Below are positions 1 to 34,646 of a DNA stretch of 34,646 nucleotides, in pieces (positions within the stretch are counted from its first letter, which is position 1; each line of letters opens with the position of its first letter). A model generated the notes under the pieces. It was not told the origin of the DNA. It saw only the letters and a list, made by a program, of their open reading frames with translations, and ran no database searches. The position numbers were made by a program, and so were the translations under genes. This DNA comes from Flavobacteriales bacterium (GTDB taxonomy: Bacteria > Bacteroidota > Bacteroidia > Flavobacteriales_E > Vicingaceae), in the NCBI GenBank assembly GCA_029262875.1, contig JAJCYO010000021.1, positions 1-34,646 of the forward strand, read 5' to 3'.

Positions 1-255
1 ACCTAACCCTGTACCTGCATTGGTATTATACACCAACATACTTACTGTTGCACTACCTGTTACAGGAGCAATGGTAGCTAAATTAGCGATACTAACTCGA
101 GGAATTAACAACCCTTTATTTGTTGAAGAAATATCCAATAATGCACCTGCATCTGGAGCAGCACCTGTTGCATTTATTCCTACGTTTTGTGCATTAAGCG
201 TAACACCTGTAAGTATTAATACAATAGCAGCCGTTTTTTGTAAAAACTTATTCAT
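1..255 (-). CDS. Secreted/surface protein, N-terminal part only (runs off the window edge)
   Basis: The minus-strand frame opens with ATG at 255 and stays open through base 1, giving 85 codons with no stop, so the gene continues outside the window. It starts with a typical Sec signal peptide (MNKFLQKTAAIVLILTGVTL, then NAQ, cleavage near residue 22). A stretch beginning NVGINATGAAPDAGALLDIS and continuing with KGLLIPRV and LVYNTNAGTG follows. This opening is familiar from large Bacteroidota surface proteins that often carry tail-fibre-like or T9SS-sorted C-termini, but the C-terminus is not visible here, so no function can be given. It was not captured as a long open frame because it is truncated; the plus-strand frame over it is a shadow. 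It has its own well-formed promoter and a repeat-containing leader (254-342). Confidence 0.8.
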   Translation of the reverse strand, partial: MNKFLQKTAAIVLILTGVTLNAQNVGINATGAAPDAGALLDISSTNKGLLIPRVSIANLATIAPVTGSATVSMLVYNTNAGTGLG

Positions 256-287
256 TGTTGTTAATTTTAAATTGTTGTTAATTTTAA
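254..287 (-). repeat. Perfect 17-bp tandem duplication in the leader, touching the start codon
   Basis: The plus-strand unit ATTGTTGTTAATTTTAA occurs at 254-270 and again at 271-287 with no mismatch. On the coding (minus) strand this gives two copies of TTAAAATTAACAACAAT; the second runs into the ATG at 255-253. The duplication therefore doubles the sequence just upstream of the start codon, where ribosome access is set. Copy number could vary by slippage. Confidence 0.95.
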
Positions 288-291
288 TTAG

Positions 292-308
292 ATCTAAACA
301 GTTTAGAT
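292..308. promoter_or_regulatory. 17-bp perfect palindrome at the predicted transcription start (operator candidate)
   Basis: ATCTAAAC-A-GTTTAGAT has two perfect 8-bp arms around one central base. It lies just downstream of the predicted -7 element (312-319), so on the minus strand it would cover the transcription start point. A one-base loop cannot form a full hairpin, which favours a protein-binding dyad over a terminator. The regulator is unknown. Confidence 0.55.
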
Positions 309-311
309 TAA

Positions 312-342
312 CAAAATTAGACCTACAGTCCTTATAAATCAA
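312..342 (-). promoter_or_regulatory. Bacteroidota-type promoter for the truncated surface protein
   Basis: On the minus strand, TTG at 342-340 is followed after 20 bp by TAATTTTG at 319-312. This fits the TTG-N19..21-TAnnTTTG pattern of the Bacteroidota primary sigma factor. The predicted start point near 306 leaves a leader of about 50 nt before the ATG at 255, containing the palindrome and the tandem repeat. Confidence 0.6.
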
Positions 343-564
343 TTAATGTGAATTTTTTAACTTAAAGCTTAGTTTTATTTAAAAAATTAGACTAATCCTA
401 TGATTTTTTCTATAAAACACCAATATTTCCCTACTAACGCAAATTAGACGAAAAAAAATAAATAGATGGTTGCTTTAATTCTACGTAAGGGTTTATACGC
501 AGTAATTATCCTGAATAAATAATGAGAAAAAAGGCTATAGAAATTTTTACTTTTTCAAGCAAAT

Positions 565-2655
565 TTATTCTTTTAAAAATTTGAGTTTTTGGATTTGATT
601 GCCATACTCAACAGTAACAAAATATAATCCTTGTGAATATTTATTCATATCCACTGCAATTTCATTTAATCCTTTCACTAAAGCGTTTTTTTGATTTACA
701 ATTAAGCTTCCCTGAATGTTATATATTTTCACATATATTTCTGACTGCTCACTCTTAGATTTCAACGAAATGTTTAAGTCAGATGTTACCGGGTTAGGGA
801 ACAAGGTTAAATCGTCAATATTGGAAATATTCACCGATACCATATCAAAATACTCAGAAGCGCCATTAAAATCAGTTTGTTTTAATCTATAATAACTTAC
901 TCCTTTGTAAGGATCTTCATCTACCGTTATATAATTATTTATAGAAGTAGAGTTTCCAGCACCGGGCATTTCTAATACATACTCAAAATTAATTCCATCT
1001 GTAGAGCGTTCAATCGTAAAGAAATCATTGTTAATTTCTGCGGCTGTTCTCCAGTTCAATATAACTCCATATTTACCTTCATTTAAAACAGCTTGTGCAG
1101 TAAATGATACCAGTGTTACTGGTAAAACCGTTGGGCTAGTTGTTCCCAACGTAATATTAGAAGGGTTAACTCCTGATCCTGCTCCTGCCCCAATACCATC
1201 ATCAGTTGCACTAACTCCATTTTGAAAACCTGTATTGGCATTACATGCTGGATCTACATTTGCATCATAACAGAACGTATACAATTGACAGGTATAATTA
1301 TTATTCAGCAAGTTTCCATCACCCCATGCTGGGTTTCCGCAACCACCTTGTGTCGGGTGTGTAAAATCCCAAGAAATAACATTCCCTGCTAAATTAGCAT
1401 TCCAAGTTCCTGTAGCAGCACCGCCACATAATGAATGAAATCCAGTATTGTTTCCATTTGGCGTAAAATTAGTTGGATTAGTCCAACATGCCCCTAAGGT
1501 CACATCAAAATACTTTAACCACTCCCAACCAACATTCATAATGTAAACGTTTTCACAAATCGTATAGGTTCCAGTCATTAATGCTGGATCTTGAGTAGCT
1601 GGTGGCGCTGCCCCATCCCATGTTTGATAGTACCCTTGATTAGCTGGTTGTCCAGCTGGTATTGCTGCGCACCCATTGGTTACATCCAATTCCAATCCGG
1701 TTGTAAAACAAGTCACCTCTATGTCATAGCTGTCTATTCCATCATTTTGGGAGTCTACTACAAAATAATAATCAGCTACTCCCGCTCCTACGTTATATTC
1801 AAGAAAATTAGTTGCAGTACCAAACAAACCAGTAGCAATAGTTAACTGTCCACCATCATCACAAGCTGGTGGTGCACATGGGTTCCCTAAAGCAATTAAT
1901 TCTAAATAAGTATCGTTTCCATCAACCACATTGGTAAGGTTTATTCTAATCGCCCCACCATTGGCAGCATCTGGCCATTGAACCACATAATAATGATCTC
2001 CACCTGGTGTAGCAATTGGGGTAAAAAATGGTGCACCAGTTGTATGGCAAGTATAGCTTCCTTGGTCATTTGTATTTCCTACACTTGTTTCTCCAACCAG
2101 TACAGGGTCTCCACAATCTATTCGATCAGCATTGGCACAATCATCTCCGCCACCGCCTCCGCCACCGCCTCCGGTAGTGGTTACAGATAAACAACCAGTC
2201 ATTGTAGCATTACTGTTCCAATCTTGAAGTCTGATGATGTATATGTTTCCCAAAACAGAACCAAATGCCACAGATTCATTGGCATTGTTACAACAATTAT
2301 CAGAACATCCTTGAAAAACTATAGCTCCACATCCCGCAGTTGCATCATAGACATGCAGCACTGGATCATAAGCATTCCCCGGGTTAAAGGCAACTGTAAT
2401 GGCATTCCCATCACCAACAAACCACCCCCATCCATCATCAACCCCTGAAGAATTACATGATCCTGGATTAAACAAAGGGGTCATTCCTGCAGTTGAGACA
2501 TTGTAACATGTTCCATCTAAAGGCCATTGATTTGCTCCAGCAAAACCACATGGGTTATTCACTAAAGCCTGTCCAAAAGAGAGAACAGTTAAAAAACTAA
2601 AAAGCCCAACTAAAGATAGCCGTCTTAATGATTTTATATTGTAAATTTTAGCCAT
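565..2655 (-). CDS. Secreted protein with type IX secretion C-terminal sorting domain
   Basis: The product is 696 aa and is exported. A Sec signal peptide (residues 1-29, ending LSFGQ) is followed by a Cys- and Gly-rich region. A run of nine glycines (162-170) acts as a linker. Next comes a domain resembling a bacterial pre-peptidase C-terminal (PPC-like) beta-sandwich (about 171-310), then a second Cys-rich unit. A segment starting LPVTLVSF (511-613), with NWRTAAEINN and YYRLKQTDFNG, is the usual pre-sorting module. The last 83 residues (614-696; FPNPV, IYNIQG, GLYFV, ending KLKFLKE) are a type A T9SS sorting domain. It should therefore cross the outer membrane through SprA, whose gene is in this window. 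No catalytic motif was recognised; an adhesin or structural role is possible. The start lies 6 bp after the stop of the upstream small gene, so the two are probably co-transcribed. Confidence 0.9.
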   Translation of the reverse strand: MAKIYNIKSLRRLSLVGLFSFLTVLSFGQALVNNPCGFAGANQWPLDGTCYNVSTAGMTPLFNPGSCNSSGVDDGWGWFVGDGNAITVAFNPGNAYDPVLHVYDATAGCGAIVFQGCSDNCCNNANESVAFGSVLGNIYIIRLQDWNSNATMTGCLSVTTTGGGGGGGGGDDCANADRIDCGDPVLVGETSVGNTNDQGSYTCHTTGAPFFTPIATPGGDHYYVVQWPDAANGGAIRINLTNVVDGNDTYLELIALGNPCAPPACDDGGQLTIATGLFGTATNFLEYNVGAGVADYYFVVDSQNDGIDSYDIEVTCFTTGLELDVTNGCAAIPAGQPANQGYYQTWDGAAPPATQDPALMTGTYTICENVYIMNVGWEWLKYFDVTLGACWTNPTNFTPNGNNTGFHSLCGGAATGTWNANLAGNVISWDFTHPTQGGCGNPAWGDGNLLNNNYTCQLYTFCYDANVDPACNANTGFQNGVSATDDGIGAGAGSGVNPSNITLGTTSPTVLPVTLVSFTAQAVLNEGKYGVILNWRTAAEINNDFFTIERSTDGINFEYVLEMPGAGNSTSINNYITVDEDPYKGVSYYRLKQTDFNGASEYFDMVSVNISNIDDLTLFPNPVTSDLNISLKSKSEQSEIYVKIYNIQGSLIVNQKNALVKGLNEIAVDMNKYSQGLYFVTVEYGNQIQKLKFLKE
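2149..2172 (-). repeat. 12-bp tandem repeat encoding the poly-Gly linker
   Basis: GCCACCGCCTCC occurs twice without mismatch (2149-2160 and 2161-2172); read on the minus strand it encodes eight of the nine glycines of the linker at residues 162-170. It is GC-rich in an AT-rich genome and keeps frame if copies are gained or lost, so linker length could vary between strains. Confidence 0.9.
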
Positions 2656-2661
2656 AGGAAA

Positions 2662-3093
2662 TTAGTTTAAATTGTTCTTTTTTAAATACTTCTTGGTAGA
2701 CTTTAAAGTAATCAATTGTTTTTTAAGTTCTTTTAGGTAAGATTCATCAGACTTATTCTTTTTAATTGCATTTTTCAACACTTTTATCTCCTGATTGATG
2801 ATTTTTTCACTTCTTATTAAATCTGGGTGAATTTTTTGAGTATTCAGGTTAATTGTTTGATTGCTAATATTTTGAGGATAAATTCTCTCATTTGAGCTAT
2901 TGCTCTTTTGTGTTTTTCCTTTAGCTGTACCTTTTAAATTTTCTGAAGGGACATGTTTAACTGCTTTTGCAGGACTCTCAGTAACTGTAGGCTTTTCTTT
3001 GCCTTCTACCCCTGCCACCTGAGCGTTTGACACTACGGAAAATAGTAAGAAAATTGAAGTAACAATTGTAGGTATTAGTGTAAAATTTTTCAT
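2662..3093 (-). CDS. Small basic secreted protein, unknown function
   Basis: Starting at the ATG at 3093, the product is 143 aa. The longest open frame begins four codons earlier at a TTG (3105), but the ATG gives a clean signal peptide (MKNFTLIPTIVTSIFLLFSV, ending SNAQ, cleavage near residue 25) and is preferred. The mature part is lysine-rich and low-complexity in the first half (SPAKAVKH, KGTAKGKTQKSNSSN). The second half is strongly charged and probably helical or coiled-coil (QEIKVLKNAIKKNKSDE, LKELKKQLITLK). I do not recognise the family. It lies 6 bp upstream of the T9SS cargo gene, which suggests co-expression and perhaps a shared periplasmic or surface role. An operator-like dyad lies about 60 bp upstream of the start. 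Confidence 0.7.
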   Translation of the reverse strand: MKNFTLIPTIVTSIFLLFSVVSNAQVAGVEGKEKPTVTESPAKAVKHVPSENLKGTAKGKTQKSNSSNERIYPQNISNQTINLNTQKIHPDLIRSEKIINQEIKVLKNAIKKNKSDESYLKELKKQLITLKSTKKYLKKNNLN

Positions 3094-3153
3094 ATTAGGA
3101 TGCAAAATAAATTTAACATATAAACAGTTAATTATTAAATATAAACAATATCA

Positions 3154-3177
3154 TGGTACCAATACGTATTTTTACCA
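3154..3177. promoter_or_regulatory. 24-bp interrupted dyad upstream of the small-protein/T9SS-cargo pair (operator candidate)
   Basis: The left half TGGTACCAATAC and right half GTATTTTTACCA are inverted copies matching at 10 of 12 positions. The outer arms TGGTA/TACCA and the core AATACGTATT share one centre (between 3165 and 3166). It lies 61-84 bp upstream of the ATG at 3093. No consensus promoter is obvious beside it. It could instead be a weak hairpin ending the DUF4296 transcript, but there is no U-tract on the minus strand. Confidence 0.45.
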
Positions 3178-3234
3178 CAAATAGTTGCTTCTAAATAGGT
3201 GTTTTCACTGAAAAATTTATTCTGAAAAAAGGTG

Positions 3235-3588
3235 CTAATTGTTTTGGAACTCCGTTTGCTTTACGGATAAGTTATTTATTACTTCTACATACATTTCTTC
3301 CAATGCCTTAGGATGTTCACAATAGTAAACTAAACTGATGTTAAATTGCTCTTTAGAAATACTGAAATCAGTATATACTTCTTCAAACAATAGTTGTTGA
3401 TTAATCGTGCTATCTTGTTTTGAGAACTTAAGTTTAATAAGTGCCTGTGTCAACTCTATTTCTGTAAGAACCTCCACCATTTTTTCTTGTGGAATTACAC
3501 CTTCAGGAACTTCCTCTTTTCCATTACCGCATGATACTGCGATAAGAACGATCATAAAAAAAGCACTATATTTTAATCTATTTTTCAT
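3235..3588 (-). CDS. DUF4296-family lipoprotein
   Basis: The product is 117 aa with a lipoprotein signal peptide whose lipobox ends IAVSC at Cys20, so it is probably lipid-anchored. The mature part (VIPQEKMVEVLTEIELTQAL, then YCEHPKALEEMYVEVINNLS near the C-terminus) matches the short all-helical DUF4296 family found in Bacteroidota. In that family a conserved 'IP.e.M..il.eihl.ea' opening precedes a helix containing 'P..l..iy..v...l'. The family has no established function. The start codon sits only 8 nt after a strong hairpin (3597-3630), so expression depends either on read-through from the upstream lipoprotein gene or on a promoter within the hairpin region. Confidence 0.75.
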   Translation of the reverse strand: MKNRLKYSAFFMIVLIAVSCGNGKEEVPEGVIPQEKMVEVLTEIELTQALIKLKFSKQDSTINQQLLFEEVYTDFSISKEQFNISLVYYCEHPKALEEMYVEVINNLSVKQTEFQNN

Positions 3589-3596
3589 TGTAAAAG

Positions 3597-3630
3597 AAAG
3601 CCCTATTCTGAAAAACTAGAATAGGGCTTT
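3597..3630 (-). terminator. Strong intrinsic-terminator hairpin
   Basis: Perfect 13-bp arms AAAGCCCTATTCT (3597-3609) and AGAATAGGGCTTT (3618-3630) enclose an 8-nt loop. It begins 20 bp after the stop of the 182-aa lipoprotein gene on the minus strand, and the downstream side is T-rich (CTTTTA). It ends 8 nt before the ATG of the next gene, so it may double as a control on that gene's expression. Confidence 0.8.
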
Positions 3631-3649
3631 GAATATCTTTAGTTTATTT

Positions 3650-4198
3650 TTAAGCAGCTACTTCCCCTGGCTTGTTTGTTGCCTTTATCGTTTTTGCCGC
3701 TTCTAGCATTTTTTCAATCATACCAGATCCGTATTCTCCATCTATTACATCTCTAACTTCAAAAATATCTGTGCCAACTTCTGCTTTGTATAAGAAATGA
3801 TTTTGTGTTTTAACGCCAGAATCCGGAATATCTTGTGTGTAAATGATTGCATTTTCTTCTTCTTTAATAATTTCTGAAGTAAAAACTAAATCATCTTGTA
3901 AATCCATTTTTAACAATGCGATGTCTCCTTCACCAAACATAATCTCTAAACCAAAATCCAATCCGACAACTATTTCCAATGCTCCTCTTTCGGTAAGCAC
4001 CACCTCAGGTGCTCCATGAATTTCAGCTTCTGGAACCATTACAGTTAAATCAAACCCCCATTCAGATAGGTTTAGTTCTTCGAATCCTTTCAATTCTACC
4101 GCTTCAAGCGTTTCATCAACAGTTTCATCAGTACCACTACCACAAGCGGTGATTGAGAAGGCAATAATTACTGCAAAAAAATACGTTAATCCTTTCAT
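3650..4198 (-). CDS. Putative lipoprotein, unknown function
   Basis: The product is 182 aa. Its signal peptide ends in lipobox SITAC (Cys19), followed by a short acidic linker (GSGTDETVDETLE). The mature region is acidic and appears to be a mixed alpha/beta fold (GALEIVVGLDFGLEIMFG, then NHFLYKAEVGTDIFEVRDVI and a C-terminal helix MIEKMLEAAKTIKA). I do not recognise a family. It is probably a single-gene transcript: a good Bacteroidota promoter sits directly upstream (4218-4247) and a strong terminator directly downstream (3597-3630). Confidence 0.75.
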   Translation of the reverse strand: MKGLTYFFAVIIAFSITACGSGTDETVDETLEAVELKGFEELNLSEWGFDLTVMVPEAEIHGAPEVVLTERGALEIVVGLDFGLEIMFGEGDIALLKMDLQDDLVFTSEIIKEEENAIIYTQDIPDSGVKTQNHFLYKAEVGTDIFEVRDVIDGEYGSGMIEKMLEAAKTIKATNKPGEVAA

Positions 4199-4217
4199 TT
4201 TAAAATAGATTTAGGAG

Positions 4218-4247
4218 CAAATATAAATGAAAAAAATTAAACACTAA
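4218..4247 (-). promoter_or_regulatory. Promoter for the 182-aa lipoprotein gene
   Basis: The minus strand carries TATATTTG (4225-4218), a perfect match to TAnnTTTG. The triplet TTA sits 19 bp upstream (4247-4245), one base off the usual TTG. The predicted start near 4212 gives a short leader of about 14 nt before ATG 4198. It lies in the 66-bp gap after the macroglobulin C-terminal fragment. Confidence 0.5.
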
Positions 4248-4264
4248 TTCTATTCTTGTTTGAA

Positions 4265-4894
4265 TTATTTTTTTGTTCCAACATTTACTCTAATACCCTC
4301 TGAATGAGAAGTGAATTCTGGCGCATACATGCATTGAATACTCGTTATACCATTGGAGAAATCTCCACTCATATTTACCCTCAACGGATATTCAAAAACA
4401 TAAGTTCCTTTTCTTAAGTAATCAAAAAAGAAATTTGTAGAAGCATCTTTTGTGCTTTCATAATACCCTAATCCATCTTGATAACGGTACCCTGAGAATA
4501 CATTAATTGGTTCTAACCCGGCTGCCCTCATGTCTTTCATGTGTACATATTCCATATCTCTATCTACTCTCAACTCTATTCTAACTTTAATTTTATCGCC
4601 TGGTTTTAATTTTGTCCCTTCAACAATTGGTGTTATTACTGGTCCTGAATCAGAATTACGTTGCAAGAATAATTTCTTAACCAATTTTAATGGTGTTTCT
4701 GCTGGCGTAATTTTATCCAATTGTTCAAAATATTGCCAATACATTGCACCCCAAGCAACGCCATCATCTTTTTTGGAAACAGTCACATTCCCCATCTTTG
4801 GTTTAATGGCTGTTTTATTCCATGATGTTTTAAAGTAACCCGTCCCTGCTTCTACTTTTACATCATCCAGTTTTTTAGGGTCAATAAGTTCATT
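4265..4894 (-). pseudogene. Detached C-terminal part of the alpha-2-macroglobulin gene, after an in-frame TGA
   Basis: This stretch is in the same frame as the large macroglobulin gene and continues it directly after TGA at 4897-4895. The codons after the stop read NELIDPKKLDDVKVEAGTGY and go on to KTSWNKTAIKPKMGNVTVSK. There is no other stop until TAA at 4265. The content (VTVSKKDDGVAWGAMYWQYF, TPLKLVKKLFL, GDKIKVRIELRVDRDMEYV) is the usual C-terminal domain of Bacteroidota alpha-2-macroglobulins, after the thioester domain. The first in-frame ATG (4795) lies 33 codons past the TGA, so a separately made 176-aa piece would lack the start of the domain and any signal peptide. A single G-to-T change turning GGA (Gly) into TGA would explain it. 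Real nonsense mutation, sequencing error and read-through are all open. Confidence 0.75.
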
Positions 4895-7800
4895 TCATAC
4901 TTTTATTTCTACCAATTGATCACTTGCTAACAAATCAGTTCCTCTAAGCAATAAAGCATAACAAGCTTCCGTGGTTGCTTTAGTTGTTTTCCAATCTTGC
5001 GTTTGTTTTTGTTTTAACAACCATACTTTCATTGCTTCTACGCTTTCTTTATCATTAGCCACTTCATCAAAAGCTTCAATTAATAGTGCTTGTGTTTCAA
5101 TAGGGGCTTGATACCAATAATAACCACCTCTATTATCTTTCCAATACATGCCGAGTTCGTCATGAAGAATTGCATTTTCTTTTAATGAAGCAATTATCTT
5201 ATGTTCCACCTGAATACCAGATTTTGGTTTACCATCTCTATGCAATGCCAACGCAATCATTCCCTGCATGTACCTACTTTTATTTAACCAATATTTTTTA
5301 GCCTGCCCATGATAGTAAGCATATGCTTCTTTGTTTCTCGAATTAATTTCTACATCTTTCAAGAAATAACTACGTGCATATAGGTATTGAATAACTGTGC
5401 TGTTTAAATGATCCTTTTCCATATCCACACTGTGCTTCTTCAACCAATCATAATCTTCTCTCATCCTATTGTCTAAATAACGAACGGCTTTTTGAACCAT
5501 GTTCCATGTCTTGTAATCACTCCTAATGTTCTTCACCCCAAGATGATCTAAATGACCCATTCCTGTTACAATATGTTGTGTCATGTATCTACTTTCTGGC
5601 ATTCCTTTAAACCATGTCCAACCACCATTAGCAACTTGCAATTGTTGTAATTTCTTCATTGCTCTACCCAATTCATTACTCATTCGATTTAAATCAAATA
5701 ACAAACCAACACGTTTCTTACGTTCACTTTCATTTTGAGAATTTAACACCCAAGGCGTTTCTTCTAAAATCAATGATTTTAATTCTTGGTTTTTTTCCAA
5801 ATTAGATAGAAATGCCTCTGGGCTACTTTTTTTCCAGCTTTCAAAAACGTTTTTAATTTTTGGGTTTGAATTTGCAATATGTGATGCTATTGAGTTTGCA
5901 TAAAAACGACTAAAAGTTTGTTCAGCACATTCGTAAGGATATTCCATTAAATAAGGTAAAGCTTGTATTGCATACCATGCTGGATTAGAGGTGAACTCTA
6001 ATGTTAATTTATGGTGTTTTAATGTATTGGAGTTATTGTTTATGAGCTTATTGAACTTAAAACTCTTCGTTTGATTCCCTCTGATTGGGAGTGGCATTGA
6101 TTCAGTAACCAACATTCTATTAGTTAATACAGGAATCCCCATTTCTTCACCATCTGTGAAGTTTCCTGCTTTTGCTATTACTTTATAAGTAATAGCCGAA
6201 TAACCTTCCGGGATTTCAATTTGCCAATTTACAGAAGTACTCTTTCCTTTCTTCACGGCAAACGAAAGTGTCTCGTTTCCGACTACTAATTTATCTGAAA
6301 TTAACTTAGATGTTAATGCATCGTAAAAGAAAATTTTAGCTCCTCCACTTAACGCTTTATCTGAAAGATTAGTGATTTTAGTACTGAAGGTCATTTTATC
6401 ATTTTCCCTAAAAAAACGTGGTGCATTTGGATATACCATTAAGTCCTTTTGGGTTACGGTTTCTTCGTAAATCATTCCAGTTTTTAAATCCTTGGTATGT
6501 GCCAATCCCATAAATTTCCATTTAGTTAACGCCTCTGGAATGATAAATTTAATGATGACCTCACCTTCCGAATTTGTAGTCAAATGGGGATAAAAGAAGG
6601 CTGTTTCAGCAAAATTCTTACGTGCTTTAACTTCTGCAAAATCTTTCCCGCTTATTGCTTGTTGATTAGCTTCTCCAGATTTCACCCCTCCTAAGGTTGC
6701 AGAAACTGTAGTAGCATCTCTTGATGGTATATTTGCGTTACCAGCAACAACTCCTGGAACTGCTTTTAACATATTATCCATATTCTTACTGTCTTTCTTG
6801 GATTTTTCAGCATAACCATAAGCACCACTTCTATCTTCATCATCCATGATGGATTCTTCTTCAGCAATTTCAGAAGAAAACAACATATCTCCTTCATAGT
6901 ATCCATCATAATATTCATATCGATTTCTATACCTGTTTCCATAGTGGTAACCAAACCAGTTTAACCTGTCGTATACTTTTCTTTTTAACCCTGTCAGCCC
7001 TTTATTCCAATGATAAGCCATCAACTCTGAGTTGGCATAAGAAAAGGAAGAATTACTTTGCCAGTACCTGTTACTGTAATCATAATACAACACATCCAAG
7101 CCCCAATAGTTAGGACGAAAAGCATCTAATGAAGCATCATATAATGCAGCAACCATTTCTGCCGCCACTTTTTCTCCTTTCTTCCCCTTAATTTTAATCT
7201 TCCATTCTTCTTTTTGTCCAGGAAGTAGTTTATTTCTAAATGTCTCAAATTCCAAATCAAGCATCTTATTGGTGTGAGGAACTGTAACAGGGGATGAATA
7301 CGTGAATTTCCTTCCATGCCTTACAAAAGTAAAGTGTACTTGAAAATTTCCTCTGTATTTTTCCAAGATTGGAATGGTAATCTTCTTTTGTTGTCCACTA
7401 ATTTTAATCCACTCTTTATGAGCCACCTTATTCCTGTGTTCAATTTCATACATTACGTTGACATCTTTCGCTGCAGAACCAATTAAAAACTGAGCCACTT
7501 CACCCGGCTCTCCTTTCTTTTTTAATGGGGTAAACCAACCTATTTCATTTACCGGAACATGTTTCTCAAATTCTCCAAAAACAGTAAAGTATTTTACTTC
7601 CTTAACTTCTTGTCCATACTTATCTTTAGTGGTTGCTTCAAGTACATAGTGACCCGATGCCCATTCTGGCAAATGATATAACTCTATGGCTTCTCTATTG
7701 GCCGTATTAAAATTATGATCATAAACCTTTATGTTTTTCTCCCATTTGTATTTGTTGTTTTCATCCTCATATACATCTAATGGGAATTCTTTTAAGTAAT

Positions 7801-10522
7801 CCTCTTTTGAAATGTACTTTATATCTCCTTTTGACCACAAGGATGTTCGGTAATATTTCTTTGGCATTTTTAATGCCCACACTTTAACATTTCCTTTTGC
7901 TGGTTCAGGCTCACCATTTAAATTAGCCGTAGAAAAACTAAACGTATCAACACTATTTTTATTTAGGTTTCCTGGTATGTTGATGTTGATGTTTAATGCT
8001 TTATAACCAACATATACATACGCTGTTGAGCTATGAGTTTCTCCATTAATGTCCACCACATCTGCATAAACGGTATAAGAATAGGTTGGAGAGAATTTTT
8101 TGTTTACTGACTTATCAGGTTTAGCTATAAAATCAATTTTATACTCTCCATTATCGTCAGTGGTAGTGGTTCCATTTTCAATTTCCATTTGTGCCGATTG
8201 TGGCCAATATCCCCAACGGTAAAAGCACCAATAAGGAAAAGAGGCATTTCTTACAACTCTATAACTAACCTCAGCCTCGTCCAATGCCGCCCCTGAATAG
8301 GTTTTAGCCGTTCCAACTACGTTGACTTCTTCTTCTAATTTATAGGTCCCTTTGATTGGTTCAAATTTCACTTCAAATTTTGGGCGTTTGTATTCTTCTA
8401 CCGCAAAATACTTGGACCCGTGTGAGTCTCCAATGTACATTTGTCCATTTAAACCATTATTTGGCGCAACAAATGAACCACTAAATGTTCCATATTCGTT
8501 TGTAGTCAATTTTAAATCAGAGACCTTTTGGTGGTTTACATCATAAAAGGTAACCGTAGACTTAAAGTTGGTTTTAATTTTATTGTTCTTATGATTATCT
8601 GATTGCAAAACAATACCCTTAAAATAAACCGTTTGTCCTGGTCGGTAAATGGCTCTGTCAGTAAAAAACACTGTTCTCGTATAAGCCCTATTGTTATCAT
8701 AATATCTATATTGGTAATAAGAATCTTGGGTATTTAGCCTATCATTACTGTAAGAGAAATCTGCGTAAAAATTTCGGTACTCTGAAGTGGAGTTGACCTT
8801 AAAAAACCCATCAGCATTAGTGGTTTTTGTTCCTAACGATTTCCATTCGTATTTACGAAGTGTATAATTGTATTTTTCGTAATACAATTTAGCCTTTACT
8901 CCTTTCAGTGGGTTTCCTTTTTCTCTATCCATCACAAAAAACTCTACTTCCTCTTTGTTGTTTCTCCTTGTTAAGTAACTTATGTTAGACACCCAAAATG
9001 GAGTAATTGCAACTGCATGATCTTTGTAAACAAACTCTTGAGAAGACGAGGTCAACAAAACATAAAATCCAAGCGGCAATCCATCCATCTTAATTTCTCC
9101 TGAGTGCTCTTGAAAATCTCCTTCATCTTGTAAATCTAAATTCCATTCCTTAATTGATTTACTCTCCATTACTTTCTTAAATCGCTCCTCTCTATTGTTA
9201 TTTTTATTCCATCTTTTATAATCATCAAAATCTATTTTAACCAACTTAAAGTTGACATTTGATAAATTTCTGAAAGCCAGGTTTGCTTTAGAAGTAGTAT
9301 TTGGTGTATTCACCTTTTCTACCATTACATTTAGATGCTTTCTTTTAATTTGGTTTTCTAAAACCCTACACATGTCGGCACCATAGGTATCAGGAAATTT
9401 ATCAATTGCATTTAGGCACATGTTCCGTGCTTTTTTGAGTTCCCATTTATTTTCTTCTGATGCTATGGGTTTATAGGTATTTCCTTTTTGTTGATGGATC
9501 AACGCCAATTCATAAATTATTTCTGTTGATGTAGGGTGTTCCTTAAATTCTGCATATAATAGGCTTAATGCTTTATAGTATAAGGTATCTGCGTTTTCGA
9601 AAACTGCATTATTCTTTACAAATTTTAATCGTTTCAATTCAACATCAATCAATGCTGTTGGATTGGTATCATTGATATGATTATTGGTGAGGTTCTGAAG
9701 TGTCTGTAATGCATAGTATTTTAAAGACATGCTGTCTTGACTTTCTAACTTCTGTTGCGCAAACTTTTTATACGAACTTAAATAGTTGGCACTATCCAAC
9801 ACAAATTCATAAACCGGTTTCGTGATACTGGGTTGCTCGTTAATGAAAAAGTCTGTCGCTCTATGTGCTAAAAAATCATATAAAAATGGTCGATAATGAC
9901 GAGCACTATCTTCTAAAATAATTTCACTATACGTTTCTATTGGTGTTCTTTTTAAACTGTCAATATTATGAATGGATAGTAAATAATGTTTAATACTGGT
10001 TTCCGTTATTTTCTTTAGGTCCCACGTTGTAATGTCCTTATTGTCAAAATTGATTGTTTCTGTTCTATTATAAAACTTCCATCTGTTTTGTTGGTAATAC
10101 CTCCAGTATGATTCTCCAATAATCGAATGTAAAAACGGGTTTAAAGGATAGGATGCATTTTCAGCTTCCTCATTTAACTCATCCAAGGTTTTAACAAAAG
10201 CACCTTCTTCTATGTAGGATTGAAGTTTTGCTTTAACAATTAATGATTTTACGATTTGTTCGTGATTGTTTTCATTTTTAGCTTTTTTATAAATGGCTTT
10301 TACTTCTTCCAAAGCAGATTTAGTCAATCCATTTTGTTCTAAAGAGTCTACTTTAGTCCACTCTGCTTTATACACTTCTCCTTTGGCATAAATCAATAAT
10401 GGCTTCTTATTGTGTTTATCAGTGTCTGATATATTTGAGGAAGAGCAACTGTATAGGATAAGGCTTCCTGTAAAAATTAATAGAATTAATACGTGTAATC
10501 TTCTTGCTTTTAAGATTTGCAT
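4895..10522 (-). CDS. Alpha-2-macroglobulin-like lipoprotein, C-terminally truncated by TGA
   Basis: The product is 1875 aa up to the stop; with the detached part the frame is 2085 codons, normal for this family. The signal peptide ends LILYSC, so lipidation at Cys26 is likely. The first ~400 residues look like helical TPR-type repeats. The MG2 macroglobulin signature (RAIYRPGQTVYFKGI) lies near residue 625. After several beta-domains comes a variable, bait-like stretch around residues 1210-1300. The conserved segment FPHL-like YPHLTTNSEGE...PEALTKWKFMGLAHTKDL lies at about 1307-1347. The thioester motif Cys-Ala-Glu-Gln is intact at 1532-1535 within YPYECAEQTF, followed by the helical thioester domain (GGWTWFKGM, GYYWYQAPIETQALLIEAF). 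Bacterial relatives are thought to trap proteases in the periplasm through the thioester. The upstream gap (10523-10604) has no clear consensus promoter, only an imperfect dyad at 10546-10569. Confidence 0.9.
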   Translation of the reverse strand: MQILKARRLHVLILLIFTGSLILYSCSSSNISDTDKHNKKPLLIYAKGEVYKAEWTKVDSLEQNGLTKSALEEVKAIYKKAKNENNHEQIVKSLIVKAKLQSYIEEGAFVKTLDELNEEAENASYPLNPFLHSIIGESYWRYYQQNRWKFYNRTETINFDNKDITTWDLKKITETSIKHYLLSIHNIDSLKRTPIETYSEIILEDSARHYRPFLYDFLAHRATDFFINEQPSITKPVYEFVLDSANYLSSYKKFAQQKLESQDSMSLKYYALQTLQNLTNNHINDTNPTALIDVELKRLKFVKNNAVFENADTLYYKALSLLYAEFKEHPTSTEIIYELALIHQQKGNTYKPIASEENKWELKKARNMCLNAIDKFPDTYGADMCRVLENQIKRKHLNVMVEKVNTPNTTSKANLAFRNLSNVNFKLVKIDFDDYKRWNKNNNREERFKKVMESKSIKEWNLDLQDEGDFQEHSGEIKMDGLPLGFYVLLTSSSQEFVYKDHAVAITPFWVSNISYLTRRNNKEEVEFFVMDREKGNPLKGVKAKLYYEKYNYTLRKYEWKSLGTKTTNADGFFKVNSTSEYRNFYADFSYSNDRLNTQDSYYQYRYYDNNRAYTRTVFFTDRAIYRPGQTVYFKGIVLQSDNHKNNKIKTNFKSTVTFYDVNHQKVSDLKLTTNEYGTFSGSFVAPNNGLNGQMYIGDSHGSKYFAVEEYKRPKFEVKFEPIKGTYKLEEEVNVVGTAKTYSGAALDEAEVSYRVVRNASFPYWCFYRWGYWPQSAQMEIENGTTTTDDNGEYKIDFIAKPDKSVNKKFSPTYSYTVYADVVDINGETHSSTAYVYVGYKALNININIPGNLNKNSVDTFSFSTANLNGEPEPAKGNVKVWALKMPKKYYRTSLWSKGDIKYISKEDYLKEFPLDVYEDENNKYKWEKNIKVYDHNFNTANREAIELYHLPEWASGHYVLEATTKDKYGQEVKEVKYFTVFGEFEKHVPVNEIGWFTPLKKKGEPGEVAQFLIGSAAKDVNVMYEIEHRNKVAHKEWIKISGQQKKITIPILEKYRGNFQVHFTFVRHGRKFTYSSPVTVPHTNKMLDLEFETFRNKLLPGQKEEWKIKIKGKKGEKVAAEMVAALYDASLDAFRPNYWGLDVLYYDYSNRYWQSNSSFSYANSELMAYHWNKGLTGLKRKVYDRLNWFGYHYGNRYRNRYEYYDGYYEGDMLFSSEIAEEESIMDDEDRSGAYGYAEKSKKDSKNMDNMLKAVPGVVAGNANIPSRDATTVSATLGGVKSGEANQQAISGKDFAEVKARKNFAETAFFYPHLTTNSEGEVIIKFIIPEALTKWKFMGLAHTKDLKTGMIYEETVTQKDLMVYPNAPRFFRENDKMTFSTKITNLSDKALSGGAKIFFYDALTSKLISDKLVVGNETLSFAVKKGKSTSVNWQIEIPEGYSAITYKVIAKAGNFTDGEEMGIPVLTNRMLVTESMPLPIRGNQTKSFKFNKLINNNSNTLKHHKLTLEFTSNPAWYAIQALPYLMEYPYECAEQTFSRFYANSIASHIANSNPKIKNVFESWKKSSPEAFLSNLEKNQELKSLILEETPWVLNSQNESERKKRVGLLFDLNRMSNELGRAMKKLQQLQVANGGWTWFKGMPESRYMTQHIVTGMGHLDHLGVKNIRSDYKTWNMVQKAVRYLDNRMREDYDWLKKHSVDMEKDHLNSTVIQYLYARSYFLKDVEINSRNKEAYAYYHGQAKKYWLNKSRYMQGMIALALHRDGKPKSGIQVEHKIIASLKENAILHDELGMYWKDNRGGYYWYQAPIETQALLIEAFDEVANDKESVEAMKVWLLKQKQTQDWKTTKATTEACYALLLRGTDLLASDQLVEIKV

Positions 10523-10604
10523 AATGTGTGTTATTTTGGTGAGTTACATACTATTTAAATAATAGATGTCTTCCCATATAAAATTGCATAAAATTTTCCA
10601 TAAA

Positions 10605-10634
10605 AAAAACATCAGCCAACTGACTGATGTTTTT
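10605..10634 (-). terminator. Intrinsic terminator of the gcvH-vanZ-tonB unit
   Basis: Arms AAAAACATCAG (10605-10615) and CTGATGTTTTT (10624-10634) pair perfectly over 11 bp around an 8-nt loop. On the minus strand they are followed by a run of Ts (10609-10602). It begins 20 bp after the tonB stop. It is the clearest rho-independent terminator in the window. Confidence 0.88.
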
Positions 10635-10654
10635 AAACGAATATTTTGAGTAGG

Positions 10655-11785
10655 TTATTTTAAAATAAAGTTGATCGGTAAGTTGAAAGAAACACTAACC
10701 GCCTTACCTCTTTGTTTTCCAGCTTTCCATGGTGGCATAGCTTTAATAACTCTAATGGCTTCTTTATCTAATAAATCGTGTACACCTCTTAAGATCTTAA
10801 TGTTTCTTATTTTTCCATCTTTACCAACTGTAAAGTTTACATATACTTTACCTGAAATACCGTTTGCTTTTGCAGCAGGTGGAAATTTTACATTTTTCCC
10901 TAAATATTCCATCATTTTTTTTGTTCCTCCTGGAAACTCAGGCATGCTTTCAACAATGGTAAATACCTCATCCTCTACCACTTCCTCTTCTTCCTCAAAA
11001 ACCTCAACAACCTCATCCGCATCAATTTCAGTATCTATTTCAATGTCTTCTACTTCTTCATCATCTTCAACAATTTCGATAATTTCTGGTGCAGCAGGTG
11101 GCGGTGGTGGTGGTGGTGGTGGTGTATTTTGCTCTGTAATAGGAATAATGTCTTCTTCTTCCTCATCAACAACCAATTGACCTAACTCACTTGCCTGTAC
11201 GTCAAAGAACTTTAAATTAACTCCTGAATAGACAATAAACAATGCTATTATTAATCCTCCAAGAATAAAAGTTCCTCTTAATTTTTCTAAATCTGCTTTG
11301 GGGTTCTTTTTTGGATCCATCTTTATAATTCCAGCTTTTCGCTTTAGTTTAATGATTAAGTACTCATCAAAGTTATTAATATTATCTGATAAATTTCGTG
11401 TAAGGATTGTTTTCTTTCCGAAATCCAAGTAGGAAACGTTCTCTTTTTCGTAATCTTTAAATGCAAAATCTTTATCAAACTCTACCTTTTTATCAGCATT
11501 AGCATCAACCTCTTCTACTTTTAAACCTCCTTTTACGAATAGTATTGCAAATTCACCCTCTCTCTCGTCTTTAATGTAATTGGCTACAATCTTATTTGAA
11601 GCTACATCATTATTAAACGCATTTATCGAATAATCAGTCACCTTCTTAAAGGTCTCATTCAATAAAGCGAATATTTCTTTACCTCTTTCATCTGCATCCT
11701 CTTGAGAGGCTACATCGATAAACATTGGTAACCAATATTTTGATTTTTTATCTTTTTCGAATTCAAATTGCAACAAGTACTTCAT
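10655..11785 (-). CDS. tonB: TonB energy transducer with a 155-residue N-terminal extension
   Basis: The product is 376 aa. Residues 156-190 (MDPKKNPKADLEKLRG and then a single membrane helix, GTFILGGLIIALFIVYSGV) look like the normal beginning of a Bacteroidota TonB. Next come an acidic periplasmic linker with nine consecutive prolines (PPPPPPPPPAAPE) and Glu/Asp/Val-rich segments, and a TonB C-terminal domain (about 285-376: FPGGTKKMMEYL, KVYVNFTVGKDGKI, MPPWKAGKQRGKAV). It would transmit proton-motive force from ExbBD to outer-membrane receptors. The oddity is residues 1-155 (MKYLLQFEFEKDKKSKYWLP...), a soluble, charged segment predicted to be cytoplasmic that I do not recognise. Translation could instead start at the internal ATG (11320), giving an ordinary 221-aa TonB, but the upstream frame is open and has its own ATG. 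It lies 48 bp after vanZ and is followed by a strong terminator. Confidence 0.85.
   Translation of the reverse strand: MKYLLQFEFEKDKKSKYWLPMFIDVASQEDADERGKEIFALLNETFKKVTDYSINAFNNDVASNKIVANYIKDEREGEFAILFVKGGLKVEEVDANADKKVEFDKDFAFKDYEKENVSYLDFGKKTILTRNLSDNINNFDEYLIIKLKRKAGIIKMDPKKNPKADLEKLRGTFILGGLIIALFIVYSGVNLKFFDVQASELGQLVVDEEEEDIIPITEQNTPPPPPPPPPAAPEIIEIVEDDEEVEDIEIDTEIDADEVVEVFEEEEEVVEDEVFTIVESMPEFPGGTKKMMEYLGKNVKFPPAAKANGISGKVYVNFTVGKDGKIRNIKILRGVHDLLDKEAIRVIKAMPPWKAGKQRGKAVSVSFNLPINFILK
11097..11123 (-). repeat. GGT/GGC trinucleotide microsatellite encoding the TonB poly-Pro tract
   Basis: There are nine consecutive GGT or GGC triplets on the plus strand, read as CCN (Pro) codons on the minus strand. 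Slippage here would change the length of the proline rod of TonB without breaking the frame. Confidence 0.9.
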
Positions 11786-11833
11786 AGCTTAATTTTTAAG
11801 TTCTTTAAATTTAATCATTTTCGTAGTGGCTAC

Positions 11834-12223
11834 TTACTTTATTTTAAACCATCTATTAATCGGTAACAATTTGATAATAAACGGGTAAATTAAAACCCCA
11901 ATAATTGCACCAATTGTGTTGGCCATAAAATCATACCAATTGCCACTTCTATTAATAAAGATGCTATCCTGAAGAAATTCCATAAATCCTCCGTAGAAAA
12001 CCGCAATAAAAATAATGCTCAGACTTAACTTTAAACGATTTTTTCCACTTGTATATTGCTTATGAAAAGCAATCATCAAGCATATAGAAAGCACTGCATA
12101 AACAACAGAATGGACCAATTTATCAAATTGCCAAACCGGGACTTTGGGAACATGGTGGCCAGGATAGCCACTAATTATAACGATAATAACTCCCCATACC
12201 ATTGATGGGACAAATGATTTCAA
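11834..12223 (-). CDS. VanZ-like family membrane protein
   Basis: The product is 129 aa with about four membrane helices. It carries the family hallmarks: FDKLVHSVVYAVL near residue 33, FYGGFMEFLQ near 77, and a WYDFMANTIGAIIG segment near 97. These match the D-K-x-x-H, E-x-x-Q and D-x-x-A-N positions of VanZ-like proteins. VanZ itself gives low-level teicoplanin resistance, but this short chromosomal relative has no assigned function. The longest frame starts at TTG (12223), preceded in frame by a stop; the alternative ATG at 12202 would remove seven residues of the first helix. TTG is kept because it completes that helix, but this is uncertain. It follows gcvH by 13 bp and precedes tonB. 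Confidence 0.8.
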   Translation of the reverse strand: MKSFVPSMVWGVIIVIISGYPGHHVPKVPVWQFDKLVHSVVYAVLSICLMIAFHKQYTSGKNRLKLSLSIIFIAVFYGGFMEFLQDSIFINRSGNWYDFMANTIGAIIGVLIYPFIIKLLPINRWFKIK

Positions 12224-12236
12224 TTTTTAAAAGGTG

Positions 12237-12614
12237 TTATCCTATGATCTCACTATACTGCTCAGCAGAAAGTAAGTCATCTAATTCTGAAGTATCTGAC
12301 AATTTAACTTTAATCATCCATCCGTCTCCATAAGCATCTCCATTTACAGATTCTGGTGCAGATTCGATTGCTTCATTAAATTCAATAACCTCACCTGAAA
12401 CAGGCATGAATAAATCAGAAACTGTTTTTACCGCTTCTACCGTACCAAAAACTTCTTCTTTTGCCAAGGTTTCCCCCTCTGTTTCTACTTCAACATAAAC
12501 AATATCACCCAATTCTCCTTGAGCAAAATCGGTAATGCCAATGGTTACAGTATCACCATCAATTTTTACCCACTCGTGATCTTTTGTATATTTTAACTCT
12601 GCTGGAACGCTCAT
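12237..12614 (-). CDS. gcvH: Glycine cleavage system H protein
   Basis: The product is 125 aa, the usual length. H protein carries the lipoyl arm that shuttles the aminomethyl group between the P, T and L proteins of glycine cleavage, in the cytoplasm. The lipoyl lysine is Lys63 in the motif [20 protein letters not shown]. The N-terminal [13 protein letters not shown] and the [14 protein letters not shown] strand are also family-typical. Genes for P, T and L are not in this window. A near-perfect promoter (12655-12684) lies 40 bp upstream, so gcvH begins its own transcript with vanZ and tonB behind it rather than depending on sprA. Confidence 0.97.
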
Positions 12615-12654
12615 CTTTTGTATGTATTAATTTATTAGTTATTTTTTAGTTCTT

Positions 12655-12684
12655 CAAATGTATCATTCATTCGGTATTTTTCAA
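12655..12684 (-). promoter_or_regulatory. Consensus Bacteroidota promoter for gcvH-vanZ-tonB
   Basis: On the minus strand, TTG at 12684-12682 is followed by exactly 19 bp and then TACATTTG at 12662-12655. This is a full match to TTG-N19-TAnnTTTG. The -33 element starts 5 bp after the sprA stop. The predicted start near 12648 leaves a leader of about 34 nt. Confidence 0.75.
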
Positions 12685-12688
12685 AACA

Positions 12689-15600
12689 TTATTGTGTTAA
12701 TGTAAACCTTAAACTAATCCCTGCATTCGTATTTGATGTCGGGAATGTTGTTGAAATAGCTGGTGTAGTGGAAACATAGTCATAAAAAGCTCTAACATTG
12801 AGTTTTGCACTTACTCTGTAATCTGCTGTAAATTTAATCGTAAACACCTTTTGTCCTCCTGTTAATTGATTAACTTCTTCTACTATTTTTCTTACAACAG
12901 TATTATTATCTCTAATTCCGATTTCAATTCTTGTATCAATGTCACTTCTAACCATTCTCTTTTTAGAGAAAGGCATTTTAACTTGTCTAAATTTATACCC
13001 TGTTCCAATGGACCACTCACTACCTTTTATTTCCGTTATTTGATTATTAGACAGACTCAAGGAAGCATTCCTATCTTGCTTGTATTCAATTCTAAATGTC
13101 ATGTTATTGTTTAATGTCATGTCTGCTCCTAATAACGGTGAAAATTGTTCTGACATCGATACTGTGGATATCTGATATTCAGGAATGAAATTCGTATTGA
13201 TATCTCTTGCGCTTGCATCACCGGCTACCTCTTCATATAACAAATTGGTCGTAAACGAACTATAATTTAATGTAGATTTATATGAATGTGTTAATGTGAA
13301 CTTTTTAAATAATCTATTGATAAATGCAATTTTACTTAATCCATCATACGTAGCTCTCCAGTTTGGTAATGGAATAAATGAAGTAAACGATTTTAAAGAA
13401 ACTTTATCACCACTTTTCCCTGAATATGCCGCAATAAAAGCTGGAATTAATACGTCTTGTGCTGTTCCATTATAACCGTCACTATAGGCACCATTTGTTC
13501 CAAAAGAGTTTGTATTTTCATCCCCTAATCGTTGTGAGATTGTTGCTCTTTCTTTTAAGAAATTATCAAATATTTCTGATGATCTATCCAATGGGTCATC
13601 ACCCATAAAAGCAGTATTGAATGATAAAAATGACATGCTAAAATTTCCTGTCACCATTGGAGTAACAAAGAAGTAATCATCACGCAATTCACCATTTAAA
13701 GAGTCATTAAATACAAAAGTACTTGGATCTGTCTTAAAAAATTGTTGGGTCGTATTCTCAGAATAAGTACGTGTCGCAGTCAGTTGAATTCTTAATGTTT
13801 TAATTGGTCGAACCGTTGCTCTTACATTGTAATTTTCTGAATAGGTGTTATTGTAATTGTATAATAAAGATTCATTATCAATTAACCAATCCCGTTCTGC
13901 TGCATTCAATGCAAAATCATCTTCTTGAATACCAGAAACAAAATTGAACCCTGGAGCAGAGAAATTAGGATTGTATCCCAAAATTTCAGATTCTTGGCTA
14001 TAACCTGGCAATAAGGTACCTCTATTTCTGGTGTAAGTTCCTGAGATATTTTTAGCACTCATCATCCCCAACCAAATAGGATCCATTGGGTGAAAAGGTT
14101 CTTTTTTCCTCCATAGCTCTACTCTGGTTGAATCAGTATCTTTAAACTTTTTAGTTTCAAATTTTATGTCAGGAGGTGGCACCCCAGCTTTCCAACCCCT
14201 CACTTTTGCGTTCTCTGCTTGTGTTTTATTTGGATCAGGTTTTTGGCTTCGTAATGCTCTCCTTCTTTGCCTATCTCTAGCTCTCTTATTCACTTTTTTC
14301 AAAAACCCAACTTGATTGTGCAGCTTTGTCATATTGAACTGAGAATTGGCAGAAACGGTATTTGAATTTTGTATGGTATGCCCCAAGGTATCAGCTCCTA
14401 TTGGTGACCTTTGCCAATCGTAATCTCCCGAATAACGTGTAGTAAGGGTAACAAAACCTAACCCAGGAAATTTATTTATTGGTACTGCATAATTTAAATT
14501 GAAATTATGGTGGTAATGTGTATTCGTTCCAAAATCCCTTACATTTTGCCAAACAGTATCTCTCCATGACGCATATTCTTCTGGATAATCTTGATCAACC
14601 CTTCCTCTTGTATCAACTCCATTAAATGTTAATGGCTCTTCAATGGTAGCATTGTTGCTGGCATTAAAATCAAACTTTAAAGCTTTCGTAACGTCATACT
14701 TCAAGCCATAAATTCGATTCCAATAAAAATGTTTTTGATAGTAGGTTGGTAATGCAAAACTAAACCCTGTATTGTTTCTGGCTCTTCTTTCTGAATACAT
14801 TCTATCCACATCTGTTTGAAAGGTTAACTGTTTTGGTGCTAAATAAAAATTAAAGTCTTTGATTAGTTTAAATCCTTTTTTCTTAGCAAATGCTGCTTTA
14901 TCAAATGGTTTATAATTTTTCGGATTGGAGCCAAAAGCGTACCCGATACCACCTCTGTAGTTTTTCTTATTGTCAAATTCTGTATCAATATCTCTATATT
15001 TTGTCTCAGAATAACCATAGTTAAACGAAACATTAGAAATATCATAGAAATGCGACTTTGTTTGTCCCTTTGGTTTTAGCTTACGCACATTGGTAAAAGT
15101 TATACTGCGCCTTCTTGTTACTTCTTGGCTTCTTACACCTATTGAGTCTCTGGCATCTTGAGATAAAATGTCATTATTTAATAAGTCATTTAACTCTAAA
15201 TCCGGATCAAGAGGGTTATATCTTGGAGTAACAACACCCTCAGAAACATTGTAATACATAGGAACACTAATTCCGATTTTTTCTGGAATAAATTTACCTA
15301 ACTCTATACTTGTAGAAAGATCATACCCTCTTCTTGTTTCTTGTTGCCTTTCATTTAGTTTTTGTTCTACACTCCCAAACCCAGGCGTACTGTAATCACC
15401 TGCAACGGTTATGTTTCCTAAATCTGCTATTTGAGTAGTAATACGAGCTACCGAAGCCCAACCTCCAGAATTATCAAATTCTGCCATACGCAACTCATTT
15501 ACCCATATTTCAGCACATTTTGCTAATCCATCATCATCGGGTACTAATGGACTTTGTTTTCCATTTCTTATTCCAATCATAAAAACCCTTACGTCTCCAA

Positions 15601-18600
15601 TGTTTGGATTCCCTTTTACCCGCATAATATTTTTTCCATCATTTTCTACATACGGTTTAATTAACTGAACTCCACTAGAAGGAACTGGGAGCAGACTATT
15701 CCTAAGCACTTTCATATCAGTCAATTTAGAAAATTGTAAATCGATATTGTTTGCTTCTGGCCAAACAGAATATCGATCACTTTCATTACTGTTATTATCT
15801 GTGTTGTAAGCTCCTGCTGGAGTGACAACTAATGGAACTTCATATTCATAATAGTTATCTGTAAAATCCGACCCCATTCTAATGAAAACAGAAAGATCAT
15901 TATCTACTAATGGCTTTGTAGGGTCACTTTCTTCTGCGTGAATAAACATTTTTAATCGTTTGTATCTTCTAATGTCGATATCCATAATCTTGTACGCTGC
16001 TCGCGCATCTCCATCTTTAAGGTTGCAAACATCTAAAACCAATGACTGCTCATTCAATTGTTGAATATTGCTTCCCGTTGATGGGTTTGGATTTATTTCT
16101 CTATCTATTCCTGGAGGAATAATATAATTGACTGGGGTTTTGGAACTATTCTCTTCCACGTTTACTCCAGAAATATCAAATGTAGTTTCATCGTCATCAT
16201 CCCCAATATAATCCCCTGGACTCAATAATCCTCCACTGAACTTTCTCCACTCTCCTCTCACTAATTCCAGTTTTGCAAAACGCAATACCACTTCCTTACT
16301 AAACCCTTTCATGAACATACGCATAAACCGAATAGATTTAAAGTCTTGGATATTCCCAATTACTTCTTCTGGCTCTCTTATTGGAATTTTAAACTGGTAC
16401 CAACGTATGGTTTTATTTACTCCATCGGGTGTTGTCACATTCGTTGTAAATACATTTGTTATGTAATTATTACCGACATTGGAAGGGTCAATTTCTGCAG
16501 GGTTTAAATTAATAGAATATTGATAGTAATTTTCTCTAAAATCGAGGTTGTTATTGTTGTTTATATCTTCAATATCAGGTCTGGTTGTAGCTGCTGAAGA
16601 ATAATTTGGATTCGGATCTTGCTCTGCTGTATTAGAGTTGCCATCCATACCATTATTAAATTTATATCGTTCCAAAATTGACAATTGTAAATTATCATAA
16701 TCATCACCTCTAAAATGATGATGATTATCTCCGGATGGATCGGCCCCAAATGCTGAACCGAAAAATGCGGTTTCATCAGCATCATTTAATCCGTCCAATC
16801 CAATATCTTGAAATGGTCTTGTACTTGGCGTATTGTCAAATGCATTTACCAAGGCCTGAACAGTAGGAACTCTACCCCAAACGGTAGTATCAACCAAGTT
16901 TACATTGACTCCAGCAGCATAATCAATAGCGGTAAGTGGCATAGCATTTTCAACGGCCTTTCTATCATCTTTTAATATATCTTCAGAAATATCTCCTAAG
17001 TTAAAATATAGCTGACCCCCTGGATGATTAGGGTCTCCATCTAAAGCATCAAAAGGATCCATCATCCAAAACTGGATAAATTCAACATTGGATGATTCAA
17101 AGTCTGTGGTTTCAATCTTTCTCATGATCCCCCCCCAACGCGTTGTTGGATTAATTAAATTTCCATTAACATCAATACCTGAACCTACTCCTGTTCCATC
17201 ATCAAAATTATATTGCCCTCTTTCAGTTGGATAATAGGCTAAATCTAATACTGATATATTTTGAGTTATTCCGTTTTGCTGCGATTTAAATGGAAAAACT
17301 TCTGTTTGCAAGACTTCTCTAGAATAATGATTTGACTGAGTCACAGGATCGCTGGATATGTGATTCGGTGTTCTAGAATCATTTCTCCAAAATAACGGAT
17401 CAATGTTATACCATGCTAATCTTGCTCTATTAAAACCATATTCTAAACTGGTATCAAGAGGAAATATCCCTTCTGGAAAAAGTGTTGGTTGGCCTTGAGG
17501 AGTACTTGCTAACTTCCATTGAGAAAGCGTTTTCATATCAATGGATGATTGACTTCCTTCAAAATCATCTAAATATGATACTCCATCTTTTGTAATCGCT
17601 CCTGGATTTCCAGGTAATAACTTCGCAAATTCCCCCTCAACCGTTATTGTAGATTTTTCCTTAGTACTGTATACTGGTAGTTTATCTGCCCACCTTGTCA
17701 AGAATGGAACTTCGTGCGAATATGTTAAATCAAACCCAAAAATGGTATTGTTAATTGGTTCATCACCTATATTAATCTTATTCGTCAGTGGCCTTTCAGA
17801 TAGTTTTAAGACGGTACCACCTAAATTGAAATTGTCATTAAATTTATAATCAAGTCTGGTCCCCATTAATGTTTTTGTTTGAATGTTAAACAAGGATTGA
17901 CTTTCCAAAGAAATTTTTATCGGTGTTCCTGATTGCAAAATTCCATCGTTAATTATTTTAACCCTACCTAAATTATAATCAACGGTATAATCTACATTCT
18001 CTGTTAAAGCTGCACCTCCTGCAGTAACAGAAACTGACCCATCAGGAATATTCATCGCATTTAAAGAAATATCCGAGCTAGAGGCCGATGAGTACTGCCC
18101 TTTAATTTTGAATCTATTTTTGGACACATCTTGTTCTGCTAAAGTCTGGGTTGTAACATACAATGAATCAAAAGCGAATTTATTAGCTACCGCTTGATTT
18201 GAGAATTGGCTTCTCAAATGTGATCCAAAAGGTTCTAATACAGGAAAATAAACCCTACCATTATTCGGGTTAATGGTAATTCCACTTATGTAATCGAAAA
18301 CACCATCTGGACTCGCTTGATTGTTAGTATTCAATCGATCCAGGTTCATTACACTTACCAAAGGAAGCCCATTAACCTCTCCTTCTGGTATAAAAGGTAT
18401 TTGAACACCAGTTGCTGGATTATTATAAAAAATATCTAAATAAAAATCATTCGAAGAAATATTAAAGGCTCCTAATGCATAAACATTTTTCATCATCAAA
18501 TCCCATGTAGGAATAGAGGTGTTTATATTTGTTCCTTTCAATAATTTAACAATCAAAGCACTCTGTCCAGTTACCCCATCTGTAGAAAATTCACCCACTT

Positions 18601-20062
18601 GATAAACTTGGCCATCTAAGGTATATTGAAACGCAACTGCTAAAATATTATCTGAATTTAGTGACGAGTTTAACGAGACATATCCCAATTGAGTGTTTAG
18701 TGTATACTCAGAAGGATTTAATAGACGGGCATTTTCATACTTTTCAAAATCTGTTCCATTAACATATCCTTGAGCCTGCAGTTCTTGACCTGCTTGAACA
18801 AAGCCTCTTATTTTAGCAGTATCGTAAACCGTGGTCAAATTAGAATATAAATTATTTGCTTCATTATCAGGGTAATTTATATTTGGCGCTGTATTATTAT
18901 CTGTTATTAAAGGGCTAAAAATTCGATTCTGAACTCCCTCTCCTAAATCCATAAACCCAATTATATTTTTTGTGTTTTCAAATGAACTATTAATGTTTGA
19001 AACCCATATTTCTACTTTCGTGATGTTGGCTCGTGAACTGATTACTGGAGGGGTTGATAAAGAATTTTCGTAAGTATCTCTATAGAAATGTGATAAGAAG
19101 TAGTGTTTATTCTCTTCGTAATCTGATGCTTCTTTTTCGAATTTTTGAATCTGTGCTCCCCCTTGAACATTAATTTCTTTTTTCTCTCCTTTTTCTTGAG
19201 ATAAAACACTTGTTACTGTCATTCTTCCAAATCTTAATTCAGTTTTAATACCAAATAAGGTTTGACTACCAGTGATTAACTGCCCTTTAAGCGGAAGAGA
19301 TACGTTTCCCGCTTCTATTTTTTGAATAATTTCATCTTCATAGCCAGTATATTCTATTTTCATTTGATTTTCAAAATCAAATGTAGCCTCAGTATTATAA
19401 CTTGTAGATATTTTTAACTTTTCTCCAATGTGTCCTACAACATTTAACTGTATTTGTTGATTAAAATCAAATGTTGTTGTGCTCCTTTGATTGGCAGGTA
19501 AAGCAGGGTTATCCCTTGTCGATCGGTTAATTCCAAAAGACAGTTCGGCAGAACCCTGAGGTCTAATATCTATTTGATTTCCACCAAATATCCTGTCGAA
19601 TGCTTCTCCTTTTACTGTTAGTTTTGGTCTAAACCCTTTTGTCTGATTTATATCATCAGCAGCAGATTTTTGCTTCCAGTAATCTTGTAGCGATTGTTTC
19701 GAATCATAATTTATGTATTCATCAAAATCCATGTAAGTTGGATATTTGAAATAACGATCTCCTATTTTCTCATAATAATTGTATGTGCCAGTTTCTGGAT
19801 CATACTGAAATCCAGACTCAACATTGCTCGGATTATTCAAGAAAAGTCCTCCTGAGTTATTACTTCCTGGGCCACCTACTCCATCTTTAAATGGATAAGG
19901 CAAATCTATTTCAGGACTATCCAGTGGTAATGCAAGAATTTTATTACCGTTGGGATAAGCATTAGACTGGGGAGGGTTAATTATCCAGTTCACCGTTATA
20001 ATAGCAGCTACAAACCCAACAACTAATAATATTTTGTTATATGTGATTTTCTTTAAACTCAA
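12689..20062 (-). CDS. sprA: SprA, outer-membrane translocon of the type IX secretion system
   Basis: The product is 2457 aa, matching the very large SprA/Sov family. SprA forms a single-chain beta-barrel pore in the outer membrane through which folded T9SS cargo leaves; in gliding species it is also needed for motility. An N-terminal hydrophobic segment (KILLVVGFVAAIITVNWII) serves for export. Family-typical stretches include RPQGSAELSFGINRS, GVSYLDDFEGSQSSIDMKTL and KCAEIWVNELRMAEFDNSGG, and the chain ends in an aromatic-poor strand closing FTLTQ. The start is unusual: the only available start is TTG at 20062, because an in-frame TGA lies two codons upstream and no Met occurs in the first ~100 residues. 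A purine-rich AGAAAGG sits 6 nt before it. It follows ruvA by 15 bp, so it is probably translated from a maeB-ruvA-sprA message. Confidence 0.96.
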   Translation of the reverse strand: MSLKKITYNKILLVVGFVAAIITVNWIINPPQSNAYPNGNKILALPLDSPEIDLPYPFKDGVGGPGSNNSGGLFLNNPSNVESGFQYDPETGTYNYYEKIGDRYFKYPTYMDFDEYINYDSKQSLQDYWKQKSAADDINQTKGFRPKLTVKGEAFDRIFGGNQIDIRPQGSAELSFGINRSTRDNPALPANQRSTTTFDFNQQIQLNVVGHIGEKLKISTSYNTEATFDFENQMKIEYTGYEDEIIQKIEAGNVSLPLKGQLITGSQTLFGIKTELRFGRMTVTSVLSQEKGEKKEINVQGGAQIQKFEKEASDYEENKHYFLSHFYRDTYENSLSTPPVISSRANITKVEIWVSNINSSFENTKNIIGFMDLGEGVQNRIFSPLITDNNTAPNINYPDNEANNLYSNLTTVYDTAKIRGFVQAGQELQAQGYVNGTDFEKYENARLLNPSEYTLNTQLGYVSLNSSLNSDNILAVAFQYTLDGQVYQVGEFSTDGVTGQSALIVKLLKGTNINTSIPTWDLMMKNVYALGAFNISSNDFYLDIFYNNPATGVQIPFIPEGEVNGLPLVSVMNLDRLNTNNQASPDGVFDYISGITINPNNGRVYFPVLEPFGSHLRSQFSNQAVANKFAFDSLYVTTQTLAEQDVSKNRFKIKGQYSSASSSDISLNAMNIPDGSVSVTAGGAALTENVDYTVDYNLGRVKIINDGILQSGTPIKISLESQSLFNIQTKTLMGTRLDYKFNDNFNLGGTVLKLSERPLTNKINIGDEPINNTIFGFDLTYSHEVPFLTRWADKLPVYSTKEKSTITVEGEFAKLLPGNPGAITKDGVSYLDDFEGSQSSIDMKTLSQWKLASTPQGQPTLFPEGIFPLDTSLEYGFNRARLAWYNIDPLFWRNDSRTPNHISSDPVTQSNHYSREVLQTEVFPFKSQQNGITQNISVLDLAYYPTERGQYNFDDGTGVGSGIDVNGNLINPTTRWGGIMRKIETTDFESSNVEFIQFWMMDPFDALDGDPNHPGGQLYFNLGDISEDILKDDRKAVENAMPLTAIDYAAGVNVNLVDTTVWGRVPTVQALVNAFDNTPSTRPFQDIGLDGLNDADETAFFGSAFGADPSGDNHHHFRGDDYDNLQLSILERYKFNNGMDGNSNTAEQDPNPNYSSAATTRPDIEDINNNNNLDFRENYYQYSINLNPAEIDPSNVGNNYITNVFTTNVTTPDGVNKTIRWYQFKIPIREPEEVIGNIQDFKSIRFMRMFMKGFSKEVVLRFAKLELVRGEWRKFSGGLLSPGDYIGDDDDETTFDISGVNVEENSSKTPVNYIIPPGIDREINPNPSTGSNIQQLNEQSLVLDVCNLKDGDARAAYKIMDIDIRRYKRLKMFIHAEESDPTKPLVDNDLSVFIRMGSDFTDNYYEYEVPLVVTPAGAYNTDNNSNESDRYSVWPEANNIDLQFSKLTDMKVLRNSLLPVPSSGVQLIKPYVENDGKNIMRVKGNPNIGDVRVFMIGIRNGKQSPLVPDDDGLAKCAEIWVNELRMAEFDNSGGWASVARITTQIADLGNITVAGDYSTPGFGSVEQKLNERQQETRRGYDLSTSIELGKFIPEKIGISVPMYYNVSEGVVTPRYNPLDPDLELNDLLNNDILSQDARDSIGVRSQEVTRRRSITFTNVRKLKPKGQTKSHFYDISNVSFNYGYSETKYRDIDTEFDNKKNYRGGIGYAFGSNPKNYKPFDKAAFAKKKGFKLIKDFNFYLAPKQLTFQTDVDRMYSERRARNNTGFSFALPTYYQKHFYWNRIYGLKYDVTKALKFDFNASNNATIEEPLTFNGVDTRGRVDQDYPEEYASWRDTVWQNVRDFGTNTHYHHNFNLNYAVPINKFPGLGFVTLTTRYSGDYDWQRSPIGADTLGHTIQNSNTVSANSQFNMTKLHNQVGFLKKVNKRARDRQRRRALRSQKPDPNKTQAENAKVRGWKAGVPPPDIKFETKKFKDTDSTRVELWRKKEPFHPMDPIWLGMMSAKNISGTYTRNRGTLLPGYSQESEILGYNPNFSAPGFNFVSGIQEDDFALNAAERDWLIDNESLLYNYNNTYSENYNVRATVRPIKTLRIQLTATRTYSENTTQQFFKTDPSTFVFNDSLNGELRDDYFFVTPMVTGNFSMSFLSFNTAFMGDDPLDRSSEIFDNFLKERATISQRLGDENTNSFGTNGAYSDGYNGTAQDVLIPAFIAAYSGKSGDKVSLKSFTSFIPLPNWRATYDGLSKIAFINRLFKKFTLTHSYKSTLNYSSFTTNLLYEEVAGDASARDINTNFIPEYQISTVSMSEQFSPLLGADMTLNNNMTFRIEYKQDRNASLSLSNNQITEIKGSEWSIGTGYKFRQVKMPFSKKRMVRSDIDTRIEIGIRDNNTVVRKIVEEVNQLTGGQKVFTIKFTADYRVSAKLNVRAFYDYVSTTPAISTTFPTSNTNAGISLRFTLTQ

Positions 20063-20068
20063 TTTTCA

Positions 20069-20075
20069 CCTTTCT
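20069..20075 (-). promoter_or_regulatory. Shine-Dalgarno-like site supporting the TTG start of sprA
   Basis: AGAAAGG on the minus strand is 6 nt upstream of the TTG at 20062-20060. Most genes here lack such a site, as is usual for Bacteroidota, so its presence before a weak start codon supports this start. Confidence 0.5.
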
Positions 20076-20077
20076 TA

Positions 20078-20659
20078 CTAAAGATTTTTTAATGTTCTTT
20101 TAATAAGTTCTTCAACTGTTAATTCTTCTCCCGCTGACATTACTTTATTTAGTGCTTTTTCCGCTGGATTTTTACCAAATCCTAACATAACTAATGCACT
20201 TAACGCTTCTTCTTTAACAGTATTGCTTACAGTGCCAGAAATTGTGCTTGAGCTATCAACCTTGCCAATTTTATCCCTTAAGTCTATTATTATTCTTTCT
20301 GCAGATTTAGCGCCTATTCCTTTCACCCCTTTTAGTGTGTTTACATCATTATTTAGAATAGCTTGTTTTGTGTCATTTGGAGATAAAGAAGATAAAATCA
20401 TCATCGCTGTTGCAGAGCCAACTCCTGATACAGAGATTAACAACCTAAACAATTCTCTTTCACTTGTTTCTTTAAACCCATAAAGTAATTGAGCATCTTC
20501 CCTAACAACAAAATGAGTGAATAACGAACATACTTCAGTATCTCCTATTTTCGAAAATGTATTCAAAGAAATCTTTAATTCATAACCAACCCCATTGCAG
20601 TCTATCACAACGTAGGTGGGTGTTTTTTCTATTAGTCTTCCTTTAATTTGGGCTATCAT
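20078..20659 (-). CDS. ruvA: Holliday junction branch migration complex subunit RuvA
   Basis: The product is 193 aa from ATG 20659 (MIAQIKGRLIEKTPTYVVID), the canonical RuvA opening. The longest frame begins 11 codons earlier at a TTG inside maeB, which is rejected. RuvA tetramers grip four-way junctions and load the RuvB motor. Domains: OB-fold (1-62), two helix-hairpin-helix motifs (VSGVGSATA at about 78-85; LKGVKGIGAKSAERI at about 109-122), a flexible linker rich in Ser/Thr, and the RuvB-contacting domain III (about 147-193, ALSALVMLGFGKNPAEKAL). The ATG is 1 bp after the maeB stop, indicating translational coupling. ruvB is about 5 kb away in a different transcript. Confidence 0.96.
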   Translation of the reverse strand: MIAQIKGRLIEKTPTYVVIDCNGVGYELKISLNTFSKIGDTEVCSLFTHFVVREDAQLLYGFKETSERELFRLLISVSGVGSATAMMILSSLSPNDTKQAILNNDVNTLKGVKGIGAKSAERIIIDLRDKIGKVDSSSTISGTVSNTVKEEALSALVMLGFGKNPAEKALNKVMSAGEELTVEELIKRTLKNL

Positions 20660-20660
20660 A

Positions 20661-22931
20661 CTATAATCGTGTTTGTGCATCAGTAACGGCAATGGTTACC
20701 ATATTTATAATTTCTCTTACTGAACTTCCCAATTGAAGAATATGTACAGGCTTTTTCATTCCAAGCAATATTGGGCCAATAGATTCTGACCTTCCCATTT
20801 CTTGCATTAGCTTGTATGCTATGTTTCCTGAAGATAGGTTAGGAAAAATCAACGTGTTTGTGTTTTTCTTTGCTAATTCAGAGAAAGGAAAAATTTGTTC
20901 TCTTAATTCCCTATTTAATGCAAAGTTTGCTTGAATTTCACCGTCAACAATTATCTCTGGATGCTTCTCTTTCAATAATTTTGTTGCTTCTCTCATCTTA
21001 ATAGCATCCTCTCCTTCTGATGAACCAAAATTTGAATAAGACAACAATGCTATTTTTGGTTCAACCTTAAACCGTTGAATTATTTTTGCAACCAAAGCTG
21101 TGATATCTACAATATCATCTGCTGTAGGGTTTACATTTATCGTAGTATCTGCAAAGAAAAATGGCCCTTGTTTCGTAAATAAAATATACATCCCTGCAAT
21201 TTTAGTCACATCGTCATCTGTACCTATTACTTGTAAAGCTGGCCTTATTGTATCTCTGTAACTTCTCGTTAAACCAGATATTAATGCATCTGCTTCTCCA
21301 ACCTCAACCATTGCAGAACCAAAATAATTTCGACTACGCATCATTTCTCTAGCTTCCACTTGAGTTACTCCTCTTCTTTTTCTTTTATCAAAAAGCAATT
21401 CAGCAAAATTGTTTCTTCTCACTTTTTCATCAGAGCTTCTTGGATCAATGATTGGAATATCTCCTAATTCTAAGTTAAATTCATCTACAACTTCTTGTAT
21501 TCTTTTAACTTTCCCCAATAATATTGGTTTTGCTATTCCCTCTTCATGAACGATTTGTGCAGCCTTTAGTATTTTATAATTATCAGCTTCCGCGAACACT
21601 ACAGTTTTAGGGTTTCTTTTTGCTTTTTGAGTTATATTCTTAAGTAGTTTATTGTCTAGGCCTAATCGTTTAGATAGATTCTCAGTATAAACTTCCCAGT
21701 TTTCTATTGTTAATTGAGCTACTCCAGATTCAATGGCTGCCTTAGCAACTGCTGGGGCAACTATGGTAATTAGTCTTGGATCTAACGGTTTTGGTATAAT
21801 GAAATCTTTTCCAAATACAATGTTCTTTTCATGGTAAGCTTCATTAACTACCTCAGGAACTGGTTGCTTTGCTAAATCTGCAATGGCTCTTACTGCTGCT
21901 AATTTCATTTCCTCGTTAATCGAAGTTGCCCTTACATCTAAAGCTCCTCTAAAAATAAAAGGAAATCCTAATACATTGTTTACTTGGTTAGGGTAGTCTG
22001 ATCTTCCAGTTGCTATAATAATGTCCTCTCTGGAATCAATTGCATCTTTATAAGCAATTTCGGGATCAGGATTAGCTAAAGCAAAAACAATTGGGTCTTT
22101 TGCCATAGTCTTTACCATTGCTTGGGATAAAATTCCTCCACGAGATAATCCTAAAAACATATCTGCGCCAGACATTGCTTCTTCTAAAGTATTAATATCT
22201 CGATTTGTTGCGAATTCTAATTTCGTTTTTGGGAGTCCTTCTCTATCCTTTCTAATTACTCCTTTACTATCGAGCATTACAATATTTTCTTTTTTAACTC
22301 CAAGGGAGTTGTAAAGCTTAACACATGACATTGCGGAAGCAGCTGCTCCGCTAACGACAAGTTTCATTTCATTGACTTGCTTATTTGCTAACTCAACCGC
22401 ATTTAACATTGCTGCAGATGAAATAATAGCTGTACCATGTTGATCATCATGCATTACAGGAATATTCAATTCTGCTTTTAATCTTTCCTCTATCTCAAAA
22501 CATTCAGGAGCTTTGATGTCTTCTAAATTTATTCCACCAAAGGTTGGCGATATGGCTTTAACTGTATTTACAAAAAGATCCACATCAGTAGCATCAACTT
22601 CAATATCAAAAACATCTATATCGGCAAAAATTTTAAATAGTAACCCTTTTCCCTCCATTACAGGTTTGGATGCCTCAGGGCCAATATCACCTAATCCTAA
22701 TACAGCCGTTCCATTAGATATAACTGCAACTAAATTTCCTTTTGCCGTGTATTTGTAGACATTTTCTTTATTTTCTGCAATTTCGGTACATGGAATTGCA
22801 ACTCCTGGCGAATAGGCTAAAGATAAATCTCGCTGTGTACTATAGGGCTTAGTTGGTACAACCTCAATTTTACCAGGTTTACCTTGTGCATGATATTCTA
22901 AAGCTTCTATGTCCTTACGTGATTTTGCCAT
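20661..22931 (-). CDS. maeB: Malic enzyme with C-terminal phosphotransacetylase-like domain (MaeB type)
   Basis: The product is 756 aa, normal for the two-domain MaeB enzymes that convert malate to pyruvate and CO2 while reducing NADP. The malic domain has Tyr40 (SLAYSPGVA), Lys95 (MEGKG), the LEDIKAP metal site near 137-142, and MHDDQHGTAI at 160-169. The dinucleotide-binding fold carries VSGAAASAMS at 193-202. The C-terminal half (about 430-756; VFAEADNYKILKAAQIV, MVEVGEADALISGLTRSY, ADTTINVNPTADDIVDI) is a phosphotransacetylase-like domain, thought in this family to be regulatory and to sense acetyl-CoA rather than be catalytic. NADP rather than NAD use is inferred from the family. It heads the maeB-ruvA-sprA run and is divergent from the sirtuin gene. 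The 155-bp gap between them has no perfect promoter on this strand. Confidence 0.95.
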   Translation of the reverse strand: MAKSRKDIEALEYHAQGKPGKIEVVPTKPYSTQRDLSLAYSPGVAIPCTEIAENKENVYKYTAKGNLVAVISNGTAVLGLGDIGPEASKPVMEGKGLLFKIFADIDVFDIEVDATDVDLFVNTVKAISPTFGGINLEDIKAPECFEIEERLKAELNIPVMHDDQHGTAIISSAAMLNAVELANKQVNEMKLVVSGAAASAMSCVKLYNSLGVKKENIVMLDSKGVIRKDREGLPKTKLEFATNRDINTLEEAMSGADMFLGLSRGGILSQAMVKTMAKDPIVFALANPDPEIAYKDAIDSREDIIIATGRSDYPNQVNNVLGFPFIFRGALDVRATSINEEMKLAAVRAIADLAKQPVPEVVNEAYHEKNIVFGKDFIIPKPLDPRLITIVAPAVAKAAIESGVAQLTIENWEVYTENLSKRLGLDNKLLKNITQKAKRNPKTVVFAEADNYKILKAAQIVHEEGIAKPILLGKVKRIQEVVDEFNLELGDIPIIDPRSSDEKVRRNNFAELLFDKRKRRGVTQVEAREMMRSRNYFGSAMVEVGEADALISGLTRSYRDTIRPALQVIGTDDDVTKIAGMYILFTKQGPFFFADTTINVNPTADDIVDITALVAKIIQRFKVEPKIALLSYSNFGSSEGEDAIKMREATKLLKEKHPEIIVDGEIQANFALNRELREQIFPFSELAKKNTNTLIFPNLSSGNIAYKLMQEMGRSESIGPILLGMKKPVHILQLGSSVREIINMVTIAVTDAQTRL

Positions 22932-23040
22932 ATATATTATATTCTACTAAAACCCGTAAAAATACCAATAAAATTTGGGGTTTAGTAATGAAAAAACCCT
23001 AAAAACAGCGCACTTTTAAAAGCTAAAAAATAGGTTTTTC

Positions 23041-23084
23041 TAATTGATTGAAAATGAATAAATTTATTGCTTGATAATCAATTA
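23041..23084. promoter_or_regulatory. 44-bp centred dyad immediately before the sirtuin start codon
   Basis: Outer arms TAATTGATT (23041-23049) and AATCAATTA (23076-23084) pair perfectly, and the inner palindrome AATAAATTTATT (23057-23068) has the same centre. In all, 17 of 22 positions are complementary. The element ends 2 bp before the ATG at 23087. It could be a repressor site or an mRNA structure that hides the start codon. The rest of the maeB-sirtuin gap holds a 10-bp CTTTTAAAAG palindrome (23013-23022) and a weak GGGTTT/AAACCC hairpin (22978-22999). Confidence 0.5.
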
Positions 23085-23086
23085 AG

Positions 23087-23779
23087 ATGAAAAAAATTAT
23101 TGTTTTCTCTGGTGCAGGAATTAGTGCTGAAAGTGGCTTAAAAACCTTTCGGGACAGTGATGGATTGTGGGAGAATTATGATTTAACTGAAGTTGCTACA
23201 CCAGAAGCCTGGGAAAAGGATCCAAAAATGGTATTGGAATTCTACAACATGAGAAGAAAACAAGTTCTTGAATCTTCTCCGAATAAATCTCATTTAGCAT
23301 TAGTAGAATTAGAGAAAAATTTTGATATTGAGATCATTACACAAAATATTGACGATTTGCATGAAAGGGCGGGTTCATCTAAAATACTTCATCTTCACGG
23401 TGAAATTTTAAAGTCGAGGAGCACCCACGATGATAGACAATATGATATTGAAAGTGGTTACCTTAACATTGGTGATACCTGTGAAAATAATTCTCAATTG
23501 AGGCCAGATGTGGTTTGGTTTGGTGAGGCTGTTCCTAACATGACAATCGCATTAGATTTATGTAAAGATGCTGATATCCTGATTATAATAGGAACATCGC
23601 TAACTGTTTATCCAGCTGCAAACATTGTAGATTTTGTACCCAATAGTTGTGAAAAGTACGTGATAGATCCGAAAGATATTCTTTCCGCTGGAATTAAAAA
23701 CTTAACGATAATTAAAGAAAATGCGAGTGTTGGAATTCCCATGCTTGCTGATAAATTATTAGAGAAATCTCTTGATTAA
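23087..23779 (+). CDS. cobB: Sirtuin-type NAD-dependent protein deacylase (CobB/Sirt5-like)
   Basis: The product is 230 aa. Sirtuins remove acyl groups from lysines using NAD, giving nicotinamide and O-acyl-ADP-ribose. Visible motifs: the NAD-binding GAGISAESGLKTFR (9-22), TQNIDDLHERAG (85-96), the HLHG catalytic loop with His104, and RPDVVWFGEAVP, GTSLTVYPA further on. Tyr53 and Arg56 in FYNMRRKQ match the class III pair that favours succinyl- and malonyl-lysine, so desuccinylase activity is plausible. Between HLHG and RPDVVWFGE there is only one cysteine, so the Zn-binding Cys4 cluster of many sirtuins is missing; the small domain must be held without it. It opens the only plus-strand run of genes in the window and is divergent from maeB. 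Confidence 0.93.
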   Translation: MKKIIVFSGAGISAESGLKTFRDSDGLWENYDLTEVATPEAWEKDPKMVLEFYNMRRKQVLESSPNKSHLALVELEKNFDIEIITQNIDDLHERAGSSKILHLHGEILKSRSTHDDRQYDIESGYLNIGDTCENNSQLRPDVVWFGEAVPNMTIALDLCKDADILIIIGTSLTVYPAANIVDFVPNSCEKYVIDPKDILSAGIKNLTIIKENASVGIPMLADKLLEKSLD

Positions 23780-23803
23780 TTTATATAGTGTTAATTTTGA
23801 TTC

Positions 23804-24430
23804 ATGCGAATTTACTTCACCTTATTGTTTGCCCTGTTATTTGGATGTTATACTTCTTACGCCCAAGTTTTTAAAACTGGGCTTGTTTTAGGAATAAGTG
23901 GCGCCCAGGTTGAAGGGGATGGATATGGTGGATATAATAAGTTAGGTTTTATTGGAGGCGGATTTGTTAATACGAATCTGTCAGAAAAGGTATCAACTCA
24001 ATTTGAAATCTATTTTATAAATAAAGGAAGTTTTGATGCGGCCCACCCTGATAAAGGAGATTTTGATAGTTTTAGTTTAAATCTTAATTACATCGAAATA
24101 CCTGTTACTTTAAGGTACAAATACCATAAGTTTATGATAGAGCTTGGGATATATACAGGTAAATTACTAAGTGTTCATATAGAAGATGAGTTTGGTGAGA
24201 GAGAAGTAAATCGATTTCCGTTTAAGAGTTTTGATTTTGGAGGATTAGTAGGAATTTACTACCAGCTAAATGATCATTTTATTTTTAATCTCCGATCAAA
24301 GAACTCTATCATTCCAATACGTGATTTTCAAAATTATGACCAAAATGTTGGTATTTTAAACAAGCTCTTTAATAGGGGATGGTATAATGTCGATTTGAAC
24401 CTCTCTGTAAGGTATCAATTTGGAAGTTAA
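23804..24430 (+). CDS. PorT-family-like outer membrane beta-barrel protein
   Basis: The product is 208 aa. A signal peptide (MRIYFTLLFALLFGCYTSYA, then Q, cleavage near residue 20) is followed by alternating strands typical of small eight-stranded barrels: GFIGGGFVNTNLSEKVSTQF, LNYIEIPVTLRYKY, FDFGGLVGIYYQL, and a last strand VDLNLSVRYQFGS ending close to an aromatic residue. The 'LNYIEIPV.lrYk' segment is characteristic of the OMP_b-brl_2/PorT-like family. True T9SS PorT belongs to this broad fold, but many unrelated barrels do too, so a T9SS role is not claimed. It lies 24 bp after the sirtuin gene and 4 bp before ubiX, so the three are probably one operon. Confidence 0.8.
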   Translation: MRIYFTLLFALLFGCYTSYAQVFKTGLVLGISGAQVEGDGYGGYNKLGFIGGGFVNTNLSEKVSTQFEIYFINKGSFDAAHPDKGDFDSFSLNLNYIEIPVTLRYKYHKFMIELGIYTGKLLSVHIEDEFGEREVNRFPFKSFDFGGLVGIYYQLNDHFIFNLRSKNSIIPIRDFQNYDQNVGILNKLFNRGWYNVDLNLSVRYQFGS

Positions 24431-24434
24431 AAAG

Positions 24435-24998
24435 ATGTCAAACAAAAAGAGGAAAATAATCGTTGCCATTACAGGTGCTTCTGGAAGTATTTATGCTAAA
24501 TTATTGTTGGATACTTTGACAAAATTTGACCATTTAGAAATTGGAGTTTTGCTTTCTGACAATGCAAAAATTGTGTGGAAGACAGAGTTAGAAAATCAAG
24601 ATTACCAAGATTATCCTTATCCATTTTACACCAAAAATGATTTTAACGCTCCGTTTGCTTCAGGATCAGCAAAGTATGACACAATGGTTGTTATCCCTTG
24701 TTCCATGGGAACATTAGGCAGAATAGCACATGGGATTTCTAATGATTTATTAACGCGTGCTGCTGATGTGATTTTAAAAGAAAGACGCAAACTAATTTTA
24801 GTAGCTAGAGAAACTCCTTACAGTTTAATTCACATTAACAATATGAAATTGGTGACGGAAGCTGGCGGCATTATTTGCCCAGCTACACCATCATTTTATA
24901 GTCAGCCAAAAACCATTGAAGAGGTTGCAAAAACGGTTGTCGATAGAGTGTTAGATCTAATGAAAATTGAAAATAAAACTTTTCGTTGGGGCGATTAG
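24435..24998 (+). CDS. ubiX: Flavin prenyltransferase UbiX
   Basis: The product is 187 aa from ATG 24435 ([20 protein letters not shown]). The open frame extends five codons further to a TTG overlapping the previous gene's end, which is not used here. UbiX joins dimethylallyl phosphate to FMN to make prenylated FMN, the cofactor of UbiD-type decarboxylases. Motifs: GASGS near residues 14-18 for [23 protein letters not shown] with the conserved Ser/Met pocket, [21 protein letters not shown] with the phosphate-binding arginines, and [12 protein letters not shown]. No ubiD lies in this window. In Bacteroidota, which use menaquinone, a partner decarboxylase (UbiD or MqnP/MqnL type) would be elsewhere. 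Its TAG stop overlaps the converging queG stop by 3-4 bp. Confidence 0.95.
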
Positions 24999-25921
24999 AT
25001 GAATTTAATATTCCGTTCTAATCCTTTAAATTTAGTCCGTTTAACTGCTGATTTTTTAAAAATCTCTTGAAATATTTCTTCTGTTAATTCCTTCCATTCA
25101 TTTTTAGAATAGTTAATCAGCTTTTCGTTTGGTTGAAATTTTGGTTCATTATGAGCCAAAGAAAAACGGTTCCATGGACAAACGTCTTGACAAATGTCAC
25201 AACCAAAAATCCAATCATCGAACTTTCCTTTTACTTCTTGTGGGAGAATTTCATCTTTTAATTCTATCGTAAAATAGGAAATGCATTTGCTACCATCAAC
25301 TACTTTATTGGGTAAGATTGCTTCTGTTGGACAAGCATCTACGCATGCCTTACAGGTACCACAATGATCTGTGATTGGATTGTCGTGATTCAATTCTAAA
25401 TCCAAAATTATTTCTGCCAAAAAAAAGAAAGAACCTTGTTCTTTATTGATTAGCATTCCATTTTTCCCTATCCATCCTAACCCACTTTTTTTTGCCCAAG
25501 CTCTATCTAAAACTGGAGCAGAATCTACGAAAACACGTGCATTTATTTCTCCAATTGTATCCGTAATAAAATGAACAATATCTTTTAGCTTATCTTTTAT
25601 GACAAAATGATAATCTTCTCCATAAGCGTATTTAGAAATTTTAAATGTATCTTCTTTCTGTTGTTGTTCGGGATAATAATTAAACAATAAAGAAATCACT
25701 GTTTTTGAATCTTCTACCAACAACGTTGGATCCAATCTTTTATCAAAATGGTTTTCCATGTAACGCATTTCTCCATGCATATTTTGATTCAACCATTTTT
25801 CTAACCGTGGTGCTTCTTCTTCTAAAAACCCAGCTTTTGAAATACCACAAAAAGAAAAACCCAAGCGACTGGCTTCGGTTTTAATTTGTTGAGTGTATTT
25901 TTCCTTGATAGAAAAACTCAT
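24995..25921 (-). CDS. queG: Epoxyqueuosine reductase QueG
   Basis: The product is 308 aa. QueG reduces epoxyqueuosine to queuosine in the anticodon wobble position of GUN tRNAs, using cobalamin and two [4Fe-4S] clusters. The catalytic region [20 protein letters not shown] (131-150) holds the conserved Asp133. The clusters are bound by [12 protein letters not shown] (Cys187, 190, 193, 197) and [11 protein letters not shown] (Cys241, 244, 248) with Cys213 (GSKCISYF). The long C-terminal HEAT extension of some QueG proteins is absent, as in other short members. It follows ruvB by 2 bp on the same strand and ends convergently against ubiX with overlapping stop codons, so no separate terminator is present between the two transcripts. 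Confidence 0.96.
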
Positions 25922-25923
25922 AT

Positions 25924-26946
25924 CTAAAACAAGTTTCCTTGATCTGGTCCTTTAATTTTACCTAAATGCTTGTATGCTTTTTCGGTAGCTTCCCGGCCTC
26001 TTGGCGTACGCATCAAAAACCCTTCTTTTATTAAAAAGGGTTCATATACTTCTTCTATTGTTCCTGCTTGTTCACTAACTGCAGTAGCAATTGTAGTAAG
26101 ACCTACTGGACCTCCTTTAAATTTATCGATAATTGCTAAAAGGATTCTGTTGTCCATATCATCCAAGCCATTTTTATCTACGTTTAATGCATCTAATCCA
26201 AATAAAGCAATCTCTTTATCTATTCTTCCATCTCCTTTTACTTGAGCAAAATCTCGCACTCTTCTCAATAAAGAATTTGTAATACGCGGTGTTCCTCTAC
26301 TTCTTCGAGAAATCTCATCTGCAGCATTATCATCAATTCCAACATCAATAATATTAGCAGAACGTTTAATAATCGTTGCCAATAAGTTTGCGTCATAATA
26401 TTCTAACCGAGATGTTATTCCAAAACGTGCTCTTAATGGTGATGTCAATAACCCTGTTCGAGTTGTTGCTCCAATAAGTGTAAACGGGTTTAATTCAATT
26501 TCAACACTTCTTGCATTCGGGCCTGTATCGATCATAATATCAATCTTATAATCTTCCATTGCAGAATATAAGTATTCTTCTATGACAGGTGTTAATCGAT
26601 GTATCTCATCAATAAACAATACATCTCCTTGTTCTAAATTGGTTAGTAACCCTGCTAAGTCTCCTGGTTTCTCTAAAACTGGTCCAGATGTTACTTTGAA
26701 TCCAACCTTCAGTTCATTGGCTATAATATGCGCTAAGGTTGTTTTTCCTAATCCTGGAGGGCCATGAAGTAATACATGGTCTAATGCTTCTCCTCGTTGG
26801 TCAGCAGCAGCTACAAATACTTTTAAGTTGTCAACTACCTTGTGTTGTCCCGTAAAATCATCGAATGAAAGTGGTCTCAATACCTTTTCTAATTCTTTTT
26901 CTGTAGAATTTAAATTATCGTTATCTGCATCAAGGTATTCATTCAT
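25924..26946 (-). CDS. ruvB: Holliday junction branch migration ATPase RuvB
   Basis: The product is 340 aa, the usual length. RuvB is the hexameric AAA+ motor that drives branch migration on RuvA-bound junctions. Visible features: the [11 protein letters not shown] opening (24-34), Walker [10 protein letters not shown] (62-70), Walker [10 protein letters not shown] (109-117), sensor GATTR (159-163), arginine-finger region SPLRARFG (169-176), and the C-terminal winged-helix domain ([13 protein letters not shown]..., [28 protein letters not shown]). It lies 40 bp after the beta-barrel gene start region on the minus strand and leads into queG. A TATTTTTG (-7 like) element at 26959-26952 has no matching TTG and is too near the ATG to rely on. 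Confidence 0.97.
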
Positions 26947-26986
26947 GTAAACAAAAATAAGAATATTTATAACTTAGATTCTTTAC

Positions 26987-27646
26987 TCAATCAATTTTGA
27001 GCTCTTTTCCGGTTATTGTTCTCACTATTTCGCCCAAGTAGACTTTTAGTTTAATCACATACTCAGGAGAAGTAAAGTTTTCCTTTATACCAGGGGTTCT
27101 ATAGTAGATCATTCTATAGCCAATACCTGTACCAATACCTATCCACCTAACTATTTTATAGTCTATTAGCATGGCTGGTTCATATGATAGAATAGTAGAT
27201 TGCTCTAATTTCTCTTTTTCTCCATTACTATTCGTAAATTGATAATTAGCCCCACCTATTCCATGCTGAATAGACAAACTAAATTCCCATTTTCTGGTAT
27301 TGTAATACACATATTCCAAATAAGGTGAAAAGTAAGAATACTCTAAATTCACAGGAACTTCTTCATCCTGATCATTAATGACAAATTTTTCAACTGGCAA
27401 AAACATTTGATTGAACCCTAACCCTACTTTAAATTTTCTCCTGAAATTTAAACCAACTTTTATCCCAATTGTTTTTACATCATTATCTCTAATAAAAGAG
27501 AAACGGTTATCGAACTTTACATCTAATTTTGGTTTAGATTTAAAACTCTTTTTAAACTCATCTTCAAAAATAGTTAGCCTTTCATCATCATATTGCGCAG
27601 ATAATAGGATCGGAAGAAAAATCAAACCTAAAAGAAACAGTCTCAT
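26987..27646 (-). CDS. Predicted outer membrane beta-barrel protein, unknown function
   Basis: The product is 219 aa. The signal peptide is short (MRLFLLGLIFLPILLSAQ, cleavage near residue 18), followed by a charged segment (DDERLTIFEDEFKKSFKSKP) and then amphipathic strands: TIGIKVGLNFRRKFKVGLGF, YSYFSPYLEYVYYNTRKWEF, SLSIQHGIGGANYQF, IGIGTGIGYRMIYY, EYVIKLKVYLGEIV. Alternating patterns and a barrel-like ending fit a small outer-membrane barrel, but I cannot name a family. Its stop is TGA, showing that TGA does end translation in this genome. It starts 5 bp after the stop of the small CxxC protein gene, so the two are co-transcribed. Confidence 0.65.
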   Translation of the reverse strand: MRLFLLGLIFLPILLSAQYDDERLTIFEDEFKKSFKSKPKLDVKFDNRFSFIRDNDVKTIGIKVGLNFRRKFKVGLGFNQMFLPVEKFVINDQDEEVPVNLEYSYFSPYLEYVYYNTRKWEFSLSIQHGIGGANYQFTNSNGEKEKLEQSTILSYEPAMLIDYKIVRWIGIGTGIGYRMIYYRTPGIKENFTSPEYVIKLKVYLGEIVRTITGKELKID

Positions 27647-27651
27647 ATTGT

Positions 27652-27894
27652 TTATACTTGTTCTGTTTTTTTATTTTTCTTGTAGTGTTTATAAACGAAG
27701 TATCCTACCACTGCCATAAGCAAATATGGAAACCCCATTAAGTATATAATTCCATCATTGATACTATTTCCTGCAGTTCCTCCTGAAGCCATATCAGACT
27801 CTAAGGTTGCTTTACACATTGCACATTGAGAATAAGCAACAACCTTAATGAAGATTAAAAAAAGTAATAAAAGAATTTTTTTCAAAGCAATCAT
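27652..27894 (-). CDS. Small membrane protein with CAMC motif, beside SCO
   Basis: The product is 80 aa. An N-terminal hydrophobic segment (KKILLLLFLIFIKVVAYSQ, probably a signal peptide) is followed by CAMCKATLESDMASGG, then NDGIIYLMGFPYLLMAVVGYFVY (one membrane helix) and a lysine-rich tail. The Cys-x-x-Cys placed right after the export signal suggests metal or redox handling on the outer face of the inner membrane. Small proteins of this kind are, to my recollection, commonly encoded next to the oxidase/SCO genes in Bacteroidota, which fits a role in copper delivery or oxidase assembly, but this is inference. A TAAATTTG element at 27907-27900 resembles a -7 box but is very close to the ATG. 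Confidence 0.7.
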   Translation of the reverse strand: MIALKKILLLLFLIFIKVVAYSQCAMCKATLESDMASGGTAGNSINDGIIYLMGFPYLLMAVVGYFVYKHYKKNKKTEQV

Positions 27895-27933
27895 TTTAAC
27901 AAATTTACCAATGATTTACTAGATAGCATAAAA

Positions 27934-28650
27934 CTATTTTCTTTGCTCAATTTTAGCTGATTTTTCTCCTTTTAACGGAACGACATCTTCTTTATACAAA
28001 ATGTCAATGGCATCCGTTAAGTCCTTTTTCATCTCTGAATGAACTGTCCCGTCAAAATATCCTCTAACGTGTCCTTTTTTATCTACTAAAATTAACATCT
28101 GAGAATGCAAAAATCCTCCTGGCGCGATAGAGTCTTTCATCACGTTTACAAAAAACCCATTAAAAGCAATGTCATAGATTTTATCTTTATCTCCAGTTAA
28201 AAAGCTCCATGAATCTGTATCGGCATGTACTTTTTCGGCATATTCTTTTAATACTTCCACGCTATCATGTTCAGGATTAACTGTAATTGAAATAAATTTT
28301 AAATCACCTTTTTTGTCCTTAAAGCTATCTTGCATGTACTTCATGTTACCTGCCATTTTTGGGCAAATCGTTGGGCATGTTACAAAGAAAAAATCAGCTA
28401 CATAAACACTTCCCAATAAATCATCTCTGGTTACCTTTTTACCATCTTGGTTTGTAAATTCAAAATAAGGAATCTGATGATAAAGGGTATCAAAGCTTCC
28501 ATCATCCTTTTCAACAGCTTCTTTAGGTCCAATATATGGTAACCTGTTATAATTATGCTCTCCTGTATATAAGGTTAAATAGAAGATGGATGGTAACAAT
28601 AATATTGCAACCAAGAAGATTACTTTTTTATACTTTGGGGATACGGCCAT
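27934..28650 (-). CDS. SCO1/SenC-family copper chaperone
   Basis: The product is 238 aa from ATG 28650 (MAVSPKYKKVIFLVAILLLP); a GTG eight codons upstream lies inside the hairpin and is rejected. SCO proteins are membrane-anchored thioredoxin-fold proteins that help load copper into the CuA site of cytochrome oxidase subunit II. The N-terminal anchor covers about residues 8-28. The copper ligands are Cys92 and Cys96 in FVTCPTICPKMAGNM and His182 in GGFLHSQMLILVD. The family VNPEHDSVEVLKEYA stretch is present. It sits directly downstream of the coxB-coxA-coxC-coxD genes, matching its role, but a hairpin (28666-28691) lies between, so it may be expressed at a lower level than the oxidase subunits. 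Confidence 0.93.
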   Translation of the reverse strand: MAVSPKYKKVIFLVAILLLPSIFYLTLYTGEHNYNRLPYIGPKEAVEKDDGSFDTLYHQIPYFEFTNQDGKKVTRDDLLGSVYVADFFFVTCPTICPKMAGNMKYMQDSFKDKKGDLKFISITVNPEHDSVEVLKEYAEKVHADTDSWSFLTGDKDKIYDIAFNGFFVNVMKDSIAPGGFLHSQMLILVDKKGHVRGYFDGTVHSEMKKDLTDAIDILYKEDVVPLKGEKSAKIEQRK

Positions 28651-28665
28651 ATTGTTAAAAAGAAA

Positions 28666-28691
28666 AAAGACCACAATTACTTGTGATCTTT
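28666..28691 (-). terminator. Hairpin between the oxidase operon and SCO
   Basis: Arms AAAGACCACAA (28666-28676) and TTGTGATCTTT (28681-28691) enclose a 4-nt loop. The one mismatch becomes a G-U pair in minus-strand RNA, so the structure is meant for that strand. A T-rich run follows (TTTTTTCTTTTT region). It lies 22 bp after the coxD stop and 16 bp before the SCO start, suggesting partial termination. Confidence 0.75.
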
Positions 28692-28712
28692 ATTTATAAT
28701 TTTTATGCTATA

Positions 28713-29075
28713 CTAAAAGGGGTAATGTTGAATGTGTTCAGTAAAAACTCCTTCTGTAAAAACATGATACAATAAATACAATGCTAATAAAGCATAAGGA
28801 ATTATTATTGTGTTTTGTAATGAAGTTCTTTCATGCTTCAAGTGCATGTAATAAGCCACAATAAAATATGCTTTAGCAATTGTTAGTACGATAAACGTCA
28901 TCTTTACAAAATGCCATGCAATACTCCATTCTTTCCATACTAAACCAAGAGATACTTCAACAGTTGTAATTACTAATAATACCCAAAACATGTTCCATAT
29001 CATTCTTCTGGTTTTCTTACCTTCTTCTTCAGAATGATGTGCTGCGTATTTATAAGGTTGATCTGAATGTTCCAT
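28713..29075 (-). CDS. Cytochrome c oxidase subunit IV-like protein
   Basis: The product is 120 aa with a short His- and charge-rich N-terminal tail (MEHSDQPYKYAAHHSEEEGK) and three membrane helices: MIWNMFWVLLVITTVEVSLGL, FVKMTFIVLTIAKAYFIVAYY, TIIIPYALLALYLLYHVF. This is the size and layout of bacterial oxidase subunit IV (COX4_pro/CyoD-like), a small accessory subunit thought to stabilise the complex. The MHLKHER loop between helices 2 and 3 is typical. It ends the oxidase gene run, 18 bp after the large subunit III gene. Confidence 0.88.
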   Translation of the reverse strand: MEHSDQPYKYAAHHSEEEGKKTRRMIWNMFWVLLVITTVEVSLGLVWKEWSIAWHFVKMTFIVLTIAKAYFIVAYYMHLKHERTSLQNTIIIPYALLALYLLYHVFTEGVFTEHIQHYPF

Positions 29076-29093
29076 AATTAATAATTTTAAATA

Positions 29094-29966
29094 TTATACT
29101 AAGTAGAAGAATGTGAATACAAATACCCAAACTAAATCTACAAAGTGCCAATATAATCCTACTTTTTCAACCATTTCATAATGTCCACGTTTTTCATAAG
29201 TCCCCATGATAACATTTACAAAAATGATGAAATTTAATACCACTCCACTAAATACGTGTGTTCCGTGAAACCCTGTAATGAAGAAAAAGAAATCTGCAAA
29301 AAGTGGATGTCCATACTCATTGTGAGTCAGGTTTGCTCCATGAATTTCGTGACCATTTGCTAAAACAGCACTTAATTCATCTCCTTTTAACTGTAAAAAT
29401 GGAGTAGTAATATCTCCGACTGTTTGTCTCCAAGGTAATTCCAATATCGTTTTTGATTCATCTGTCCACCTACCAATAATACCTTGGGTTTGTTCAATGG
29501 TTCCATCAGGCAAGGTATATGTTCCAATTCCTAATTCAAAAGCTCCTAACTCTGTTCCATGAATGAAATGATACCATTCCCATGCTTGAGAACCAACGAA
29601 TATTAAACCACCAACAATGGTCCAAAACATCCATACCATTACTTTCTTCTTATCCATTCTATGGCCTGCTTCAACGGCAAGTACCATCGTTACAGAACTC
29701 ATAATAAGAATAAATGTCATTAAAGCCACATATAACAATGGTTGATGCCCATGTACAAATGGGAAGTGGGTAAACACATTTTCTGCAGATGGCCATATAG
29801 CTGAAAAATTATGACGGTAAAATCCGTAAGCTGCTAAAAACCCAGTAAATGATAAGGCATCAGACATTAAGAAAAACCACATCATTAATTTTCCATAACC
29901 TGCACCAAAAGGAGATGTTCCTCCTCCCCAAGCTGTTTTACTATCTACTACTTCTGTATGAGACAT
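29094..29966 (-). CDS. coxC: Cytochrome c oxidase subunit III
   Basis: The product is 290 aa. Subunit III is a core membrane subunit of A-type heme-copper oxidases that stabilises subunit I. Features: a first helix pair (GKLMMWFFLMSDALSFTGFL), then helices with FVHGHQPLLYVALMTFILIMSSVTMVLAVEAG, GSQAWEWYHFIHGTE, and the C-terminal hallmark FFFITGFHGTHVFSGVVLNF with HYEMVEKVGLYWHFVDLVWVFVFTFFYLV. A soluble insert of about 60 residues (GIGTYTLPDGTIEQTQGII to NLTHNEYGHPLFAD) between helices makes it longer than minimal forms, as in other Bacteroidota. It is preceded at 21 bp by the shorter subunit III-like gene. Confidence 0.95.
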   Translation of the reverse strand: MSHTEVVDSKTAWGGGTSPFGAGYGKLMMWFFLMSDALSFTGFLAAYGFYRHNFSAIWPSAENVFTHFPFVHGHQPLLYVALMTFILIMSSVTMVLAVEAGHRMDKKKVMVWMFWTIVGGLIFVGSQAWEWYHFIHGTELGAFELGIGTYTLPDGTIEQTQGIIGRWTDESKTILELPWRQTVGDITTPFLQLKGDELSAVLANGHEIHGANLTHNEYGHPLFADFFFFITGFHGTHVFSGVVLNFIIFVNVIMGTYEKRGHYEMVEKVGLYWHFVDLVWVFVFTFFYLV

Positions 29967-29987
29967 ATTATTTTTATTTATTATAAA

Positions 29988-30581
29988 CTAAGCTATTATA
30001 TATCTTAAAAAAAAGAAAAGATAAATCCATAATCCGCCTAAAAAGTGCCAGTAAGTAATACTCACCTGCATTCCTAACATATTATCGACACTGTATCTTT
30101 CTTTAATTGTTTTAACTAATACTACTATTAAACTTATTAATCCCCCAAGCAAATGGGCTATATGTAATGCTGTAAGCAAATACAAATAAGAACTCTCTTG
30201 AGTACTCTGACTCCCTACTGCATACACTTCATTTTCATATAAGGCTACCCATCCTAAAAACTGTGTAAGGATGAAAGATAATCCTAAAACTAAGGTCACT
30301 AATACGCTAATTTTAGCTATTGCCAAATTGCCTTTCTTTACTGAAATTAATCCAAAGTGAAATGCGGCACTACTTGCAATAATTATCAATGTGCTTATCG
30401 TAAATGCAAATGGTAAATCAATCTTTAAAAAAGATCCTCCACCCTGACTAACAACTACAGCACTCGTTAACCCACTAAAAAACATAATTATACTTACTAT
30501 GCCAATCCATAGCAACGGTTTAGAAGTTTTTCTTCTAACTTCTTCCTTATAATTAATATTTTCCATTGACATTGTCGTCAT
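29988..30581 (-). CDS. Second, short cytochrome c oxidase subunit III-like protein
   Basis: The product is 197 aa with five predicted membrane helices and the same C-terminal signature as subunit III: LYLLTALHIAHLLGGLISLIV, then VSITYWHFLGGLWIYLFFFL. The seven-helix bundle of full subunit III is incomplete, matching five-helix versions. Bacteroidota oxidase operons usually carry such a short copy before the full-length one; whether both are in the same complex is not known to me. ATGs at codons 1, 4 and 6 are all possible starts; the first is 4 bp after the coxA stop. A heme O synthase gene (cyoE/ctaB), which in relatives I remember as often lying next to this gene, is not seen. Confidence 0.88.
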   Translation of the reverse strand: MTTMSMENINYKEEVRRKTSKPLLWIGIVSIIMFFSGLTSAVVVSQGGGSFLKIDLPFAFTISTLIIIASSAAFHFGLISVKKGNLAIAKISVLVTLVLGLSFILTQFLGWVALYENEVYAVGSQSTQESSYLYLLTALHIAHLLGGLISLIVVLVKTIKERYSVDNMLGMQVSITYWHFLGGLWIYLFFFLRYIIA

Positions 30582-30585
30582 TTTT

Positions 30586-32361
30586 TTAATGTCCTCCGTC
30601 TTTTTCGTTATCTCCTAAAGGCACCGTTTGAGGAATATAATCTTCTCCTGAAACGTAATCGCCATTTGCGTCAACTTTACTATAATCGTAAGGCCATCTA
30701 TATACATGAGGGATTTCTCCATACCAGTTTCCGTGGAAATGCTCAACTGGAGCAGTCCATTCTAATGTATTTCCTTTCCAAGGATTTTGAGGGGCTCTTG
30801 GACCTCTAAATGCACTATAAACAAAGTTAAAGAAGAATATTAGTTGCGCAAAAAATGCTAAAATAGCAAACATACTAATGAACTCATTAATGTCTATCAT
30901 ATTATCAAACATTGGAAACTCTGAGTTGGTATAGTATCTCCTTGGAACACCAGCAAATCCTAAAAAGTGCATTGGGAAGAAAACACCATAAGCACAAATT
31001 ATCGTCAACCAGAAATGTACGTTACCTAATTTGTTATTCATCATTCTTCCAAATAATTTAGGGAACCAATGATATACTCCGGCAAACATCCCAAATATTG
31101 CAGATAATCCCATTACGATATGGAAATGTCCGACTACAAAATAAGTATCATGAACGTTAATGTCTAATGCAGAATCTCCTAATACTAATCCCGTAACCCC
31201 TCCAGTAATAAACGTTGACACCAACCCTATACTAAACAGTGTTGCTGGGGTAAATCTTATATTTCCTTTCCATAAAGTAGTAAGGTAGTTGAATACTTTT
31301 ACTGCTGAAGGAATCGCAATTAATAGAGTTGTAAAAGTAAATACAGATCCTAAAAACGGGTTCATTCCAGTTAAGAACATATGGTGACCCCATACTATAA
31401 ATGAAAGAAATCCAATAGCCATCATCGATCCAATCATTGCTCGATAACCAAAAATTGGCTTTCTTGTCATGGTCGAAATAATTTCAGATGTAATTCCTAA
31501 GGCTGGCAGCAATACAATGTATACTTCAGGGTGTCCTAAGAACCAAAATAGGTGTTCAAATAAAATTGGGCTTCCTCCTGAATGTTCTAAAACTTGACCT
31601 CCTATATAAATGTCTGAAAGGTAAAAACTCGTTCCAAAACTTCTATCAAAAATTAATAATAAAGCACACGATAATAATACTGGGAAAGAAAGTACTCCAA
31701 TAATTGCGGTAAAAAGAAATGCCCATATTGTTAGTGGCATTCTCGTCATCGTCATTCCCACAGTTCGTAAATTGAATATGGTAACGATATAGTTCAAACT
31801 TCCCAACAATGAAGACACAATAAAAATTGCCATTGCAACCAACCATAACGTCATACCTGCTCCTGATCCAGGAATTGCTTGAGGCAATGCACTTAATGGT
31901 GGATAAATTGTCCAACCTGCAGAGGCCGCTCCACCTTCAACAAATAATGAAATTAACATTATCACTGATGACAAAAAGAAAAACCAGTAAGATAGCATAT
32001 TTAAGAATCCAGAAGCCATATCTCTTGCTCCAATCTGAAGCGGAATAAGAAGATTACTAAATGTTCCACTAAGTCCTGCAGTCAATAAAAAGAATACCAT
32101 TATGGTACCGTGCATGGTTACTAAAGCCAAATATTTATCAGGAGACATGACTCCATCTTCAGCCCAACTCCCCATAAACATATCAATCACTTCAAAACTT
32201 TCTCCTGGCCAGCCTAATTGTAATCTAAACAATGTAGACATTACTAAACCTAAAAATCCCATTAAAAACCCAGTTACCAAAAACTGTTTAGAAATCATTT
32301 TATGGTCAGTACTAAATACGTACTTAAATAAAAAATCTTCTTTATGATGATGTGCACTCAT
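30586..32361 (-). CDS. coxA: Cytochrome c oxidase subunit I (A-type heme-copper oxidase)
   Basis: The product is 591 aa with at least twelve membrane helices. It holds heme a and the heme a3-CuB centre where O2 is reduced and protons are pumped. Ligands visible: heme a His84 (TMHGTIMVF) and His414; CuB His277, His326 and His327 (GHPEVY, WGHHMF); heme a3 His412 (VVGHFHIVM). The cross-linking Tyr281 and the helix VI Glu279 are both present in HPEVY, and the K-channel Lys355 in IPSAVKVFNY. Aligned by eye, the place of the D-channel entry Asp (bovine Asp132) is occupied by Thr171 with no acidic residue nearby. It lies between coxB (38 bp upstream) and the short coxC. Confidence 0.97.
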   Translation of the reverse strand: MSAHHHKEDFLFKYVFSTDHKMISKQFLVTGFLMGFLGLVMSTLFRLQLGWPGESFEVIDMFMGSWAEDGVMSPDKYLALVTMHGTIMVFFLLTAGLSGTFSNLLIPLQIGARDMASGFLNMLSYWFFFLSSVIMLISLFVEGGAASAGWTIYPPLSALPQAIPGSGAGMTLWLVAMAIFIVSSLLGSLNYIVTIFNLRTVGMTMTRMPLTIWAFLFTAIIGVLSFPVLLSCALLLIFDRSFGTSFYLSDIYIGGQVLEHSGGSPILFEHLFWFLGHPEVYIVLLPALGITSEIISTMTRKPIFGYRAMIGSMMAIGFLSFIVWGHHMFLTGMNPFLGSVFTFTTLLIAIPSAVKVFNYLTTLWKGNIRFTPATLFSIGLVSTFITGGVTGLVLGDSALDINVHDTYFVVGHFHIVMGLSAIFGMFAGVYHWFPKLFGRMMNNKLGNVHFWLTIICAYGVFFPMHFLGFAGVPRRYYTNSEFPMFDNMIDINEFISMFAILAFFAQLIFFFNFVYSAFRGPRAPQNPWKGNTLEWTAPVEHFHGNWYGEIPHVYRWPYDYSKVDANGDYVSGEDYIPQTVPLGDNEKDGGH

Positions 32362-32399
32362 TCTTATATAAATTAAGTAATGTTCTTAAATTTTAATAT

Positions 32400-33371
32400 T
32401 TATTCTCCAAATGTTTTTTGTTCAGCCAACCATTTGTCATAATCTTCTTGACTCTCCACTATAATATTCATTTGCATATTATAATGTGCCGCTCCACAAA
32501 TTTTATTACATAATAAGATGTATTCAAAATCTTCATTATCAGTAATTTTTTTCATCTCTTTTGTTGTAATCTTAGGAACGAAGTTAAATTGTGTTTTCAA
32601 GCCTGGAACACAGTTCATTTGCGCTCTAAAATGAGGCATGTAAGCACTGTGTATTACATCTAACGAACGGAAAACGAACTGAACAGGAACGCCCACTGGT
32701 AAATGAAATTCTCCCTTAACCAACTTATCGTCATTAGAATTTTCATCCTCTTTATCTATTCCTGTAGCGTTAACTCCTTCTATTAAGGTAACATGAGAAC
32801 GTCCCAATTTCTTATCCTCTCCAGCATACCTAGCCGTCCAAGTAAATTGTTGACTTGTTACTTCTAATAATACATGTTCAGTTTCTTCTGGTACTGGAGC
32901 CATTGTATTATTCCATGTATTTAATCCAATAAGAATCAACACTGTTAATGCAATTGAAGGAACTGTTGTCCAAATTAATTCAAGTTTATTACTATGAGAA
33001 AAGAATACTGCTTTTCTTTTTGAACTATAAGCATATTTATAGCAAAACCATAATAATATAGCATGTGTTAAAATAAATACAGGAGTAATTATAAAGTAAG
33101 TTAAATCAGATAAGAAATCAATCGACTCACCATGTACAGAAGCCGAAACTGGCAATCTTAAACCATACCATTTCCACATTTGCCATGCGAAAAAGCCCAT
33201 GAAAACAAAAAATCCAGCGAAGAGCATTAACCCAAGGTTTTTGCCTTCTTTTTCTGTTACTTCATAAATCAATTCCCCTTTACTCTTAGCTCTTAACTCA
33301 GCTATTTTAAGCAATTGTGATCCTGTAATCACTAATAATATTATTGCTACTACTACTATTATAGTCATCAT
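32400..33371 (-). CDS. coxB: Cytochrome c oxidase subunit II with CuA site
   Basis: The product is 323 aa. Subunit II takes electrons from cytochrome c or ACIII through the binuclear CuA centre in its exposed cupredoxin domain. CuA ligands: His241 (LDVIHSAYMP), Cys288, Cys292, His296 and Met299 in LLCNKICGAAHYNMQM. The residue between the cysteines that is Glu in mitochondrial and proteobacterial enzymes is Lys290 here. There are three hydrophobic segments rather than two: an extra N-terminal one (2-20), plus LGLMLFAGFFVFMGFFAWQM and the pair around 91-150. The domain has an acidic insert (DKEDENSNDD, 206-215). No C-terminal heme c motif (CxxCH) exists, so this is not a caa3-type fusion; a separate cytochrome c must deliver electrons. 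It lies 36 bp after actF. Confidence 0.96.
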   Translation of the reverse strand: MMTIIVVVAIILLVITGSQLLKIAELRAKSKGELIYEVTEKEGKNLGLMLFAGFFVFMGFFAWQMWKWYGLRLPVSASVHGESIDFLSDLTYFIITPVFILTHAILLWFCYKYAYSSKRKAVFFSHSNKLELIWTTVPSIALTVLILIGLNTWNNTMAPVPEETEHVLLEVTSQQFTWTARYAGEDKKLGRSHVTLIEGVNATGIDKEDENSNDDKLVKGEFHLPVGVPVQFVFRSLDVIHSAYMPHFRAQMNCVPGLKTQFNFVPKITTKEMKKITDNEDFEYILLCNKICGAAHYNMQMNIIVESQEDYDKWLAEQKTFGE

Positions 33372-33407
33372 AATTTAAAGACTTTCTGTTTATTATTCTT
33401 TTATAAA

Positions 33408-34616
33408 TTAATGGTGCAAATGAACACTTTCATCATACATCGGATGATTTTTAGTCATCAGTGGTGCCTTAGATAAAGCCCTTAACACCATAAATATAAA
33501 TACTCCTAAAAATATTAAGAACATTCCAATCTCAACTGCTCCTAAATGTCCATGATCAAATAGTGTCCCTGGTAATACCATTACTAACACATCTATCCAG
33601 TGCCCTATGAAAATAATCAAAGCAATTGGGATTAAAAATATTCCATTACGCTTAGCATCTCTAGACATTAACACAAAAAATGGTAACAAAAAGTTTACAA
33701 AGAATGTTCCGATGTATAACCCTCTATAATCATTAAATCGTTGAATGTAGTACGTTGCTTCTTCTGGAATGTTTGAATACCATATCAACATGAACTGGCA
33801 AAACCAGATGTAAGACCATAAACAACTTATTGCAAACAACCATTTACCTAAATCATGAACGTGACTAGAATTAACCTCCTTTAAGTACCCGTTCCTTTTT
33901 AAATATTGCACCAATACCACAGCAACAATCATCATTGAAACCCACATACCTGAGAAGCAATACCAACCGAACATTGTGCTAAACCAGTGCACATCAATTG
34001 CCATTATCCAATCCCAAGCCGAAGATGAAGATGTATAAGCAAAGAAGGCTATAAACAAGATTCCTTTAATTATGGCTTTCTTATAAACTGGAGATGTCGC
34101 TCCATCTAAATTTAATGTATCTTCTTTTAATGAATTCTTTCTGAACCAATTTGCAAAATAGATCCAAATTCCAAAGTATAAAATATTTCTACCCCAAAAA
34201 AATGGTTGATTTAAATAAAATGATTTTCCTGCAATTATTTTATCATAATGCTCGCTTGCTGGATCCATCACTCCTTCTGCCATCCAGTGATATAAATGAG
34301 TCTGATGCATTGAACTGGCAATAAAAACGATTAATAAAACAACTGCACCAATTGGCATAAACGACATAATAGCTTGAAATACTCTCTGCGTAGTAACTCC
34401 CCAAGCCATTTCTGAAACATATTGCAAGGCTAAAAAGAAAACAGCGGCTAAAGAAATGGTAAAAAAGAAATATCCATTAATTAACAAATTTGCCCAAATT
34501 CTTTTCCCTGCATGATCACCATGATCCATCATTATACCTACTAATAATGCTGCTACTCCAACCACTACTAATATTAGTGTAGTTAATTTTGCCTGTTTTG
34601 ATACTGTGTATTCCAT
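33408..34616 (-). CDS. actF: Alternative Complex III subunit ActF (quinol:cytochrome c oxidoreductase, second quinone-site-like subunit)
   Basis: The product is 402 aa with about ten membrane helices (e.g. LTTLILVVVGVAALLVGIMM, GYFFFTISLAAVFFLALQYV, FQAIMSFMPIGAVVLLIVFI, IGTFFVNFLLPFFVLMS). ActF is one of the two NrfD-like integral subunits of ACIII, which oxidises menaquinol and passes electrons to the adjacent oxidase. Family-typical segments are HLYHWMAEGVMDPASEHYD, AWDWIMAIDVHWFSTMFGWY and IGHWIDVLVMVLPGTL. ActF, unlike ActC, is the partner lacking obvious quinone-site acids in described complexes, so a structural role is equally likely. The earlier act genes should lie beyond the window end. 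The order actF-coxB-coxA shows the ACIII-oxidase supercomplex arrangement. The last 30 bases of the window (34617-34646) hold only the gap upstream of this gene. Confidence 0.92.
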   Translation of the reverse strand: MEYTVSKQAKLTTLILVVVGVAALLVGIMMDHGDHAGKRIWANLLINGYFFFTISLAAVFFLALQYVSEMAWGVTTQRVFQAIMSFMPIGAVVLLIVFIASSMHQTHLYHWMAEGVMDPASEHYDKIIAGKSFYLNQPFFWGRNILYFGIWIYFANWFRKNSLKEDTLNLDGATSPVYKKAIIKGILFIAFFAYTSSSSAWDWIMAIDVHWFSTMFGWYCFSGMWVSMMIVAVVLVQYLKRNGYLKEVNSSHVHDLGKWLFAISCLWSYIWFCQFMLIWYSNIPEEATYYIQRFNDYRGLYIGTFFVNFLLPFFVLMSRDAKRNGIFLIPIALIIFIGHWIDVLVMVLPGTLFDHGHLGAVEIGMFLIFLGVFIFMVLRALSKAPLMTKNHPMYDESVHLHH

Positions 34617-34646
34617 TTGATAAGAATGTTTGTTTCTTTTTTATTT

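Follow-up and report, generated by a model that had tools for sequence, protein, structure and literature searches.

A conserved 155-residue N-terminal extension of TonB in a small set of uncultured bacteria related to flavobacteria

In the 34,646-nucleotide stretch of DNA analysed here (the window), the open reading frame 11785-10655 on the reverse strand encodes an ordinary Bacteroidota TonB (residues 156-376) preceded by an N-terminal extension of 155 residues. We rate at about an even chance the reading that its product is one fused protein, in which a Bacteroidota TonB bears a conserved accessory domain, presumably folded and predicted to be cytoplasmic, that would serve in docking or regulation, and that alleles with and without this domain are exchanged by recombination. 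As a lineage-restricted domain set exactly at the start codon, with the remainder of the gene unchanged, it makes a clean case.

Parts and conservation of the fused TonB

The frame comprises 376 residues and begins with ATG; the codons TAA GCT lie directly ahead of it, and this in-frame stop limits the frame upstream, leaving no further extension. The first-pass annotation had described a complete ordinary TonB from residue 156 onward, and this was borne out by the Met at 11318-11320 together with MDPKKNPKADLEK and by a match to TonB_C (E 6e-19; 68.7 bits against a curated cut-off of 24.6). The NCBIfam model tonB_Cterm (TIGR01352) also matched at residues 300-375 (E 1.1e-12). The most hydrophobic 19-residue stretch of the protein spans residues 173-191 (Kyte-Doolittle mean 2.22), and a run of nine prolines follows the membrane helix in the translation. 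About 172 residues lie ahead of the helix in the fused TonB, against about 17 in its unfused counterparts. The features of the locus are collected in Table 1.

Table 1. Features of the fused tonB gene and its neighbours in the window
Feature	Position	Strand	Basis
vanZ-like gene directly upstream of fused tonB	11834..12223	-	syntenic neighbour
gcvH	12237..12614	-	syntenic neighbour
sprA	12689..20062	-	syntenic neighbour
alpha-2-macroglobulin (A2M)-like gene downstream, 1875 residues	4895..10522	-	syntenic neighbour
N-terminal extension, residues 1-155 of fused TonB	11321..11785	-	in-frame conservation in 4 genomes including own; no family above cut-off
Met codon within the frame (residue 156), equivalent to the unfused tonB start	11318..11320	-	start-context score -2.8
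TonB proper, residues 156-376 (stop codon 10655-10657)	10658..11320	-	translation, TonB_C match
transmembrane helix, about residues 173-191	11213..11269	-	hydropathy
TonB C-terminal domain, residues 298-375	10661..10894	-	PF03544, E 6e-19

TonB-like matches were obtained in all 60 genomes searched, including the window's own, and not all of them are orthologues. The window's own genome has two tonB-like genes in tandem elsewhere (G000:C147:35044-36398), and three genomes have a second, shorter TonB-like frame of 155-160 residues immediately behind the best-matching tonB (G029:C42:113263-113631, G035:C19:16632-16973 and G016:C10:148415-148768). At locus L023 (G059:C15) the TonB frame is 311 residues long, with a different N-terminal region that by eye resembles two membrane helices, a further type of TonB extension.

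When the extension alone was searched against 100 relatives, four carriers were recovered: the window's own genome (G000; E 7.7e-97), G006 (2.0e-67) and G002 (3.9e-66) from the same genus, and G027 (3.2e-47) from another genus. The next-best E value was 0.009, and weak matches in 25 further genomes (best E 0.009 to 0.6) were taken as chance. A four-row profile found the whole fusion, uninterrupted by stops and in a single frame with TonB, in the same four genomes among 46 of the family (the order-level sample consisted of the same 46). The carriers are uncultured bacteria, few in number and related to flavobacteria. Identity of the extension to that of the window is 72% in G006, 69% in G002 and 51% in G027; it begins at Met1, the motif MKYLLQFEF is present in all four, and each fused gene has an in-frame stop close upstream of Met1.

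For the three within-genus pairs, the Nei-Gojobori method (NG86) gave dN of 0.17-0.19 and dS of 0.83-1.06 for the extension (dN/dS 0.16-0.23), and YN00 gave 0.16-0.20 and 0.64-1.00. The TonB part of the same pairs had an NG86 dN of 0.04-0.08. Within the genus the extension is under purifying selection, looser than that on the TonB part. Conservation in frame in 4 of 46 genomes, with dN well below dS, argues that the extension is not a chance frame; the first-pass annotation had held that a lack of conservation of the upstream frame in close relatives would speak against the fusion, and these genomes conserve it.

The sprA-gcvH-vanZ-tonB locus and the history of the extension

Among the 14 genus members, 10 have the order sprA-gcvH-vanZ-tonB with tonB immediately after vanZ and without the extension, and three have the extension. 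The contig of the remaining member, G009, is broken within tonB, and its match contains one in-frame stop. The question raised at the outset, whether relatives keep the fusion at this locus, was answered positively for three genus members, the window's own genome included, and negatively for the 10 with an unfused tonB at the same place. Presence of the fusion varies at this locus, and the unfused gene is the common state. The A2M-like gene is syntenic in 12 of the 13 genus members examined, the window's own included, and comes after tonB in nine of the 10 unfused ones; it was not found within the 3.5 kb examined after tonB in G004. The assembly of G013, the unfused sister, is a draft with 71% completeness and 5% contamination, though it carries vanZ and tonB continuously on one contig. 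In other genera of the family, tonB lacks the extension at loci L017-L021, L022, L025 and L029, and in two of these, G035 and G029, the stretches around tonB gave no sprA or gcvH match. In the distant carrier G027, gcvH lies ahead of the fused gene and nothing matching vanZ separates them.

The join between extension and TonB is exact and lies at the same point in all four fused genes, the extension ending directly at the TonB Met (MDPKKNPKADLE). After this Met, all four read MDPKK and the 10 unfused genus genes read ME[PS]KK; the only other Asp at this position in the TonB set occurs in the unfused gene of G017. In the three genus carriers, the leader DNA ahead of the extension can be aligned, if loosely, to the leaders of the 10 unfused tonB genes.

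Trees were then compared with the distribution of the extension. A TonB tree of 28 rows needed four state changes, two of them forced by well-supported branches. Its input was 29 of 30 loci, L028 (the broken contig of G009) being left out; L027 (G058) was dropped, and about 110 extension residues in the G027 row were removed by a 30% column-filling rule. A quick search on SprA, GcvH and A2M (17 rows, with G004 filling 29% of columns) likewise needed four changes, three of them forced by well-supported branches. In a 12-row genus tree, also a quick search and without G004, a single clade of the three genus carriers was rejected (p-AU 6e-55), and a clade of G000 and G002 was not (p 0.07). The genus carriers are not one clade, and the extension has a patchy distribution, which implies that it was gained or lost repeatedly. 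Such repeated gain or loss most likely proceeded through allele exchange. Gene exchange would take the fewest steps, although the trees alone do not separate gain from loss. At synonymous sites the extension is roughly as divergent as TonB, so any transfer would be old.

We propose that fused and unfused alleles are exchanged by homologous recombination running through vanZ on one side and the conserved beginning of tonB on the other. The coding block of the extension occupies precisely the interval from a tonB-like leader to the former tonB start codon and is present in some close relatives and absent from others; this exact placement, together with presence and absence among close relatives, fits homologous exchange of alleles.

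It is possible, though we think it unlikely, that the extension instead dates back to the ancestor of this TonB and was lost many times. The similar synonymous distances of the two parts are in keeping with such an origin, as is the presence of the extension in G027 on the same gene adjoining gcvH. Against it, the 12-row tree would need three losses inside an inner clade of six alone, with more losses elsewhere if the common ancestor of G027 and the genus had the extension, and in the 10 unfused genus genes tonB is immediately preceded by a conserved leader and its Met is followed by Glu. Moreover, identity of the extension falls from 69-72% within the genus to 51% in G027, compared with a fall from 81-82% to 52% for the partly covered SprA, so that, judged by SprA, the extension shows less divergence between genera than expected, an effect that unequal rates could also produce.

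Searches for relatives and possible role of the extension

The extension is soluble and charged (23 K, 4 R, 15 D, 15 E), and the best 19-residue hydropathy mean lying wholly within residues 1-155 is 0.69, in agreement with the first-pass description of a region without a membrane helix. The helix is flanked by KLKRKAG..KMDPKKNPKADLEKLRG on its N side and VDEEEED on its C side, a pattern that fits the established positive-inside rule, so the extension should be on the cytoplasmic side, as had been proposed; this prediction rests on the charge pattern.

The extension had also been called unrecognised, and family searches (Pfam, NCBIfam, PADLOC and PHROGs) agreed: nothing in Pfam exceeded its curated cut-off (best E 0.0077, 16.4 bits against 26), and NCBIfam gave no match at E 1. 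One of the four extensions (member L033, residues 43-120) matched phrog_10023, a PHROG of function not known, at E 8.5e-5; the other three, including that of the window, had no match at E 1, and we provisionally took this match as chance. In a profile search of solved structures the top match (E 0.0023) was a molybdenum cofactor protein, covering residues 27-134. Two AlphaFold2 runs on the four sequences reached mean pLDDT values of 44.3 and 45.6; in the latter, the first 60 residues were modelled as strand-strand-helix-strand (block means 55-79) and the remainder at 23-45. Foldseek returned no matches to the extension model at E 0.001 or better. The best VIA-align match was PurS (Z 5.4, rmsd 2.6, 58 aligned positions) to residues 1-58 of the model with mean pLDDT 45.6, and a Z under 8 in this tool may reflect a common arrangement.

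Searches of plasmids and of phages gave no match at E 1, and none of 105 candidates in viral contigs was confirmed. A search of genome contigs that needs near-exact short peptides yielded the three known carriers among 283 candidates and no others. The extension was found in one of 395 genomes of a phylum sample, the window's own, and a class sample of 395 genomes gave the three carriers drawn in it and ten genomes with weak matches (E 0.003-0.09); both samples cover at most nine candidates per genome among the matches listed, and weak relatives may be missed. Among the collections searched there is no credible homologue beyond the four carriers.

One candidate was followed further and judged to be at chance level. 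A DnaJ-like zinc-finger frame in G088 (L065; 1357-1950, reverse strand, 198 residues) has, after its CxxCxGxG finger (Pfam E 2e-4, below cut-off), a stretch that resembles residues 2-51 of the extension. It scored 21.1 bits against profile columns 1-57, with 7.7 bits at most among the 1524 shuffles reported of 2000; against columns 101-156 it scored -3.7, a value that 1647 of the 1648 reported shuffles at least equalled. Weak matches to the L065 domain occurred in four other genomes of 149 (E 0.047-0.093), and the profile with L065 added gave, beyond three carriers and G088, matches in 17 of 395 genomes at E 0.009-0.099 that were taken as chance. As a stand-alone relative over the whole domain L065 was set aside as unproven, since the last third is unsupported and an E of 0.004 per genome is at chance level among 395. 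The gene next to it appears by eye to be a restriction enzyme.

TonB usually has a short cytoplasmic tail, which is not required for membership of the family, and is usually regarded as passive on the cytoplasmic side. Attached to the TonB helix at its cytoplasmic end, the extension would lie near ExbB, and as an accessory docking or regulatory module it might there adjust the place or timing at which this TonB couples to the proton-driven motor, the weakest step of the proposal. ExbB has a relatively large cytoplasmic domain according to the available part of a review; with the extension placed near it, the most economical guess is a lineage-restricted accessory domain that docks onto the ExbB motor or controls it. 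Two genes of the MotA_ExbB family lie on other contigs of the window's genome, so position does not name the partner. A bolder version, which we offer tentatively and consider doubtful, is that a cytoplasmic domain swapped on and off TonB between species at the start codon controls motor coupling and creates two alternative control states. A conserved domain present or absent between same-locus counterparts provides a natural experiment on cytoplasmic control of the Ton complex; being known from four genomes, it is a rare variant, of limited importance until a carrier is cultured.

The first-pass annotation had suggested that a cytoplasmic sensory or docking domain could couple import energy to an internal signal. 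As a sensor, the extension would bind some metabolite or protein of the cytoplasm and thereby gate the energy for import. The charge pattern, which points to the cytoplasmic side, and several invariant residues suit such a sensor, as does the strand-strand-helix-strand order of the first 60 residues, which is common to many small domains. The searches recognised no ligand-binding or signalling family and no ligand site, and the PurS match comes from a low-confidence model with a Z in the range that the tool calls common. We therefore regard a sensor as distinctly unlikely.

The start codon and comparison with known Ton-system extensions

A start-context model built on 22 genus starts separated starts from internal Mets with a leave-one-locus-out AUC of 0.82. 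The 10 unfused genus tonB starts scored 1.8 to 8.5 and the four internal TonB Mets -4.1 to -0.6. In all four fused genes the upstream ATG outscored the internal Met, barely so in the window's gene (-2.3 against -2.8), slightly in G002 (0.6 against -0.6) and by far in G006 (3.7 against -4.1) and G027 (1.9 against -4.0). Within this weak model the long product is favoured over the 221-residue form as the main product, weakly for the window. There, Met1 scores about the same as Met156, and Met21, where the other three carriers have no Met, scores above both (1.1), so that with a model of 22 starts shorter forms are possible.

Translation mainly from the internal Met (11320), or production of both long and short forms, seems to us quite improbable. 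The internal Met is kept in all four fused genes and the two scores of the window nearly coincide; yet the residues after this Met are conserved in unfused genes too, making its retention weak evidence for initiation, and the upstream start is the better one in the other three genes, far more so in two of them. In all four the reading frame passes from extension to TonB without a stop, and translation that begins upstream therefore continues into TonB. That two neighbouring genes were joined by an assembly error, or that the frame arose by chance, has a negligible probability, since, although the genomes are drafts (the window's own in 173 contigs), the junction is identical in four separate assemblies and dN of the extension is far below dS.

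The first-pass annotation had named the fusion the window's best candidate for an undescribed arrangement. Open-licence PubMed Central articles, including PMC11658791, PMC9008036, PMC1790865, PMC12204202, PMC10734418, PMC11002078 and PMC9389320, contained, in the parts available, nothing recognisable as this domain, a negative that does not establish that the domain is unpublished. N-terminal extensions of TonB as such have already been described.

Like the canonical Bacteroidota TonB (PF03544, TIGR01352), which occupies this locus in unfused form in 10 genus members, the fused protein has a transmembrane helix, an acidic proline-rich periplasmic part and the C-terminal domain; unlike it, the fused protein has 155 extra residues ahead of the short cytoplasmic tail. 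TonB1 of Pseudomonas aeruginosa reportedly has an N-terminal cytoplasmic extension, as described by Zhao and Poole in 2002. That extension likewise lies ahead of the TonB membrane helix and is reportedly about half as long. The TonB1a type, described in Teredinibacter and said to occur in a small number of bacteria, also carries an N-terminal extension, there given as of unknown function (PMC10734418); it is a region of four predicted membrane helices, whereas the extension in the window is soluble and charged. A further Ton-system part with an N-terminal extension is the long ExbB of Serratia, where, in the available portions of the reports, the extension is non-essential and contributes to activity (PMC9008036, PMC11658791); in contrast to the one described here, it belongs to ExbB and is periplasmic, Ala/Pro-rich and likely unstructured.
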